In this document: positions 1 through 57,640 of the stretch, in pieces
Layout: the number at the start of each line of letters is the position of its first letter
Numbering within the stretch: position 1 is the first letter of the stretch
Virus record (IMG/VR): IMGVR_UViG_3300035703_000108
Location: 1-57,640 of that record
Source of the DNA: a virus
Strand: one strand, 5' to 3'
DNA length: 57,640 nt
The notes under the pieces: model-generated
Seen by the model: only the letters and a program-made list of their open reading frames with translations
Database searches by the model: none
Told to the model about the DNA's origin: nothing
Position numbers and translations under genes: made by a program

Positions 1-245
1 GAAAGCGCAGACATACGTTAAACCCTTTACTTGCCGCGACGGAGTTTAGACACTCCGGGGACCTTCTTCACCACGAAACTGCCCGCGCGCCCAACACCGC
101 GCGCAACGGGATAGCCCACCGCGCCGTAAACCCCGCCCTGCCCGGTTGCCAAGGCAGCTTCGTAAGCGACACGCGCGCGAGGTGTCATTTGGGCAACGCG
201 AGCGGCTGACAGACCTTGCAAGCCGGGGACGGCGGACGTCAGCAC
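1..245. repeat. Terminal overlap, left copy (short allele)
   Basis: These bases recur at 57333-57640, which shows that the sequence closes into a circle (circularly permuted genome or circular assembly). The left copy lacks a 63-base block present at 57459-57521. The block is bounded by copies of CGCGCCG, so it can be lost by slippage or recombination between short direct repeats. What is seen is the repeat and the indel. That this reflects two alleles in the sampled phage population, and not a true terminal repeat, is inference. Confidence 0.9.
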
Positions 246-3200
246 CATGCCGCCGATCTCCCCACCCGCCGCCAAATAGGGGTGGTCCCTTTTGTATTCG
301 TCCATCTGACGCCGGATGCGGGCTGCTTCATCGTCGTACGCGTCTCCGTAGCGCCCAGAGAATAGCTGCGGCAACGCACGTATGGCCGCTTCGGCTTCGT
401 CGTTATTGGCGAGGGTTAAGCCGCGCAGAACCGTGCGACCGAAATCGCGGGCTACTTCCCCGCCGCTGCGTTCCGGCTTCTTCGGGCCACCACGATTGTA
501 GCCACGCACAGCACCGCCGCGCTGCATGGTCACCACCGGCTCGCCCGTGTCGACGAACACGCGCTTACCGGTAACCGGATCGATGTCGGTGACGCGGCCA
601 TCGATAATCTGTGTGGTCTGCGCCGGAGCGGCTTCCGGTTCAACGTCAGCGTACGTCGGTTCGAAACCACCGAGGTTGATGCCGGGCGCGGGCTGTTCAG
701 CGGCGAGACGCAGGATCTCGGGCGTCACTTGCTCTTCAATCGTACCGTCATTCGATATGGTCGGCGGCAGAGAAAGACCGTAACGCTCGAACAACTCTTG
801 CTGCTCGCGCTCGGCTCCGGTCGCTTCGCCAGCCGCGATGCCGCGCTGTGCCGCGAGTAGGGCCACAGGATTGCTCTGAACCGCATCGACCACGTTGCCG
901 ATCGGGACTGATGCACGCCCCGCGCCGTAGGCGACTTCGCCCATCAGGCGCGGAGACAGTGTGCCGAGGGTGGCGATATTGCCGATGGAGCCCAATGTGA
1001 CGCCAAGGCCCGTACCAACGCCGCGCAGACCGCGCGGGAAAACAGGCGAGAGCTGCTCACCGGCGACCTGCGCAGCGAGCTTGGGATCGTAGTCGGCGAG
1101 CAGGGTGAGGAGATCCTCACGCCCCTTGCGCGAGGGTGGGCGCTGCGTGAGCTTAACTGCGGCGGTGTCAACCGGACCCCGACCAAGGCCGAGTTCGCTC
1201 TCCATCCGCCCGAGGGTCTGCTGCGCATCGGCGTACGTGTCCATGATCCCGGCGTAGGTCGGCGCTTGCTTGTTGATCGTTTCCTTGGTCGCGCCGTACA
1301 CCGCGCCCGCCGCACGGCGACGCGTGCGATCGTCGAGCGGGATGCTCTCGGTGGCCTCGAACAGGCGCTGCTTGAGCTTGTCGAAGCCCTCCGGCGTGTG
1401 GAACTCCTTCGGGTCTAGGGCGCGCCAGTCGTTGATGATGGTTTCCATATCACCGACCGTTGCGAGGACATCGGGTTTGACCACCTCACCCTTGTACATC
1501 GCGTCGCGGCGCATCTGGTCGAGGGCGTTGTCGAGTTCGTTGAAGGACAGGATGTCCTTGTCCTTAGAGATGTCAACCATGCCGCTGCGGTACTCGCGGC
1601 TCGCGGCGTCGCGCATTTCCTGCATAGCGGTCTTGGCGCGGGCAACCATATCAGTCGGGTCAACGGCACCGGCCATCCCCTCACGGAAAGTCTCCGTCAG
1701 CGGCGTCACACCCGCGCGCTGGCGCCCCGCCCCGCGCTCAAAAGCCTGCTGGAACGCGCTGGCTGGCGCGCCCGTGGTCATGCTCAAGCCTTCAGCGGCA
1801 AGACGCCCAGTAGCTTCGGGCGTTACTGCATCCGGCGTAACGCGGCGAGCCATGCTGCCCGCAAAGGACAACGGGTCGAGAGCCTGCCCGACATTCGCGG
1901 TGCGCGTACCCGCGCGGCCAATCACGCCCGGCGCACGAGCGGCGGCGCTGCCGCCCAGCGTAAAGATGACAGACGCGTCGCCGATGACGCCAAGGGGGTC
2001 TGTGGCTACGGCTTGCTTGAAACCATCCAAGCTCCCGTACCGATCCGACATAGACGCCGATAGGGCGTCTAGAGTTTTTTGGTCGGTCTCGCCGATACCC
2101 GCCTTCGCCGCGACATCTGCGATCAAGTCGGGGAATGTTTTGTACACACCTACGCGCTCGCCGAGGACAGTCGATCGCAAGGCGTCGCTGACGGGCGACA
2201 AGAGCGAAGACACCATCGTCACGCTGCTCGCGGGCAGGTTCTTCATGGCCTGAATAGCCACATCGCTGAGCCCGGCGTTGCGAACCGCAGCGTCATCGAC
2301 GGCGGAGTAGTTAACGCCAGCGACACGGTTGCCGACGGGGCGCTTGGCGATTGCCCGCGCCTCCGCGAGTAGGCTCGGCATGTTGGGCTCTTCACCAGAG
2401 GCAGTCCGTATCATATCGGAAGCCATCTTTACGAAGCCGTCGGGTGTGAAATCGGCGCTGTTTATGTAGGCGATGAGCTGCTGCTCCTCGCCCGGACGCA
2501 GACGCCACCCGCGAAGGGGATCGCCGCCGATGTCGGCCATCGCGTCGCGATAGTTCGTCTCTTCTGCGGCGGCCTGCTCGCGCTTCGGGACGGCCTCCAT
2601 GACCTTGAAGTCGGCCTCAACCTGCGGAAGCCAATCGTCCGGGCGGTAGCCCTTTAGCGTCGAGTTCTCTTCGTAATAGCGCGACATGGCCTCGCGAGAC
2701 TTGGCGAGGGCCGCGATCTTGTTGAGTTCTGCCTCAACGTTTTCGGCGACGAACTCCTCGGGCAAATTCGGGTCGAAGATGCGCGCAAGCAGGCGGTCGC
2801 CTTCAACCTGCGTGAACTGCGCGCCCAACGTTTCGCGCAGGGCACCCTGAACGATCTTCTCGACATCCGAGCGGACGTCGGTGCTCTGGGGGCTGGTTAG
2901 CGTCTTTACGAGGGGCGGGAGCTGGTTGAACAGCGGGCCGGTGATCTGCTTGCCGCTGCGCAACACGCGAACGGCTTTCTGGAGCTGCTTGATCTTGTCG
3001 AAGAAGTCTTCCGCGCTGCCAGCGCGCCACGCAACGTACTGCTTCTGGAACTCCTTATTGGCGTCCTCGAAGCCCAGATTGGAGGCGTTGTACAAAGCGA
3101 CCGCCGCGTCCGCGTCGGCCTTCTGCTTGACAGCCGGGAGCGTAAGATCGAGCTTTTCGGTCTCACGTTCGGTTTTACGCGTAGCCGCCTCGGACTGCGC

Positions 3201-3275
3201 GACGCCTGCTTCCTGCACGCGCTGCTTGGACGTGGGCGCGTCGAACTGGCTGAAATCTACCAAACTCTGCGACAT
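27..3275 (-). CDS. Large internal virion / DNA-injection type protein (1082 aa)
   Basis: I recognise no enzymatic domain. The first 250 residues are strongly helical and charged. The middle (about 330-480) holds hydrophobic, Gly/Ala-rich helices typical of large ejection proteins of short-tailed phages. Residues 480-760 are again helical, and the C-terminus is basic and Gly-rich (ends KLRRGK). It follows the 236-aa gene with an ATGA overlap and precedes the 501-aa last gene of the late block across the circle junction. Position in the tail/internal-protein cluster and size suggest a minor virion protein released with the DNA. This copy carries the short allele; the copy at the right end of the window has 21 extra residues near the C-terminus. 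Confidence 0.6.
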   Translation of the reverse strand: MSQSLVDFSQFDAPTSKQRVQEAGVAQSEAATRKTERETEKLDLTLPAVKQKADADAAVALYNASNLGFEDANKEFQKQYVAWRAGSAEDFFDKIKQLQKAVRVLRSGKQITGPLFNQLPPLVKTLTSPQSTDVRSDVEKIVQGALRETLGAQFTQVEGDRLLARIFDPNLPEEFVAENVEAELNKIAALAKSREAMSRYYEENSTLKGYRPDDWLPQVEADFKVMEAVPKREQAAAEETNYRDAMADIGGDPLRGWRLRPGEEQQLIAYINSADFTPDGFVKMASDMIRTASGEEPNMPSLLAEARAIAKRPVGNRVAGVNYSAVDDAAVRNAGLSDVAIQAMKNLPASSVTMVSSLLSPVSDALRSTVLGERVGVYKTFPDLIADVAAKAGIGETDQKTLDALSASMSDRYGSLDGFKQAVATDPLGVIGDASVIFTLGGSAAARAPGVIGRAGTRTANVGQALDPLSFAGSMARRVTPDAVTPEATGRLAAEGLSMTTGAPASAFQQAFERGAGRQRAGVTPLTETFREGMAGAVDPTDMVARAKTAMQEMRDAASREYRSGMVDISKDKDILSFNELDNALDQMRRDAMYKGEVVKPDVLATVGDMETIINDWRALDPKEFHTPEGFDKLKQRLFEATESIPLDDRTRRRAAGAVYGATKETINKQAPTYAGIMDTYADAQQTLGRMESELGLGRGPVDTAAVKLTQRPPSRKGREDLLTLLADYDPKLAAQVAGEQLSPVFPRGLRGVGTGLGVTLGSIGNIATLGTLSPRLMGEVAYGAGRASVPIGNVVDAVQSNPVALLAAQRGIAAGEATGAEREQQELFERYGLSLPPTISNDGTIEEQVTPEILRLAAEQPAPGINLGGFEPTYADVEPEAAPAQTTQIIDGRVTDIDPVTGKRVFVDTGEPVVTMQRGGAVRGYNRGGPKKPERSGGEVARDFGRTVLRGLTLANNDEAEAAIRALPQLFSGRYGDAYDDEAARIRRQMDEYKRDHPYLAAGGEIGGMVLTSAVPGLQGLSAARVAQMTPRARVAYEAALATGQGGVYGAVGYPVARGVGRAGSFVVKKVPGVSKLRRGK

Positions 3276-3985
3276 CAGCGCGTCCCTTCCGTGAATGTTG
3301 CCGCCGGAACCTTATAGCGCGTTTCGAACGCCTTTACGGTGTCCGCCTTCTGCTGCTCGGTGGCACCGGGTGTTTGCAGAGCATACAAGAGCGCGTTGAC
3401 GGCAGCAACCGGAACGGCGAAATTCTTGTACATCTCAACGCCGGTATTGGGGTTTATCTCCACGGCGAAGCGCGCCCGGTTGGTGGTGCCTGCGGCGGTC
3501 ATGAGGGACGGCAGTACTTTCCCGAGGGCTTCGCGCTTCGCAGCAGAACCAGCGACCGCGCTTGTGTCGGCGGCGGTCGCGTATTGCTCGCGGAGTTGGC
3601 GCAGGGCTTCCGTGCGCTTAGTCTCGGCGGCGGCGCGCAGCTCAGCGGGTTCGGTGATCGCAGGCATGATGTTGGCGAGGGTGCCCGCAAAGCCGCGCAT
3701 GCGGCGCGGCGCGAGTAGCGCCTGCGACAGGGCGGCGAGCTGCTGGCTGGTGGTCGGGGCACCGAAGCGTTGCTGCTTGATGGCCTCTTCGGCGGCTTTG
3801 TACCGCTCCTTCAAGGCGGTCGCGCTTTTCTCCCGAGCCGCGCGCTCGCTCTCCACCGCGCCAAGATACATGGGCAGGAAGGCGCGCTGCATCTCGCTCG
3901 CGCTCTTACCCGCCAGTTCGGGGTAGTTTGCCGACAGAGCCTCCAGATCGGGGTTCATGTCTTCGGTTTCGAGATCTTCGTCCAT
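3275..3985 (-). CDS. Helical virion-associated protein of unknown function (236 aa)
   Basis: Begins acidic (MDEDLETEDMNPDLEAL) and continues as an Ala/Arg/Glu/Gln-rich helical protein with a coiled-coil stretch at about residues 45-75 and another near 125-140. No known domain is recognised. It starts 6 bases after the stop of the 379-aa gene and overlaps the following 1082-aa gene by the ATGA junction, so it is translated as part of the internal-virion-protein group. A structural or ejection role is inferred from context only. Confidence 0.5.
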   Translation of the reverse strand: MDEDLETEDMNPDLEALSANYPELAGKSASEMQRAFLPMYLGAVESERAAREKSATALKERYKAAEEAIKQQRFGAPTTSQQLAALSQALLAPRRMRGFAGTLANIMPAITEPAELRAAAETKRTEALRQLREQYATAADTSAVAGSAAKREALGKVLPSLMTAAGTTNRARFAVEINPNTGVEMYKNFAVPVAAVNALLYALQTPGATEQQKADTVKAFETRYKVPAATFTEGTR

Positions 3986-3991
3986 GTCGCC

Positions 3992-5131
3992 CTACTTCCT
4001 GCCTGCGGCCAAGACGGAGCCAAGGCCCGTCAACACACCCGCGATTGAGGCTGCGGTGCCCGGTGCGTACTCCGCCGGGCGGCCCGTCGGCTCGATGCCG
4101 AAGACTTGCTCGCCGGTCGGGATGCCCTGCGCCGCGCCCTTGAACGTCGCGAGCATGTTGTTGATCTGCTCCTGCGGGTAGTTCTGCTGGCGGAGGAAGT
4201 CCTCGTAGGCCACGTCGAGGTTGCGCTGCGCCTGCGTCTGCTGGACGCCGCCGACCTGCTGAAGCGCGCCAGCGCCGGTGAGGCCGAGCTGCTGCGCTTG
4301 CTGGCCCATACCCGCGAGCTGCTGCGCACCGGCAAGCTGCTGCGTGATGTCGCGCTGCGTGAGGCCGCCCATCGTCTCGCCGAGACCGGCGAAGCGCGAG
4401 AGGTCGCCCGAGGCCAGTCGGGTCGCCTCGTTGAAGCCGCCTTGCAGCGCCTGCGCCTGCTGCGCGAGGACGGCTTCCTGCGTGTCGCGGATGGCGCGCG
4501 CCGTGTCGGTCAGCATGCCGGAGGGGGTAGCCTGACCCGGCTGACGGCCACCGAAGCCAAGCTGACCGGCGGAGATATAGCGTCCCTCGACTTCGGGCAG
4601 GATGCGCTCGCTCAGATTGCGCGCGCCGAGCTGACCGATGCGGTCGATCACCTGCTCTTGGTACGGGTTCATGTACTGGCCGATATTGGCGACGCTGGTC
4701 TGCCCGGCTTGCGTGAGGAATGGCTGCGCGGCGGCGAGGCCACCGGGCGCACCGATCGCCTGCTGCGTGGCCTGCGTGGCTTGTCCGAGGGCGGGCTGGT
4801 ATGCCGTGGCCGCTTGGCCGGTCATCTCGAAGCCGCGCTGCTGCGTCGGCGAGAACTCGGCCACGCGCGGCATCGGCGGCAGCGGGAAGGGGCGCTGTGC
4901 GAGGGCTTGCTGGTTGGCAAGCATGTCCATCGCGTAGTTGGTGTACCACTCAGGAAGCACCGTCTGGCTCTGCGTTGCGCGCAGGGCCGAGCCTTCGGGG
5001 ATCTGGCGGCCCTCGGTGAGGAACCCACCAAGGTCAAAGCCGCCAGCGGGCGAGCTGGTGGGGGTCATCGTGTCGGTTCCGGGCATGTTGGCGTCCATAG
5101 TAGCCAAGCCGGATACAGGTTGCAGGGCCAT
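3992..5131 (-). CDS. Gln/Ala-rich virion protein, probable DNA-ejection protein (379 aa)
   Basis: Long low-complexity helical segments rich in Gln, Ala and Gly (roughly residues 110-330), with a Pro-rich N-terminal patch at about residues 78-88. The C-terminal 25 residues form a Gly/Ala hydrophobic helix. This composition is common among internal or injection proteins of short-tailed phages. The gene lies between the 646-aa and 236-aa genes with one-base or few-base spacing. Function is inferred from composition and neighbours. Confidence 0.5.
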   Translation of the reverse strand: MALQPVSGLATMDANMPGTDTMTPTSSPAGGFDLGGFLTEGRQIPEGSALRATQSQTVLPEWYTNYAMDMLANQQALAQRPFPLPPMPRVAEFSPTQQRGFEMTGQAATAYQPALGQATQATQQAIGAPGGLAAAQPFLTQAGQTSVANIGQYMNPYQEQVIDRIGQLGARNLSERILPEVEGRYISAGQLGFGGRQPGQATPSGMLTDTARAIRDTQEAVLAQQAQALQGGFNEATRLASGDLSRFAGLGETMGGLTQRDITQQLAGAQQLAGMGQQAQQLGLTGAGALQQVGGVQQTQAQRNLDVAYEDFLRQQNYPQEQINNMLATFKGAAQGIPTGEQVFGIEPTGRPAEYAPGTAASIAGVLTGLGSVLAAGRK

Positions 5132-7071
5132 TACGTGCGGCCTCCCTTGAGGTAATGTTCTGGGCGTTTGGCGTTGGCGCTGAAGTCACCCTTTACGAGG
5201 TCGCGGCCCTTGTCCTTGCGCACGTTGATGCGGAACTGATCCAAGAGATTGGCCCCTGCTTTCGAAGACCCGTCGCCGAGGAGGGCAACGGTTTCAGCGT
5301 CTATAACATATTCGCCGTCGCTTAGCATCGCCGGAATTTCATCGCTACGTCCGGTGCCGGGGCCGTTCACAGCAAAGCTGTTGTCGGACATGCCGGTCAT
5401 GTCCCCGCCACCTGCCATGCCGCCGACGGCGTATCCTGTGAACGCTTGGCTCGTGTTAGCCGCGCCCTGCGGCACGTAGTCGAAGAAGCTCTGCGCGGGG
5501 CCGTAGCCGTAGCGGTAGTAGTCTTGCGTCGTCTGCGGGCCGAGTGCGGACGGTGCGCGCGGTGCGAAGCCGGTCGATGCGCCGGGCATCGTTGCGCGGG
5601 GCAGCGAGCCGCCGAACACGCTCGACCTGCCGAACATGCCGCCGGGGATCGTGCTCAGCCCGCCGCGACGCCCGCCACCCCCGCCGCCGTCGAGCAGCGG
5701 GAGCGCAATGCCAGCGAGGCGCAAGTAGTCTGCGGCGTCGAGGTTGCCGAGGCGGTCTTTCAGTTGATCGAGGACGCCCTTTTCTGGGCCGCCCACATCG
5801 ACCGGTGTCTGGGTGAGGTCGGGCAATACCGGCGCGGTAGACACGTTCGGTTCGTTGTCGAACGAGGTGGGGCGCTTGCCCGGAACGACGATTTCGCCAG
5901 CGCCCGCGCCAAGGCCCGCGCCAGCACCCGCGCCAAACTGCGCGTCGAACTCATCACGAACCGCGTTCCGCTTTTGCTCGACTTGTATGTTGTTCTGGAT
6001 GAGTTGCTGCACTTCTTCGGGCAGCGAGCTGAGCGCGGCGTTAGCCATCGTGCCTGCGCCTGCGGAAGCAACCGGCAGCGCGCCGCCGACCTGCGGTCGG
6101 ACGGTCAGCACCATTTCGCCTTCTGGGGTGACTTCGACGGGCTGCTGTTGAAGCGGGCTAGGGCGCGGAGCCAAAGCGCCGCTGGCCGCAGAACCAAGCG
6201 CGCTGCCGCCTGCCGCGCCAGCCGCCGATCCGAGGGCCGAACCAAGGGCGCTTCCAGCAGTACCACTCACAAGGATGGGCGCCCCAATCCCAGCGAGTTT
6301 CGCGCCCACAGCGCCCATCGTCCCTGCGCCGAGCGTGCTGCCCGCAAGCGTACCCCCCGCAGCTCCGGCTTTAGCGCCCGCTGCCGAGCCCGCAACGGGG
6401 CCGATTGCGTTCCCCAACGCGCTGAAACCCGCTGTCGCCCCGCCCGTAATTGCGGCGCGAAGAAGAGTATCCTTGAGAGATCGCCCTTGTGCCGCGCTAG
6501 AGAGGCCCGAGCCCGCAGCCGCGCCGAGCGGCCCCGCGAGAACTGCACCGAGTACGGGCAGCCCGATGTCGGCGACCTTACCGGCGATGTTCTTCGCAGG
6601 ATCGTTCTCGGCTACGCGCTCCCACTGCCCAGTCGTGGGGTTGAGGCGCTCGATGCCCCAGTTGGCCTTCTTGCCCTGTTCCTTGTTGAACTGGTTGGCG
6701 AGGTTGTAGATGTTCTGAAGCGCACCGGCGCCCGTTCCCTCGGACACGACGCGGTTCTTGCCGCGCTCGTCGAACATGCGGTACTGCGCGTTCGGGTCGG
6801 CGGTGAGGAAGCCGGTGTTGCCCTTGCCGAAGCCCGCCCGCCGACCGCGATCGGTCATGAACTGGAAGCCCGACGGCGACGCGGCTGAAGGGGACGCCGC
6901 GACTTCACCGGCGGGGGCGCCCTGCGGCGCAGGAGCTTCCGGTGCGAAGGGCAGCATCGACACCTGCTCCGGCATCGCGCCGGGCATCATGTCAACATAC
7001 GCGGGGCCACCTTGCAGCAGGTCGGGGCGCATCAGCATGTTCGTGAAGCCGGGAATGTACCTATCAACCAT
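5131..7071 (-). CDS. Large Gly/Ala-rich virion protein (646 aa)
   Basis: The start at 7071 (MVDRYIPGF) is chosen because it overlaps the preceding stop as ATGA and has an AGGACGAAGG ribosome-binding region just upstream; a longer reading from 7122 would overlap the previous gene by 51 bases. Residues about 180-320 are Gly/Ala/Ser-rich and hydrophobic, like membrane-active helices. The C-terminal part carries a conserved-looking block (GPGTGRSDEIPAMLSDGEY near 575-595, then an LLGDGSSKAGA stretch) that I know from minor virion proteins of many environmental podovirus-like phages. It probably forms part of the internal or tail assembly. No enzymatic motif is seen. Confidence 0.6.
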   Translation of the reverse strand: MVDRYIPGFTNMLMRPDLLQGGPAYVDMMPGAMPEQVSMLPFAPEAPAPQGAPAGEVAASPSAASPSGFQFMTDRGRRAGFGKGNTGFLTADPNAQYRMFDERGKNRVVSEGTGAGALQNIYNLANQFNKEQGKKANWGIERLNPTTGQWERVAENDPAKNIAGKVADIGLPVLGAVLAGPLGAAAGSGLSSAAQGRSLKDTLLRAAITGGATAGFSALGNAIGPVAGSAAGAKAGAAGGTLAGSTLGAGTMGAVGAKLAGIGAPILVSGTAGSALGSALGSAAGAAGGSALGSAASGALAPRPSPLQQQPVEVTPEGEMVLTVRPQVGGALPVASAGAGTMANAALSSLPEEVQQLIQNNIQVEQKRNAVRDEFDAQFGAGAGAGLGAGAGEIVVPGKRPTSFDNEPNVSTAPVLPDLTQTPVDVGGPEKGVLDQLKDRLGNLDAADYLRLAGIALPLLDGGGGGGRRGGLSTIPGGMFGRSSVFGGSLPRATMPGASTGFAPRAPSALGPQTTQDYYRYGYGPAQSFFDYVPQGAANTSQAFTGYAVGGMAGGGDMTGMSDNSFAVNGPGTGRSDEIPAMLSDGEYVIDAETVALLGDGSSKAGANLLDQFRINVRKDKGRDLVKGDFSANAKRPEHYLKGGRT

Positions 7072-7304
7072 CAACCTTCGTCCTCTAGCATCGGATAGCT
7101 GCGCATGGCCCACTCGCGCCAATCCGAAAACTGGTAAGGATCAGGAAGGGTGCGCTGCGTAAAAGGAGACGCGCGTACAAGTCCCACTGCCCAATCGCGC
7201 CACTCGGGTTCTTCCGGGGGCGTTCCGAAAGACCAAGCGTCGCCGACGGACAGTATAACCGAAGCGGCCCAGTCTTGCCAAGTCATTCCTCGCGGGTCGA
7301 TCAT
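7071..7304 (-). CDS. Small Trp-rich conserved phage protein (77 aa)
   Basis: Contains three degenerate copies of a W-x-[DE]-W-A motif (WQDWA near 9, WRDWA near 35, WREWA near 62), suggesting internal triplication of a short helix. It overlaps the gp10-like hub gene and the 646-aa gene by start/stop overlaps, so it is co-translated with tail genes. A small tail or virion accessory role is possible. No function is assigned. Confidence 0.5.
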   Translation of the reverse strand: MIDPRGMTWQDWAASVILSVGDAWSFGTPPEEPEWRDWAVGLVRASPFTQRTLPDPYQFSDWREWAMRSYPMLEDEG

Positions 7305-9082
7305 CCCAGCGTCGTGCCGTCACCGGGCTGCACGTGCGCCAAGATCTGGCCCATCTGGTAGTCGCCGCCGATCGTGTTGCTCGTGAAGCGGAAGCGCAGC
7401 TCGCGGCGCTGCTCTTTCAGGAAGATCACCTGCTCCTGCGGCGTGGTCGCCACGTCGGGGAACGTCATGAGCGGACCCGCAACTTCCGGCGAGCGGGCGT
7501 TCGCGCGCCCGATGACTTGCAGCGTCATGTCGCCGCTCTGCACGAAGTCCGGCTCAATCATCTGCACTTGAAGCGCGCGGTTGCCTGCGCCCGTTGCGGG
7601 CAGCGACATGTCGCCTGTCTCGAAGAAGGACGCGATGGGCGCCATGTTAGCGCCGTCGATCTCGTCCGTCCCAACCTCGTGAACCCACAGCTTGTAAGGC
7701 TCCACGAAGGTCAGATTGAACGTGGCGCTGCTACCAGCGCCGCCCGTCACGGTGACAGGGTTTGTCGGCTTGGTGGTGTAGAGGCCCGCGTTGGAGATGC
7801 TCACACCCGTGATCGCGCCACTGCCGTTGACGGTGCTGACGGTCAATTCGGCGAGGATGCTGCCCGTGCCGCCGTTCACGGTGAGGGTGTTGCCCACCAC
7901 GTAGCCCGTGCCGCCTGCGTTGATCGAGACCTCAGTCGCGATGAAGTTCTGCGGATCGACGCCCGTCATGATGGGCTTGTTGAACACAGTCGGGAAGATG
8001 CCCGCGCCGCGCCCTGCGTTGGGCAGCGGCGTGTCGTACCACGTGTTCTCACGAACGTTGTAGATGACGGCGTGGTTCGGTTCCTCGCTCTCGCCCTTCG
8101 GGAAGCACCACCATATCTCGCCGAAGCGCGGCACCTTGACGGCGAACACCTTCTGGCGCTGGGTGAAGTTGAGGGTGTCGAAGAAGAAGTTCAGGTTGAG
8201 GTTGTTCGGGATCTCGCGAACGACGCCGTTGAACATCAGGAAGCGGTCGGTGCCGACCCAATAGAAGATGCCGTCGTACTCGATGACGCAGTTTTCCGAG
8301 AGGATGGACGTCTGCGAGCTGATGGTGTCGAACTGGAAGGTGGCCGTGCCACCGACATAGCTTGCGCGGATGAGGGCGTCAGCCGACCAGAAGAGGCCCG
8401 ACGGGCTGTTGCCGGGGCCGCCGCGCAGGGGCATGCCCTTCACGATCTTCTGCGAGGTCACGTAGGCGTTGCCCGCGCCCGAACTGACATAGTCGTCCGG
8501 CGCGTTGGGCACCGACCACGCCACGTAGCCATCGTTGCCGTAGACGAAGGTATAAGGCGCGAGGGACACGACGCCGCCGGTGGCGTTGAAGTTGGCAGGC
8601 TTGTTCAGCGCGGGCACAGCCACCAGCGCGGAGGTGCCGAGGAGGTCGCCCGTGAACACCTCACCGCCGACGCTGTTGCAGATGCAGCCGAGGTTCGGTG
8701 CGACCTGCGCGACGATCTGGTTGCCGTTCGTCGTGTCGTAGGCCACGGCGAACTGCCACATGTTCTGGCCGTTCGCAGTGAAGCCGGACGTGGGCGTGCG
8801 GTCTGTCACGACGCTCGTGTTGAAGGACGGGTCGATGTAGAGGCGCTCGACGAGGTTGGCCGCGCCCAAGTGCAGGTACGTCAGGCTGTCCTGCGAGTAC
8901 TCGCTGATGGCGCGGGGCACGCCCTCGATGTATTTGTTGATCGAGCGGTAGCCACCCATCTTACGCGGCAGGCCGCGCTGAAAGCGCACCCACGCGCCAT
9001 CGACGTACTGATCGCCCTCGAACTTGGTGCCGTCGCGCTTGATGCCCGGCGCGGAGCGGATCTGGACGATCTGCCCCGCCAT
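7301..9082 (-). CDS. P22 gp10-like tail hub / DNA stabilisation protein (593 aa)
   Basis: The first 30 residues (QIVQIRSAPGIKRDGTKFEG, then YVDGAWVRFQRGLPRKMGGY) match the start of packaged-DNA stabilisation proteins of the P22 gp10 type, which form a beta-propeller hub closing the portal. Repeated short beta stretches with W and Y run through residues 80-390. A Gly/Thr-rich insert at about 400-470 has a [GA]GTGYVVGNTLTVNGG-type repeat that looks like an added beta domain. Its place next to the adaptor and other tail genes agrees. The hub assignment rests on family recognition; the insert function is unknown. Confidence 0.75.
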   Translation of the reverse strand: MAGQIVQIRSAPGIKRDGTKFEGDQYVDGAWVRFQRGLPRKMGGYRSINKYIEGVPRAISEYSQDSLTYLHLGAANLVERLYIDPSFNTSVVTDRTPTSGFTANGQNMWQFAVAYDTTNGNQIVAQVAPNLGCICNSVGGEVFTGDLLGTSALVAVPALNKPANFNATGGVVSLAPYTFVYGNDGYVAWSVPNAPDDYVSSGAGNAYVTSQKIVKGMPLRGGPGNSPSGLFWSADALIRASYVGGTATFQFDTISSQTSILSENCVIEYDGIFYWVGTDRFLMFNGVVREIPNNLNLNFFFDTLNFTQRQKVFAVKVPRFGEIWWCFPKGESEEPNHAVIYNVRENTWYDTPLPNAGRGAGIFPTVFNKPIMTGVDPQNFIATEVSINAGGTGYVVGNTLTVNGGTGSILAELTVSTVNGSGAITGVSISNAGLYTTKPTNPVTVTGGAGSSATFNLTFVEPYKLWVHEVGTDEIDGANMAPIASFFETGDMSLPATGAGNRALQVQMIEPDFVQSGDMTLQVIGRANARSPEVAGPLMTFPDVATTPQEQVIFLKEQRRELRFRFTSNTIGGDYQMGQILAHVQPGDGTTLG

Positions 9083-10287
9083 TAGAAGGTTCCGCCGTTA
9101 ACGGTCCCGGCTGGAGCTACTCCCAAGGCCGTCCACACGTCGTTCGTGCTCGCCGCCGTGAAGACGGCGATGCCCAGCGACGTGCCGCCGAGGTTGATGC
9201 GCGCGCCGCTGGCCGTGGAGGCACCCGTGCCGCCTTCCAAGATCGAGACGGGGATGGCGATGCCCGCAGCCGAGGTATCCGCATCGACGACGTTCGAGCC
9301 GTCCGAGTAGAAGATCGAGCGGCTGCTCTGCGTGACGTTGGTGGGCGAGACCTGCGAAGGTGTGCGCAGGCCGAGCGTGAACGCGCCGGTCGTGGCGTTG
9401 TCCACCCAGTACTGCTGGATCGTGGCAGGCACGATAATCTGCATGTTGGCAACCAGCGTGCCCACGAACTTGTAGGCGATGCGGTTCAGTTCCGCGCCGC
9501 TCAGCGTGTACGGGCTGCTCTGGCCGGTGAGGTCGATCGACGTGTAGTCGAAGGCGAACACGGCGTCTTGGCCGAGGCCGATCGTGTACCAGTTCGTGCC
9601 GTTGCTGATGAGGACCGCGCTGTCCTCGGGCTGCATGGACAGCGTGAGGCCGCCGTTGATGGTCTCGCTGCCGTTCGGGTCGATGGTCAGTGCGCCGGTG
9701 CCGCCGTTGCGCACGTTCACGAACCAGCCGGTGCCTGCGGCGGGCGCGGACGGCAGGGTGAGCGTGCCGCCGCCGCCCGTCCAGACGAGGGTCGCCGCGC
9801 GGTTGGCGGTGCCTGCCGCGAAGTTGGTGTTGAACTCGGTGACGGGATACTGCTGCGAGAGGGTGCTGCCCGTGGCGAGCAGACCCTCACCGGCGAGGGA
9901 CGAGGCTTGCGCCTGCGCCGTTGACGCGCCGTAGCGGAAGTTGCGCCACGTGCCCGCAACGGTGGTGTTGCTGGTCAGATAAATCTGCCACTGCTCGCCC
10001 GCAGCGATGCTGACGATCGTGCCGCCCGTATTGGTGCGGACGGTGACCGTCGAGGGGCCGAGGTTGTTGAACAGAACGGTCTGGCCGGGCGCGGTCTGAT
10101 CCGCAGGCGGCATGGTAATCGAGAACGCGCCGGTGGGCGTGATGTCGATGATGCGCGCGACCGGCGTGAGGCTGCCCGACGCGTCCAGCGGCCAGTCGAG
10201 TTCGATGTCGCCCGTGAGAGCGAGGGCGAGATACGAGACGTCCGATGGGTAGATCGTCGTGCCGCCAAAGATCTGCGTGTAGCTCAT
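9082..10287 (-). CDS. Tail/fibre-like beta-rich virion protein (401 aa)
   Basis: Mostly beta-strand and loop, rich in Thr, Gly and Ser, with segments such as GTGWFVNVRNGGTGALTI that occur in phage tail spikes and fibres. The C-terminus carries the ILEGGTGASTASGAR block, typical of phage fibre repeats. It sits between the adaptor (10284-10937) and the hub (7301-9082), overlapping both by a few bases. It probably attaches to or extends the short tail. No enzymatic residues or S74 chaperone domain are visible. Confidence 0.65.
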   Translation of the reverse strand: MSYTQIFGGTTIYPSDVSYLALALTGDIELDWPLDASGSLTPVARIIDITPTGAFSITMPPADQTAPGQTVLFNNLGPSTVTVRTNTGGTIVSIAAGEQWQIYLTSNTTVAGTWRNFRYGASTAQAQASSLAGEGLLATGSTLSQQYPVTEFNTNFAAGTANRAATLVWTGGGGTLTLPSAPAAGTGWFVNVRNGGTGALTIDPNGSETINGGLTLSMQPEDSAVLISNGTNWYTIGLGQDAVFAFDYTSIDLTGQSSPYTLSGAELNRIAYKFVGTLVANMQIIVPATIQQYWVDNATTGAFTLGLRTPSQVSPTNVTQSSRSIFYSDGSNVVDADTSAAGIAIPVSILEGGTGASTASGARINLGGTSLGIAVFTAASTNDVWTALGVAPAGTVNGGTF

Positions 10288-10937
10288 GCTTCTTTCCTCA
10301 CAGCCGAGCGGTCGAGGATCTTGGCGAGGTCTTCGCCGTTGAGCATCGCCGCCGCGCGATCATACATGTTCTGCCAAGTGGCGATGCGTTCGTCGTTCTT
10401 GAGGAACGGTGTCGCCTCGAGCAGCGTGCCGTACAGCAGGAGCTGCGGCGCGTATTCGGTCAGCCAGTTGCTCTGGATGGTGTCGTCCAGCAGCGGCGGC
10501 AGTTCGTAGTACAGGATCTCGATGGGGTATTCTGCGTCCGGTGTCGGCGCGAAGAGCCAGTGCGAGAAATCGTAATCCGAGTAGAAGACGGGTTCGCCGG
10601 TCTCGGCCTCGTTCGGCCAGTAGTTGCGGACATATTCGTAGTCGCGCGTGAAGACGGTCTTGCGCGTCGCGTTGCCCGCACCGGTGCCGATGTTGATCGA
10701 GACGGTGTCGCGCCAGCGGTCGGGCTTGGGGTAGACGGACTGGCCGACGGTCAACGCGGTGGACACCACATTGATGAAGCCTTGGATCTTCAGCTCGCGG
10801 GCGATGCGACGCTCGGCGAGGTTGATCAGACGCGGGATCTGCTCGTGGACAATCGGATCGGACGCGAAGGTCGCCCCGCGTTCGAGGTATCGCTCGACGT
10901 CCTGCTTGAGCGTCGCGAAGGTCATCGTAGTGCTCAT
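10284..10937 (-). CDS. Head-tail adaptor, SU10/gp6-like (217 aa)
   Basis: The N-terminal helix-turn-helix arrangement with IPRLINLAERRIARELKI (residues about 34-51) is the hallmark of the SU10-type adaptor family, whose members bind under the portal and start the tail. The remainder is mixed alpha/beta with Trp/Tyr-rich strands, as in P22 gp4-like tail accessory factors. The length is usual for the family. A terminator-like hairpin lies directly upstream (10970-11000), so this gene may begin a separately controlled leftward unit with the tail protein and hub. Confidence 0.75.
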   Translation of the reverse strand: MSTTMTFATLKQDVERYLERGATFASDPIVHEQIPRLINLAERRIARELKIQGFINVVSTALTVGQSVYPKPDRWRDTVSINIGTGAGNATRKTVFTRDYEYVRNYWPNEAETGEPVFYSDYDFSHWLFAPTPDAEYPIEILYYELPPLLDDTIQSNWLTEYAPQLLLYGTLLEATPFLKNDERIATWQNMYDRAAAMLNGEDLAKILDRSAVRKEA

Positions 10938-10969
10938 TTACGGTTTTCCTACGCCCAATCGTGTGCTAC

Positions 10970-11000
10970 AAAAAATGACCGCCGGTTAGCCGACCGGCGG
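10970..11000 (-). terminator. Rho-independent terminator, minus strand
   Basis: On the minus strand an 8-bp perfect stem (CCGCCGGT / ACCGGCGG, 6-base loop) is followed after three bases by TTTTTT. It lies 33 bases before the adaptor start codon and would end leftward transcripts arriving from the lysis group. The stem is seen directly; termination is inferred. Confidence 0.7.
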
Positions 11001-11028
11001 CCAGACCCCAACGCGAAGGAACCGCGTC

Positions 11029-11568
11029 GTGATCGAAGACCGGTATATCAGTCAAGAGCGCTTGAAGCAACTTCTCCGATACGATCCCTGCACGGGGGTT
11101 TTGTATTGGAAACGCAGGCCGGAAAGCGATTTTGCAGATGCGTCTGCGGCCAAGACTTGGAACCGGCGTTTCTCCGGCCATAAAGCTGGTTGCGAAAGCG
11201 GGTACGGGTACCTCAAAATAGGCATAGCGGGTGTTAAATACCAAGCCCACCAACTCGTGTGGGTGTTGCACACCGGCGAGTGGCCCGAGGAGGTGGACCA
11301 CATCAATCATGACCGGGCGGACAACCGGTTGGAAAATCTACGGGCGGTGACCCGCGCCGAAAACAGCCGCAACCAAAGCCGATCAACGCGGAACACTTCC
11401 GGTGAGATAGGAATAAGCTGGTGCGCACCGTCGGGGAAATGGCGGGTACGTTTGCGGGCTAGCGGCTCCACGCGCCAAATAGGTATGTTTGTGGAAATGT
11501 CGGATGCGGTAGCCGCCCGGGATGCTGCAAAAACGCAATTGGGGTTCCATCAAAACCATGGCGCGTAG
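11029..11568 (+). CDS. HNH homing endonuclease with AP2-like DNA-binding domain (179 aa)
   Basis: An N-terminal segment (LKQLLRYDPCTGVLYWKRR) and an HNH_3 core (HQLVWVLHTGEWPEEVDHINHD then DNRLENLRAVT; H78, D97/H98, N108 region) are followed by a C-terminal AP2-like segment (GISWCAPSGKWRVRL, residues about 126-140) that binds DNA. The GTG start follows GAAGGAACC. The gene points rightward inside a leftward late operon, between the 63-aa gene and the adaptor, and has its own short intergenic flanks. It is therefore probably a free-standing selfish endonuclease gene. Homing activity is inferred. Confidence 0.85.
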   Translation: MIEDRYISQERLKQLLRYDPCTGVLYWKRRPESDFADASAAKTWNRRFSGHKAGCESGYGYLKIGIAGVKYQAHQLVWVLHTGEWPEEVDHINHDRADNRLENLRAVTRAENSRNQSRSTRNTSGEIGISWCAPSGKWRVRLRASGSTRQIGMFVEMSDAVAARDAAKTQLGFHQNHGA

Positions 11569-11587
11569 CCATGGCGTTACCCCTATA

Positions 11588-11779
11588 TCACGAGTGCATC
11601 CACCGCGCCAGCACCGCCTCTGCGAAGTCGGCTTGATCGGCGGGCGACGTTTCGAGTATGCGCTGCGTGAGCATGCCGAGCATCTCCGCAACCGCGAGTG
11701 TGCGGTCGCTCAGGGGCATCTCGCGCGCCAGACGGGCGGCGCGCTCCAAACTCACCGCTGCGGCTTCGGCGTTGCTCAC
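11588..11779 (-). CDS. Small Ala-rich helical protein (63 aa)
   Basis: A short, Ala/Leu/Glu-rich helical protein with no recognised domain. It overlaps the 85-aa membrane protein gene by four bases, so it is probably co-translated as part of the lysis group. Its 3' end faces the HNH gene, with 19 bases between stop codons. Function unknown. Confidence 0.45.
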   Translation of the reverse strand: MSNAEAAAVSLERAARLAREMPLSDRTLAVAEMLGMLTQRILETSPADQADFAEAVLARWMHS

Positions 11780-12033
11780 AGCTTGTCTTCCTTGCCCTCA
11801 AGCCTTTTGAAGATGGTGCCGAGGGTCTTGTCGAGCTTGTCGAAGCCCTTGTCCATGTCCGACTTGAGGGTGCGCATATCCTCGCGCCAGTCTTCCTTGG
11901 CAACGTAGGTCTTGGGCATGTCGCGCACATCGTTATCGAGCCGCTCAATCGCCTTCGTCATGTTGTTGATGAGCCAGCCTCCGAGGAAACCAGCTACGGC
12001 GAAGGCGATGTTGAAGAGAACTTGATAATCCAT
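11776..12033 (-). CDS. Small membrane protein with coiled-coil tail, holin/spanin-like (85 aa)
   Basis: One N-terminal membrane segment (FNIAFAVAGFLGGWLI, residues 7-22) is followed by a charged helical tail (about 30-85) rich in Lys/Asp with heptad-like spacing. This one-pass, coiled-coil layout resembles XhlA-like and spanin-related lysis accessories. It is encoded near a GH19 endolysin and other small membrane proteins. A lysis role is inferred; the specific class cannot be decided from sequence reading alone. Confidence 0.5.
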   Translation of the reverse strand: MDYQVLFNIAFAVAGFLGGWLINNMTKAIERLDNDVRDMPKTYVAKEDWREDMRTLKSDMDKGFDKLDKTLGTIFKRLEGKEDKL

Positions 12034-12045
12034 TGTGGTGCGACC

Positions 12046-12402
12046 CTACTTCAAGTTGCGGAGCTTGTAGATGGTGGTGAGATAGACGGCGGTCAGCTCG
12101 TCGATCTTGTTCGCAACGGCGCGGTTACCCTTGCAGATGTCCTCGTGGTTCTCTTCGATCCACGCGCTGTCGCCCTCAAGGGTCTTGAGGATGTCTTGGC
12201 TCTTCGCGCTGGCCGGAGACGGGATGTTTCCGACCAGCTCGAAGGCGCCTTGGTATGCCTCGACCAGCGCGTCCACAGCGTCGATGACGTCGTCGTAGAA
12301 CTTGCCGAGGGCTTTGTGCTCGGAGTAGCTATCGGTGCGCCAGTGGTTCCAGTGCGCGAGATTGCGTGCATAGAAGACGCGCGCGATAAGCTGCTCCAAC
12401 AT
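12046..12402 (-). CDS. DUF5856-like helical protein (118 aa)
   Basis: The start at 12402 (MLEQLIARVFYARNLAHWNHW) is preferred because GGAG lies just upstream and the longer reading is low-complexity shadow. The pattern of paired helices with AHWNHWRT and KALGKFYDDVIDAVDALVEAYQG matches the phage DUF5856 family, which has a ferritin/Dps-like helical look. Function is unknown in this family as far as I know. It lies between lysis-group genes and is translated after the 55-aa gene at 12408-12575. Confidence 0.6.
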   Translation of the reverse strand: MLEQLIARVFYARNLAHWNHWRTDSYSEHKALGKFYDDVIDAVDALVEAYQGAFELVGNIPSPASAKSQDILKTLEGDSAWIEENHEDICKGNRAVANKIDELTAVYLTTIYKLRNLK

Positions 12403-12407
12403 ACGAT

Positions 12408-12575
12408 TTACTCCGCTACGTCTGCGGCAGCAGCAGGCTGCGCAGGGATCTGCGCCTCGGCCTGCTCCTTGATCTTGACCACGAGGGGCCAAGCGCCGGA
12501 CGAGGTGGGCAGGTTGCCGAGGGTCTGAAGCACGGCGTTGACCTCTTCGATGGAAAGAACGAGGTTAATGGGCAT
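12408..12575 (-). CDS. Small conserved phage protein (55 aa)
   Basis: Reads MPINLVLSIEEVNAVLQTLG, then an NLPTSSGAWPLVVKIKEQAE segment and an Ala-rich tail. Small proteins of this shape (one short helix, a G-x-LP turn and a second helix) are common in late operons of many tailed phages. The start follows GGAGACAGAC. Its stop lies five bases before the DUF5856-like gene. Function unknown. Confidence 0.6.
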   Translation of the reverse strand: MPINLVLSIEEVNAVLQTLGNLPTSSGAWPLVVKIKEQAEAQIPAQPAAAADVAE

Positions 12576-12618
12576 GTCTGTCTCCTAGAGTTGCCGGGTT
12601 GGGTATCTTAGCAGGTTA

Positions 12619-12798
12619 TCAGCCGCCGAGAAACTGCGATAGCGTTCCTGCGATGGCGGCGATAACGGCGAGGACAGCGGCGATCTGAGCCTTGCGGCCC
12701 TTCGCGGGCGCGGCCTCTTCCAAGGGGACGATTTTCCGGGCAGCTTGCTCGGCCAGCTTGTCCTTGGCGATGCCGCCGATGATCTTCTTCAGGTTCAT
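12619..12798 (-). CDS. Small membrane protein, holin candidate (59 aa)
   Basis: Basic N-terminal half (MNLKKIIGGIAKDKLAEQAA) followed by one hydrophobic segment (AQIAAVLAVIAAIAGTL, residues 38-54) ending FLGG. The start follows AAGGAGAATACC. It lies 10 bases downstream of the GH19 endolysin gene, the usual place for a holin or pinholin. One membrane span fits a class III or pinholin-like protein; assignment is by context. Confidence 0.55.
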   Translation of the reverse strand: MNLKKIIGGIAKDKLAEQAARKIVPLEEAAPAKGRKAQIAAVLAVIAAIAGTLSQFLGG

Positions 12799-12808
12799 GG
12801 TATTCTCC

Positions 12809-13420
12809 TTAGAGCCAAGTCGCGTACTTCTTGGTCTTCAGCTTGCGGTCGTCGAGGCCGTGAGTGCCCCCGTTGATCCGCTTCGTCAGCGCGAGGATCG
12901 CACTGTCTGTAATGCCCTGATCGCAGATCGACCAGAGCTTGTTACGGTCGAAGAACCACAGGGCGCTCTCGATCGCCAGTTCGCCAGCCACCAGATCAGG
13001 GTTGTCCATGATGTCGGGGCGGTTGATGTACTGCGACAGCGCCTTGTAGTTGTCGTGGCCGGTGAGTTGCAAGAAGCCGCGACCACGGAACTTCCAACCG
13101 TCGCCGCTGCTCTCTGGGCCGTTGCCCATGCGGTTGGCGTAGACGCGGTTGGCGATGGCCTGCGGCTTGCGGGCATACTGGTTGGCGAGCGCCTGCGTCG
13201 GGAAATACTTGCGGAAGATGTTCCGCAGCCCCTGCGCGCTGTAGTTGAGGTTCTCGCTGGTGGCACGCCAGTTGCCACTCTCGTGCGCGCACTGCGCGAA
13301 GAAGTGGGCACCACGGTTGCGGTTGAGCTTGTAGTGCGCGCAGGCGGCCTTGAGCGTGCCGGGACCGAAAGCACCGTCAGCCGTGACGCCGATCTTGCGT
13401 TGGAGGTTTACGAGGCTCAC
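12809..13420 (-). CDS. Endolysin: glycoside hydrolase family 19 with N-terminal peptidoglycan-binding motif (203 aa)
   Basis: Residues 3-30 form a PG_binding_1-like repeat (LQRKIGVTADGAFGPGTLKAA). The GH19 chitinase/lysozyme-like domain follows: AQCAHESGNWRATSENLNYS (catalytic Glu in HESG at about 47), NRMGNGPESSGDGWKFRGRG and FLQLTGHDNY, the family signatures of phage peptidoglycan hydrolases. The GTG start overlaps the upstream stop (GTGA). It would cleave host peptidoglycan after holin action. No signal peptide is visible, which fits holin-dependent release. Confidence 0.9.
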   Translation of the reverse strand: MSLVNLQRKIGVTADGAFGPGTLKAACAHYKLNRNRGAHFFAQCAHESGNWRATSENLNYSAQGLRNIFRKYFPTQALANQYARKPQAIANRVYANRMGNGPESSGDGWKFRGRGFLQLTGHDNYKALSQYINRPDIMDNPDLVAGELAIESALWFFDRNKLWSICDQGITDSAILALTKRINGGTHGLDDRKLKTKKYATWL

Positions 13421-13584
13421 TTGTCCTTTTCCTTATTCCATAGCTCGAAGAGCGTCTTGATCTTTTCCTCGGCCACGCCGAGGCGAACGTCCATCTTAGC
13501 GAGGATGATCGTCAGAGAGATGAACGCCAGAACGACCGGCCAGAGTTGGCCGATCAGTTCGACGGTGGAGAGTTCGCCAGCCAC
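13417..13584 (-). CDS. Small one-helix membrane protein of the lysis group (55 aa)
   Basis: GTG start immediately after the TAA of the 159-aa gene. A membrane segment (LWPVVLAFISLTIILA, residues 14-29) is followed by a charged amphipathic tail (KMDVRLGVAEEKIKTLFELW). This layout resembles small lysis accessories that sit beside endolysins. It overlaps the GH19 gene start by four bases, so the two are translationally coupled. It is a second holin or spanin candidate. Confidence 0.55.
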   Translation of the reverse strand: MAGELSTVELIGQLWPVVLAFISLTIILAKMDVRLGVAEEKIKTLFELWNKEKDK

Positions 13585-14064
13585 TTACCGGTCCGTGTTG
13601 CGCCAGTCGGGGAAGTCGTTTTCATCGACCACGCCGTCGCCGTTTGCGTCGTAGCGCAGGTCGTTGCGATACTTCTCCCACGGCTCCAAGTCGCCATCGT
13701 CGTCCTCTTCGGGGGTGTCGATGAAGACAGTCCCGTTCGGGTCGTCGTAGGTCTTGGGCGCTTCGGGTTCCGGCTCCGGTGCAGGTGCTTCGGGTTCCGG
13801 TGTTGCATCACGCGCGTTGGCGTTCAGGCTCAAGCCGCCCAGAAGGCCGACGAAGGCACCGATGATGGTCTGGAAGGCCGGGTTGACCATGTCGAGGATG
13901 GCGGTGCTATCGACGATGTGGTTCGGCAGGAAGAGGCCGACGACAAGCGCCATCACGACCACGAGGATCACAGCGGACAGCGTGACGATAGCCACGCGGA
14001 TCACGAACTCGACGGTGTCGTTGACGCCGTCCTGCTTGCTTTCAAAGCCGTCCCAGAAACTCAT
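13585..14064 (-). CDS. Two-helix membrane protein with C-terminal EF-hand-like motif (159 aa)
   Basis: Two membrane segments (about 22-47 and 63-79) are followed by a Pro/Glu-rich linker (EAPAPEPEPEAP) and an acidic C-terminus containing DANGDGVVDENDF (about 140-152). That segment has the D-x-[DN]-x-D-G spacing of an EF-hand or dockerin calcium loop. The same acidic tail has a TPEEDDDGD patch. It lies at the head of the lysis group. A calcium-binding membrane protein involved in lysis timing or superinfection exclusion is possible. No known family is recognised. Confidence 0.5.
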   Translation of the reverse strand: MSFWDGFESKQDGVNDTVEFVIRVAIVTLSAVILVVVMALVVGLFLPNHIVDSTAILDMVNPAFQTIIGAFVGLLGGLSLNANARDATPEPEAPAPEPEPEAPKTYDDPNGTVFIDTPEEDDDGDLEPWEKYRNDLRYDANGDGVVDENDFPDWRNTDR

Positions 14065-14095
14065 TATTCACTCCATCGAAGGGGATGTCGCCGGA

Positions 14096-14659
14096 TTAAA
14101 TGTCCACCAGCGCTTGCAGGGTAATGGTCGCGGTTGCGACGATGTTCGTGCCACCCGAGTTTGTGGAAATCGCCAGCGTCCCCGAGGCGGAATTAAATCC
14201 GACCCCCGTCTGGTTAACAAACCAAGCAGCATCAGTGGTGAGGGCCACCCAGACACCGGTCGTGGTGCCGCTGAAAGTACCGCTGGTCGGCGTAAGCCGC
14301 ACAAAATGTGTTGAGGCGGTCGCGGTAGGGGTAAGCCAGTCGTAACTATCCAACACCCCCGAATTGAACGTACCAACATCCAGAACGCCATTCGAACCGA
14401 CAGTAAGGGTAGTCTGAGCGTCCAGCGGGGAGAACGTACTGTCTAGGTACGTGCCGCTGTCGAGGCGGTACACGATACTGCTCTTGCCGTAGAAGTCAGT
14501 CGGCATAACAATGGCACCGGACGGGACGCCCGCGAGCGTGCGCACCGCGCTCTCATTCAGGGAAACCTGAGCTGTGGCAGACCGCCCAAGCTCCAGATTG
14601 ATAGACTGCCCTGCGGTGCTGCCACCGAGACTGATCGGACCAGAGGCGTTAAGCGTCAC
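14096..14659 (-). CDS. Beta-rich tail/fibre accessory protein (187 aa)
   Basis: The first 60 residues (GPISLGGSTAGQSINLELG, then NESAVRTLAGVPSGAI and a DFYGKS end) form a block I recognise from tail-proximal proteins of many siphovirus- and podovirus-like phages. The remainder is Thr/Ser/Gly-rich beta structure. It starts inside the end of the 464-aa S74 fibre gene (11-base overlap), so it is coupled to it. Probably a fibre-associated virion protein. Confidence 0.55.
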   Translation of the reverse strand: MTLNASGPISLGGSTAGQSINLELGRSATAQVSLNESAVRTLAGVPSGAIVMPTDFYGKSSIVYRLDSGTYLDSTFSPLDAQTTLTVGSNGVLDVGTFNSGVLDSYDWLTPTATASTHFVRLTPTSGTFSGTTTGVWVALTTDAAWFVNQTGVGFNSASGTLAISTNSGGTNIVATATITLQALVDI

Positions 14660-16043
14660 GCTTCAGAAACTCCACTTCAGCGCGGAGTTCCGCGATAGCC
14701 GCGAAGGCAACAGCGACGAGCTTCTCGTAGTCTACGGCGAGTGACCCGTCTTCGCGCTCGCGCACGGCCAGCGGGAAGACCTGCTGCACATCTTGCGCGA
14801 TCACACCGAAGTCTTGCTTGCGCACGAAATAACCATCGTCACCCCCGTGGCTGGCGATGTACTCATCCGTCCAGTCGAAAGTCTTGCCGCCGATGTGCTG
14901 CACTACGCCGAGCGCACCTTCGATGCCCGCGATGTTCTCCTTGAACCGCGCGTCTGACGAGAAGAAGGCCGTGACGTTGTTGGTCGCGCGGATTTCACCC
15001 GCAGTGCCCGAAGCCGCAGTCCCGACGCCGAGGCTGTTGACTTGGTAGTTGTTGCCGGTGTTGAGCGCGTTGGCGGTCGTGGCCGTGGTGGCGGTTGTGG
15101 CCGAGGTGGCGCTCGTCGCGGAGGTAGCAGAGGTGGCCGTCGCGGCGTTACCGGAAATGCTGATCCCATACGTGCCTGCGGCGAGGCTGTTCACCGTACC
15201 GCTCAGTGTCAGGTTGCCCGAAGAGGTCACCGTGCCGGACAAGGTCAGGCCGGAAGCTGTGCCCGTGCCGGTGACCGAAGTGACCGTGCCGGTGTTGCTG
15301 GTGAACCCGCTGGGGTTGGACGCCGGATAGGCGCCCAGCGACGTGAGCGCGTTGGCGGCAGTCGTTGCGCCCGTACCGCCGTTGGCGATCGGGAGCGTGC
15401 CCGAAACCTGCGTGGTCAAGCTGACGCCGGAGAGCGTGCCGCCGAGGGTCAGAGACCCCGAGGACGTCACAGTGCCGGTCAAGGTCAACCCGTTGACCGT
15501 GCCGGTGCCGCTGACCGAAGTGACGGTGCCGCCACCGGTGCCTGCGCCGATGGCCGTGCGGAAGTCCGCTGCGCTCAGCGCGCTGACGGTGTTGTCCGCG
15601 TTGAAGCGGGGGAACGTGACCGCACCGGGGTTGGTGATCGTGAATAGGTTGCCGCCGAGAGTGGTCGCGCCCAGAGCCGTGCGCGCCGCACCCGCAGTCG
15701 TCGCGCCGGTGCCACCGTTGCCGATCGGCAAGGTGCCCGTGACCTGCGTGGTCAAGCTCACACCTGAAAGCGTGCCGCCGAGGGTCAGAGATCCCGAGGA
15801 CGTTACGGTGCCCGTGAGGGTCAACCCGTTGACCGTGCCGGTGCCGGACACGCTCGTGACGCTGCCCAGCGCGCCGGAGCTGTCTGCAAGCAACGTGACC
15901 GTGCCCGCTGCGTTCTTGAAGTACAACGCCTCGTCGGTCAGGTTGATCGCCAGCTCGCCAGCGGCGAGGTTGCCCGCAGTGGGCACAGCCAAGGCCGTGC
16001 TGGTGCGATAAAGCTGAATGGGCGTAAAGCCACTAGCCGCCAT
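14649..16043 (-). CDS. Tail fibre with C-terminal S74 intramolecular chaperone (464 aa)
   Basis: Residues about 60-330 are tandem collagen-like/beta-helical repeats with the unit GTVTSVSGTGTVNGLTLTG and LPIGNGGTGATTA, common to phage fibres. The C-terminal 110 residues match the S74 (endosialidase-type) chaperone: SSDARFKENIAG, FGVIAQDVQQVFPL, and the final VDYEKLVAVAFAAIAELRAE. This domain trimerises the fibre and then removes itself, usually by Ser/Lys-dependent cleavage near the SDARFKENI block. It likely binds the host surface. The Ala/Thr-Ser repeat (ATSATSATSATT) near residue 305 is a hypervariable low-complexity hinge. Confidence 0.85.
   Translation of the reverse strand: MAASGFTPIQLYRTSTALAVPTAGNLAAGELAINLTDEALYFKNAAGTVTLLADSSGALGSVTSVSGTGTVNGLTLTGTVTSSGSLTLGGTLSGVSLTTQVTGTLPIGNGGTGATTAGAARTALGATTLGGNLFTITNPGAVTFPRFNADNTVSALSAADFRTAIGAGTGGGTVTSVSGTGTVNGLTLTGTVTSSGSLTLGGTLSGVSLTTQVSGTLPIANGGTGATTAANALTSLGAYPASNPSGFTSNTGTVTSVTGTGTASGLTLSGTVTSSGNLTLSGTVNSLAAGTYGISISGNAATATSATSATSATSATTATTATTANALNTGNNYQVNSLGVGTAASGTAGEIRATNNVTAFFSSDARFKENIAGIEGALGVVQHIGGKTFDWTDEYIASHGGDDGYFVRKQDFGVIAQDVQQVFPLAVREREDGSLAVDYEKLVAVAFAAIAELRAEVEFLKRDA
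15363..15870. repeat. Intragenic direct repeats in fibre gene (15363-15531 and 15702-15870)
   Basis: Two roughly 169-base blocks of the S74 fibre gene are clearly related at DNA level and encode nearly the same peptide repeat (GTLPI..GGTGATTA through GTVNGLTLTGTVTSSG). Such repeats allow copy-number change by recombination. Similarity was judged by eye, not computed. Confidence 0.7.
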
Positions 16044-16113
16044 TACAAGTTACCTCCGTAGGTCTCTTTCGGGGTAGCATAACCCACGCCCCAATTCCAG
16101 CATTAGCAGAACG

Positions 16114-16446
16114 TCAAGCACCGGCCCACGGGAGGGGCGGCGTGACGACGGGCGGGCTGATCTGGTTTTCGATCTGCGAGGCGACGTTCGCTTCGTAGGA
16201 AGCGACCTGCTCTTCGCCCATAGCGGCCTGCACCCAGCCGATGACCTGCGCTTCGGTGAGGTCGTCATAGGGGGTGAACGGTGCGTCGGGGTCGGTCGTG
16301 ACGCCCTGCGTGCCGTAGACGTTGCCGCTGTAGGTGCCATCGGTGCCGGTCAGGGTCCAGTGGACATTGAAGACCACATCGGTCTCGCCGTCTTCTTCGG
16401 GGTATGCGTCCATCTGCTGGACAGCCCAAGTGTTGGTTACGGTCAT
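16114..16446 (-). CDS. DUF7936-like small virion-associated protein (110 aa)
   Basis: Begins MTVTNTWAVQQMDAYPEEDG, followed by a VVFNVHWTLTGTDGTYSG beta pattern and a GWVQAAMGEEQVASYEANVASQI helix. I recognise this as a small family frequent beside tail fibre genes in environmental phages (DUF7936 by memory). It is encoded three bases after the large fibre gene and before the 464-aa fibre gene. A fibre-associated role, perhaps assembly, is inferred from the neighbourhood. Confidence 0.55.
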   Translation of the reverse strand: MTVTNTWAVQQMDAYPEEDGETDVVFNVHWTLTGTDGTYSGNVYGTQGVTTDPDAPFTPYDDLTEAQVIGWVQAAMGEEQVASYEANVASQIENQISPPVVTPPLPWAGA

Positions 16447-16449
16447 GGG

Positions 16450-19400
16450 TTAGTTTCCTTCGAGTTGTGCCACGCGGGTGGCAAGAGTGTCGATCTTCTC
16501 GTTGGCCTCTTGGAGAGCCTTAACCAGCACGGGGATCAACGACTGGTATGCCACGTTCAAATGCTTCGGGCCAGCTTGCACCACGCCATCAGCATAGACT
16601 TCCCCGCCCAGAGCCTCTTGGAGTTCCTGCGCGATGAAGCCGGGCTGGATCGACTGATCCTTGGAGTAGTCTTCCTTGTAGCGGAAGGTGACGGGCTTGA
16701 GCGCGTTGACCACGTCGAGGGCTTCGGCCAGTGGCGCGATTTCTTTCTTGAGGCTACGGTCAGACCCGTTGACGTAGGCACCCGCGCCCCACACGCCGGT
16801 GCCGTTAACTTGCAGGTTGAACGCGCCTTGGTCTGCGGTTCCGGCGATATACACTTCGCCCGAAGCGTTTATAACGACGCCGCTAGAACCATCAGCCCAC
16901 GGGGCAATCGTGAGGGTGCCTGCGTTCACTGAACCGCTGGAGAAGATAAAGGCGTTCGTCCCTGCGGCAACGAGGCCGTTGTACGCCCCGGGAGACGAGT
17001 TGGGGATGAAGCGCATCCACGGACCAGTGGAGGACGCGAAGAACGGCCCGTCGATGCTCTGCCCTACGGTGGAGACTTGGAAGATTTGGACCGGCGAACT
17101 CGTCCCGACCCCTACCCGCCCGCCCGCTTCGTTGAGCGTGATGTTGTAGGCCACCGCGCTGTCACTGCGCTGGGCTTGGAGCCACACGCGCCCATCTGCC
17201 GCACTGGTACCGATCCCGAGGCCGTAGCTAGGGTCGTTGTTGCTGAGGAAGGCGGGGTAATTCGTGACGTTGCCAAGCACAGGAGCGTTAACTGCGCCAC
17301 CTGCGGCCACGCGAAGACGAGCAACGGCACTGCTCGTCCCAATCCCGACGTTACCGCTGCTGTCGATGCGCATACGTTCAAGCGGGGCGCCGGAAGAGGT
17401 GAAGAACCGGAGATCAGCCGCGACTACACCTTGCGAGGTAATACCCGCCCAGCGGTTGTCTGCGAGGTCAAGGCCACCTGTGATGAAGCGAAGCGCCGCA
17501 ACCGGAGTGCCGCTACCATTGCGGTTCTGGATGATCGCGCCGGTCGTACCATCGAGGTCTTGGCGCACTTGCAATCGGGCTTCTGGGTTGGTCGATCCGA
17601 CCCCGACGTTACCTGCGTTGGTAATGCGCATCCGCTCGGTCGGCGTCCCATTGTCCACGGTGGAGATAATCCCACCGTGGCCGACACCTTGGTCGATGTA
17701 GCCGATAAAGTCCGCGCCGTAATTTGAGCGCGTTACGCGCACCGCAGTAGAGCTAAAGCCGGACGGTGCGGCAACATCTGCCACTTGAAGCCGCGTTCCG
17801 GGTGCGGATACCCCGATCCCAACATCACCCCCGCTGGTGATGCGCATACGCTCGGTAGTGCCACCAGACCTAAACAGCAGGTTCTGGTTCGCCACCTCAG
17901 ACGCAATCGACGCCAGTCCAGTCCCGACTGTGTCCGAAAACACAACCGAGTTCGTCGAAGACGCCGAGCCGGAGATGTCGATGACCGCGTTCCGGTTGGT
18001 GCTTTCAACCACAAGAATTGTGTTTGACGCCACGGTGCCAGTGTTCGCGTCGTTGAATACGTGAAGGCTGCGACCGAAAGCAGATACGGGTGCGTTCGTC
18101 CCGATCCCGACGTTGCCATCGCTGGCAATCCGCATGCGTTCGACACCAGCGGTTATGTCTTGGAACCGAAGTGGGCCACCATCACCAGAAATGATTTCGT
18201 AGGTTTTGCCCGTAGATGCCGTCTGGTTTTCCAAACGCAAAGTAGGCCCGCTTCCCGTGCCAGCTACGTGAAGGCGGGTAACGGGGTTGTTGGTGCCAAT
18301 CCCAAAGTTGCCCGCACTGGTGACGCGCAACCGCTCACTGCCAGCCGTCGAGAAGGCAATCGCGTCAGAGGATGGCGACCACATCCCTGTGTTGGTGTTG
18401 CTGATGAAGCCGTAGGCGACCGCGCCCACGGTCCCCTTGAGCGTGGCGATGCTGTCCGCAGAGGCAACGCCGAGGGACGGCGTTACGAGGGTCGGGCTGG
18501 TGTTCAACACCACGGAGCCGGTGCCGGTCGATGTGGTGACGCCCGTGCCGCCGTTCGCCACAGCGAGGGTGCCGCCGAGCGTAATCGCACCAGTCGTGGC
18601 CGTGGATGGCGTGAGGCCCGTCGTGCCCGCGCTGAACGAGGTCACGGCGGCCGAGGAGAGCGTGGCCCAAGTCGGGGCCGCGCCGGTGTTGCCCACCAGC
18701 ACCTGACCGGTGGTGCCGACAGCCGTCGCGCTCACAGCCGAGGTGCCGTTGCCCAGCAGCACACCGTTCGCGGTCAGCGTGGTCGCGCCCGTGCCGCCGT
18801 TACCAACGGGGAGCACACCCGATGTGATCTGCGACGCGGAGATGGCGATGGACGTGCTGTTCGCGCTGGTGATCTGACCCTGCGCGTTGACGGCGATGAC
18901 CGGAACCTGCGACGCGCTGCCGTAGGTGCTGGCCGTTACGCCCGTGTTCGTGATGCTGAAGACCGTGCCAGACAGCGTCAGGCCCGTTCCCGCCGTGTAC
19001 AGCACCGGAGCGCCGAACTGCGAGAAGATGATGGGCGTCGTGCCGATGGTGATCGGCAGCGGCGTCTGCTGCACCCACGACGTGTTGGCGAGTATGGCAC
19101 CCGCCGTGACGAGGAAGAAGTCGCCCGCGTCGATCTGGTCAACGCCGGTTCCGGTGCTGTCGAAGTCCGTCGCGCGGGTGAGGATGAAGGGCGTCGAGCC
19201 GTTGCCGGTCTGCGTGACGACATAGACGCCGTGATCCGCCTGCGCCGCGCCGACTTCGTTCTTGATCAGCACGCGGTTGCCCGCGACGACCGCGACGCCG
19301 TCGATGCTCAGCGCGCCGTTCGCGTTCGCCGTGATGGTCGCGCCGACGCCGCCGGTGCCGTTGTTGTACGTGTACGCAGGCAGCGCGGCGACCGTGGCAA

Positions 19401-20895
19401 GACGGACGGCTTGGTGGAAGTTGATGCCCGAGGCGATGCTGTCCGCATACGCCTTGTTGACGATGTCCGTGCCGCTGGTGGGCGCGTTCTGGATCGTGCC
19501 GCTGGTCAGGGCGATCGACGTGATGTCCGTGTTCGCACCCAGCGCCGCCGCGCCCAGTGCCGTGCGCGCCGCGCCCGCCGTGCTGGCGCCCGTGCCGCCG
19601 CTGCCGATCGCGAGCGTGCCGCCCAGCGTCAAGGTGCCTGCGGAGGTGATGGGCGAGCCGCTGAACGTCAACCCCGTCGTGCCGCCCGACGCGGCCACCG
19701 AGGTCACCGTGCCCGCGAACTGGTCGTTCGACGTGATGGTGAAGTTGGGGTACGTGCCGCTGATCGACGTGGTGCCCGCACCGGTCAGGGAGACGATCTG
19801 GTCGGGAGCCGTGTTGTTGATCGTGAAGTTGGGGTAGGTGCCGCTGACACTGATCGCCGTGCCAGCCGTCAGGGAGACGATCTGGTCGGGCGCGGTGTTG
19901 TCGATGGTGATCGAGCCTGCCGCGTTCGTGACGGACACGCCGGTGCCTGCGGTCAGCGCCGCGAGGGTGTACCCAGCGCCGTTGCCGATGAGGAGCTGGC
20001 CGTTCGTCGGCGTGGCGGTCAGACCGGTGCCGCCGTTGTCGGGGGACAACGTGCCTCCGAGCGTCAGCGTGCCGATAGTCGTGACAGGGCCGCCGGTGAA
20101 GGTCATGCCCGTCGTGCCACCAGACGCGTTGACACTGGTCACGGTGCCCGTGCCGGTGAGCGTCGTCCAGAGCGGCTCATCCGTTCCGGTGGAAGTCAAC
20201 ACTTGCCCCGGTATGCCGGGGTTGGTCAGGGCGAACTTGGTGCCAGTCGAATACACGACGGCACCGGCAACGGGAGACAGGGCGTCGCCAGTGCCGCCGC
20301 GACCCAAGGGGAGCGACCCCTGAGTTTCGTTCGTGTCGCTGAGATCCACGGCGGGGTGCACGTGGTCTTCGCGAGCGGCAGCAGTCGAGACGCCCGCCGT
20401 AGCGGTGCCGAGAGCTTGGGGTGTTGCAGTTGCGAGGTTTACGGAAAGCGTGACGTTGTTCGCGAGCGAGCCGCCGCCGGTCAGGCCGGTGCCTGCGATG
20501 ATCAGGCGGCCTTCAGGGACGTAGCCCGTGGCTACGACGGGGCTGGTCGTGACGGACGTTACCCGCCCGTTCGCGTCCACCGTGACAGTCGGGACATTTG
20601 ATCCGTTGCCGTAAACACCAGCCACAACCCCAGTTGTATCAAGCTGACTAGCGCCCACACCGCCATTAGCGATAGCGAACACGCGGTTAGCAGAAAGATC
20701 ACCGCCCCCAACAAGACCAGTTCCCGCAGTGAGAGTGCGGCTTGGCGGCACCTCTCCAGAAGAAGCGACGTTGCTGAACTGAACCTTGTACGTGCTGCCA
20801 TCAAGGACATACGGAAAATACCCCGCTTGGCTGCTACCCGTGTACTCGGGCAGGCCGGTAATCTTGGTCGGGATGAGGTTGGTTGGGACACTCAC
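16450..20895 (-). CDS. Large tail fibre with C-terminal S74 chaperone (1481 aa)
   Basis: The N-terminal 20-150 residues probably attach to the tail (TKITGLPEYTGSSQAGYFPY). Residues 150-850 are repeated LPxGxGGTGA, GTVTSV and GTGLTLSG units. Residues 850-1370 hold repeated ERMRITSGGDVGIG-type units, a triple-helical beta pattern seen in long tail fibres. The last 110 residues are an S74 chaperone domain (SDRSLKKEIAPL, PGFIAQELQEAL, YQSLIPVLVKALQEANEKI). The GTG start overlaps the upstream stop. This is the main candidate for the receptor-binding fibre, with a second S74 fibre downstream. Confidence 0.85.
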   Translation of the reverse strand: MSVPTNLIPTKITGLPEYTGSSQAGYFPYVLDGSTYKVQFSNVASSGEVPPSRTLTAGTGLVGGGDLSANRVFAIANGGVGASQLDTTGVVAGVYGNGSNVPTVTVDANGRVTSVTTSPVVATGYVPEGRLIIAGTGLTGGGSLANNVTLSVNLATATPQALGTATAGVSTAAAREDHVHPAVDLSDTNETQGSLPLGRGGTGDALSPVAGAVVYSTGTKFALTNPGIPGQVLTSTGTDEPLWTTLTGTGTVTSVNASGGTTGMTFTGGPVTTIGTLTLGGTLSPDNGGTGLTATPTNGQLLIGNGAGYTLAALTAGTGVSVTNAAGSITIDNTAPDQIVSLTAGTAISVSGTYPNFTINNTAPDQIVSLTGAGTTSISGTYPNFTITSNDQFAGTVTSVAASGGTTGLTFSGSPITSAGTLTLGGTLAIGSGGTGASTAGAARTALGAAALGANTDITSIALTSGTIQNAPTSGTDIVNKAYADSIASGINFHQAVRLATVAALPAYTYNNGTGGVGATITANANGALSIDGVAVVAGNRVLIKNEVGAAQADHGVYVVTQTGNGSTPFILTRATDFDSTGTGVDQIDAGDFFLVTAGAILANTSWVQQTPLPITIGTTPIIFSQFGAPVLYTAGTGLTLSGTVFSITNTGVTASTYGSASQVPVIAVNAQGQITSANSTSIAISASQITSGVLPVGNGGTGATTLTANGVLLGNGTSAVSATAVGTTGQVLVGNTGAAPTWATLSSAAVTSFSAGTTGLTPSTATTGAITLGGTLAVANGGTGVTTSTGTGSVVLNTSPTLVTPSLGVASADSIATLKGTVGAVAYGFISNTNTGMWSPSSDAIAFSTAGSERLRVTSAGNFGIGTNNPVTRLHVAGTGSGPTLRLENQTASTGKTYEIISGDGGPLRFQDITAGVERMRIASDGNVGIGTNAPVSAFGRSLHVFNDANTGTVASNTILVVESTNRNAVIDISGSASSTNSVVFSDTVGTGLASIASEVANQNLLFRSGGTTERMRITSGGDVGIGVSAPGTRLQVADVAAPSGFSSTAVRVTRSNYGADFIGYIDQGVGHGGIISTVDNGTPTERMRITNAGNVGVGSTNPEARLQVRQDLDGTTGAIIQNRNGSGTPVAALRFITGGLDLADNRWAGITSQGVVAADLRFFTSSGAPLERMRIDSSGNVGIGTSSAVARLRVAAGGAVNAPVLGNVTNYPAFLSNNDPSYGLGIGTSAADGRVWLQAQRSDSAVAYNITLNEAGGRVGVGTSSPVQIFQVSTVGQSIDGPFFASSTGPWMRFIPNSSPGAYNGLVAAGTNAFIFSSGSVNAGTLTIAPWADGSSGVVINASGEVYIAGTADQGAFNLQVNGTGVWGAGAYVNGSDRSLKKEIAPLAEALDVVNALKPVTFRYKEDYSKDQSIQPGFIAQELQEALGGEVYADGVVQAGPKHLNVAYQSLIPVLVKALQEANEKIDTLATRVAQLEGN

Positions 20896-21212
20896 AGCTC
20901 GTCATCCTCGAAGAAAATCAGGAAGTCGTCGTCATCCTCGGTGATCAGGAACACGTCGCCATCTTGGCTGATCACGCCGCTCGGGTTCGTCGGTATCGGC
21001 GTGTCGGTGCGCATGAAGGGCAGCGTGATGTTTTCCGTCTGCCGAGGGGGCAGGCGATAGGGGTCGAACTGGTCCGTGTCCTCGTCGCATACGCGCAGGC
21101 CGGGGAAGTTCGGGTCGGACTGCAACTTGTGCAGGGGCATCTTGCGGCTGCACCGGCTGCAAATGCCGATGCCCAGCGTCGGGTTGCCGCGCGTGTTGAG
21201 GTAGAGGGGCAT
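20892..21212 (-). CDS. Zinc-ribbon protein with acidic tail, paralogue 1 (106 aa)
   Basis: The start at 21212 (MPLYLNTRGNPTLGIGICSR) is taken because it follows the preceding stop as TAATG; the longer reading is a shadow. It carries C-x2-C (CSRC, about 18-21) with a later single Cys (VCDED), then the block DQFDPYRLPPRQTE. The C-terminus is highly acidic (EDDDDFLIFFEDDEL). It is clearly related to the next gene (21212-21442), so the pair arose by tandem duplication. Zinc binding is inferred. Probably a virion-associated protein between the tail accessory and fibre genes. Confidence 0.6.
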   Translation of the reverse strand: MPLYLNTRGNPTLGIGICSRCSRKMPLHKLQSDPNFPGLRVCDEDTDQFDPYRLPPRQTENITLPFMRTDTPIPTNPSGVISQDGDVFLITEDDDDFLIFFEDDEL

Positions 21213-21442
21213 TAGGAAAGCGCCTCGTCCGGTCGCGGGAAGCGCAGGGCGATCTGCTCGCCAGACCGCGCGGGCAGGCGATACGGGTCGTAATCGTCGA
21301 GGTCTTCCTTGCACACCTTGAGACCGGGATTGTTGCGGTCGCTCCACAACTCCTCCAGCGGAAACTTCCGCTTGCACCGGTCGCACAGGCCGACTGCCAG
21401 CCACTGCTTGCCGCGTGTGTCGAGGTAACCCTCTACTGGCAT
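21212..21442 (-). CDS. Zinc-ribbon protein, paralogue 2 (76 aa)
   Basis: Starts at 21442 with an ATGA overlap with the preceding tail gene. It contains CDRC (about 20-23), KVCKEDLDDYDPYRLPARSG and a core colinear with the 106-aa neighbour: YLDTRG, then G[IL]C[SD]RC, then [RK]VC[DK]ED, then YDPYRLP. It lacks the acidic C-terminal extension of the paralogue. Function unknown. Confidence 0.6.
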   Translation of the reverse strand: MPVEGYLDTRGKQWLAVGLCDRCKRKFPLEELWSDRNNPGLKVCKEDLDDYDPYRLPARSGEQIALRFPRPDEALS

Positions 21443-22428
21443 CAGCGCGTGTACATCGAGATGTTGGGCAGGATCATCATCGGGCTGTTGTCGCGCTCTT
21501 CCTGCTGCGCGAAATACAGGGCTTCCTTGGCCTTGGCGTCGAGCATCGGGATCATCTGCGCATCGACCTCGATGTACTCCATGGCGAGCTTGGCGGCGAG
21601 CATGGACACGATCGCGTCGTACCAACGCTGCGGCACCTCGATCTCCTCCGTCATGGTGCCAACGTCCATGATGTACCGCTGGCGCCAGATGACGATCTGG
21701 TATTCCTCGGCGCTGTTGCTGGGCACCGGCCACATGTACATGACCGGCTGCACGACCTGACGGTCGAGCCAGAACTGGAGCGGCCTATTCGACTGGAAGC
21801 TCTTGTTCGGGAGGTTCGTATAATCGTCGCGGCTCAGACGCGCGATCGGGATCTCCGTCGGCGTGTTGCCGAGGTAGATGCGGCTGAAGCCGAGGGTGCC
21901 GCTGGTTGCCAGCACGCGGAAATATGGGGTTGCGACACTGCTGTCGAGATCGAACCAAGTCCACTCACCTGCCGATGCGGTTGGGGTTTCCGTCTGGATG
22001 GTCCGCCACGTCACGCCGTCGTCGCTGCGCTGGAGCGAGATCGGCACGGCTGGGGATGTCCACTTGATGCCAACGGTCGTGACGAAGGTCTGCGTCGGGA
22101 AGAAGACGGTGCGCGACGTGCTGGTGTCGGTGTTGATGCCCGCCACCTGCTGCAAGGTGCGCAGGTTGCTGTTCAGAATGTCCAACGTGCCGGTGTCGAG
22201 TGTGATCGTGCCCACGCCGTCGTAGAGCGGGTATATCTGCTTCTCGATGCACCAGAGCTGGATGCCACGGTTCGAGAGGTCGGAGAGCAGCAGGTAAAGC
22301 TGGTCGTTGGCGACCTCGACGTGCTCAGCACTCAGCGACTGCGGAGGCAGCTTGCACCGGCGCGCGGCGTTTTCGATCACCTTGCGGGTGTTGAAGGTTG
22401 TCTGGGATACTGTCCCCGAATAGGCCAT
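21442..22428 (-). CDS. Tail accessory protein (328 aa)
   Basis: An N-terminal helical segment (FNTRKVIENAARRCKLPPQSLSA) resembles the start of head-to-tail connector proteins. The middle (110-200) is a beta-sandwich-like insert (VPISLQRSDDGVTW and WTWFDLDSS), and the end is helical (RWYDAIVSMLAAKLAMEY). Similar proteins in podovirus-like environmental phages lie near portal and adaptor genes and are listed as tail accessory or gp4-like proteins. It heads the fibre cluster and has its own candidate promoter at 22493-22521. Confidence 0.55.
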   Translation of the reverse strand: MAYSGTVSQTTFNTRKVIENAARRCKLPPQSLSAEHVEVANDQLYLLLSDLSNRGIQLWCIEKQIYPLYDGVGTITLDTGTLDILNSNLRTLQQVAGINTDTSTSRTVFFPTQTFVTTVGIKWTSPAVPISLQRSDDGVTWRTIQTETPTASAGEWTWFDLDSSVATPYFRVLATSGTLGFSRIYLGNTPTEIPIARLSRDDYTNLPNKSFQSNRPLQFWLDRQVVQPVMYMWPVPSNSAEEYQIVIWRQRYIMDVGTMTEEIEVPQRWYDAIVSMLAAKLAMEYIEVDAQMIPMLDAKAKEALYFAQQEERDNSPMMILPNISMYTR

Positions 22429-22492
22429 AGGTCTTTTGCTCGCTGGTTATGAGCAGCAGCCTGCAAAGCGAGCAAGCATTTCTGGCCCGGAG

Positions 22493-22521
22493 AGTATACA
22501 GGACGCGAAGCGGTAGGACAA
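22493..22521 (-). promoter_or_regulatory. Sigma70-like minus-strand promoter for tail/fibre genes
   Basis: On the minus strand TTGTCC is followed by 17 bases and TATACT. It lies in the 111-base gap between the 198-aa gene and the 328-aa tail gene and points toward the tail genes. A 9-bp inverted repeat (22499-22507 / 22524-22532) covers the spacer and -35 box and could be an operator or a weak terminator. Inferred from sequence only. Confidence 0.5.
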
Positions 22522-22539
22522 CCCGCGTCCTGCGCCCCC

Positions 22540-23136
22540 TTAACGCTTGATCATCGGCTCGCGGCTCGCGACGGGCACGCCGCGCTTCTTCGGTGCGGGC
22601 ATCTTGGCACCGGCAGCGCGCGCCTCGCTCATGGCGATGGCCGTGGCCTGCTTCGGGTTGGTGACCTTCGGACCCTTCTTCGATCCACTGTGCAGCTCGC
22701 CGCGCTTGAACTCACCCATGACCTTGGCGATCTTGGCCGCGCCCTTGACGCTGCCGCCCTTGGCGTAGCCCTCGACGTCGCCGCCCTGCATGTAGCGCAT
22801 GCGGGTGGTGTCCTTGAAGCTTTCCATCTCGCGAGCTGCCCTCGCTTGGGCGCGGTTGGCGCGGTCGATGGCCGCTGCTTCGGCTGCCGTGGCCGTAACC
22901 TTCTTGGCGGCAGCGCGATTGGGCGCCATCCGCATCTCGCGTGCTTCCATCGCCTGCGAGCGGTTGGCGCGGTCGATAACGTCCCGTGAGGGTTCGCGTG
23001 CGGGACGGCTCTCAGCGGCGCGGGAGATGGCCCCGAGCTTGACGGCAAGGGGGTTCTGTGAGGGCAGCTTGTCACGTCCGTCGAGACGAACGGCGACGAC
23101 GGGCTTGCCTGCGGGGTCGGTACGACGACGGTTCAT
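22540..23136 (-). CDS. Basic DUF6496-like virion protein (198 aa)
   Basis: Arg/Lys/Ala-rich. The helical first half has a repeated [IV]DRANR[SA]QA..AREM motif (about 54-66 and 90-102). The C-terminus carries GELHSGSKKGPKVTNPKQAT and AIAMSEARAAG, the signature of DUF6496 proteins that occur in late operons of many phages. Basic charge suggests DNA contact in the head or during packaging. It ends at the 111-base promoter-bearing gap. Confidence 0.6.
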   Translation of the reverse strand: MNRRRTDPAGKPVVAVRLDGRDKLPSQNPLAVKLGAISRAAESRPAREPSRDVIDRANRSQAMEAREMRMAPNRAAAKKVTATAAEAAAIDRANRAQARAAREMESFKDTTRMRYMQGGDVEGYAKGGSVKGAAKIAKVMGEFKRGELHSGSKKGPKVTNPKQATAIAMSEARAAGAKMPAPKKRGVPVASREPMIKR

Positions 23137-23137
23137 G

Positions 23138-23314
23138 TTATTTGCCTTTCTTCACGGCGAAAGCGTTATCGATCAAATTCGGGTAGGGGCGGCCAGCGGC
23201 CTTGGCGCGGCGCTTGGCGGAAGCCTTCTGCTTGACGCTGAGCGACTTCGGTTTGCGCTTCTTGCCACCCTTGGTCTTAGGTGCGTCGGTTTCCCAGAAG
23301 GGCTTCTTGTCCAT
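23138..23314 (-). CDS. Small highly basic conserved phage protein (58 aa)
   Basis: Reads MDKKPFWETDAPKTKGGKKR, then SLSVKQKASAKRRAKAAGRP and YPNLIDNAFAVKKGK. The combination of an N-terminal PFWET, a Lys-rich middle and AAGRPYPNL(I/V)DN is familiar from very many environmental phages, where it lies near capsid genes. Likely a DNA-binding minor head protein. The ATG is two bases after the stop of the 187-aa gene. Confidence 0.65.
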   Translation of the reverse strand: MDKKPFWETDAPKTKGGKKRKPKSLSVKQKASAKRRAKAAGRPYPNLIDNAFAVKKGK

Positions 23315-23315
23315 G

Positions 23316-23879
23316 TCAGCAATCCCACTTTCTGAGGGCGAGTGCCTTGCGGGTCGGTCGGCCCTTTTCGTCCTTCATCGCACCCTCCATGCCGCCCATC
23401 CGTGCGCAGAATGACTTGCGCCGTGCGGCGGCCTTGGGGGATTTCTTGGCCTGCTTGGCGCTGACGGGCGGCTTGATGTCCTGACCCTGCGCCTTGAGCG
23501 AGGCCCGGCCCTTGGCGTTCAGGCCGCCTTCGGGGTTCTTGCCTTCCTTGCGCGTCCAAGCACCACCGCCCTCGGCCTTCTTGACGGCAAAGCCGCCCTT
23601 GGCGAAGCGTGCCGGTGCGCCCATCTGCGGCGACCCCATGGCCGATCCCATGCCCTGCGGCATCGCCTGTGGCATGCCCTGCGGCATGGGCTGCGGCATG
23701 GGCTGCGGCATCTGGAGCTGCATGGCCTGCTGCGGCTGCGGCATCTGGGGTTGGGGAGCCATGGGTGTGGGCTGCTGCGGCGCGCGCATGCCCGCGCGGA
23801 GCGCGTCCTGCAACTGCCGCTGGGCGTCCGATACGGTCGTGGCAAAGCTAAGCGGTGCGCCCAAGTTCATGCCCATCAA
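23316..23879 (-). CDS. DUF6321-like protein with Met/Pro/Gln-rich repeat (187 aa)
   Basis: Residues 34-90 are a low-complexity Met-Pro-Gln tract (short PQPMPQGMPQ-type units) that is probably extended and flexible. The C-terminal half has AWTRKEGKNPEGGLNAKGRA and AARRKSFCARMGGMEG, the DUF6321 signature, with a terminal Trp-Asp-Cys. It is co-transcribed with two other basic proteins between the decoration-like proteins and tail accessory genes. Probable minor structural protein; enzyme activity is not apparent. Confidence 0.6.
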   Translation of the reverse strand: MMGMNLGAPLSFATTVSDAQRQLQDALRAGMRAPQQPTPMAPQPQMPQPQQAMQLQMPQPMPQPMPQGMPQAMPQGMGSAMGSPQMGAPARFAKGGFAVKKAEGGGAWTRKEGKNPEGGLNAKGRASLKAQGQDIKPPVSAKQAKKSPKAAARRKSFCARMGGMEGAMKDEKGRPTRKALALRKWDC

Positions 23880-24283
23880 TCCGCGTAGGACTTCACCATC
23901 TCGAGGATGATGGTATAGTCATCGTTGGCGGATGCGTCTTGGGTCGAGAACAAAATGTCGCCCGTCTTGCCAGCGCCTGCGTTATTCCACAGGCCGCCGA
24001 AGCTCTCGTAATCCGCGACATAGTTGGTGTTCTGCGGGATAACGGCGATCAAAACATCAGCAGTCGCGTCCCAGTACATGGCGACCTGCATACCGTGCGT
24101 CATCGCGTAAATCTTCGTGATCGTCACGCCATCGCAGGGGCGCTGGAACGAACTGGGCGACAAAGCCGAGACATCGACTTTCAGAACCTTGTTCTCGCCG
24201 GTGCCGTCGGAAATGTTGGTGAACTTCATGATGGCTTTGCGCTCGCCATCAAACAGGATCTGTGTTGCTACAGCGTCGGCCAT
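23876..24283 (-). CDS. Capsid decoration/head-associated protein (135 aa)
   Basis: Beta-rich with a KAIMKFTNISDGTGENKVLK N-terminal strand pair and many Thr/Val strands. Proteins of this type appear downstream of major capsid genes in environmental podovirus-like phages and are thought to be head-associated. A hairpin (24307-24340) separates it from the 147-aa gene. The role is inferred from position and composition. Confidence 0.5.
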   Translation of the reverse strand: MADAVATQILFDGERKAIMKFTNISDGTGENKVLKVDVSALSPSSFQRPCDGVTITKIYAMTHGMQVAMYWDATADVLIAVIPQNTNYVADYESFGGLWNNAGAGKTGDILFSTQDASANDDYTIILEMVKSYAD

Positions 24284-24306
24284 CTATCTGTCCTTGAACC
24301 TAAAGG

Positions 24307-24340
24307 GTCGGGCGACACGGACTTCCCAGTGCCGCCCGAC
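24307..24340 (-). terminator. Hairpin between two head genes, possible weak terminator
   Basis: An 8-bp stem (GTCGGGCG / CGCCCGAC, 24307-24314 and 24333-24340) lies in the 80-base gap. On the minus strand it is followed by CCCTTTAGG, without a real T-tract. It may instead be an RNA-processing or stability element. The rest of the gap holds the ribosome-binding region of the 135-aa gene. Confidence 0.45.
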
Positions 24341-24363
24341 ACCTCATAACACAGCGTTACCGC

Positions 24364-24807
24364 TTAGTCATCAGCCGTCGTTTGCACGTACAGCATGGTC
24401 ACGCGGACCTGACCAGCAGTCGGCTGACCGACCGAGGTGACGGTGGCGACAACCGTGCGGTTGTTGTCAACGTCGTCCATGGCGGCGAGCTGAGCGGCGC
24501 TGAAGCCGTTCGAACGACGCCCGGCAGTCTTCACGCTGATACCGCTGAGGTACTGCGTGCCGCCCGATGCGGTGCCCGCCGACAGCGTGGCCGAGGTCGC
24601 GCTGTCAAAGGCAGTCAGAACATCGACGTAGAAATCGACGATCTGGCTGTCAGCCGGGATGTTGAACGTGGCGTTCTGGACCAGCGTTGCATCGAAGTTG
24701 ATGAGCGCAGTCTGGCTGAGCGCAACGAGGCCGATGTTCGGCCCGCCGCTCTCACCCGCGTTGCGATCACCCGATGCGAGTGGCCCGCTCCAAGTGGTCT
24801 GAGACAT
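24364..24807 (-). CDS. Head decoration-like protein (147 aa)
   Basis: The start at 24807 (MSQTTWSGPLASGDRNAG) is preferred over a TTG three codons upstream because AAAGGA lies at good spacing. N-terminal WSGPLxSG is typical of phage capsid-associated proteins. The rest is beta-rich and Ala/Thr-rich, with no Cys. It sits after the capsid gene and the endonuclease VII-like insertion. Probably decorates or stabilises the capsid. Confidence 0.5.
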   Translation of the reverse strand: MSQTTWSGPLASGDRNAGESGGPNIGLVALSQTALINFDATLVQNATFNIPADSQIVDFYVDVLTAFDSATSATLSAGTASGGTQYLSGISVKTAGRRSNGFSAAQLAAMDDVDNNRTVVATVTSVGQPTAGQVRVTMLYVQTTADD

Positions 24808-24858
24808 ATTTTTCAATCCTTTTGCAAAAGGGGTGCTGCTATAGCGCGGCAGACGTTA

Positions 24859-25470
24859 TCACACCTTTCCATGCTTTGCTAGGTATGCTTTGGCCGCGTC
24901 GATCAGGCCCGGATTGTCGCCGAAAAGCCCAAGTGCGCGGTTGCAGTTTGAGCACAGCAGCGCGCGAACAACACCGGTGTCGTGGTCGTGATCGACGGCA
25001 AGGTCTCGTATCTTCCCCGAAGCTTTATCCGGTGCGCGCTCTGGCTGCGCGCAGACGGCGCACACGCCGCCCTGATCGTGCAGCATCTCCTGATAGCGCG
25101 CAGCGTCGATCCCAGAGGACTGCCACTTGCGCTGCTTGGCGTAGTGCGCGTGGCACAGACCCTTGGCGTAGAGGTGGTTGTCGCAGGTCTCGATCATGCA
25201 CGGTTTCGGCGGCGTCTTGCGGTTGCGGTAACGCGTGTGGCCGTGGCGGAGCAGACGCTGGTAGTGCGTCTTGCACAACCCCTTCGCCTTCACGGGTTCA
25301 GAGCAGCCGTCCTCAGTACATTCGGGCAACTTGTCGCGGACGCGAACCTTGATCAGCCCCGAGGGCACGACGCCCCGCTTGAACTGGGTGTAGTGCGTTT
25401 GGCAGTAGCCCCGCGCCTTATGGGGTCTGCCGCAGTCTGCGATGGTGCAGACGGTATGCTCTCTGCGCAT
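24859..25470 (-). CDS. Endonuclease VII-like HNH endonuclease with three zinc-finger-like repeats (203 aa)
   Basis: Three repeats of the type C-x(4-5)-C-x(3-6)-[AK]-[KR]-G-[YL]-C-x2-H-Y (about 8-27, 51-70, 91-110) precede a C-terminal endonuclease VII domain. In that domain CAVCAQPE, DLAVDHDHDTGVVRALLC and CSNCNRALGLFGD hold the zinc Cys pairs and the catalytic DHDH. It lies between the capsid gene and a decoration gene, directly after a terminator whose 3' arm contains the AAGGAG ribosome-binding site. It may be a homing-type insertion or a Holliday-junction nuclease used for packaging; the zinc repeats favour a site-specific mobile gene. Confidence 0.8.
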   Translation of the reverse strand: MRREHTVCTIADCGRPHKARGYCQTHYTQFKRGVVPSGLIKVRVRDKLPECTEDGCSEPVKAKGLCKTHYQRLLRHGHTRYRNRKTPPKPCMIETCDNHLYAKGLCHAHYAKQRKWQSSGIDAARYQEMLHDQGGVCAVCAQPERAPDKASGKIRDLAVDHDHDTGVVRALLCSNCNRALGLFGDNPGLIDAAKAYLAKHGKV

Positions 25471-25521
25471 AAAAAAAAGCTCCTTCCGATGTTAGGTTTG
25501 TAGCCTAATACCGGAAGGAGC
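25471..25521 (-). terminator. Rho-independent terminator after major capsid gene, overlapping RBS of next gene
   Basis: On the minus strand a 10-bp perfect stem (25512-25521 / 25479-25488, arms GCTCCTTCCG and CGGAAGGAGC), with an inner TTAGG/CCTAA stem, is followed by eight T. The eight T touch the ATG of the endonuclease gene, and the AAGGAG in the 3' arm is the only visible ribosome-binding site of that gene. Confidence 0.85.
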
Positions 25522-25562
25522 CAATTTCAAGTCAATTAAAATCGTTAGATTTTAGTGACTTA

Positions 25563-26477
25563 TTAGATACCAGCGGTACCGTAGACGCCACGGGGGTCGG
25601 TCCATCCGAACGCATAGCGTTCGGTGGCCTTGTAGCGCATGCTGTCGGTTTCGAAGTCACCTTCCATCGACTTCTCAAGGCCGCGACGCATCGCGAGCTT
25701 GAGGCCTTCCGGTGCGTCGGTCTGCACCCACCAAGCGGTGGTCGAGGTGATACGCGACAGGTTGGCTTGGCCGTCCGACAAAAGTCCCATGGAATTCACA
25801 GGGTTGATGTCATTGTTGGCGGTGCCAGCACGCAGCGACGACTTGAGCAGGACTTCCGCTTGGAAGACGTTGCTCGGGCCGGTGACGATCTTCTTCGGCG
25901 TGAGCCGGATGCGCTTGCCGTTGTTGTCAACAGCGTTGCGGATCTGGATCAGGATCTGCTCGAGCGAGGTCTGCGACAGGTTGGCTGCCGTGGAGAGCTG
26001 GTTCGAGAAGGTGCCGGTTGCGATCGGGTGGGCCGTGTTGACCAGCGACACGCCGTCGCCGCCCGCAAACGCGCTGTTGAAGGCACGGTTGAGGATGTTC
26101 GCACCAAGGGTTTCCTTGGTTTCGATCAGCGACTGAGCGAGGTGACGCGCGTAGGTCTGGCCGATGCGGATGTGGTCACCATCTTCGACCAGAACCTTCG
26201 TCAGAGCGAAGGCAAGGCCGTAGACGCGGTAGACGTAACGCTGAATGAACAGCACGCCGCCCGACTGGTAGGTGACCGGCATGCCGTCCGGCAGTTCCGG
26301 TGCGGCACCGAAGCCGAACAGCACAGGCTCTTCGTGGTAGTTCCGGGGAATACCCTTGAACTCCTTGAAGACCTGCGACCACTCGTCGGCGCGTTGGTCA
26401 TAGATGCCGTTGAACTCTTCGTTCAGGATCGGCTCAACGATGGAGCGGAAATCAGTACTCCGCATTGGGGTAGCCAT
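25563..26477 (-). CDS. Major capsid protein, Mu gpT/HK97-fold type (304 aa)
   Basis: The N-terminal helix (MRSTDFRSIVEPILNEEFNG), then the E-loop-like and P-domain patterns with TKVLVEDGDH, ANILNRAFNSAFAGGDGVSL and NTAHPIATGTFSNQ, match the Mu gpT-like major head subunit family with the HK97 fold. Length is usual. It lies between two decoration/head proteins and is followed by a strong terminator, as expected for a highly expressed gene. No protease domain is fused. Confidence 0.85.
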   Translation of the reverse strand: MATPMRSTDFRSIVEPILNEEFNGIYDQRADEWSQVFKEFKGIPRNYHEEPVLFGFGAAPELPDGMPVTYQSGGVLFIQRYVYRVYGLAFALTKVLVEDGDHIRIGQTYARHLAQSLIETKETLGANILNRAFNSAFAGGDGVSLVNTAHPIATGTFSNQLSTAANLSQTSLEQILIQIRNAVDNNGKRIRLTPKKIVTGPSNVFQAEVLLKSSLRAGTANNDINPVNSMGLLSDGQANLSRITSTTAWWVQTDAPEGLKLAMRRGLEKSMEGDFETDSMRYKATERYAFGWTDPRGVYGTAGI

Positions 26478-26491
26478 AGTTCAAGCCCTCC

Positions 26492-27052
26492 TTAGTAAGC
26501 GGCGCGGTCGGCGACGTTCTGGTGCTCAGCAACCTGAACTTCGACGATGGTGAAGTTGTCACCGGCGAAATTGTCCGGCCCCGAAGCAATGCCGACAATC
26601 CGCAGAGCGGCGTTGCCAGTGTTGGTCAGGGTGGCGGTGTCGAGCATCAGAGCCGACAGACCGGTGACGGTCGAGCCTGCGGTGATGGTCGTGTAGTCCG
26701 CCTGCGAACCGATGTCGGTCACCGCGATCGGGCCATTCGCCTGAATTTCGTAGACGATGGTCGGGTCGAGAGTGACGTAGGCGACGATGTCGGTGGCTGC
26801 GAGTGATGCAGTCCACTTGTTGCTCACGCGACGACGACCGTCGGTATCGGTGAACTCGACGCCTTGGAACGTACCGATGAAGCGGTCGCCGATGGCGGCA
26901 GCTTCGATGGTGCCGTTCGCGCCGATCTTAACCGGCTGGCTTTGGAGAATGTTGGCCGAATAGCCCGAAGCGATCGAGTAGGCGGTGGGCCGGAGCGCAC
27001 CACTTGGCGAAAACGCGGGACGAAGGCCAAACGGCTGAGAAGTCGTAGACAT
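26492..27052 (-). CDS. Head-associated beta protein (186 aa)
   Basis: Starts MSTTSQPFGLRPAFSPSGALRP, followed by repeated beta segments (GDRFIGTFQGVEFTDTDGRR). This resembles proteins immediately upstream of major capsid genes in environmental podovirus-like phages. Translated 14 bases before the capsid gene. Probable decoration or minor head protein. Confidence 0.55.
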   Translation of the reverse strand: MSTTSQPFGLRPAFSPSGALRPTAYSIASGYSANILQSQPVKIGANGTIEAAAIGDRFIGTFQGVEFTDTDGRRRVSNKWTASLAATDIVAYVTLDPTIVYEIQANGPIAVTDIGSQADYTTITAGSTVTGLSALMLDTATLTNTGNAALRIVGIASGPDNFAGDNFTIVEVQVAEHQNVADRAAY

Positions 27053-27088
27053 AGCCTGTTACCTCATGTTTGGTTGCGAGACCCGAGC

Positions 27089-27643
27089 CTAGGTGAAAAT
27101 ACCACGGCGCGGGTTGTTATCACGCATCTCCGACAGGCCGTCGCCTTCGTACATCGTGCTCCCAGCTCTCTCGGCCTGCTCGCGGATGCTATCCGCGACT
27201 TCGGCGAGTTTGTCCTCTTCGCGCAACGGAGCGTTGTGGTGAGCTTCCTGCATGAACTTCTCGTAGAGGCTCTGTGGCAGCTTAAACGCAAGCATCTCGT
27301 TGACGCCAATGAAGCCGGTGTATTCACCCGTCTTCACCGAGGCATACTCCATACCCGGCACCTCTTGCGGTTTCACAGGCTCGTAGCCGAGCTGCATACG
27401 CCGATGGATAGGATCGCGCGGGTTGGTAGTTGTGAGCCAGCACACGTGAAAGCCCGGGATGTCCGGCAAATCAGGGAGTGCGTCGTTAAACAACTGGTTA
27501 CGGAACATCTCGAGCCGGTCGTCTTCACTCACCTCGCGGTTCTCTGTGACCTCACGGTCCTGAGAGCGGCGGGTGTCGCGGCGACCGACAACGTCGAAAT
27601 CCGCATCCTTCTTCAAGCGGCTGTCTTCAGTGCTATTTGTCAT
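27089..27643 (-). CDS. Head-assembly associated protein of unknown function (184 aa)
   Basis: A charged N-terminus (DSRLKKDADFDVVGRRD) is followed by a conserved-looking core with GFHVCWLTTTNPRDPIHRRM and GYEPVKPQEVPGMEY, and a helical C-terminus. Lies between the scaffold-like gene and the 186-aa head gene. I know similar proteins only as head-region hypotheticals. It may interact with the scaffold or capsid. Confidence 0.5.
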   Translation of the reverse strand: MTNSTEDSRLKKDADFDVVGRRDTRRSQDREVTENREVSEDDRLEMFRNQLFNDALPDLPDIPGFHVCWLTTTNPRDPIHRRMQLGYEPVKPQEVPGMEYASVKTGEYTGFIGVNEMLAFKLPQSLYEKFMQEAHHNAPLREEDKLAEVADSIREQAERAGSTMYEGDGLSEMRDNNPRRGIFT

Positions 27644-27659
27644 GGTGTCTCACTCCTTC

Positions 27660-28586
27660 TTAGCGAGCCGAACCGGTGTCGTAAGCCTGATAAGCCCGAA
27701 GCATACGATTGCGTTTTTCAACGTCATCCCATGCTCCAGCCTCTATCATAGCTTGCTTCCGTTCGGGTGTCACGTAAATTTCTTTCTTGGTGCTGACGGG
27801 GGCGTGCTCACGCGTCCGGCCAGTGGGCGGTGCCTTGCGCTTTGGCTTGGCGGCGACGGCTTCCTCACCGTCCCCGATGGCCTCAGCGACACGGGCGGTC
27901 AGCTCCTCCCAGTAGTCCCGCGACGCAGGGTCGTAGCCCTCAGCCGCCAGCTCGTTGTCGATGGCCTTGGTCACCGCGCTGTCGCGGTCACGGCCCGTCG
28001 GGTCGTACCACGGGTTGGCGTCCATCCACTGCTTGGCGAAGCTGACCACGTTCGGGTCAACCTGCGGCTGCGTGGCCTGCTTGCGCTGGGCCTCGAACTG
28101 CTGCGCGGCAGCGTTGAGCTGGTACGCCTCGTCCTTGGCCTGATCGCGGATGCGCATCGCTGCGACGACGTCCTCGCCGTTACCGGCCTCGGTCGCCTTG
28201 GCGATGATCATCTCGGCCTGCTGGATCTCGCGCTGCTTGGCGGCGATGCGCTGTTGCAGTGTCTGAGCGTTGGCGTCCTGCGTGTGCCCCTCGATGTTGG
28301 CGAGGCGTTGCAGCATCTCCGCGTTCTGCCGCTCGAGCAACTGGATCTTCCGCTCGGCGGCTTCCTTGGCCCGGCGCTGCATGTCGCGGCGCTTCTTGCG
28401 GCGATCGCGGTTGGACTTCGAGCCCGACGTAATGTCGTCCTCGCTGTCATCCTCGCTGTCGGCGAGACGTTCGTCCTCGCCATCATCATCGTCGCTGTCA
28501 TCGGCCTCGTCGGTGTCGGCCTCAATCGGCTCCTCGACGGGGATCAGCTCTTCTTCGTCAGTCTCAGTAATCTTGTTGTCGGTCAT
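27660..28586 (-). CDS. Probable scaffolding protein (308 aa)
   Basis: A very acidic N-terminal third (Asp/Glu runs in residues 5-55) is followed by a basic patch (SNRDRRKKRRDMQRRAKEAA), then a long coiled coil (about 75-170) and a mixed C-terminus. This charge layout, helical content and position just before the capsid cluster fit phage scaffolding proteins. A conserved WMDANPWYDPTGRDRDSAVT block lies near 195. No protease domain is seen. Confidence 0.65.
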   Translation of the reverse strand: MTDNKITETDEEELIPVEEPIEADTDEADDSDDDDGEDERLADSEDDSEDDITSGSKSNRDRRKKRRDMQRRAKEAAERKIQLLERQNAEMLQRLANIEGHTQDANAQTLQQRIAAKQREIQQAEMIIAKATEAGNGEDVVAAMRIRDQAKDEAYQLNAAAQQFEAQRKQATQPQVDPNVVSFAKQWMDANPWYDPTGRDRDSAVTKAIDNELAAEGYDPASRDYWEELTARVAEAIGDGEEAVAAKPKRKAPPTGRTREHAPVSTKKEIYVTPERKQAMIEAGAWDDVEKRNRMLRAYQAYDTGSAR

Positions 28587-28614
28587 GACCAGCTCCCTTT
28601 TGTAGCTTTATCGA

Positions 28615-29043
28615 TCAGATGAAGGCTTTGATGGTGAGCGGGTCGCCCGTCACCTTGCCTACCAGATCGAGGTCGTTGAAAATTACAAGTAGGGCTTCGT
28701 CTTCCCCGCTTGCGGTTTTGACAGTCCAACGGTCGCCGCCGTACTTGGGCACGCGCACGAATTCACCCGGCTCGCACCAGCTTCCTTCGGGCCACGGTTC
28801 CATGGTCGTGCGGTTCTTGAAGGCCAACTCGCCGACCGCCACCACTTTGGCGATCTGCGTGTTCCACGCGTCTGTCTCGCGTGTCTCCGTGGTCAGGATG
28901 ATCCCGCCCTTGGTCTTGTTCTTCGGCGTGCGGATCTGCACCAGCACACGGCTGCCGAAGGGGTGGATACCCGGATCGCAAGGCGGGAACGCCTCGTCGA
29001 TGTCGGCGTAGCCGAATTCTACTTTGTTCGCGAGTTCCTGCAT
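28615..29043 (-). CDS. GroES-like co-chaperonin (142 aa)
   Basis: The core matches the chaperonin-10 fold: PFGSRVLVQIRTPKNKTKGG followed by a mobile-loop-like segment, IAKVVAVGELAFKN, and YGGDRWTVK with a final beta strand. It is longer than bacterial GroES by an N-terminal extension of about 25 residues. Phage co-chaperonins (T4 gp31 type) replace GroES on host GroEL so the large capsid protein can fold. Its place directly upstream of the scaffold and capsid genes supports this. Confidence 0.75.
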   Translation of the reverse strand: MQELANKVEFGYADIDEAFPPCDPGIHPFGSRVLVQIRTPKNKTKGGIILTTETRETDAWNTQIAKVVAVGELAFKNRTTMEPWPEGSWCEPGEFVRVPKYGGDRWTVKTASGEDEALLVIFNDLDLVGKVTGDPLTIKAFI

Positions 29044-29065
29044 CAGTCGCTCCTATTTTGCAGGG

Positions 29066-29260
29066 TTAGAGGTTGAAGTCCTTCCGCTCTTTCTCGTCGA
29101 TGAGTTCAAGCAGAACGGTCTTCGCCCGTTCTAGGCCAGCGTGTATCCCGACGGCCCGCCCGTAGGCGAACGCGTCGCGACCGGCTGGCTTCTCCATCGC
29201 CTCACGAGCAAGCTGCGCCTGCTCTGCCTCCAGACGTTGGAGAAACCATTCGATCTTCAC
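29066..29260 (-). CDS. Small helical protein (64 aa)
   Basis: GTG start overlapping the TGA of the previous gene. A single helical protein rich in Leu, Glu, Ala and Arg, with GRDAFAYGRAVGIHAGLERA in the middle. It resembles small helical phage proteins found near capsid genes. Function unknown. Confidence 0.5.
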   Translation of the reverse strand: MKIEWFLQRLEAEQAQLAREAMEKPAGRDAFAYGRAVGIHAGLERAKTVLLELIDEKERKDFNL

Positions 29261-29394
29261 GCAGGGGTCTTCTTGCCGCTGACTTCAACCTTGGGCTTGT
29301 GGCCCATCTTCATCAGCTTGTGCATGTTGGTGTTCTGTGCGGTCATCTTGGGCACACCGCCCTTGGACAGCGAGGCATCGTTCTTGTGCTTCAT
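29257..29394 (-). CDS. Small basic protein (45 aa)
   Basis: Begins MKHKNDASLSKGGVPKMTAQ and ends VEVSGKKTPA; Lys- and Met-rich, no membrane segment. The ATG is preceded by GAAGGAGTGAAGACC. It is placed between the Acb2-like gene and the 64-aa gene with short overlaps. Small Lys-rich proteins of this kind are frequent in phage head regions. Function unknown. Confidence 0.5.
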   Translation of the reverse strand: MKHKNDASLSKGGVPKMTAQNTNMHKLMKMGHKPKVEVSGKKTPA

Positions 29395-29399
29395 GGTCT

Positions 29400-29621
29400 T
29401 CACTCCTTCCACGTAATGGCCTTGACGGCCCACATCTGCGCAGTCTGCGCTTCGGTTATAGCCACGGAGGCCATGCGCTTAACTTCTGGTCTGGGATCGC
29501 TTTCGCGGAGCGCAGCCATCTGGTCGATCACGTCTGCAAACATCTGTTTGCAGTGCGCGACTTCGTCGTCTCCGCTGGGATTAAAGCTGAGGCCCACGGC
29601 CTTCTGCCCGTACGTAAGCAT
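29400..29621 (-). CDS. Acb2-like (Acb2/Tad1 hairpin family) protein, candidate anti-CBASS (73 aa)
   Basis: The sequence has the N-terminal GLSFNPSGDDEV turn, a helix (KQMFADVIDQMAALR), then a second helix RMASVAITEAQTAQMWAVKA ending ITWKE. The FNPSGD...(A)IT...A-MWAVKA-TW pattern belongs to a small phage family (DUF7681 in older naming). To my knowledge it shares its helical hairpin with Acb2, which sequesters cyclic nucleotides and blocks CBASS and related signalling. Length fits (about 70-95 aa). It lies directly after the portal gene in the late operon. Nucleotide binding here is inference. Confidence 0.6.
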   Translation of the reverse strand: MLTYGQKAVGLSFNPSGDDEVAHCKQMFADVIDQMAALRESDPRPEVKRMASVAITEAQTAQMWAVKAITWKE

Positions 29622-29633
29622 GTGTCTGTCTCC

Positions 29634-32180
29634 TTATGGGTTGGGGTTGATGCCCGTGCCGGTGGACACGGCTACGCGCTCCCCGGACGCGATCTCGGCG
29701 GCGGCCAGTTCCATGGCCGTGCGGTTGTCGTCGGTGTTCATGGCGATGCGCGCTTGCAGTTCGGCGGCCTTGCGGGCGTCCTCGGCCTGCTGCTTCTGCA
29801 CCTCCATCTGCACGCGGACCTGCATCTCCTGCGCATCCTGCTGGAGCTTGGCGGCCTCGAGCTGCATGTCGGCCTGCGTCTGCTGCTGGTCGATCTGAAG
29901 CTTGGCCTGCTCCATCTGCGCGTCCTGCTGCATCTGCTGCGTCTGAAGCTGAAGCTTCTGGCCCTCGATGGCGAGACGCGGATCTTGCATCTGCTGCGGC
30001 TGCATCGACTGGAGGAGCTGCTGCGCCTGCTGGATCACCGGCGGCAGCGCGTCGAAGACCGCAGCACCCTGCTCGATGACCATGGTCGATGCCTCGGCCA
30101 GCATCTGGTCGAGGGCACGGCGTGCGTCGTTGTCCTTGCCGATCTCCTTCATGGCCTCGGCCACGTCCTCGCCCAGCGCCTCGCTGGCGATGCGCACGGT
30201 CGCGGCGACGTACCACAGGGTGACGTGCTCCTTGAGGTGGTTCAGCATCACCGGCAGGTAGGCCGGTGCGATCATCGGGTTCATACCGAAGGCGGGCGAC
30301 GTCATGTACGCGAGGTGCGTCTTGAGGTGCGCGATGTGATCCTGCTCTGGGAAGGCCGTGATCGGGCGCCCGAGCGATGCGGCTGCGTTCTCGTTCACCG
30401 CGTTCTGCTCGCGCGGCTCGACGGGCGGGTTGAGCAGCTCCTTGGCGTTGGGCACCTTGAGCGTATCAAGCAGACGCTCCTCGACCTTGCGCAGGTTGTA
30501 GAGCTGCGGCAGCGCGGCGGCGCGCTGGGCCACGGCCTGCACCTGCGCGTAGCGTTGCGCCTCGCTGAAGATGTTCGGGTCGCTGACCGGCACGACGTCG
30601 AGCACACCGTCGAAGTCACTGCGCCGCGCGAGCATCTCGCCCGCCTCCTCGGCCAGCACCTCGTCGTCGAGGTACATACCGTTGAGCCGGTCGAGGACGC
30701 GCAGCATACGCGCCATCGCGTCGTGCATACGTGCGTGAATTGACGAGTAGACGACCGCGCCCTGCTCAAGCTTGGCGAGGGTGGTGCCGACCGGTGCGTT
30801 GGGGTTGCCGTCGGCGATGTCTTCCATCGACGTGCGCACGACGCCCTTGCCCGCTTCCACGAGGAAGCCGAGCAGGCTGAACAGCACGGGGCTGGGCGGG
30901 TTGTACGGCAGGGGCATCGCCAGCTTGCGCACGTCATCGACGTTCAGGCCGCCTTCGATCTCCTCGACCTGCCCCGGCTGGATGGTCAGCGACTGGCCGC
31001 CAGCCGTGCCGCCCTTGAGCTTGAGCATGGTCTGGCTGTTGCTGATGTGCGCCGCGTCGAGCAGAGCGCGCAGAGCGCCGGTGGCCGCGCCGCTCAGGCC
31101 GCCGATCATGTGCGGCAGGCCGATGGGGTAAGCGCCGCGCCACGGGATGAAGGGGAACTCGACGAACCATTGCAGCTCTTCGAGGCTGTCGTCGTCCTCT
31201 TCCCAGTTGCGATAAATCGCAAGTACCTTGCTGGACGACTTGTCGATCGAGACGATGTACGGCGCCGCGCCGGTGTCCTCTACGTCGGCAATGACGTAGG
31301 TTTCGAAGACGATGCGCAGGCCGTCTTCGTTGTAGCTGGTCGCGTCGCGGCCTTCGATCTTGTCGTTCGCCTGACCGGCGACAGACTGCTCCGGCTCCAT
31401 GCTCACCGGCGCGAGGTCCACGTCGCGATACATGCCAGATTTTACACGTTCCTCGTAGTCGAGCTGCGTGAGGTACTGCACGTGCGTCTTGCGCTGCGCG
31501 GTGTAGAAGTTGGTCGCCGCGAAGGGCAGGTACATGTCGTCGATCGGCACGAACAGGAACGACGGGCGGTTGCGCCGCTCGTCCCAGCCCAGCTTCATGA
31601 ACTGCGCGCCGCCCAGCGGCACCTGCGTCATGAGCTGCTCCAGCTCCGCACGCACCTCGGGGCACTGCACGGTCATCTGCCAGTTCAGCAGCTCGGTCTT
31701 GCGCTTGGCCTTGTCGATCTTCTCGGCGGTCTGCTCGCCAGCGATGTTGTCCTTGGCCGGGCCGCCGGTGGGGAAGATCTCCTTCATCGACCGTGCGGCG
31801 AAGTCCACGCAGGCTTCGGTCAGCAGCGGGTGCACCACCTTCGACGCGCCTTGGAAGTCCGCGCCGCCGGGGGCGTCGTCGCCCAGACCTGTGCGGCGGA
31901 TGCCTTCCTCGTACTGCTCGTCGCGCTTCTTGCGCGCTTCCTTGTCCTTGCTGATCAGTTCGAGCATGCGGCTGGCTAGTTTCGCCAGATCCGGCTCGGG
32001 CATGGTCTCGGCGAGGTTGGCGTAGAAGTCGCCGGTGCCGTCGGGCAGCAGGTCGCTGTCGTCGTCGAGCGTGACGATCGCGCCGCCGTCCTCGGTGTCC
32101 TCGACGCTGTCATCGAGCACGTCAACGGCAATCATCTCGCCTTCGGGCAGCTCGTCTTCGTCCATCTGCATGTCCTTCAC
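29634..32180 (-). CDS. Portal protein (848 aa)
   Basis: The GTG start overlaps the terminase stop (GTGA). A helical and beta core (residues about 70-640) includes GADFQGASKVVHPLLTEACV, LGGAQFMKLGWDERRNRPSF and the wing/stem region GLPHMIGGLSGAATGALRAL. The C-terminal 140 residues form a Gln/Met/Ala-rich coiled coil typical of portal barrels. Large portals of this type serve short-tailed phages; the protein forms the dodecameric DNA entry ring. Adjacent terminase genes confirm this. Confidence 0.85.
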   Translation of the reverse strand: MKDMQMDEDELPEGEMIAVDVLDDSVEDTEDGGAIVTLDDDSDLLPDGTGDFYANLAETMPEPDLAKLASRMLELISKDKEARKKRDEQYEEGIRRTGLGDDAPGGADFQGASKVVHPLLTEACVDFAARSMKEIFPTGGPAKDNIAGEQTAEKIDKAKRKTELLNWQMTVQCPEVRAELEQLMTQVPLGGAQFMKLGWDERRNRPSFLFVPIDDMYLPFAATNFYTAQRKTHVQYLTQLDYEERVKSGMYRDVDLAPVSMEPEQSVAGQANDKIEGRDATSYNEDGLRIVFETYVIADVEDTGAAPYIVSIDKSSSKVLAIYRNWEEDDDSLEELQWFVEFPFIPWRGAYPIGLPHMIGGLSGAATGALRALLDAAHISNSQTMLKLKGGTAGGQSLTIQPGQVEEIEGGLNVDDVRKLAMPLPYNPPSPVLFSLLGFLVEAGKGVVRTSMEDIADGNPNAPVGTTLAKLEQGAVVYSSIHARMHDAMARMLRVLDRLNGMYLDDEVLAEEAGEMLARRSDFDGVLDVVPVSDPNIFSEAQRYAQVQAVAQRAAALPQLYNLRKVEERLLDTLKVPNAKELLNPPVEPREQNAVNENAAASLGRPITAFPEQDHIAHLKTHLAYMTSPAFGMNPMIAPAYLPVMLNHLKEHVTLWYVAATVRIASEALGEDVAEAMKEIGKDNDARRALDQMLAEASTMVIEQGAAVFDALPPVIQQAQQLLQSMQPQQMQDPRLAIEGQKLQLQTQQMQQDAQMEQAKLQIDQQQTQADMQLEAAKLQQDAQEMQVRVQMEVQKQQAEDARKAAELQARIAMNTDDNRTAMELAAAEIASGERVAVSTGTGINPNP

Positions 32181-33640
32181 GCGGCGTAGGGGTTAGCTAC
32201 GACTTTTGGCGGCGGGCGATCACCAGCCGCAGGTTTCTTGTCTTTTAGCACCGACACCAGCCCCTTGTCTACGCACAGCCTGACGCACTGCGTCATCGCG
32301 TCCACGTAGTCGTCGTGCTTGATGCTGCCGGGGCCGGTGAACGCGCAGAGCTGCGCCAGCATCGGCTCGACCCACGTGCGCGGCCTGCCGGGGTGCTTGT
32401 CGCTCTCAGGCAGCCAGACGCGCTTGCGGGCGAAGATGTGGCTGACCATGTGCAGGCGGCTCAGCTTGTCGGAGCGACCGGGGTTGTAGGCATAGGCGAG
32501 GATGCCCTCGCGCTCGAGCATCTGGCGCAGACTGATGCCACTGCCCTTGTCCTCGATCAGACACAGGTCGGGCTTGCGCCCTGACGTGCGCGGCTTGTCG
32601 CTGCCGAACATGGGCTTGATCAGCGCCACGTCCTGATCGTCGCCGTAGGCTACGTTCAGCTCGCGCTTCACGCGCTTGATCAGGTCGGGCATGCCCATCT
32701 GCTCCGACCAGCAGTCCAGCACGATGAGGTGCTTGTGCCCCTCGCGGTCGGTGAAGCTGCCCATCACGACGCACGCCGTGCTGTCGGGGTCGCCCTTCTT
32801 CTTGTCGTACGTCGCCTCGGTGAAGGCGGTGTCGAGCGACAGGACGATGAAGTCGAGGACGGGCAGCGGCTTCTTTGCGGGCCACATGCGGAAGTCGCTG
32901 CGCTTGACGATGCCGCTCTCTTCTGGATCGATCAGCTCGCCGTACAGCTCCTGCCTGCCGATCGTCGTGCCTTCGTACTGCTCGAGCTGCTTGAAGAACG
33001 CGTCGGGCAGGTTGGCCTTGTTGTCGAAGGTCGAGCCGCGCACGATCACGCGCTTGTCCTGCGGCTGGCTCAGCTTGCGGATCAGTTCCTTGGGCTTGGG
33101 CGTGGTGGTCCACAGCACCTGCGGATCTTTGCCGAGGCGCATGCCCATCATCGCCATGTCCCACGTGTCTTCGTCGTAGGCCCACGCCGCCAGCTCGTCG
33201 AACCAGCCGCGCGTGTGCTGCGGCCCGCGCAGACGTTCGGGCTTCTCGGCAGTGAAGCCGCGTATGGTGCTGACGCCGCCCACTATGTTGTGGATGCGGA
33301 TGAACAGGTCTGACTTGTTGTATTCTACCACCAGCTCGGGCGGCAGCACACTGAGGATGCCGCTCTCACCCTCGAAGCAGGTGAACTTGACGTCGCTGTA
33401 TGTGGGCGCGATCACGCAGCTATCGAAGCCGCTCGGGTCTTCGTAGGCTGCGCGCGTGATCCACTCCGCGCCGACGCGCGTCTTGCCGAAGCCGCGCCCG
33501 GCCAGATACCCGCACTCCGTCCAGTCGGTCTTGGGCACGATCTGGTTGGGGCGCGCGGTGTCCTGCCAACGCTGCTGCCAGCGCAGGTGCGTGCGTTGCT
33601 CGGGGCTGAGCTTTTCGAGGAGGGCGGCGACGTCGGTCAC
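32177..33640 (-). CDS. terL: Terminase large subunit (487 aa)
   Basis: The GTG start at 33640 (VTDVAALLEKLSPEQRTHLR) is taken because it begins four bases after the upstream stop; the longer reading from 33796 is compositionally unlike protein. The ATPase has Walker A in GYLAGRGFGKTRVGAEW (about 39-55) and Walker B RGWFDELAAW (about 140-149). The RNase H-like nuclease shows LSLDTAFTEATY (first Asp), LIEDKGSGISL and KHDDYVDAMTQ (final Asp pair). It cuts and translocates genomic DNA into the head through the portal encoded next. Confidence 0.9.
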   Translation of the reverse strand: MTDVAALLEKLSPEQRTHLRWQQRWQDTARPNQIVPKTDWTECGYLAGRGFGKTRVGAEWITRAAYEDPSGFDSCVIAPTYSDVKFTCFEGESGILSVLPPELVVEYNKSDLFIRIHNIVGGVSTIRGFTAEKPERLRGPQHTRGWFDELAAWAYDEDTWDMAMMGMRLGKDPQVLWTTTPKPKELIRKLSQPQDKRVIVRGSTFDNKANLPDAFFKQLEQYEGTTIGRQELYGELIDPEESGIVKRSDFRMWPAKKPLPVLDFIVLSLDTAFTEATYDKKKGDPDSTACVVMGSFTDREGHKHLIVLDCWSEQMGMPDLIKRVKRELNVAYGDDQDVALIKPMFGSDKPRTSGRKPDLCLIEDKGSGISLRQMLEREGILAYAYNPGRSDKLSRLHMVSHIFARKRVWLPESDKHPGRPRTWVEPMLAQLCAFTGPGSIKHDDYVDAMTQCVRLCVDKGLVSVLKDKKPAAGDRPPPKVVANPYAA

Positions 33641-33644
33641 GCGG

Positions 33645-33824
33645 TCAGCGCGAGCCTTCGCGGTAGAGCGTGAGCGTCTCGCGCAGGGCTGCGTTCGCAC
33701 GGCGGATGCCGTCGTAGCGATCGGCGCTGTCGCGCAGGGCGCGCTCGAGGTTCTCGATGTCGCGGTTGGCGCGGTCGAGCTGCGCCTGCAATTCACGCGC
33801 GCGGCGCCACGGGTTCCAGATCAC
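33645..33824 (-). CDS. Small coiled-coil protein between terminase subunits (59 aa)
   Basis: GTG start overlapping the TerS stop (GTGA). Reads VIWNPWRRARELQAQLDRAN, continuing as a heptad-rich helix (RDIENLERALRDSADRYDGI) to the C-terminus. A single coiled coil, no other motif. It may be a Rz-like or packaging accessory protein; its position between terS and terL suggests a packaging role. Function unknown. Confidence 0.5.
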   Translation of the reverse strand: MIWNPWRRARELQAQLDRANRDIENLERALRDSADRYDGIRRANAALRETLTLYREGSR

Positions 33825-34369
33825 TTGTCGAGATCCTTCATGCCTGCAACGCGCAACGCCTCGGCAAGTTGCAGGGCGAGGGCTGCGTTGTCTGCGTTGC
33901 TCTCGATCTTGAGCGCCTCGCCGTCCTTGTTGCCGACTTCGACCTGCTGCTTGTCGCCGTACTTCTTCGGGTGCCACTTCGCCAGCAGCTTGAGGCGAAG
34001 CTCCGCGCGGTTCTTTGCCCACGCAACACCGGCGCTGTCGATGCGCGATGTTGACTTGTTGCCTTCCTCGTCGATCTGCACCACGCGCTCGGGCTCTTCG
34101 TCGATGATGCGCAGCACGTCGTCGGCTATGACGTCAGCACCGACGTCGCGTGCCTGCGCGTACGCGAGAGCCAAGTCTTCGTCTTCGCGCACCCAAAAGT
34201 TCCACGACACCGGATGGAAATTCAGCTCACGGCCAAGCGACGCCAGCGTCTCGCCCTGAGCGATACGCGACAGCACTTCGTCGATGAGCTTGGGGGTCTT
34301 CTTCGCCGGGTACGGCATCTGCATGCTCCGCTTCTTGGCAGGACTACCAGTTCGAGGCACAGGTAACAT
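33821..34369 (-). CDS. terS: Terminase small subunit, Sf6-like (182 aa)
   Basis: An N-terminal HTH region (LIDEVLSRIAQGETLASLGR, then NFHPVSWNFWVREDEDLALA) matches the Sf6/T4-type small terminase that recognises the packaging site. The middle (YAQARDVGADVIADDVLRII) forms the oligomerisation helices, with WHPKKYGDKQQVEVGNKDG at the C-terminal part. The start is uncertain: an internal ATG at 34318 has a better GGAG ribosome-binding site than the first ATG at 34369. It precedes terL, separated by a 59-aa gene. Confidence 0.8.
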   Translation of the reverse strand: MLPVPRTGSPAKKRSMQMPYPAKKTPKLIDEVLSRIAQGETLASLGRELNFHPVSWNFWVREDEDLALAYAQARDVGADVIADDVLRIIDEEPERVVQIDEEGNKSTSRIDSAGVAWAKNRAELRLKLLAKWHPKKYGDKQQVEVGNKDGEALKIESNADNAALALQLAEALRVAGMKDLDK

Positions 34370-34391
34370 CGGCAGTACCGATGCGCAAGCC

Positions 34392-34985
34392 TCACAGCGT
34401 CACAACGCCTCCCCGCGTCACAACCCGGCCAGCATCGGCGAGCGATATGAGGGCACGCACGACGCGCTGCCTGCGTGTGTCTCGCTGACCAGCAGGGGTG
34501 GCGGGCAAGAGATCGATGGCGTGCGAGATCACGTGCTCAACGCCGATCTGATCGGCCACGAGTGCCATCGCCTGCATCGCCTCAAGGACAGCCTGCTCGT
34601 TCGCACCGATGCGCAGCGCGGGCTTAGGCTTGGCCTTGGGCTCCTTCGGAACACGCTGCGCGATCTGCTCGCTCGTCTTCCACGCATCGGCCATCGGCGT
34701 GCTGAAGCCATACCTGTGCGAGGGGCAGCAGCGCACAAGGTGCGGCGTAGCCATCCACTGGTGCACCTCCTTCGTGGTGATCAGATACTCCTCGCAATCA
34801 TCCACAGCGCACCGCGCCTCAAGATCCACGAACAGTTTGAACTTGCCCCTGTGCTTGAACGGCCTCACCGCGACAGCCTCATAGGCCTGCTCGATGTCCG
34901 GCAGGACGAACCGATCGCCGACCACCCAGCGCCCAGCCTTGTGATCCTCAATGAACGCCTTCACCTCATCTGCATTGGTCCACAT
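34392..34985 (-). CDS. Zinc-binding and winged-helix protein, first gene of late block (197 aa)
   Basis: The N-terminal domain has a Cys/His cluster (CAVDDCEEY and LVRCCPSHRYGF) that could bind zinc. A Lys/Pro linker (PKEPKAKPKPALR) follows. The C-terminal 65 residues (about 130-197) are a winged-helix-like domain whose block QRDTRRQRVVRALISLADAG aligns with the C-terminus of the primase-helicase (KRDTRRQTIVRALNGLSR). Strong AAAAGGAGACGG ribosome-binding site. It directly faces the divergent early promoter, so a regulator or DNA-binding packaging/replication partner is plausible. Function unknown. Confidence 0.55.
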   Translation of the reverse strand: MWTNADEVKAFIEDHKAGRWVVGDRFVLPDIEQAYEAVAVRPFKHRGKFKLFVDLEARCAVDDCEEYLITTKEVHQWMATPHLVRCCPSHRYGFSTPMADAWKTSEQIAQRVPKEPKAKPKPALRIGANEQAVLEAMQAMALVADQIGVEHVISHAIDLLPATPAGQRDTRRQRVVRALISLADAGRVVTRGGVVTL

Positions 34986-35303
34986 CGCTTCCGTCTCCTT
35001 TTGTACGAAGGGTCACCCTATGCCACAGGCACCACGCAACTGCAACACCTCAACCCTACAACTCTTTACTTGCAACTTGCACCATGACAGCAGCAACTTG
35101 GAAAAAAAGGTTAAGTGCTGCTGCATGGTGCGCGTTGCAGTTTGCACCATGCAACTCAACGCAACGTGTTGCTTCAAGTTGCAGATGTTGCAGCCCAAAC
35201 CTACGTAGAAACCGAAGCACGTAAAAAATTACAGATAGTGCTTGCAACGTCCAGTTACATGTGAGAGAAGGGCTCATCAGAAACGCACACAGGAGACAAC
35301 GAC
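34986..35303. promoter_or_regulatory. Divergent control region between early and late blocks
   Basis: A 318-base non-coding region between the two divergent transcription blocks. It contains many GTTGC/GCAAC words, a 17-base direct repeat with two differences (35070-35086 and 35135-35151, TTGCA[AG][CT]TTGCACCATG) and a 9-bp inverted repeat GCATGGTGC/GCACCATGC (35123-35131 / 35144-35152). A run of A lies at 35102-35108. The right end holds the rightward early promoter. These repeats look like operators; the binding protein is unknown. Short reading frames in it lack ribosome-binding sites and were not called. Confidence 0.65.
35242..35280 (+). promoter_or_regulatory. Early promoter copy 1 (TTGCAA-N16-AGAGAA, ATCAG leader)
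   Basis: TTGCAA (35242-35247), 16 bases, AGAGAA (35264-35269), then six bases to ATCAG at 35276. Preceded by an A/T tract (GTAAAAAATTACAGATAG) like an UP element. The leader ACGCACACAGGAGACAACGAC reaches the ATG at 35304. Nearly identical to copy 2 at 36497. Confidence 0.7.
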
Positions 35304-35603
35304 ATGAACATCATCGACAACCTGATCGCCCGCATCGAGGATTACCGCGCCACCAACAAGCAGCCCTGCAAGAACTACGCGACGAAGGAAGCTGCTGAGA
35401 AGGCGACCGCCAAGATGGCCCAGCGCGCTGCCACCTACTTCGACGTGCAGAACCGCGATGACGCGCCGTCGGCCAACTACGTCGTCTTCTTCAACGAAGC
35501 GTGGGGCCGCTGGGTTGGCGCGATCGACCTGACCGACCTGCTGCGCCGCAAGAACAGCACCGGTGGCTACCTCGGCTTCTGCACCGGCTTCTTCACCTAC
35601 TGA
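35304..35603 (+). CDS. Small conserved early protein (99 aa)
   Basis: First gene of the rightward early block. The core CKNYATKEAAEKATAKMAQR and the C-terminal NEAWGRWVGAIDLTDLLRR with STGGYLGFCTGFFTY are familiar from small early proteins of many environmental phages; no function is known to me. Strong ACAGGAG ribosome-binding site. As the first gene behind the strong early promoter it may act on the host. Confidence 0.6.
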   Translation: MNIIDNLIARIEDYRATNKQPCKNYATKEAAEKATAKMAQRAATYFDVQNRDDAPSANYVVFFNEAWGRWVGAIDLTDLLRRKNSTGGYLGFCTGFFTY

Positions 35604-35688
35604 TCAACCGGCGGGGCAGGGTAGGGCGATCCACCACCTGCTTAAACAAGATGGAGCCAATTCGGCCCGCCAACAAGGAGACACCGAC

Positions 35689-35961
35689 ATGACCATCCGC
35701 CCAGACTACAACAGCCCCAAGCCGCTGGCCTACGTCAACAAGGTCATCCGCGACTACCACCGCCTGCCCGTGGAGCTGGTGCGCCTCCCGAAGGGTCAGC
35801 ACACCCTCGTCTACTGGCAGCCGCACCTCGACATCTATGAGGAGGCGACCTTCCCGTTCCCGCACACCAACGCTCTGCTGCTGGGCGAGTGGGTGCGCTA
35901 CGCCATCGGCTTCGCACAGGCCGTGCGCGGCCAGCACGGCATCACTGGGCTGGAGGACTGA
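35689..35961 (+). CDS. Early protein of unknown function (90 aa)
   Basis: ATG at 35689 after CAAGGAGACACCGAC. Mixed alpha/beta, Pro/His/Tyr-rich (RLPKGQHTLVYWQPHLDIYE), no Cys, no membrane segment. Not a family I recognise. The 85 bases before it carry only the ribosome-binding region. Confidence 0.5.
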   Translation: MTIRPDYNSPKPLAYVNKVIRDYHRLPVELVRLPKGQHTLVYWQPHLDIYEEATFPFPHTNALLLGEWVRYAIGFAQAVRGQHGITGLED

Positions 35962-35964
35962 GCC

Positions 35965-36180
35965 ATGACATTGGAAGATGCACTGGGCCGCCCAATCGAG
36001 ACGATCGAGGACGCCGTCCTCGCCCGAGCGATGTTCGCCTACGTCAAGCACGACTGGGTGCCTTACGGCTATGCCGACGTGGACACCGCCGCACAGGCGG
36101 ACATCGACGGCATGAGCAACACCCAGTTCCTCGTCGCGCTGGCGATGGGCTTTGAAGACTTGAAGGGGGCAACGCCATGA
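35965..36180 (+). CDS. Small acidic early protein (71 aa)
   Basis: Begins MTLEDALGRPIETIEDAVLA; helical, acidic, with YVKHDWVPYGYADVDTAAQA in the middle. It ends as ATGA with the following HTH gene, so the two are coupled. Function unknown. Confidence 0.5.
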   Translation: MTLEDALGRPIETIEDAVLARAMFAYVKHDWVPYGYADVDTAAQADIDGMSNTQFLVALAMGFEDLKGATP

Positions 36181-36458
36181 CCATCACAGCAGCCGAGGCG
36201 CGTGCGCGCATGCTCGCCAAGAAGGCGCGGAAGGTTCCCGCCGGTCTGGCTAAGTCGAACATCGAGCGCGCAGCAAAGGCCGACAGGCGGGCGCGGGTGT
36301 ACATCGAACGTTGGATGGACGGCGAGACGCATCAGCAGATCGCAGACAGCGAGGGGCTTAAGCTCGCCACTGTGAGCCATGCCATCGAGGCATACCGCAG
36401 GCGCCACCCCGACGCGGGCGTGCCCAAGCGCAAGTCGCCCACCAAGCGCCCGAAGTAG
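36177..36458 (+). CDS. Small HTH DNA-binding protein (93 aa)
   Basis: A basic N-terminus (RARMLAKKARKVPAGLAKSN) is followed by an HTH pattern at about 43-75 (YIERWMDGETHQQIADSEGL, then KLATVSHAIEAYRRR), with the G-x-T-x2-Q-I-A core of HTH_23-like domains, and a Lys/Arg/Pro-rich tail. Likely a phage transcription regulator acting on early or late promoters. It overlaps the previous gene by ATGA and is followed by promoter copy 2. Confidence 0.6.
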   Translation: MTITAAEARARMLAKKARKVPAGLAKSNIERAAKADRRARVYIERWMDGETHQQIADSEGLKLATVSHAIEAYRRRHPDAGVPKRKSPTKRPK

Positions 36459-36496
36459 GTATGAATACACATGCCGTAAAAAATTACAGATAGGGC

Positions 36497-36535
36497 TTGC
36501 AACGCCAAGTTACATATGAGAGAAGGGCTCATCAG
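36497..36535 (+). promoter_or_regulatory. Early promoter copy 2
   Basis: TTGCAA (36497-36502), 16 bases, AGAGAA (36519-36524), six bases, ATCAGCAACGCA from 36531, then ACAGGAGACAACGAC before the ATG at 36559. The whole element from GTAAAAAATTACAGATAG to the ATG is almost identical to copy 1, so it is a recent duplication. Confidence 0.7.
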
Positions 36536-36558
36536 CAACGCACACAGGAGACAACGAC

Positions 36559-36783
36559 ATGCCCTCAGACCTTCGCCACATCGTCAACACGCAAGACGCG
36601 GGCTTCATCGACTGCTGGATCGAGGTAGCCGCCTTCCGTTGGTTCACCGACGCCAAGCACTACGCCATCCGCGCCAGCAAGACCGACCGCCTCGGACGTG
36701 TTTTCGTCATCGAGAACGACGGCACGCGACCGACGTACTTCCAGCGCGGCCACGAGATCGACGACCTCGCCGACGCCGCGTGA
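36559..36783 (+). CDS. Small early protein (74 aa)
   Basis: Begins MPSDLRHIVNTQDAGFIDCW; one Cys, several aromatic residues, acidic end (EIDDLADAA). Beta-alpha mix, no known family. It is the first gene behind early promoter copy 2 and is followed by a UUCG-type hairpin. Function unknown. Confidence 0.5.
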   Translation: MPSDLRHIVNTQDAGFIDCWIEVAAFRWFTDAKHYAIRASKTDRLGRVFVIENDGTRPTYFQRGHEIDDLADAA

Positions 36784-36790
36784 CACCAAC

Positions 36791-36806
36791 GGGGGCTTCG
36801 GCCCCC
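36791..36806 (+). terminator. GC-rich UUCG-loop hairpin
   Basis: GGGGGC-TTCG-GCCCCC gives a very stable six-pair stem with a UUCG tetraloop right after the stop of the 74-aa gene. No T-tract follows, so it is more likely an RNA-stability or processing barrier than a true terminator. An ATCAGCAACACAGGAG leader without the TTGCAA box follows. Confidence 0.5.
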
Positions 36807-36837
36807 ACCCACTATCAGCAACACAGGAGACAATGAT

Positions 36838-37590
36838 ATGCCTACTAAGAACGAAGGAACGCTTCACATCGATGCCCTCAAGCAAGGGCGCATCCGGCTG
36901 CGGCTGATCGGCACCACGCCGATGTACATGAACAACATGAGCATCAAGGCTAAGCGCGATCTGCTGATCGGCGGGGGCCGGAAAACCGCCGCCGAGAAGA
37001 AGGACATCAAGCACGACCCCGAGCGGGAGTTCCGCGACAGCGCGCACAAGCACGAGGTCGGCGAGACGATGCTCTGCTTCCCCGCGCCCGGCGTGAAGTC
37101 GGCGATGGCGACAGCAGCCCTCGAAACACCGGGCGTCACCAAGTCTAGCGTCCAGCGTCTCATCTTCCTGCCGCAGCAGAAGATCAGCGTGTGGGGCAAG
37201 CCCTACCTCAAGATGGACGTGGTGCGCTCTGCGGACATGAACCGCACGCCGGACATCCGCACCCGCTGCTACCTGCCGCGCTGGGTGGCCGAGGTGGACA
37301 TCGCCTTCGTGACGCCAACGCTGTCGGCGCACGCCATCATCAGCCTGCTGTCCAACGCAGGTGTGGTCGTCGGGTTGGGTGACTTCCGGCAGGAGAAGGG
37401 TCGCGGCAGTTACGGCACGTTCGCTGTCGCTGGCGACGATCTGGGCGACTGGCAGGCGTACTGGGACGAGGTCACACAGGAAGGCCGCGCAGTGCAGCAG
37501 GCGGCTCTGGACAACCCTGAGCTGGCTGACGCCGACACGGTCGAGTTGATGGACATCCTCAATGAAGAGCGCGCCCGCAGGGTCGCATGA
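36838..37590 (+). CDS. Conserved phage protein with GLGDFRxxKGRGSYG signature (250 aa)
   Basis: The N-terminal strand set (GRIRLRLIGTTPMYMNNM) and a basic central part are followed by a C-terminal block (NAGVVVGLGDFRQEKGRG, then SYGTFAV). I know a family of phage proteins with this architecture (LIG-x2-P-[ML]-x3, then G-[IV]-G-[DE]-[WF]-R-x2-[KR]-x-G-x-[YF]-G) near recombination or replication genes. No function has been assigned to it that I know of. The acidic C-terminus (ELADADTVELMDIL) is separate. It is followed by the G-rich tract. The RAMP/ferredoxin-like feel is an impression only. Confidence 0.6.
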   Translation: MPTKNEGTLHIDALKQGRIRLRLIGTTPMYMNNMSIKAKRDLLIGGGRKTAAEKKDIKHDPEREFRDSAHKHEVGETMLCFPAPGVKSAMATAALETPGVTKSSVQRLIFLPQQKISVWGKPYLKMDVVRSADMNRTPDIRTRCYLPRWVAEVDIAFVTPTLSAHAIISLLSNAGVVVGLGDFRQEKGRGSYGTFAVAGDDLGDWQAYWDEVTQEGRAVQQAALDNPELADADTVELMDILNEERARRVA

Positions 37591-37599
37591 TGTGTTTGC

Positions 37600-37960
37600 G
37601 GGGCGGGCCACGTGTCCGCCCACGCAACTGGTTTACGGCGGTCTTGGTGAGGTACGGCGCGTCAGGGCGCGGCTGGGTGAGGCGAGGTCGGGCGGTTATG
37701 GCTGGGTGACGCATGTTGGGGCAGGGCGCGGCTAGGTCGGGCGGTCGAGGTAGGGCTTGGTCTGATCGGTTAGGGTTCGGCGGTTCAGGTTCGGCGGTTC
37801 AGGTTCGGATAGGTCGGGTTGGGCTAGGTACGTCCCGGCGCGGCAAGGCGGTTGAGACACGGCAAGGCAAGGTCGGTTGCGATCCGGCATGTCAAGGCTT
37901 GGCGGTTCAGGTTGGGCTGCGTTCGCTTGGGTTTGGCGCGTCTTGGCGGTTAAGTGAAAC
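37600..37960 (+). repeat. G-rich non-coding tract with GG every 3-5 bases
   Basis: The 384-base gap 37591-37974 holds no credible gene. From about 37640 to 37955 the plus strand is G-rich with GG doublets recurring mostly at 5-base steps (GGTAC GGCGC GTCAG GGCGC GGCTG) and only a few CC. Two exact 14-base tandem units GGCGGTTCAGGTTC occupy 37779-37806, with a related copy near 37901. The right end carries the AAAGGAGACAGAG ribosome-binding site of the next gene. Possible roles: replication origin, G-quadruplex/R-loop element, or transcription pausing. Confidence 0.7.
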
Positions 37961-37974
37961 GAAAGGAGACAGAG

Positions 37975-38475
37975 ATGAGTGGATTTCCAAAGAAAGAGCG
38001 GCAACGCATAATTGACGAGTATCTCGCAACCACGGGCCGTAACATGTTCGTGCCCAGCGAGTTCATCGACTGGCTTGGCGATAACCCCAAGCATGAGGCT
38101 TACGACTGGTTCTACGGCATGGCTGATGCCGAAGCGGCGCGCGAGTACCGCATCGCTCTGGCGAGGCGCATGGCGAGCGGCCTGCGGATCGTGGCGCAAG
38201 TGAGCGTGGCACCGGACAGCGCGCAGGTGGTGCAGTTCAGCACCCGCGAGTTCCCAGCCTATGTGTCCCCCGTGTCGGGCCGCAAGGACGGCGGCGGCTA
38301 CTCGCCGTTCAACCCGGACGATCCGGTGCTGATGGACGAGCTGCGCTGCCAAGGCGCGCAGGCTCTGCGGAGCTGGCTCGAACGCTATCGCGGCGCCGCA
38401 GAGGCGGCAGGCATCGACGTCGTGCCGATCGAGCACATCGCCGGGGCCATGCACCGCGAGCGGAGCGCCGCGTGA
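37975..38475 (+). CDS. Early protein of unknown function (166 aa)
   Basis: Start MSGFPKKERQRIIDEYLATT at 37975 after AAAGGAGACAGAG. Helical N-terminus, central AREYRIALARRMASGLRIVA, then a Pro/Gly-rich part with FNPDDPVLMDELRCQGAQAL and a helical end. It may bind DNA (N-terminal basic helix), but no family is recognised. Overlaps the 28-aa gene. Confidence 0.5.
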   Translation: MSGFPKKERQRIIDEYLATTGRNMFVPSEFIDWLGDNPKHEAYDWFYGMADAEAAREYRIALARRMASGLRIVAQVSVAPDSAQVVQFSTREFPAYVSPVSGRKDGGGYSPFNPDDPVLMDELRCQGAQALRSWLERYRGAAEAAGIDVVPIEHIAGAMHRERSAA

Positions 38476-38561
38476 TGGAGCTGCTACTCGCATCCATCGC
38501 CGTCCTCGTCTGGTGGGCCTACCGCGCAGACCGGGCCTTCATAGACAAGCACGACTTCTGA
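38475..38561 (+). CDS. Tiny membrane peptide (28 aa)
   Basis: MELLLASIAVLVWWAYRADR then AFIDKHDF: one membrane span with a short charged tail. The ATG overlaps the previous stop (TGATG), so translation is coupled. Peptides of this size in early regions are usually uncharacterised. Confidence 0.45.
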   Translation: MELLLASIAVLVWWAYRADRAFIDKHDF

Positions 38562-38567
38562 CCCTAT

Positions 38568-38601
38568 CTCGGCCTCCTAGCCCAGTGCTATGGAGGCCGA
38601 G
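38568..38601 (+). promoter_or_regulatory. RBS-sequestering hairpin before nuclease gene
   Basis: CTCGGCCTCC (38568-38577) pairs perfectly with GGAGGCCGAG (38592-38601), and TAGC/GCTA (38578-38581 / 38587-38590) extends the stem above a single bulged T. The GGAG of the 3' arm is the ribosome-binding site of the gene starting at 38604. This would close that site until unfolded. Confidence 0.65.
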
Positions 38602-38603
38602 AA

Positions 38604-39020
38604 ATGCGTAAGAGATATGAGACAGATGAAGACCGCCAGAACGAGCGTGATGTAGCCACCGCGATTGCGCAGCACTACCACCTCACACCCATCAAGCTCC
38701 CCGACCACAGCCGGGCCGATTTCATCATGCACCGCGACGGCGTCGCGCAGTCTGTGATCGAGATCAAGTGCCGCAACGTCTCGTCAGCCAAGTACGAGAC
38801 CCTCATGCTCAGCAAGAGCAAGTACTACGCCCTGCTCGACTGGGCGGAAAGGGGCTTCAAGGCCGCCCTCGTCGTGCGTTGGACGGACGCGATCGGCATC
38901 TGCCCCGTGCCCGTGGAGCACAGCCTCGGCACAGGCGGACGCACAGACCGTGGTGATGCCCTCGACATCGAGAGCGTCGTCCACATCCCCATTGACCGCT
39001 TCAAGCTCATCCCCCGGTAG
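38604..39020 (+). CDS. PD-(D/E)XK-type nuclease-like protein (138 aa)
   Basis: The segment DHSRADFIMHRDGVAQSVIE followed by IKCRN (about 36-60) has the D-x(10-15)-[E]-x-K pattern of restriction-like endonucleases, with a helix before it (NERDVATAIAQHYHLTPIKL) and a helix after it (YYALLDWAERGFKAALVVRW). A DNA-processing nuclease (resolvase- or recombination-related) is likely. Its RBS lies in a strong hairpin, so expression appears controlled. Its 3' end overlaps the minus-strand gene by 14 bases. Confidence 0.65.
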   Translation: MRKRYETDEDRQNERDVATAIAQHYHLTPIKLPDHSRADFIMHRDGVAQSVIEIKCRNVSSAKYETLMLSKSKYYALLDWAERGFKAALVVRWTDAIGICPVPVEHSLGTGGRTDRGDALDIESVVHIPIDRFKLIPR

Positions 39021-39657
39021 GCGTGCCGTACATGTAGGCGTCCGTGTCGCCGTACCGCTCGATCTGCGCGGCGTCGTGCTCGACGCTGAACTCGATCGTG
39101 CTGCACTTGAAGTCAGGGATCTTGGGCTCGGCTGGCGTCAGCGAGGCATCGAAGATCCGCAGCCGGTTGTTGGGGTAGGCGCAGAACTGGCCGTTCTCCA
39201 ACTCCACGATGTTCATGCTCTTGTGCTCGCTGGGCGTCTCGCTGGTGCTGTAGTCCACCGCATCGACCGAGGGGTGGTAGTTGTCCAGCGTGCAGACGTA
39301 CGAGCCGCGCATCGTACCGCCAGAGCGCAGGCGGGCCTCGAAGAGCATGCTCCCGATGAACTGCTTCGACACGCTGACGATCCCGTAGTCCATGCAGTTC
39401 CAGAATTGCAGGTCGGTCAGGGGCAGGTCGCGCTCCGGCAACTCAGGACGCGACAGGAAGGCGCTGATCGGGAGCTTGTCGAACATCGCCCCATACTCGG
39501 GCAGATACGTCTCGAAGTAGAGCGCGCGACCGGGGATGCTCTTGGCGCTCACCCACACGCCCTTCACGAACTCGCCGTGCCCGTCCGCCAGATCGCGCAG
39601 GTACTCTTTGCGCACCCACACGTGCTGCGCGGGTAGGTTGGTCACCAGTGTGCTCAT
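39007..39657 (-). CDS. Minus-strand protein of unknown function in the early block (216 aa)
   Basis: Starts MSTLVTNLPAQHVWVRKEYL after ACAGGAGACGAGC. Mixed alpha/beta, with FWNCMDYGIVSVSKQFIGSM and SGGTMRGSYVCTLDNYHPSV; no known family. It is the only leftward gene in the early block. The upstream palindrome and the TTGCAG-N17-AATACT box (minus strand, about 39680-39707) suggest it shares a divergent promoter region with promoter copy 3. Confidence 0.5.
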   Translation of the reverse strand: MSTLVTNLPAQHVWVRKEYLRDLADGHGEFVKGVWVSAKSIPGRALYFETYLPEYGAMFDKLPISAFLSRPELPERDLPLTDLQFWNCMDYGIVSVSKQFIGSMLFEARLRSGGTMRGSYVCTLDNYHPSVDAVDYSTSETPSEHKSMNIVELENGQFCAYPNNRLRIFDASLTPAEPKIPDFKCSTIEFSVEHDAAQIERYGDTDAYMYGTPTGG

Positions 39658-39691
39658 GCTCGTCTCCTGTGGGTAAGTATTGTGGCGTAGG

Positions 39692-39730
39692 TTGCAACCT
39701 GCAATTTACACGCTAGATATACGTCATCAG
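39692..39730 (+). promoter_or_regulatory. Early promoter copy 3 with overlapping divergent promoter
   Basis: TTGCAA (39692-39697), 16 bases, TAGATA (39714-39719), six bases, ATCAG at 39726, then CCACGCATACAGGAG before the ATG at 39752. The -35 lies in a 12-base palindrome AGGTTGCAACCT (39690-39701). On the other strand TTGCAG-N17-AATACT points toward the 216-aa gene, so the two promoters face away from each other over shared bases. Confidence 0.65.
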
Positions 39731-39751
39731 CCACGCATACAGGAGTTACCA

Positions 39752-40066
39752 ATGATTATCGAATGGCACAAGGAACCGCGCAGCCGCCGCCTTCTGGCCC
39801 GGCTCAACAAGAACAACGTCGAGCTGGTCAAGCGCGTCTTCTTCCCCGCCGACTTCCATGAGTACGTTGGCGTTGACCGCGACACGCGCCGCGTCATGGC
39901 GCTGCTGGAGAACCGCCGCGAGCGCGCCATTGACCGCGCCGTTGACAGCGCCTTTGGCCTCACGTTCTTGGAGGCAGCCGCCGACGGCTCGCGCAGCGCC
40001 GAGTTGATGGCTATCCTCAACGCCGCACCGGATGTCAGCGCCGTGGTCGGGGAGGCACTGCGGTGA
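39752..40066 (+). CDS. Early helical protein (104 aa)
   Basis: Start MIIEWHKEPRSRRLLARLNK after ACAGGAGTTACCA. Basic N-terminal half, then an Ala/Leu-rich helical C-terminus with AFGLTFLEAAADGSRSAELM. No family recognised. It overlaps the next gene by GTGA and begins the run of coupled small genes. Confidence 0.5.
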   Translation: MIIEWHKEPRSRRLLARLNKNNVELVKRVFFPADFHEYVGVDRDTRRVMALLENRRERAIDRAVDSAFGLTFLEAAADGSRSAELMAILNAAPDVSAVVGEALR

Positions 40067-40197
40067 TCCACGAAGCCAACATCATCGCCGCGTGGCGCAT
40101 CATCGACCAGCTCCGCTTCACGCCCGAGCACGAGATCCGCGCCATGCGCGTCGCCCTCTGCGAGATGCGCGACAACCTCGATCTGATCCTCGCATGA
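40063..40197 (+). CDS. Small early protein (44 aa)
   Basis: GTG start overlapping the upstream TGA. Reads VIHEANIIAAWRIIDQLRFT, then RAMRVALCEMRDNLDLILA. Helical, one Cys, no known domain. It ends as ATGA at the start of the DnaA-like gene. Confidence 0.5.
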   Translation: MIHEANIIAAWRIIDQLRFTPEHEIRAMRVALCEMRDNLDLILA

Positions 40198-40493
40198 AGA
40201 CCGAGATCATCCTAGCCTGCGCGCGCCTGTTCAACGTGCCCACCGCTCGCCTCAAGGGCTATGCCCGCTGCGATGGCGCCAAGGAGGCGCGCTTCGCCCT
40301 CTACCGGGCGCTGCACTCGCGGGGCAACTCGTACTCGGCGATCGGCGTCATGCTCGACCGCGACCACTCAACGATCCTGCACGGCGTGCGTGAGGCGGAC
40401 GCGATGATGGCAGCGTGCCCTGAGTATGCAGCCAAGGTGGCCGAGCTGACCGCATGGCGCCCGGCGTACTTCAATCAGAAAGACCCGACATGA
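40194..40493 (+). CDS. Stand-alone DnaA domain IV-like DNA-binding protein (99 aa)
   Basis: After an N-terminal helix (KTEIILACARLFNVPTARLK) the protein has KEARFALYRALHSRGNSYSA and IGVMLDRDHSTILHGVREAD. The D-R-D-H-S-T-[IV]-L-H block is the signature of the DnaA C-terminal (domain IV) helix-turn-helix that reads DnaA boxes. No ATPase domain is present. It could bind the host or phage origin, compete with DnaA, or recruit the primase-helicase. It lies in the early block ahead of the replication core. Confidence 0.7.
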   Translation: MKTEIILACARLFNVPTARLKGYARCDGAKEARFALYRALHSRGNSYSAIGVMLDRDHSTILHGVREADAMMAACPEYAAKVAELTAWRPAYFNQKDPT

Positions 40494-40741
40494 AGATCGA
40501 CAAAGACATACCCGTCCCCGCACGCAGACGCATCACAGCCGTAGGCATAGAGCATCTCGACGCGATGGACGTGGGCGACAGCATCGGCGTGCCGCTACCC
40601 AAGGAGTACCGCGCCAAGCCTACTGTGTGGGCTGGCACCAACCGCCTGCGCAACGCCGCCTATCAGTACGGCAAGCGCACGGGCAAGAAGTTCACCGTGC
40701 GGGCCATGCCCAACGAGATCAGAGTGTGGAGAGTATTATGA
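40490..40741 (+). CDS. Small basic early protein (83 aa)
   Basis: Starts MKIDKDIPVPARRRITAVGI, then EHLDAMDVGDSIGVPLPKEY, with a basic C-terminal helix/strand (NAAYQYGKRTGKKFTVRAMP). I recognise it as a DUF7303-like protein by memory, with low certainty. Overlaps neighbours by ATGA junctions. Function unknown. Confidence 0.5.
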   Translation: MKIDKDIPVPARRRITAVGIEHLDAMDVGDSIGVPLPKEYRAKPTVWAGTNRLRNAAYQYGKRTGKKFTVRAMPNEIRVWRVL

Positions 40742-41025
40742 GCGATTATCTGAAGGTCGATCAAATGCACAAGACCAAGATGCGGAACGGCAGCGAGATG
40801 CTGCTGGACGCCCTGCGCAACCAGCACCCGCGCATCGTCGCCCACCTGACCAAAGCCAAGCGCGAGGAAGGAAACGAAGTGGAACAGCCCAAGTTCGTCG
40901 CGGCCCACCGGCCCCACCCCAACCGTCGCACCACCAGCGACAGCGTGTGGCCCCTGCGCCGCGCTGACGGGCAGACCTACGCCGCGACGCAGCCGCACTA
41001 CCAGCCGAAGGTGACCAAGCCATGA
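40738..41025 (+). CDS. Early protein of unknown function (95 aa)
   Basis: Start MSDYLKVDQMHKTKMRNGSE; the C-terminal half is Pro/Arg/His-rich and probably disordered (AAHRPHPNRRTTSDSVWPLR). No domain is recognised. Coupled to both neighbours by start/stop overlap. Confidence 0.45.
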   Translation: MSDYLKVDQMHKTKMRNGSEMLLDALRNQHPRIVAHLTKAKREEGNEVEQPKFVAAHRPHPNRRTTSDSVWPLRRADGQTYAATQPHYQPKVTKP

Positions 41026-41126
41026 TCCGCCCGCCCGATGACCGCGCCACCAGCCTCGCATGGATCGTGAACATATGCCTAGCCGTCACCTTGTGGATCG
41101 GCGTGATCGGGTGGCTGGCGTCATGA
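41022..41126 (+). CDS. Small membrane protein (34 aa)
   Basis: MIRPPDDRATSLAWIVNICL then AVTLWIGVIGWLAS: one membrane span of about 22 residues. ATG overlaps the previous stop. Probably one of a pair with the next gene, which also spans the membrane. Confidence 0.5.
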   Translation: MIRPPDDRATSLAWIVNICLAVTLWIGVIGWLAS

Positions 41127-41290
41127 GCAACAACACACTCATCGCCGTCGCGCTTGTGGCGACCATTTCGTGGCTTGCCTTCCTGTGGGGCGGCACGGTC
41201 TACCTCGTCGGCTGGCACGGCTGGTCGCCGTGGTGGTTCATCCTGACGCTGCTTCTGTCCGAGGGCACCAAAGTGAAGGCGAAATCATGA
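41123..41290 (+). CDS. Small membrane protein (55 aa)
   Basis: MSNNTLIAVALVATISWLAF followed by LWGGTVYLVGWHGWSPWWFI: two adjacent hydrophobic segments, Trp-rich, then a short Lys tail. Early membrane peptides of this sort sometimes alter the host envelope or exclude other phages. No evidence selects a function. Confidence 0.5.
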   Translation: MSNNTLIAVALVATISWLAFLWGGTVYLVGWHGWSPWWFILTLLLSEGTKVKAKS

Positions 41291-41412
41291 TCCCCGCCGC
41301 GCACCTCGACCGCTGGGCCGAGAGGCAGGCCGACTACATGGCCGAGATACGCCGCCGCGCATGGCTGCGTGAGCATATGCCAGAACTGATTGATGAGGGA
41401 GATGAGTGGTGA
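41287..41412 (+). CDS. Small helical protein (41 aa)
   Basis: MIPAAHLDRWAERQADYMAE then IRRRAWLREHMPELIDEGDEW. The HMPELIDE segment and its DNA (41374-41396) recur exactly at the start of the 110-aa gene, which marks a recombination joint. Confidence 0.45.
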   Translation: MIPAAHLDRWAERQADYMAEIRRRAWLREHMPELIDEGDEW

Positions 41413-41745
41413 AGATTGAAATTGCGACTGACATTCCAATCCCGCTGAGCGGGCCTGATATGGTCGGGAATGTCTACCCAGTGCGCGGCGGGTTTGGCGC
41501 TCGCAACGGGCATATGCACGTCATTATTGCCCATTATGACAAGGTGCAGGGGTGTTGCCGATATTCGGGCTACTGCACCGTGACAGTCGATTGCGACGGC
41601 GAGATCGTCGGAGCGAATAATTACGCGACGCACTACTTCGACAACAAGGTGCCGATGGCGAAGGTCGAAGGTTTGGATGATGTCGCACTCGTTATGAGGT
41701 CGCTGTGACGCAATCTGCTACACATATGCCAGAACTGATTGATGA
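41374..41745. repeat. 23-base exact repeat pair (41374-41396, 41723-41745)
   Basis: CATATGCCAGAACTGATTGA plus TGA occurs at both places, at the end of one small gene and the start of another, encoding HMPELIDE each time. It suggests gene exchange or duplication by recombination at shared ends. Confidence 0.7.
41409..41708 (+). CDS. Early beta-rich protein of unknown function (99 aa)
   Basis: A GTG start (two GTG codons are adjacent, 41406 and 41409; the second overlaps the previous TGA). VKIEIATDIPIPLSGPDMVG is followed by HVIIAHYDKVQGCCRYSGYC (Cys cluster) and a beta-rich end. No family recognised; a Cys pair could bind metal. Translation coupled to neighbours. Confidence 0.45.
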   Translation: MKIEIATDIPIPLSGPDMVGNVYPVRGGFGARNGHMHVIIAHYDKVQGCCRYSGYCTVTVDCDGEIVGANNYATHYFDNKVPMAKVEGLDDVALVMRSL

Positions 41746-42037
41746 AGCAATTGCAGCGTGGATCTGCCGCGCCGCCGCCGACACCATCGAAGCCCAAGCG
41801 GCTGAGATCGAGGAACTCAAAAGCTGGAAGGCGGCAGAGGACGCGCATCATCACGCAATGCGGGCTGAGATCGAGCGGCTGCGTGAGGCGCTGCGGGAAA
41901 TGTTTGAAGCCGTATGCGGTGAGACTGGGTTCGCCCAAGCCGTGAGAGCCGAAAGCGGTTTCGCGTATCCATGGCCTGCGCTTGATATTGCTGAAGCAAT
42001 GGCCCGCGCAGCATTAAAGGAGAAGAGTGGTGAGTGA
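41705..42037 (+). CDS. Coiled-coil small protein (110 aa)
   Basis: GTG start overlapping the previous stop. The first 20 residues contain the duplicated HMPELIDE block, then a coiled coil (DTIEAQAAEIEELKSWKAAE) and helical end. An ATG at 41726 inside the repeat is an alternative start. Function unknown. Confidence 0.45.
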   Translation: MTQSATHMPELIDEAIAAWICRAAADTIEAQAAEIEELKSWKAAEDAHHHAMRAEIERLREALREMFEAVCGETGFAQAVRAESGFAYPWPALDIAEAMARAALKEKSGE

Positions 42038-42212
42038 GATTAAGAAAGACCCTATCGTTGTCCCCTCCGGCTGGGAGTGGGTAAATATCAGCGATGAAGA
42101 CGCAGTAGTTTTCACTGACCACAGCCATCGCGACATCCTACGCTTCGTCATCAGCGAATTGGGCGAAGAGATCAGGTTTCATGTCGATGACCTGCTGGGA
42201 GAGACGGAATGA
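42030..42212 (+). CDS. Small acidic protein ending GETE (60 aa)
   Basis: GTG at 42030 (another GTG at 42027) behind AAAGGAGAAGAG. VSEIKKDPIVVPSGWEWVNI then beta/alpha structure, ending LLGETE. The GAGACGGAATGA junction at its end is shared with other genes of this region (see the cassette finding). Confidence 0.45.
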   Translation: MSEIKKDPIVVPSGWEWVNISDEDAVVFTDHSHRDILRFVISELGEEIRFHVDDLLGETE

Positions 42213-42481
42213 CCCACAAGAAAACACCGCCCGACTGGGTGCTCCGCGAGGCGGAAAAGCGGGCCGGAATTAACCTTCCGCTACCCCCATTGACTTACCT
42301 TAACGGCGGAGCATTTGCCGCCCTCTGCGAAATGATCGAACGCTACGAGCAGCCACCCGTGGATCGCAAGCTGCTGTGTGCGCGTGAGGCGGCTAAAGAG
42401 TATGGATACGATCAGGGGGACTTGGCGGAAAACGCTTGCCGCCGCGCCATCGAACTTTGGGAAGGAGGGTTTGGGAAATGA
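42209..42481 (+). CDS. Small protein, cassette paralogue A (90 aa)
   Basis: The start MTHKKTPPDWVLREAEKRAG is colinear with the 97-aa gene at 42834. Shared blocks are K-x-TPP-[DE]-WVL, CEMIERYEQPP, RKLLCARE and AIEL[WY]EGGFGK. The core helix CEMIERYEQPPVDRKLLCAR is strongly kept. Function unknown; duplication is certain. Confidence 0.55.
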   Translation: MTHKKTPPDWVLREAEKRAGINLPLPPLTYLNGGAFAALCEMIERYEQPPVDRKLLCAREAAKEYGYDQGDLAENACRRAIELWEGGFGK

Positions 42482-42837
42482 CCGAGAACATCAACAGCGA
42501 AGCCCTCGACAAGCTGTTCGAGATCGACGGAGAGCTTTGGGGCAGTCCGAGCCTTGTCCGCATGGCCCGTATCCGTGCCAGCATCCTCCACTCATTTTCC
42601 GCTTGGGGCTGCAGTGACGACGGCGCGTTGATCGGTGCGCTTGCTGATGAGGTGGAGCGGCTGCGGCGCGTTGTAATCGATGTTGCGGCTTCCCTTGCTG
42701 CGGCAATCAGCCTGCTTGAGCGCGGTGGTAAGGCGGCGAAGAAAGCCGCACCGTCTGACCTTATGTTTGACCAGATGGTGCGGGATTACACGGCCAGCCT
42801 TGAGGATGCCCGCGCCGCATTAGGAGAGACGGAATGA
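42478..42837 (+). CDS. Helical protein, cassette spacer (119 aa)
   Basis: MTENINSEALDKLFEIDGEL, then helical ADEVERLRRVVIDVAASLAA and EDARAALGETE. An A/L/E-rich coiled coil lies at 60-90. It lies between the two paralogous cassettes and ends in the shared RAALGETE block. Function unknown. Confidence 0.45.
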   Translation: MTENINSEALDKLFEIDGELWGSPSLVRMARIRASILHSFSAWGCSDDGALIGALADEVERLRRVVIDVAASLAAAISLLERGGKAAKKAAPSDLMFDQMVRDYTASLEDARAALGETE

Positions 42838-43127
42838 TTGACAAGCAAACACCGCCCGAATGGGTGCTACTCGAAGCTGCGAAGCGGATCGGCAAGCAAA
42901 GCCTCAACACTGATCGTCTGCCGGAACTTTATGCCTCGACTTGCAACATGGGCAAAGCCGTCCGCGCACTCTGCGACATGATCGAACGCTACGAGCAGCC
43001 GCCACCAGATCGCAAGCTGCTGTGTGCCCGTGAGGTTATGAAATACTGGACAGATGTGAACGAGGAAGAAGCGCAAGCCGCTTGTATCCGCGCCATCGAA
43101 CTCTACGAAGGGGGGTTTGGGAAATGA
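42834..43127 (+). CDS. Small protein, cassette paralogue B (97 aa)
   Basis: MIDKQTPPEWVLLEAAKRIG matches paralogue A, as do CDMIERYEQPPPDRKLLCAR and the AIELYEGGFGK end. The middle differs. The two copies show a duplicated gene with flanking linkers (GGGTTTGGGAAATGA at the end of both). Confidence 0.55.
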   Translation: MIDKQTPPEWVLLEAAKRIGKQSLNTDRLPELYASTCNMGKAVRALCDMIERYEQPPPDRKLLCAREVMKYWTDVNEEEAQAACIRAIELYEGGFGK

Positions 43128-43336
43128 CAACACCGAAGGACGTGGTCGGGTTTTTGAATTATCTATTTAGCCTGCGCTTCAGCTACGCCGACTTGGTCGC
43201 AATCATAATGCCAGTCTCTGTTCTGAAGGGGTTTGGCACGTTGGCTGTCTTTGCCGTCATCTTCTTTTGGCTAAAGGGCAACAACGTTGTGAGGAACCGC
43301 CTCGCAGTCCGCGCCGCATTAGGAGAGACGGAATGA
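43124..43336 (+). CDS. Small membrane protein ending GETE (70 aa)
   Basis: MTTPKDVVGFLNYLFSLRFS, then a membrane segment (LKGFGTLAVFAVIFFWLK, about 37-54), then RNRLAVRAALGETE. Its RAALGETE tail matches that of the 119-aa gene. The membrane span is seen; function unknown. Confidence 0.5.
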   Translation: MTTPKDVVGFLNYLFSLRFSYADLVAIIMPVSVLKGFGTLAVFAVIFFWLKGNNVVRNRLAVRAALGETE

Positions 43337-43563
43337 CAACACCGAAAGTCAACTGGTCGGAGAAAGATCAATTCTACTGGCTGCGCGGTGCCTTTGACGA
43401 GGTGCTGACGTTCGACAGTGTCCTCGACGCGCAGGCCGCTGCCCGCGAGATCGAGATCGATAACGCCGTGAAGGCGCGCGAGGCGCTGATCATGAAGTGG
43501 CTGCGCAGGCACGGGATGCGGCAGACGGCCATGATGCTTCAAAAGGGAGAACACCTGAAATGA
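43333..43563 (+). CDS. Small helical protein (76 aa)
   Basis: MTTPKVNWSEKDQFYWLRGA begins like the previous gene (MTTPK). DAQAAAREIEIDNAVKAREA follows and a basic helix (LRRHGMRQTAMMLQKGE) ends it. Coupled to the next gene by ATGA. Function unknown. Confidence 0.45.
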   Translation: MTTPKVNWSEKDQFYWLRGAFDEVLTFDSVLDAQAAAREIEIDNAVKAREALIMKWLRRHGMRQTAMMLQKGEHLK

Positions 43564-43763
43564 CCGCACAGGACGAGCGCGCAAAGGTGGTGGCGTGGTT
43601 GAGGGGCGATGCTGCCAAGATGCGGCAAGAAATGTCACGCCTTCATTCCCGCAAGAAGCTGACACCGCTGATGACAGTGCAATGGGAAGATTTAATCCAA
43701 CTCAAGGTGGGTATAGCCGACGCCATCGAACGCGGCGACCACCTCAAGGAAAAGACGGAATGA
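43560..43763 (+). CDS. Small helical protein (67 aa)
   Basis: MTAQDERAKVVAWLRGDAAK, then LTPLMTVQWEDLIQLKVGIA; ends GDHLKEKTE. Charged helical protein with no domain known to me. Its ending AAGACGGAATGA is a variant of the shared junction. Confidence 0.45.
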   Translation: MTAQDERAKVVAWLRGDAAKMRQEMSRLHSRKKLTPLMTVQWEDLIQLKVGIADAIERGDHLKEKTE

Positions 43764-43882
43764 CCGACGTAGCATCAATCCTCGCCTGCTATCGCAGCGG
43801 GCAGATCAGTGAGGCCGAGATGGTGGACATCTGCCGTGAATGGCCGGAAGTTGAAGAAGCTTTGAAGGAGAACACGAAATGA
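43760..43882 (+). CDS. Tiny protein (40 aa)
   Basis: MTDVASILACYRSGQISEAE then MVDICREWPEVEEALKENTK. Acidic, two Cys, helical. Overlaps neighbours by ATGA. Function unknown. Confidence 0.45.
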   Translation: MTDVASILACYRSGQISEAEMVDICREWPEVEEALKENTK

Positions 43883-44058
43883 AGAAGATCGTTATCGCAG
43901 CCGCTTTGGCCCTGACCGCCACGCCCGTGGCGGCACAGCAGATGACCTACTACCTGACCGCGCAGTGGTATGAGAACGGCCAGCAGATGTGCAAATACGG
44001 CAACGGCACCGTGTTGAACATGGGCTATCGCCTCTGCCCACTCAGCATCAAGGGCTAG
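43879..44058 (+). CDS. Small secreted phage protein with signal peptide (59 aa)
   Basis: MKKIVIAAALALTATPVAAQ is a clear Sec signal peptide (Lys start, Ala/Leu core, P-V-A-A-Q cleavage region near residues 18-20). The mature part (QMTYYLTAQWYENGQQMCKY ... TVLNMGYRLCPLSIKG) has two Cys and would fold with one disulphide outside the cytoplasm. I know similar QWYENG-x2-MCKY-NGTVLN peptides in other phages but no function. A periplasmic role such as superinfection exclusion is possible. Confidence 0.65.
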   Translation: MKKIVIAAALALTATPVAAQQMTYYLTAQWYENGQQMCKYGNGTVLNMGYRLCPLSIKG

Positions 44059-44062
44059 TGGG

Positions 44063-44191
44063 ATGACCAGCGGCAACTGGCTGGCGCTGTTCATGCTGGG
44101 TGTGGTGGGGGTGACTGTTTACGGCATCCTCACGCGCCCAGAGATTAGCTTGGAAGAAATCGAAGAACTGGAAGAGGACTGGTGGTCATGA
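44063..44191 (+). CDS. Small membrane protein (42 aa)
   Basis: MTSGNWLALFMLGVVGVTVY then GILTRPEISLEEIEELEEDWW: one membrane segment and an acidic cytoplasmic tail. ATG four bases after the previous stop; its stop overlaps the next ATG. Function unknown. Confidence 0.5.
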   Translation: MTSGNWLALFMLGVVGVTVYGILTRPEISLEEIEELEEDWWS

Positions 44192-44478
44192 CACTTAAGG
44201 ACATAATCAACCCGTGGGGCGCGCTGAAGAAGGCACGTCGGGACGCCGAGTACAACAAGGACGTATCGCGGGTCTTCAGCGAAGAGGTCGAACGCATCGC
44301 GGAAGCGCGGGACATCGACGCGAAGGCGCACGCCCTCAAGGTCAAGAACCTGCGCGCCGAAATTCGCAGGCTTGAAGAAGTCATCGCCAGCGGGCACTAT
44401 CGCAACCCCGAAACGGGGCGTCTGGGCCGCAAGGGGGAGATGTTCCCGTCGAGCGGCAAGACTGGGGGGAAAGCATGA
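44188..44478 (+). CDS. Charged helical protein (96 aa)
   Basis: MTLKDIINPWGALKKARRDA, then an extended charged helix (VFSEEVERIAEARDIDAKAH, KVKNLRAEIRRLEEVIASGH) with coiled-coil spacing. The C-terminus is Gly/Lys-rich. It precedes the Cro-like gene by ATGA. Function unknown. Confidence 0.5.
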   Translation: MTLKDIINPWGALKKARRDAEYNKDVSRVFSEEVERIAEARDIDAKAHALKVKNLRAEIRRLEEVIASGHYRNPETGRLGRKGEMFPSSGKTGGKA

Positions 44479-44717
44479 GCACGAAGGAAGATCGCGTCGC
44501 CGCGATCGACGAGGCCGTAAAGCGAGGGGGCGGCATCGTCGCCTTCTCGCGGCGCATGGGCGTAACGCACCAAGCCATATACAACTGGCGCAACAGGGGC
44601 TGGGCGCCCCTTCAGCGGGCAATCGCGATCGAGGCCATCTTCGGCATCAATCGTTACGAGACGATGGACCCGTCCGCAGCCCGCGTCCTTGCCGCGTCGC
44701 CAGACACCAGCGTCTGA
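44475..44717 (+). CDS. Cro/YdaS-like HTH regulator (80 aa)
   Basis: MSTKEDRVAAIDEAVKRGGG precedes the HTH pattern: GGIVAFSRRMGVTHQAIYNW with RNRGWAPLQRAIAIEAIFG. This layout (LA-x-MGVTxQAIxxWRxRG) is that of YdaS/Cro-type repressors. It lies 17 bases before the primase-helicase, so it may control the replication genes. No integrase accompanies it. Confidence 0.75.
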   Translation: MSTKEDRVAAIDEAVKRGGGIVAFSRRMGVTHQAIYNWRNRGWAPLQRAIAIEAIFGINRYETMDPSAARVLAASPDTSV

Positions 44718-44734
44718 CATAGAAGGGAGGGGAC

Positions 44735-46756
44735 ATGACCGCTGTGCGACGTATTTCACCACACCTACAAGACGTGCGCGTGCCCGAGCCGTTGCGGGAT
44801 CTGCCCTACTGGCTGATGTACCGGCTGGAGCAGTTTTCAGGCGAAGCGAAGCCACGCAAGATGCCCTACTGGGCAGACGGCGGTCGGCGCCACGGCGATC
44901 AGGGCAGCCCCTTCGACCTTGATCGGCTGACCACGTTTGCGGTCGCGCAGCGCGAGGCGATCCGCAAGGGCTTCGACGGCGTGGGCTTCGCGCACGTGTC
45001 GGGCGCAGGCATCATCACGCTCGACTTCGACAACTGCGTCACGGACGGCGTGGTGCGGCAGGACGTGCTCGATCTGGTCACCGGCACCTACGCCGAGTAC
45101 TCGCCCAGCGGCAACGGCATCCACGCCATCTTCACCGGCACGCCGGATCTCCTCCTCAACCACAAGCACAAGGGCGAGAACGGCGACTTCTCGGTCGAGG
45201 CGTTCAGTTCGACGGGCTTCACCACCTTCACCGGCTGGATGCTCGACCACATCGACCTCCTCGGCTACGAGGACAAGATCGCTCCGATCCCGCAGCCCGT
45301 GGTCGATGCATGCCGCAGCCGCTTCGGATCGACCGCAGCGGCCTTCGACCCCGATGATTTCATGGCCGGGCGCGAGCCGCGCTTGGGCCTCAGCGTCGAA
45401 GAGATGCAGACCTATATCAGCTACCTCGACCCGAGCATGGGCCGAGAGCCTTGGCTGCGCGTCGGTATGGCTCTCCACCACGAGACCGAGGGCGATGACA
45501 CCGGCTTCGACCTGTGGGACACGTGGTCAAGCGAAGGCGACACATACCCCAGCACCGAGGCGCTGCGGGCGCAGTGGGACAGTCTCAAGCCCTCGCCGGG
45601 CAAGAGGCAGGTCACGATGGCCTCAGTCATCAAGATGGCGAAGGATGCAGGCTACAGCGAGCGCAAGACGCCCACTGCGGAGCAGGTGCTGGCGAGAGTT
45701 GACGAGATCCTCGAAGAGCGCGGCGGGAGCAGCCGTTTCCCATCACGCTTCGCCCACGAGATGGCCGGTCAGGAGCCGATCAGGTGGCTGATCAAGGGCG
45801 TCGTGCCCAAGGCCGAGCTTATCATCCTCTACGGCGCGAGCGGGGCGGGCAAGACGTTCGTGGCGCTCGACCACGCCTTCGCGATCGCTCGCGGCGTTGA
45901 CTGGCGCGGCAGGCGCGTGGATCAGGGCGTTGTCGTGATCATCGCCGCAGAGGGCGGCAAGGGCGTCGCCCAGCGACTGCAAGCCTACGCGCAGTATCAC
46001 GGCATCGATCTGCGCGATGTGCCTAACCTGCGCATCATCACCGCCGCACCGAACTTCCTTGAAGGCGACGACATCGCCGAAGTCATCGCTGAGCTTCAGT
46101 CGATCGGCGGCGTGTCGTGCGTCATGGTTGACACGCTCGCGCAGGTCACGCCGGGTGCGAACGAGAACACGTCGGAGGACATGGGCCGCGCGCTGTCCAA
46201 CGTGCGCCTCATCCACCGCGCCACTGACGCTACCGTCTACGGCATCCACCACGCGGGCAAGGATCTCAGCCGTGGCTCGCGTGGCTGGTCGGGCCTCAAG
46301 GCCGCAGCCGACGCGCAGATTGAGGTGCTGCGCCACGAAGGCGGCGACCGCGAAATCCACATCGAGAAGATGAAGGACGGCGAGGATGGCCTGCGCTGGG
46401 GCTTCAAGCTTGAGGTGGTCGATCTGGGCGTGGACTACGACGGCGATCCCGTAACGAGCTGCGTCGCGATCGAGAGCGACATGCCCACGCGCAAGCCGGA
46501 CGCGGACGACCGCAAGGGTCTCAAGCGTCGCGGTCGCGTGGAGAACCACATCCTCGAAGTGATGTCGATGTTCGGCGAGCAGAGCATCGTCAAGGCCGAG
46601 GAACTCATCCAGCGGGCTGTGGAGACGATGCCCTTGCCGGATGATGGCAAGCGCGACACGCGCCGCCAAACCATCGTGCGCGCCCTGAACGGCCTCAGCC
46701 GCGAGAAGGACGGCCCCCTCAAGGTCGAGGGCGGGATGATCATCTTCTACGAATAA
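44735..46756 (+). CDS. Primase-helicase: AEP-like primase, PriCT-2 and RepA/AAA_25 ATPase (673 aa)
   Basis: The N-terminal AEP primase-like domain (about 20-190) has LDFDNCVTDG (D-x-D, 96-105) and YSPSGNGIHAIF (122-133), as in NrS-1-type primase-polymerases. A PriCT-2-like part follows (YLDPSMGREPWLRVGMALHH and DLWDTWSSEG, 230-268). A RecA-like helicase has Walker A YGASGAGKTF (about 366-375) and Walker B SCVMVDTLAQ (about 460). The C-terminal winged-helix segment (600-673, KRDTRRQTIVRALNGLSR) is shared with the 197-aa protein at 34392. It should prime and unwind phage DNA. GGAGGGGAC ribosome-binding site upstream. Confidence 0.85.
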   Translation: MTAVRRISPHLQDVRVPEPLRDLPYWLMYRLEQFSGEAKPRKMPYWADGGRRHGDQGSPFDLDRLTTFAVAQREAIRKGFDGVGFAHVSGAGIITLDFDNCVTDGVVRQDVLDLVTGTYAEYSPSGNGIHAIFTGTPDLLLNHKHKGENGDFSVEAFSSTGFTTFTGWMLDHIDLLGYEDKIAPIPQPVVDACRSRFGSTAAAFDPDDFMAGREPRLGLSVEEMQTYISYLDPSMGREPWLRVGMALHHETEGDDTGFDLWDTWSSEGDTYPSTEALRAQWDSLKPSPGKRQVTMASVIKMAKDAGYSERKTPTAEQVLARVDEILEERGGSSRFPSRFAHEMAGQEPIRWLIKGVVPKAELIILYGASGAGKTFVALDHAFAIARGVDWRGRRVDQGVVVIIAAEGGKGVAQRLQAYAQYHGIDLRDVPNLRIITAAPNFLEGDDIAEVIAELQSIGGVSCVMVDTLAQVTPGANENTSEDMGRALSNVRLIHRATDATVYGIHHAGKDLSRGSRGWSGLKAAADAQIEVLRHEGGDREIHIEKMKDGEDGLRWGFKLEVVDLGVDYDGDPVTSCVAIESDMPTRKPDADDRKGLKRRGRVENHILEVMSMFGEQSIVKAEELIQRAVETMPLPDDGKRDTRRQTIVRALNGLSREKDGPLKVEGGMIIFYE

Positions 46757-46789
46757 ACACCTATACCGTAATTTTTTGCACGTTTGCTG

Positions 46790-46828
46790 TTGCAATCCCA
46801 GATTACGGCATTACATAGACGTTATCAG
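46790..46828 (+). promoter_or_regulatory. Early promoter copy 4
   Basis: TTGCAA (46790-46795), 16 bases, TACATA (46812-46817), six bases, ATCAGCAACGCA from 46824, then TACAGGAGCAAACACA before the ATG at 46852. An A/T tract (CCGTAATTTTTTGCACG) lies upstream. This is the best -10 of the set. Confidence 0.7.
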
Positions 46829-46851
46829 CAACGCATACAGGAGCAAACACA

Positions 46852-47169
46852 ATGGCTACCAACCCCAACACTATCGACTTCACCACCGCCATCGTTGACC
46901 GTCTGGGCGACATCAAAGCGCAGATCGCCGACCTCAAGAAGATCGAGGCCGATCTGGTCGAGCGCGTCACCGACGCCGCCGGTGAAGATGCCATCGATGG
47001 CCGCTTCTTCCGCGCCACCGTCTCGCAGGTCGCTGAGCGCAGCTCGACCGACCCCAAGGCGATGGAAGCCAAGCTCCGCGAGCTGGGCGTTGACGGTCGC
47101 TGGTTCAGCAAGAACCAGAAGGTCAGCAAGGGCTACACGACCGTCAAGGTCGTGGCCCGCAAGTCGTAA
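46852..47169 (+). CDS. Early protein behind promoter copy 4 (105 aa)
   Basis: MATNPNTIDFTTAIVDRLGD, then a coiled coil (IKAQIADLKKIEADLVERVT) and a C-terminal WFSKNQKVSKGYTTVKVVAR strand pair. Coiled-coil plus basic tail suggests a DNA-associated protein. I have seen similar small proteins beside DUF2815 and DUF2800 genes. Function unknown. Confidence 0.5.
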   Translation: MATNPNTIDFTTAIVDRLGDIKAQIADLKKIEADLVERVTDAAGEDAIDGRFFRATVSQVAERSSTDPKAMEAKLRELGVDGRWFSKNQKVSKGYTTVKVVARKS

Positions 47170-47180
47170 GGGAGGCGAGC

Positions 47181-47357
47181 GTGCAGGAAGTTCTCGCAGC
47201 AGAATACACGACGGGTACCAACCGGTACCCGCCGACCCTCTACATCAACCGGATCGCGGACGGGCGTCGCTCGAACATCTTCGCCTTCAACGTTTCGGGC
47301 AAGCGCGAAGCGCGCCAGCTCGCCAAACATTACGGCGCCACGCCGTGGAATTTCTAA
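47181..47357 (+). CDS. Small conserved early protein (58 aa)
   Basis: GTG start after GGGAGGCGAGC. VQEVLAAEYTTGTNRYPPTL then YINRIADGRRSNIFAFNVSG and KREARQLAKHYGATPWNF. The KREARQLAKxxxATPWNF end is familiar from other phages. Function unknown. Confidence 0.55.
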   Translation: MQEVLAAEYTTGTNRYPPTLYINRIADGRRSNIFAFNVSGKREARQLAKHYGATPWNF

Positions 47358-47368
47358 GGAGACAGACC

Positions 47369-47677
47369 GTGGAAGACCGCACCACCTACCGCTCATACAC
47401 GACCACCCGTCTGATCGAGGTGTCGAAGTACGAGCCCAACCCCGAGCTTGCCGTCGCCTTGGGCGAACGCCTAGAGGATCTCGACTATGAGCTGGACGGG
47501 CGTGTGGCCGAGGAGAAAGAGCGCGCGGATGATTTTGAACGCGAGTTGAGCAGGTCTGAGGACAAGCTCTACGAAGCCACCGCCGAAATCGATAAGCTCG
47601 AATTGATGCTCAGCCAGCGCGAGGAGGAAATCGCCTCACTCAAGGCTCACATCGAACAACTGGAAAAGGGAAACTGA
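47369..47677 (+). CDS. Coiled-coil protein (102 aa)
   Basis: GTG start after GGAGACAGACC. VEDRTTYRSYTTTRLIEVSK then a long coiled coil from about residue 40 to 100 (ERADDFERELSRSEDKLYEA). The stop lies three bases before the next start. It could oligomerise with replication proteins. Function unknown. Confidence 0.5.
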   Translation: MEDRTTYRSYTTTRLIEVSKYEPNPELAVALGERLEDLDYELDGRVAEEKERADDFERELSRSEDKLYEATAEIDKLELMLSQREEEIASLKAHIEQLEKGN

Positions 47678-47680
47678 TAA

Positions 47681-48181
47681 ATGACGTACCGTATTGAGAT
47701 CAAGGCCGAGACGCTTGCCGAGCTGGCTGGCAAGGCATACGCCTTCGCTATGGGCGTGCAGACCGCGAGCGCGTACAACGCGAGTGTGGGCGTCGGAGGT
47801 GTGGGCACTGTTACCACAACGGAGGTCGCCGAAGTTGCACCCGTGGACCCTACTCCGGCCCCCAAGAGTGCCCCGGATGTGGAGGCTACCGAGAGCCAGC
47901 CGACGACGGAGGAACCTGCTACTACCCCTGCGCCCGCTGCGGAGGAACCCGCATCGTCTGGTCAGACGGAAGCGTCAGCACCACCGACGGAAGAGAAGTC
48001 TTCCGCATCCGCTGAGCTGAACTTCGACACCGACGTAGCGCCAATCGTGCTGCAAGTGGTGAAGGACAAGGGCAAGCCTGCCGTGCAGGCGATCCTCGAA
48101 CAGTTCGGCGTTGAGCGCGCATCGCAGCTTGACCCCGCGCGTTGGCCGGAACTGGTTGTCGCGCTGAAGGACATCCTCTGA
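47681..48181 (+). CDS. Linker-rich protein with C-terminal helical domain (166 aa)
   Basis: N-terminal 40 residues are ordered; a Pro/Thr/Ala/Glu-rich linker (about 45-110) follows, then a compact C-terminal domain (FDTDVAPIVLQVVKDKGKPA, VQAILEQFGVERASQLDPAR). This domain is a four-helix-like unit I know near SSB and DUF2800 genes in phages. The stop overlaps the DUF2800 start. It probably connects to ssDNA-binding or recombination. Confidence 0.5.
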   Translation: MTYRIEIKAETLAELAGKAYAFAMGVQTASAYNASVGVGGVGTVTTTEVAEVAPVDPTPAPKSAPDVEATESQPTTEEPATTPAPAAEEPASSGQTEASAPPTEEKSSASAELNFDTDVAPIVLQVVKDKGKPAVQAILEQFGVERASQLDPARWPELVVALKDIL

Positions 48182-49437
48182 TGTCGCACGCTAAGCTCAG
48201 CCCGTCGGGAGCGCATCGCTGGATGCGCTGCCCCGGCAGCGTGGTGCTGGAAGCCCAGTATCCCGACAGCAGCAGCGCCTACGCCCGTGAGGGCACCGCA
48301 GCGCACGAGCTGGCCGCTCTGGTGCTTGAGGACGGTGACGCGACCGCGCAAGCCTACGTGGGCAAGCGCATCGCGTACAACGACCACGGCGAGGACGTGC
48401 AGTGGCCGATCACGCAGGACATGGCCGACTACGTCGATGACTACGTCAAGCTCGTCCGCGAGCGGGCGGAGGGCGCGACGCTGCTGGTTGAGCGCAAGCT
48501 GCCGATCGACCACATCACCGGAGAGGCAAGCGCGACCGGCACCAGTGACGTTGTCATCATCGATCACGCCAACTCCGAGATCGTCGTGATCGATCTAAAG
48601 TACGGCATGGGCGTGCGCGTCTCTGCCGAGGAGAACGAGCAGACGCAGCTCTACGCCCTCGGCGCGTTGGAGGAGTACAGCGTGCTGGGCGACTTCGCCC
48701 ACGTGAGCATGCTCATCCACCAGCCGCGCCTCAACCATGTCAGCGAGTGGACGATCACCGTCGAGCAGTTGCTGACGTTCGCCAAGAGCGCGTCCTTCGC
48801 GGCGGGTCAGTGCGATCTGGCGCGCAGCCTCGACGGCGAAGACGCCCTCGCGGGTTTCCTGTCGCCCGGTGAGAAGCAGTGCCGCTTCTGCAAGGCGAAG
48901 GCCACGTGCCCCGCACTGCGCGCCGAGATCACGGATGTGGTCGGCGGGTCTTCCGCAGCCACGCCCGATGAGTTCGCTGAGTTCCTGCCGGAGCCGGTCG
49001 ATATGCAGACCGGCGACAACTACCTGCCAATCGCTATGGCGAAGGTCGGCATGGTCGAGGACTGGTGCAAGGCCGTTCGTGCCGAGGTTGAGCGCCGCCT
49101 GCTGGCGGGGCAGAACGTTGACGGGTATAAGCTCGTCGAGGGCAAGCGCGGCCCGCGCAAGTGGTCTGATGCGGATGACATTGAACAGCTATTCAAGTCA
49201 TTCCGCTTGCGTCAGGACGAGATGTATGATTTCACTCTGATCTCGCCGACGAAGGCCGAGAAGGTGTTCAAGGAAAACCCCAAGCGTTGGGCGAAGGTGC
49301 AAGAGCGCATCACCCAGAGCACGGGCAAGCCGTCTGTGGCTCCAGCCACTGACAAGCGGCCAGCACTGGCCGTTCAATCGGTCGCGGATGACTTCCGTGA
49401 CCTTATGCAAACTGAAAACGTAGAAGTGGATAATTGA
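48181..49437 (+). CDS. DUF2800 PD-(D/E)XK nuclease (418 aa)
   Basis: LSPSGAHRWMRCPGSVVLEA and AREGTAAHELAALVLEDGDA (helix) form the N-terminal region, as in DUF2800. The nuclease core is SATGTSDVVIIDHANSEIVV with IDLKYGMGVRV (D-x(12)-D-x-K), followed by QLYALGALEEYSVLGD and a C-terminal Cys cluster (CRFCKAKATCPALR, about 237-250) that fits a Cas4/AddB-like Fe-S site. It likely acts as an exonuclease in phage recombination together with the DUF2815 protein. Similar pairs are common in phages. Confidence 0.8.
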   Translation: MSHAKLSPSGAHRWMRCPGSVVLEAQYPDSSSAYAREGTAAHELAALVLEDGDATAQAYVGKRIAYNDHGEDVQWPITQDMADYVDDYVKLVRERAEGATLLVERKLPIDHITGEASATGTSDVVIIDHANSEIVVIDLKYGMGVRVSAEENEQTQLYALGALEEYSVLGDFAHVSMLIHQPRLNHVSEWTITVEQLLTFAKSASFAAGQCDLARSLDGEDALAGFLSPGEKQCRFCKAKATCPALRAEITDVVGGSSAATPDEFAEFLPEPVDMQTGDNYLPIAMAKVGMVEDWCKAVRAEVERRLLAGQNVDGYKLVEGKRGPRKWSDADDIEQLFKSFRLRQDEMYDFTLISPTKAEKVFKENPKRWAKVQERITQSTGKPSVAPATDKRPALAVQSVADDFRDLMQTENVEVDN

Positions 49438-49439
49438 AA

Positions 49440-50024
49440 ATGGCTACACGTGTTATGCTGAAGAACATCGTTCTGGCTTTCCCCGCCCTCGCAGAACCCC
49501 AGTCGCTGGGCGAAGGCGAACCGGCATACGGGGCAAAGTTCCCGATCAAGCCCAACTCCGAACAGCAGAAGGCCATCGAAGAAGCGATCCTCGCTGAGGC
49601 GAAGGAAGCGTGGAAGGACAAGGCCGCCAGCATCCTTGAGCTGCTGGGCGAAGACGGCAAGCTGTGCTTCACGAAGAAGGTCTACAAGTCGAAGAAGACC
49701 GGCGAACCGTACACCGGCTTCGAAGGCAATCACTACCTGTCAACCCGCAACGCCAAGACGCAGCCGACTGTCTTCAACCAGTACGGCGAAGAGCTGACCA
49801 ACAAGGGCGACATTGAGCGCCAAGCGTTCAGCGGTGCCCTCGTCAACGCCTCGGTTGAGGTCTGGGCGCAGGACAACAAGTGGGGCCGCCGCGTCAACTG
49901 CTCGCTGCGCGGTGTCATGCTGACCGGCCAAGGCGACAACCTCGGCGGTGGCTCGACCGCTGCATCGGCGGATGAGTTCGCCGGTATGGCGCAGGCCAAG
50001 GCCGACGCGGAGGACATCCTGTGA
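49440..50024 (+). CDS. DUF2815 ssDNA-binding protein (194 aa)
   Basis: The start at 49440 ([20 protein letters not shown]) follows a weak ribosome-binding region. The OB-fold-like sequence has [40 protein letters not shown], then [20 protein letters not shown] and [14 protein letters not shown], the DUF2815 signature. It is the usual neighbour of DUF2800 nucleases. Likely binds ssDNA in replication or recombination; no enzymatic role. Confidence 0.8.
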
Positions 50025-50275
50025 GCGATGCAGGGCACAACAGCGCGGATGACCGTCTGCGCCTCCTGATCGAACGCATTGAGCGTCTCGAAGAGGAAAA
50101 GCAGGGCATCGCGGACGACGTGAAGGACGTTTACCTCGAAGCCAAGGCGGTCGGCTATGATCCCAAGATCATGCGCGAGATCGTCAAGCTTCGTAAGATG
50201 AAGCCGGACGATCGCGCGGAACGCGAAATGGTCCTCGACACTTACAAGAAAGCCCTTGGCTTAGACTTGCTCTAA
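50021..50275 (+). CDS. gapR-like: GapR/DUF2312-family nucleoid-associated protein (84 aa)
   Basis: [20 protein letters not shown] then [40 protein letters not shown], and a C-terminal helix [12 protein letters not shown]. The [RK]IERLEEEK...I-x-[DE]-[DE][VI]K[DE]VY-x-EAK-x-[VN]G[YF]D motif is the GapR family, which binds overtwisted DNA and is limited to Alphaproteobacteria and their phages. GTG start overlapping the DUF2815 stop. A phage GapR may shape replication-fork topology. Confidence 0.8.
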
Positions 50276-50287
50276 ACCTATAGGAGT

Positions 50288-50427
50288 GACGTGACGGGGT
50301 CGGCATCGTCCCTTCGACGACCCCGTCACGTCCTCTGTTCTGGCGAGCCGCGCGTGGGTGCGGGTTTGCTCCTGCGTTGCTGATACACGAAGCGCGCGGC
50401 TCACCTGAACAGAGGAATGTATCAGCA
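50288..50427 (+). ncRNA. Nested structured leader, possible pseudoknot, before HTH/DNA polymerase genes
   Basis: Four inverted repeats lie in 140 bases. (1) 50288-50302 / 50318-50332: 15-bp perfect stem, 15-base loop. (2) 50332-50340 / 50407-50415: CCTCTGTTC/GAACAGAGG, the 3' arm holding the AGAGG ribosome-binding site. (3) 50345-50354 / 50393-50402: 10-bp GAGCCGCGCG stem nested in (2). (4) TGCTGATACA at 50378-50387 in the loop of (3) pairs with TGTATCAGCA at 50418-50427, up to the A of the start codon, giving an H-type pseudoknot. Stems are read directly; the fold and its role (translation control or an origin) are inferred. Confidence 0.7.
50361..50387 (-). promoter_or_regulatory. Inverted copy of the ATCAGCAACGCA...AGGAGCAAAC leader on the minus strand
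   Basis: The minus strand reads GTGTATCAGCAACGCAGGAG then CAAAC, matching the transcript start of promoter copy 4 (ATCAGCAACGCATACAGGAG CAAAC) except for a missing TAC. No start codon or TTGCAA box accompanies it. It may be a relic or drive an antisense transcript. Confidence 0.5.
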
Positions 50428-50726
50428 TGACAAAACGTACCATCCCCGAAATCCGCGAACTGATCGGCGAGCTGACCGAGGAGAGCAAGAGGCTCGCCCG
50501 TCGCCAACTCTACATCGCGCAGAAGATAAGCGAGTTGTCCGAGGAGACGCGCCGCCGGACTTACGACCGTGCGCCCTCGACGAGCAAGCGCGTCACGGAA
50601 GACGTGCGCGCGTCCGTTCGGGCTATGGCCGCCAACAACCCAGACGCATCGCACCAAGAGATCGCCGACGCGCACGGCATCAATCCGGGCCGCGTCAGCG
50701 AGATCCTGCATGGGCCACGCGGATGA
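50427..50726 (+). CDS. HTH protein preceding DNA polymerase (99 aa)
   Basis: MTKRTIPEIRELIGELTEES then a coiled coil (KRLARRQLYIAQKISELSEE) and a C-terminal HTH at about 70-95 (MAANNPDASHQEIADAHGIN, PGRVSEILHG). A DNA-binding regulator or origin-binding protein is likely. Its start codon is buried in the structured leader. The stop overlaps the polymerase start (ATGA). Confidence 0.6.
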   Translation: MTKRTIPEIRELIGELTEESKRLARRQLYIAQKISELSEETRRRTYDRAPSTSKRVTEDVRASVRAMAANNPDASHQEIADAHGINPGRVSEILHGPRG

Positions 50727-52687
50727 CCACGCTCTGGCTCGACACCGAAACCTACAGCACGATCCCCATCACGCACGGCGCGCACAAGTACGCCGAGGCG
50801 GCAGAAATCTTGCTCGTCGCGCTGGCCGTTGACGACGCGCCCACGGAGGTGTGGGACACGCAGGATCTCCCTAACTGGCGCGGAGACTTGCAGGCGCGGA
50901 TCGACGAAGCCGACACCGTCGTGATCCACAACAGCGCCTTCGACCGCACGGTGCTGCGCCACTGCGGCGTGAACATCCCCGTTGCCAAGATCGAGGACAC
51001 GATGGTGCTGGCCCTACAGCACAGCTTGCCCGCGTCCCTCGGCCAGCTCTGCGACATTCTTGGCGTCCCGCAGGATAAAGCTAAAGACAAGGAGGGGCGT
51101 CGTCATATACAACTGTTCACGAAGCCCTGCCCAAAGAATTGGAAGATCCGCAGGGCCGGGAGGGATACGCACCCGGATGACTGGAACGCCTTCATCGAAT
51201 ACGCCCGGCGCGATGTGGACGCTATGCGAGACATACGAGGACGCATTCCAAGATGGAACGCTAATGGCGCTGAAATCGACCTTTGGAGGATCGACCAAGC
51301 TATTAATGACCGTGGTGTCGCCATCGATGGAGACCTCGCCCGCGCTGCTATCCGAGCTTTCGAAAGAACTACGCGATCTCTGGCCGCTCGTGCCTCCACT
51401 CTGACGGGTGGTGCTGTGTCGTCCACGACGCAGCGCGCGGCCCTGCTCACCTTCCTGCGCGACCAGCGCGGCGTTGAGACGGAAGACCTCACGAAGGCGA
51501 CTGTTGAGAAGCTGCTGAAGGGCAACCTCGACCCGCTGGCGCGCGAGCTGCTGGAGATCCGGCAGCAGGCCGCAGCCACCAGCCCCGCCAAGTACGGCGC
51601 CCTGATCGATGCGGCATCGCACGACGGTCGCCTGCGCGGCACGATCCAGTTCTGCGGAGCGGCGCGCACCGGTCGCGACGCGGGGCGCATCTTCCAGCCG
51701 CAGAACCTTCCCCGCTCGCCCGACTGGTTCGACGGCGAGGTGCAAGAGGCCACGATCGCGGCCTTCAAGCACGACTGCGAGGATGTGATCTACGACAACG
51801 TCAGCGAGCGGTGCGCCTTCGCCGTGCGCGGCTGTCTGGTGGCCGCACCGGGCCACAAGCTGGTCATCGCCGACCTCTCGAACATCGAGGGGCGCGTGCT
51901 GGCGTGGCTGGCGGGCGAGCAGTGGAAGATCGCGGCGTTCAAGCTGTATGATCGCGGCGAGGGGCCGGATCTCTACAAGGTGACCGCCGGGCGCATCCTC
52001 GGCAAAGACCCGGTCGATGTGACGAAGGAAGAGCGCCAGACGCAGGGCAAGGTGCCCGAGTTGGCCGGAGGCTACGGCGGCGGGCTGGGCGCGTACCGGA
52101 CGATGGGCGGCGCGGTGTTCAACGCCATGGACGACGAGGCCATCGGCGAGATCGTGCAGGCGTGGCGCCGCGCGCACCCTGCGACGAAGAAGCTGTGGTA
52201 CGACGTGGAGGGCGCCGTGCGCGGGGCTGTGCGCTACCGCGACCTTAGCTTCGACGTGCGCGGCCTGCTACGCTGCGACTACGTCGATGGGCCGGACGGC
52301 GTGGGCTACGCGCGCATCCGCCTGCCGAGCGGTCGCTACCTGTGCTACCGCGACATGATGATCGACGACGCGGGCAAGCTCTCCTACGAGGGCATGAACC
52401 AGTACACCCGCAAGTGGGAGCGACTGGAAACCTATTACGGCAAGCTGGTCGAGAATGTCGTGCAGGCCGCCGCGCGCGATGTGTTCATGTCTGGCATGCG
52501 CCGCGCGGAACTGGAAGGCTACCCTGTCGTCCTGCGCGTGCACGATGAGCTGGTGTGCGAGGTGCCTGACAAGCCTGACTTTACGCACGAGCGCCTCGCG
52601 GACATGATGTCTACCAACCCCGGCTGGTCGGTGGGCTTGCCCCTCGCGGCTGCTGGGTTCGAAACGCTTCGCTATCGTAAGGAGTGA
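50723..52687 (+). CDS. polA-like: DNA polymerase I, family A with 3'-5' exonuclease (654 aa)
   Basis: The start at 50723 (MTTLWLDTETYSTIPITHGA) overlaps the HTH gene; a longer reading is not credible. Exonuclease: LDTETYS (D7, E9), VVIHNSAFDRTVL and YARRDVDAM. Polymerase: motif A HKLVIADLSNIEGRVLAWLA, motif B RQTQGKVPELAGGYGGGL with lysine, motif C VLRVHDELVCEV. No 5' nuclease domain. Family A polymerases of this size replicate many tailed phages. The palm and fingers are complete. Confidence 0.95.
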   Translation: MTTLWLDTETYSTIPITHGAHKYAEAAEILLVALAVDDAPTEVWDTQDLPNWRGDLQARIDEADTVVIHNSAFDRTVLRHCGVNIPVAKIEDTMVLALQHSLPASLGQLCDILGVPQDKAKDKEGRRHIQLFTKPCPKNWKIRRAGRDTHPDDWNAFIEYARRDVDAMRDIRGRIPRWNANGAEIDLWRIDQAINDRGVAIDGDLARAAIRAFERTTRSLAARASTLTGGAVSSTTQRAALLTFLRDQRGVETEDLTKATVEKLLKGNLDPLARELLEIRQQAAATSPAKYGALIDAASHDGRLRGTIQFCGAARTGRDAGRIFQPQNLPRSPDWFDGEVQEATIAAFKHDCEDVIYDNVSERCAFAVRGCLVAAPGHKLVIADLSNIEGRVLAWLAGEQWKIAAFKLYDRGEGPDLYKVTAGRILGKDPVDVTKEERQTQGKVPELAGGYGGGLGAYRTMGGAVFNAMDDEAIGEIVQAWRRAHPATKKLWYDVEGAVRGAVRYRDLSFDVRGLLRCDYVDGPDGVGYARIRLPSGRYLCYRDMMIDDAGKLSYEGMNQYTRKWERLETYYGKLVENVVQAAARDVFMSGMRRAELEGYPVVLRVHDELVCEVPDKPDFTHERLADMMSTNPGWSVGLPLAAAGFETLRYRKE

Positions 52688-52690
52688 GGC

Positions 52691-53248
52691 ATGCTTGATC
52701 CTCTCGACATCATACGGCGCAACCACTACACGGGTTCAGTACCGAGTGGTAAGCGCGCAGTCTTTCAATACGAGGACGCGATCGTTGTGTTCGCTATACC
52801 GGCCAACAAGAACATTAGCACTTGGCTGCTTGGGCGGCCCAATGTCGTGTGGGAGTTGTCCCGCCTCTGGGCACCGGACGGACACCGCCCTAATCTCTTG
52901 ACCGAGGCAATCGCCGACGCGACGCGACGCTTCCGAGGGGAGTACCCCGAAGTCGAAGCCCTCGTGAGTTATGCCGATCCTAACGCAGGCCACAAAGGCG
53001 GCGTGTACCGTGCCGCCAGTTGGCTGTTCTTGGGGCAGTGCGAAGAAACTCGATCGTACCGTTCACCCGACGGGCGCATCGTATCACGCCGAGCCTTCCA
53101 CAGTGGCAGGCGGTCTCTGCGGAAGGCCGAAATAGAGGCGCTTGGGTACGTGCAGGCTAACACCCCCGGCAAGTATAGGTTCGCCAAGCCGCTATCGCGG
53201 AAGGCTCGTAAGCTGTTGACGAAACACCATGCAAGGAATGATCAATGA
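52691..53248 (+). CDS. Mom-like DNA modification / GNAT-type protein (185 aa)
   Basis: The protein has DIIRRNHYTGSVPSGKRAVF, NVVWELSRLWAPDGHRPNLL, and SYADPNAGHKGGVYRAASWL. I know this arrangement from phage proteins named Mom-like (adenine methylcarbamoylation in phage Mu). The DPN-x-GH-x-G-x-VYRA block resembles a GNAT acyl-CoA site, and the basic C-terminus (SRKARKLLTKHHARNDQ) fits DNA contact. If correct it modifies phage DNA and protects it from restriction. It follows the polymerase by three bases. Enzymatic activity is inferred. Confidence 0.6.
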   Translation: MLDPLDIIRRNHYTGSVPSGKRAVFQYEDAIVVFAIPANKNISTWLLGRPNVVWELSRLWAPDGHRPNLLTEAIADATRRFRGEYPEVEALVSYADPNAGHKGGVYRAASWLFLGQCEETRSYRSPDGRIVSRRAFHSGRRSLRKAEIEALGYVQANTPGKYRFAKPLSRKARKLLTKHHARNDQ

Positions 53249-53538
53249 CCCCCGCCGCGAAGCTGCAAGAGCACCTCAAGAAGCGCGTGCAGGGGAGCGG
53301 CGGTCAGTACCGCAAGGTGCGCTGGGAGGGCCGCAGGGGCTGCCCTGACTGCTTTATCTGGTGGACGTGGCCCCACGCCGCCTTTGTCGAGATCAAGGCC
53401 GACAGGGACGTTCTGAGCGCCATACAGCGCCGGGAGGTCGAGCGCATGCGCGAGGATGGCGTGCCGGTGTACATCGCAACGTCCATCGCCGACCTCGAAG
53501 ACATCATCGAAAAAGTGAGAAAGGGTATTGCAACCTGA
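53245..53538 (+). CDS. VRR-NUC nuclease (97 aa)
   Basis: MTPAAKLQEHLKKRVQGSGG then GRRGCPDCFIWWTWPHAAFV, EIKADRDVLSAIQRREVERM and EDGVPVYIATSIADLE. The PD-x(12)-E-x-K...Q-x2-E pattern is the VRR-NUC (virus-type replication-repair nuclease) fold. In phages it is often beside a SNF2-type helicase, as here two genes on. Overlaps the previous gene by ATGA. Confidence 0.85.
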   Translation: MTPAAKLQEHLKKRVQGSGGQYRKVRWEGRRGCPDCFIWWTWPHAAFVEIKADRDVLSAIQRREVERMREDGVPVYIATSIADLEDIIEKVRKGIAT

Positions 53539-53565
53539 CATTGCATCTGTCATAGACTGCTCATC
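53528..53565 (+). promoter_or_regulatory. Early promoter copy 5
   Basis: TTGCAA (53528-53533), 17 bases, CATAGA (53551-53556), six bases, ATCAG at 53563, then GGAGACCTACC before the GTG at 53583. The leader lacks the CATACAG part of the others. The box overlaps the end of the VRR-NUC gene. Confidence 0.6.
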
Positions 53566-53582
53566 AGCAACGGAGACCTACC

Positions 53583-54317
53583 GTGATCCACTACGCTCAC
53601 ATCGAAAACGAAGCCCGCTACCAAGCCGCGATAGACCGCCGCATCAAGGCCAACCGCGCCAAGACTGGCCGCGCCAAGACTGGCCGCGCCAAGTGGCTGG
53701 CCGCTCACGAAGACGCGCAGACCCTGCACGACTGGCTGTTCGCTCAGGGTGAGTTCGACGCCCAGCATGTTCTCGGCCCCCGCTGCTGCCGTTACGCTGA
53801 CGGCACTTACGAGCATGCCGAGAGCGCCAACGACCGTTATTACGGCGAACACTGCGGGTGCAAGACCATACGCCACCCGCTGACGGCGTACGCACGGGGC
53901 GACTTCCTGTCCAAGATGCGCGCCACCATCGACGAGTGGGGCGGCCTGACCGACGGCCAGCACGCCGCCGTCGCCAAGTCTTTTGCCCGCGCGCAAGAGC
54001 TGCTGGCCGGTCGCGAGGAACTCCGCGCCGCCGAGCGCGCTGCTGACGCCCTGACCAGCCACGTTGGCACCGTCGGCGAGCGCCGCGACTTCGACCTGAC
54101 CGCCGAGCGTACGCACAGCTTCGACAGCCAGTTCGGCACGGTCTACATCACGATCTTCCGCGACGCTGACAACAACGTCATCGTCTACAAGGGCAACCTT
54201 GCCTTTGGCCGTGGCGAGAAGGTGCGCGGCAAGGCCACCATCAAAGCGCATGACCTGCGCGATGGCGTGCCGCAGACCGTTATCGCCCGCCCCAAGTTCG
54301 AGGAGATCGCAGCGTGA
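53583..54317 (+). CDS. Phage protein with short AKTGR repeat and nucleic-acid-related C-terminus (244 aa)
   Basis: GTG start after GGAGACCTACC. A 15-base tandem repeat encodes NRAKTGRAKTGRAK (about 24-37). CCRYADGTYEHAESANDRYY and HCGCKTIRHPLTAYARGDFL (Cys cluster) follow; then FDSQFGTVYITIFRDADNNV. The C-terminus VRGKATIKAHDLRDGVPQTV matches a widespread phage C-terminal block (KAT[IV]K-x-H-x(3-5)-G-x2-QT-[IV]) of unknown role. The last two residues before the stop overlap the next gene. Not an enzyme I recognise. Confidence 0.55.
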   Translation: MIHYAHIENEARYQAAIDRRIKANRAKTGRAKTGRAKWLAAHEDAQTLHDWLFAQGEFDAQHVLGPRCCRYADGTYEHAESANDRYYGEHCGCKTIRHPLTAYARGDFLSKMRATIDEWGGLTDGQHAAVAKSFARAQELLAGREELRAAERAADALTSHVGTVGERRDFDLTAERTHSFDSQFGTVYITIFRDADNNVIVYKGNLAFGRGEKVRGKATIKAHDLRDGVPQTVIARPKFEEIAA

Positions 54318-54472
54318 CCCTCGGCCAGATCGCCTACGAAGAAGATGTCCGCCGCAAGCCCACATACCCGCCGCGCGTGGACGGCACCGTGCGTCCGCGC
54401 AGGACGTGGGACGAACTCGACGAGCTTACGAAGCGGTCGTGGGAACTCAACCCGGTACCAAGGGAGTGGTGA
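54314..54472 (+). CDS. Small acidic/basic protein (52 aa)
   Basis: GTG start overlapping the previous TGA (GTGA). VTLGQIAYEEDVRRKPTYPP then RVDGTVRPRRTWDELDELTK; no domain recognised. The gene stop lies four bases before the SNF2 start. Function unknown. Confidence 0.5.
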   Translation: MTLGQIAYEEDVRRKPTYPPRVDGTVRPRRTWDELDELTKRSWELNPVPREW

Positions 54473-54476
54473 CCGC

Positions 54477-55835
54477 GTGACCTTCAAACCCCACGACTAC
54501 CAGCAAGAGGCGATGGCGCACCTGTACAAGGTGCGCCGGAGCGCTCTGTGGATGCCCATGGGCGGCGGGAAGACCGTCACCACCCTGACCGCGCTGGACA
54601 ACCTGAACGTGGTCGAGGATGTCTTCCCCGCGCTCGTGCTGGCGCCGCTGCGCGTCGCGCGGGCAACGTGGCCGGAGGAAGTCGCCAAGTGGCCGCACCT
54701 CAAGCACCTGCGCGTCAGTGTCATCAGCGGCACGCCCAAGCAGCGTGAGCGCGCGCTTGCCAAGGATGCGGACATCTACTGCACGAACTACGACAACCTC
54801 GTCTGGCTGCGCAAGGAGCTGGGCGACACGTGGCCCTTCAAGACGGTCGTGGCCGACGAGTTCACGCGCCTCAAGTCCTTCCGCCTGCGGCAAGGCGGCA
54901 GCCGCGCGCGGGCGCTGGGTCAGGTGGCGCACAGCCACGTCAGCCGGTTCATCGGTCTGACCGGCACCCCTGCGCCCAACGGCGTGAAGGATCTCTGGGG
55001 TCAAATTTGGATGCTCGATCAAGGCGAGCGGCTGGGCCGCACGTTCAGCGCCTTTGAGCAGCGGTGGTTCCGCAAGGGGTACGACGGGTACAGCCTCGTG
55101 CCCTACGACCACACGCAGGCTGAGGTCGAGGACAAGCTGCGCGACATCTGCCTCACGGTTAAGGGGCTGGATGTGGACGAGCCGATCGTCAACCCGATCT
55201 ACGTTGATCTGCCGCCCATGGCGCGCAAGGTGTACGACGCGATGGAGGTTGAGATGTTCGCCGTCCTGAACGACGAGGGTGTCGAGGCGGCCAACGCGGC
55301 GGTGCGCACCCAGAAGTGCTTGCAACTCGCCAACGGCGCGCTGTACATCGACGAGAACGGCAACTGGGAGGAAGCACATGCCGCAAAGCTCGACGCCCTC
55401 GAAAGCATCATCGAAGAGGCGAACGGCGCGGCGGTTCTCGTTGCCTACAATTTCAAGCACGATCTTCAGCGGCTACAATCTCGTTTCCGTCAAGGTCGGG
55501 TGCTGGACGCTGACCCTGACACGATCAAGCAGTGGAACGCAGGAAAAATTCCGCTGCTATTCGCTCACCCTGCATCGGCGGGACACGGACTGAACCTCGC
55601 CGACGGGGGCAACATTCTCGCCTTCTTCGGCGTCAACTGGTCGCTTGAAGAGCACATGCAGATCATCGAGCGCATCGGCCCGATGCGCCAGAAGCAGGCG
55701 GGCTATGACCGACCGGTCTTCGTCTACCCGATCCTCGCGCGGGGCACCGTGGACGATCTGGTCATGGAGCGTCTGTCGAGCAAGCGCAGCGTCCAAGAGG
55801 TGCTGCTGGAAGCGATGAAGCGGAGGAAGAAATGA
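54477..55835 (+). CDS. SNF2-type DEAD/DEAH-like helicase (452 aa)
   Basis: GTG start after AGGGAGTGGTGACCGC. Motif I MPMGGGKTVTTLTAL (Walker A); Ia ALVLAPLRVARATWPEEVA; II VVADEFTRLKS (DE-x-[TS]); III LTGTPAPNGVKDLWGQIWML; IV-VI VLVAYNFKHDLQRLQ, then the QIIERIGPMRQK arginine motif. This is the short SNF2-family helicase common in phage replication operons next to VRR-NUC. It ends five bases before the converging 501-aa gene. Confidence 0.9.
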   Translation: MTFKPHDYQQEAMAHLYKVRRSALWMPMGGGKTVTTLTALDNLNVVEDVFPALVLAPLRVARATWPEEVAKWPHLKHLRVSVISGTPKQRERALAKDADIYCTNYDNLVWLRKELGDTWPFKTVVADEFTRLKSFRLRQGGSRARALGQVAHSHVSRFIGLTGTPAPNGVKDLWGQIWMLDQGERLGRTFSAFEQRWFRKGYDGYSLVPYDHTQAEVEDKLRDICLTVKGLDVDEPIVNPIYVDLPPMARKVYDAMEVEMFAVLNDEGVEAANAAVRTQKCLQLANGALYIDENGNWEEAHAAKLDALESIIEEANGAAVLVAYNFKHDLQRLQSRFRQGRVLDADPDTIKQWNAGKIPLLFAHPASAGHGLNLADGGNILAFFGVNWSLEEHMQIIERIGPMRQKQAGYDRPVFVYPILARGTVDDLVMERLSSKRSVQEVLLEAMKRRKK

Positions 55836-55840
55836 ACCCG

Positions 55841-57346
55841 CTACACCTCGTACTTGTCCGACAGCTCCGCGAGGCCGCCTTCCGCCATCAACGGTATGTT
55901 ACCCTCGTAGAACATGCGCAGGACTTCCGCTGGACTTACACCGAGGGCTTGCGCGGTCACGTTGATGCGCTCGTTCATAAGTTCAGGAACCGTCTTGGTT
56001 GCTGAAGCAAGGCCCGTGTCGGCCCCCGATCCGAACCAACCAAGCGACTGCATCGGACCCGGCGCGATCGCGGCTTGCCGTGCGGCCTCAAACGTGACGT
56101 CGGCCATCGGGCCGTACTCAACCTGCATCTTGCGACCGCCGCTCATGGCCGACTGCAAGCTGTCTTGGATGTCCGTGGCTGGGTTGAACTCAGCGGTCTC
56201 CGCGTACCGCGCACGGGCCTCCGGCGTGCGGAACCAGCTAGGGCTAATCGACCCCGGCTCAACCTCATTCATAGCGAGTAGCGCGCCACGGATGTTGTGC
56301 GTGTCAGCGGTAACGTAGCCAAGATCCCCCGCAGTGTTAGGGAGAAAGGCGCTGGGCTTGGGGTTGGTGAACGGGTCGTGCTTGCCCGCGAACATCTGCC
56401 CAGCCAAGTCTTGGTGCGAACCCATCATGTTGTAGCCACGAGCGTTTCCGAACTGGTCGTAAAGTTCACCGGAAATAGGCACACCTTTGTCTCGCAGGTA
56501 CATGAGCAAACTGGCGTTACGCATGTTCTGCTCGGTATTGGTCCGAGGGGACGTACCTGCGAAGGCTGGTGCGAAGTTTTCCGTAAGGGACCGGGTAGCG
56601 TCACCCTGCGGGACGTCTACGGCTTCGAGGCCGCGCACAATCGGTGCGGTGTGGTAGAAGTACTCTTGCGCCGTCCCGCGACCCTGCTGTGCTTTCTCGG
56701 CCAGCCGCCCTGCGATTTGAGGGGTAAGGTCGATGACGTTGCGCATACGATCCCCGAGGGGGTACGCCGCGCCAGCTTGCGCGCGGGGGAGCGCGGCCTG
56801 TACGACTGCGGGGTCGGTCTGCGGCAAGATGCGCGGGGTCTCTTCGTACGCGGCTTGGCTGAGATCGAAAACAGGCTCGGTGCCGGTCGGCTGCGTGCGC
56901 AGCTTTGGATCGACTTCCATCTCCTTAGCCTTAAGGCGCAGGACTTCCTGCCCTACGTCGGCTTTTCCGGTGATGCCGAATGTAGGCACACCTTCTGGCT
57001 TCACCGAAAAGCCTTTGATCTCTTCGGCAGGCTTGTCTTTTTTCTTAGCTTCTGAGGCGGCAGTTTGCAGCGCACCTTTTTTCTTCTTAGGCGCAGGGGC
57101 TGCGGGACGGGCCGCGAGCGGCTTATCTTTCGGCTTCGGGGGCGTTGCGGCTTGCTGGAGCGCGCGCCCAGCGGGGTTGTCGGACAGGCCTTTGATAGGC
57201 TCGAACCCCTCGCGCTTCAAACCCTTGCGCACCGCCGTCGGTGTAGCGCCGTCGCCGAGGGCTTTGCTGATCTTACGAATAGCCGGTGCAGCGGCGTCGC
57301 CGAACTCTTTGGTGAGCAGTTGCAGCAGTTCCGAAAGCGCAGACAT
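55841..57346 (-). CDS. Last gene of the late block, DUF7178-like virion protein (501 aa)
   Basis: An N-terminal coiled coil (LSELLQLLTKEFGDAAAPAI) is followed by a Lys/Pro-rich linker (60-110) and a large domain with LGDRMRNVIDLTPQIAGRLA, YFYHTAPIVRGLEAVDVPQG and GNARGYNMMGSHQDLAGQMF. I know this as a DUF7178-like protein in environmental podovirus-like genomes; a metalloprotease-like HQDLA is not convincing. It begins 12 bases after the 1082-aa gene stop across the circular joint. Probably an internal virion protein. Confidence 0.55.
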   Translation of the reverse strand: MSALSELLQLLTKEFGDAAAPAIRKISKALGDGATPTAVRKGLKREGFEPIKGLSDNPAGRALQQAATPPKPKDKPLAARPAAPAPKKKKGALQTAASEAKKKDKPAEEIKGFSVKPEGVPTFGITGKADVGQEVLRLKAKEMEVDPKLRTQPTGTEPVFDLSQAAYEETPRILPQTDPAVVQAALPRAQAGAAYPLGDRMRNVIDLTPQIAGRLAEKAQQGRGTAQEYFYHTAPIVRGLEAVDVPQGDATRSLTENFAPAFAGTSPRTNTEQNMRNASLLMYLRDKGVPISGELYDQFGNARGYNMMGSHQDLAGQMFAGKHDPFTNPKPSAFLPNTAGDLGYVTADTHNIRGALLAMNEVEPGSISPSWFRTPEARARYAETAEFNPATDIQDSLQSAMSGGRKMQVEYGPMADVTFEAARQAAIAPGPMQSLGWFGSGADTGLASATKTVPELMNERINVTAQALGVSPAEVLRMFYEGNIPLMAEGGLAELSDKYEV

Positions 57347-57640
57347 ACGTTAAACCCTTTACTTGCCGCGACGGAGTTTAGACACTCCGGGGACCTTCTT
57401 CACCACGAAACTGCCCGCGCGCCCAACACCGCGCGCAACGGGATAGCCCACCGCGCCGAGAGCGCCCTCCCTCGCGACGCTGGCTGGGATGTCGCTAATG
57501 CTGCCAGCGTCACCCGCGCCGTAAACCCCGCCCTGCCCGGTTGCCAAGGCAGCTTCGTAAGCGACACGCGCGCGAGGTGTCATTTGGGCAACGCGAGCGG
57601 CTGACAGACCTTGCAAGCCGGGGACGGCGGACGTCAGCAC
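57333..57640. repeat. Terminal overlap, right copy (long allele)
   Basis: Repeats bases 1-245 but has 63 extra bases at 57459-57521. The extra block is in frame and bounded by CGCGCCG words. It marks the wrap-around of a circular or circularly permuted genome and a second allele of the same locus. Confidence 0.9.
57359..57640 (-). CDS. C-terminal part of the 1082-aa virion protein, long allele (partial)
   Basis: Encodes the same C-terminus as 27-3275 but with 21 extra residues, GDAGSISDIPASVAREGALG plus A, between VYGA and VGYPVARG. It is cut by the window end. It is not a separate gene: it represents the wrap-around copy of the left-end gene, so only one gene should be counted. The extra residues lie in the hydrophobic Gly/Ala part of the tail. 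Confidence 0.85.
   Translation of the reverse strand: MLTSAVPGLQGLSAARVAQMTPRARVAYEAALATGQGGVYGAGDAGSISDIPASVAREGALGAVGYPVARGVGRAGSFVVKKVPGVSKLRRGK

Follow-up and report, generated by a model that had tools for sequence, protein, structure and literature searches.

The window analyzed here, the whole 57,640-nucleotide stretch of IMG/VR virus record IMGVR_UViG_3300035703_000108, carries on its plus strand a gene, called vipr below (36838..37590), for a 250-amino-acid protein, with a repeat array directly downstream and then a second plus-strand gene (37975..38475). No DNA similarity to named phages was found for the window. A leader hairpin (about 37598..37625, plus strand) lies directly past the vipr stop codon; it is variable in sequence with pairing kept in relatives, and its consensus fold across 15 diverse loci comprised 9 pairs, 4 of them with compensatory changes. 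The array proper (37640-37947) is built of NNGGY pentamers, in which GG is constant and NN variable, and its 3' end falls just ahead of the ribosome-binding site that serves the second gene, whose ATG is at 37975.

Each block of the array consists of GGTY plus NNGGY pentamers and closes in GGC ahead of the next GGTY, the blocks being separated by the punctuation GGCGGTY; the first of them opens with GGTC TTGGT GAGGT ACGGC GCGTC AGGGC. Seven blocks, all on the plus strand, were recognized in the window, one of them truncated. Block B1 (37640..37693) contains GGTC and 10 NNGGY units (TT GA AC GC AG GC TG GA GA CG), and block B2 (37694..37742) contains 9 units (AT TG GA AT GG AG GC TA CG). Block B3 (37743..37781), with 7 units (GA AG TT CT CG AG TC), is identical in the related locus L001. 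Block B4 (37782..37795) is the truncated one: its 2 units duplicate, in tandem, the first 14 nt of B5 (37796..37849), which has 10 units (CA TC TA CG TG TA AC CC GC AA). Block B6 (37850..37903; 10 units: GA AC AA AA CG GC CC AT AA TT) has the same NN code in L001, and block B7 (37904..37947) closes the array with 8 units (CA TG TG TC TG TT GC TT).

The original prediction had described this tract as dense in GG and poor in CC on the plus strand, and both the description and its placement proved correct: 37621-37955 contains 55 runs of at least two G and 69 GG against 3 CC, the largest excess of GG over CC in the whole window. The 14-base tandem repeat it had pointed out is also present (37774-37808, 2.5 copies, 100% identity). 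The predicted 5-base GG period was significant against shuffled controls; the autocorrelation of G in the tract showed maxima at lags 5, 10, 14-15, 19-20, 24-25, and 29 (z 3.5-5.6); not one of 1000 dinucleotide-preserving shuffles matched them, and G-runs were spaced much more regularly than in the shuffles. Lags such as 14, 19, 24, and 29 arise because every GGCGGTY shifts the register by one base. A switch of skew at the tract, which had been named as a further support, was absent: the cumulative skew of the window showed just a local step here and no global switch. Rfam covariance models gave no match up to an E-value of 1 between 36500 and 38700.

The 250-amino-acid vipr protein matches phrog_4652, and a Pfam scan of both array neighbors (36838-37590 and 37975-38475) returned nothing useful. 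An AlphaFold2 model of the vipr protein built with 47 homologues (pLDDT 78, pTM 0.77) was compared with the PDB, and the top matches were all Cas7-family RAMPs, namely Csm3 (type III-A), Cas7 (type VII), and gRAMP/Cas7-11 (best E 3.6e-5, probability 1.0, TM about 0.3-0.5). The protein is therefore predicted to adopt a Cas7/Csm3 fold, and it contains a glycine-rich loop, GLGDFRQEKGRGSYGTF, which is invariant in the family alignments. When a diverse profile (A3) of 16 homologues, drawn in part from Methylobacterium, Aureimonas, and other bacterial contigs, was searched against the PDB, the sole match was 36pp_D, the "SUSP1 Vipr protein" (E 5e-4), across the glycine-rich loop; the alignment is collinear (143-192 to 136-185), short and marginal, covering about 50 residues only. 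PDB matches to EpiD, obtained with an earlier profile, were gone with the more diverse one, and EpiD was dropped as a relative. No Cas families were detected among the ten neighboring and replication proteins scanned.

VIPR (Viral Interference Programmable Repeat) systems are described in a 2026 preprint (PMC13142463), in which Vipr is a phage RAMP that works with vrRNAs made of YNNGG repeats, with GGY constant, encoded next to its gene. According to this source, the NN dinucleotides pair with DNA, every unit skipping one base that in most cases is the codon wobble base, and genes of competing phages are repressed. Because the neighboring protein has a predicted Csm3/Cas7-like fold and its profile finds SUSP1 Vipr as the sole PDB match, we assign the locus to VIPR, and the tract is almost certainly a guide RNA (vrRNA) array of such a system. 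This assignment replaces the functions proposed in the original prediction (an origin, an array of R-loops or G-quadruplexes, a pausing signal, or a hot spot of recombination). The original prediction had known of no described function for such tracts; one is described, though only in that 2026 preprint.

Relatives of the 250-amino-acid vipr protein are encoded by 365 IMG/VR stretches or loci, of which 80 were kept for comparison. Tracts of this kind in other phages, of which the original prediction had an impression, were indeed found next to the vipr relatives, mostly straight after the vipr gene, with a further one past the next gene in about half of the 80 loci; the 5-base period together with this conservation supports its view of a functional non-coding element rather than drift. 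In four loci (L036, L040, L041, and L046), vipr directly adjoins the next gene, with the tract found only beyond the latter. A second array past the counterpart of 37975-38475 was noted in L009, L020, L030, L034, L041, and others, and the window has one array only. The gene at 37975-38475 adjoins vipr or the array in 74 of the 80 relatives; its 166-amino-acid, mostly helical product showed no Pfam family and no PDB fold match, and from its position we regard it as a candidate for the accessory gene vap.

Cutting the arrays of the 80 related loci at GGCGGTY yielded 391 distinct blocks, whose length followed 5n+4 in 341 cases (87%; chance 20%). Across these blocks, the first G of the unit was 90-100% constant and the second about 50-97% constant (usually 70-90%), being otherwise mostly T, and the last base was C or T. 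The NN columns carried near 0-0.1 bit, apart from a slight purine/A bias at block edges. When L001 was compared with the window, vipr was 98.7% and the next gene 97.4% identical, and some blocks were common while others had been replaced whole. Since whole blocks were replaced between near-identical genes, the guides turn over faster than the genes.

To examine the 1-nt skip code, the NN series of each block was searched against locus DNA, leaving out 0, 1, or 2 bases per unit. For 319 blocks and 1.35 Mb, searched on both strands, perfect matches numbered 0, 17, and 0 for skips of 0, 1, and 2. Below a length-dependent mismatch limit there were 76 matches, distributed over 14 guides, whereas 10 shuffles of NN order produced 2-15 matches over 2-9 guides. 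After the set had been enlarged by 143 loci, fetched via primase-helicase and terminase genes, to 5.5 Mb in total, the counts for skips of 0, 1, and 2 were 0, 19, and 0 perfect matches and 5, 58, and 5 with one mismatch; these target matches come from related loci, recur, and are not independent, the independent evidence being mainly that of four guides. The L010 guide (6817) has a 16/16 match within vipr genes carried by other phages, among them that of the window (37411..37434, plus strand), where the skip falls at codon wobble. The L047 guide matched a gene upstream of vipr at 16/16, the L055 guide a downstream gene at 21/22, and the L059 guide the primase-helicase motif VVHHAGKD at 17/18. 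Among the pairs checked, the skip fell on codon position three, and the match extended over exactly one block with a sharp stop at the block edges. In this clade, one guide corresponds to one punctuated block, and the guides of sibling phages are directed against one another's vipr and replication genes; natural sequences give independent support to the noncontiguous guide code.

A phage's own copy of the target can differ from its guide: at the site of the L010 guide, L010's own vipr has the serine codon AGC, which produces two mismatches (14/16). Self-avoidance would be expected to leave such a pattern, though a single case proves nothing. Variants of one guide (AT-GC-TC-TG-C[TG]-AA-TC-TG-..) recurred with small changes in about eight loci (L055 1086, L058 7093, L066 4753, L059 2283, L065 3032, L076 4989, L078 6940, and L079 1688). 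By our own reading of its reverse complement (minus strand), this guide may correspond to an SF2-helicase-like HD(L/Y)RQEAM motif, and a near-match of 17/22 was observed at 54514 of the window.

The window's own guides were searched likewise. IMG/VR was scanned for exact matches to 8 NN from B1, B2, B5, and B6, which gave 5-21 matches per block, with the left-out NNs at chance level. Against 296 genomes of the family of Pararhodobacter marinus, a species that carries an element of this clade (L084), B6 had no match within two mismatches, and B1 had one perfect 20/20 skip-1 match, about 0.002 being expected by chance by our own estimate. The site (L281 1502-1530; G129:C6:104415-104443) is chromosomal in a genome of the family Rhodobacteraceae and intergenic, with a GntR-like regulator on one side and an ABC transporter gene on the other. 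As it lies in no recognizable prophage, its skip is off wobble, and B1 matches at two mismatches in the 296 genomes showed no excess over a reversed-pattern control, this site is unproven as a target and is not claimed as one. For the window's phage, we infer mechanism and type of target from the clade and from the preprint PMC13142463.

Two other explanations of the tract were weighed. If its transcribed G-rich non-template strand formed an R-loop that primes replication, or if it were otherwise an origin or G-quadruplex element, the strong G/C strand asymmetry and the position upstream of replication genes would be accounted for, but such an element has no need of random NN beside fixed GGY, of one-base slips at a fixed motif, or of an array number that varies between phages; with the skew switch missing and the NN content decoding to phage genes, we consider it exceedingly improbable.

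The period itself would suit another kind of reader. TRAP geometry is a triplet plus a 2-nt spacer, hence a period of 5, and the tract could be a platform for a TRAP-like RNA-binding ring or filament that reads GGY only and serves operon attenuation or autoregulation without a guide function; constant GGY, variable NN, and the hairpin leader all agree with this. The NN positions would then be free of information, yet they decode to targets at a skip of 1 and not of 0 or 2, and the neighboring protein has a predicted RAMP fold, not a TRAP fold, which leaves this platform very unlikely.

In the guide array reading, the array would be transcribed in the same direction as vipr, and one guide would be the stretch between two GGCGGTY marks, with 7-12 pentamers. 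Vipr is expected to oligomerize along this RNA, gripping the constant GGY of every unit, while the two variable NN bases of each unit would pair with target DNA read as NN-x-NN-x, the skipped base usually being the codon wobble base. Such guide-directed DNA binding would repress transcription of competing phages' genes. For transcription, ribonucleoprotein assembly, DNA binding, and repression at this locus, we infer each step from the preprint PMC13142463.

Characterized type II VIPR systems (Escherichia phage SUSP1 and a Pseudomonas fulva prophage; PMC13142463) resemble the window in having a single phage RAMP and a small gene nearby, which is an accessory gene in those systems and a candidate for one here. 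Features shared with the window's clade are YNNGG repeats in which GGY is constant and NN hypervariable, the 1-nt skip code with wobble skip, and targets that lie in competing phages and extend to their VIPR systems. In the window's clade, in contrast, the guides abut with only GGCGGTY and a one-base register slip between them, blocks have 7-12 units compared with the 9-16 repeats per vrRNA given in the preprint, and the array lies between vipr and the next gene, often again after the latter, unlike in type II VIPR. The structured, invariable 3' tail reported there for the SUSP1 clade does not occur between the window's blocks, which have only the 5' leader hairpin; because array architecture is stated there to differ between VIPR types, the missing tail speaks on type and not on membership. 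The source also mentions "staggered arrays with overlapping vrRNAs" (fig. S18), which may be the layout seen here.

CRISPR class 1 systems (type III Csm, type VII) likewise combine a Cas7/Csm3-like RAMP subunit with an array of variable units. However, no Cas1/Cas2, Cas10, or palindromic repeats were recognized at the locus, punctuation consists of the 7-nt GGCGGTY only, and the period is 5 nt of RNA with 2 paired bases per unit, compared with 6 nt and 5 paired in CRISPR class 1.

We tentatively propose, as a possibility rather than a probability, a compact VIPR layout in which guides abut, GGCGGTY is both end and start signal, and whole blocks pass from phage to phage at a higher rate than the flanking genes change, that is, by active or recombination-driven turnover; most of the guides would be directed against sibling phages, at their vipr and replication genes. 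Two features may be additional to published VIPR: the compact, tail-less, punctuated layout, in which each block is one guide, and the turnover of guides block by block. With its 365 IMG/VR loci, the family is large and readable, and it extends a system that only one preprint, of 2026, has described; in phage genome annotation such tracts would otherwise be left as unexplained G-rich gaps.

Shortly downstream of the VIPR locus, 38604-39020 encodes a phage PDDEXK_14 endonuclease (Pfam E 2.5e-30). The small protein encoded at 40032-40493 has a weak match to the DnaA C-terminal helix-turn-helix (E 3e-7, slightly below the curated cut-off) and is possibly an origin-binding protein. Elsewhere in the window, an 84-base repeat in two tandem copies (19734-19910) was observed within a long minus-strand open reading frame (16450-20895).
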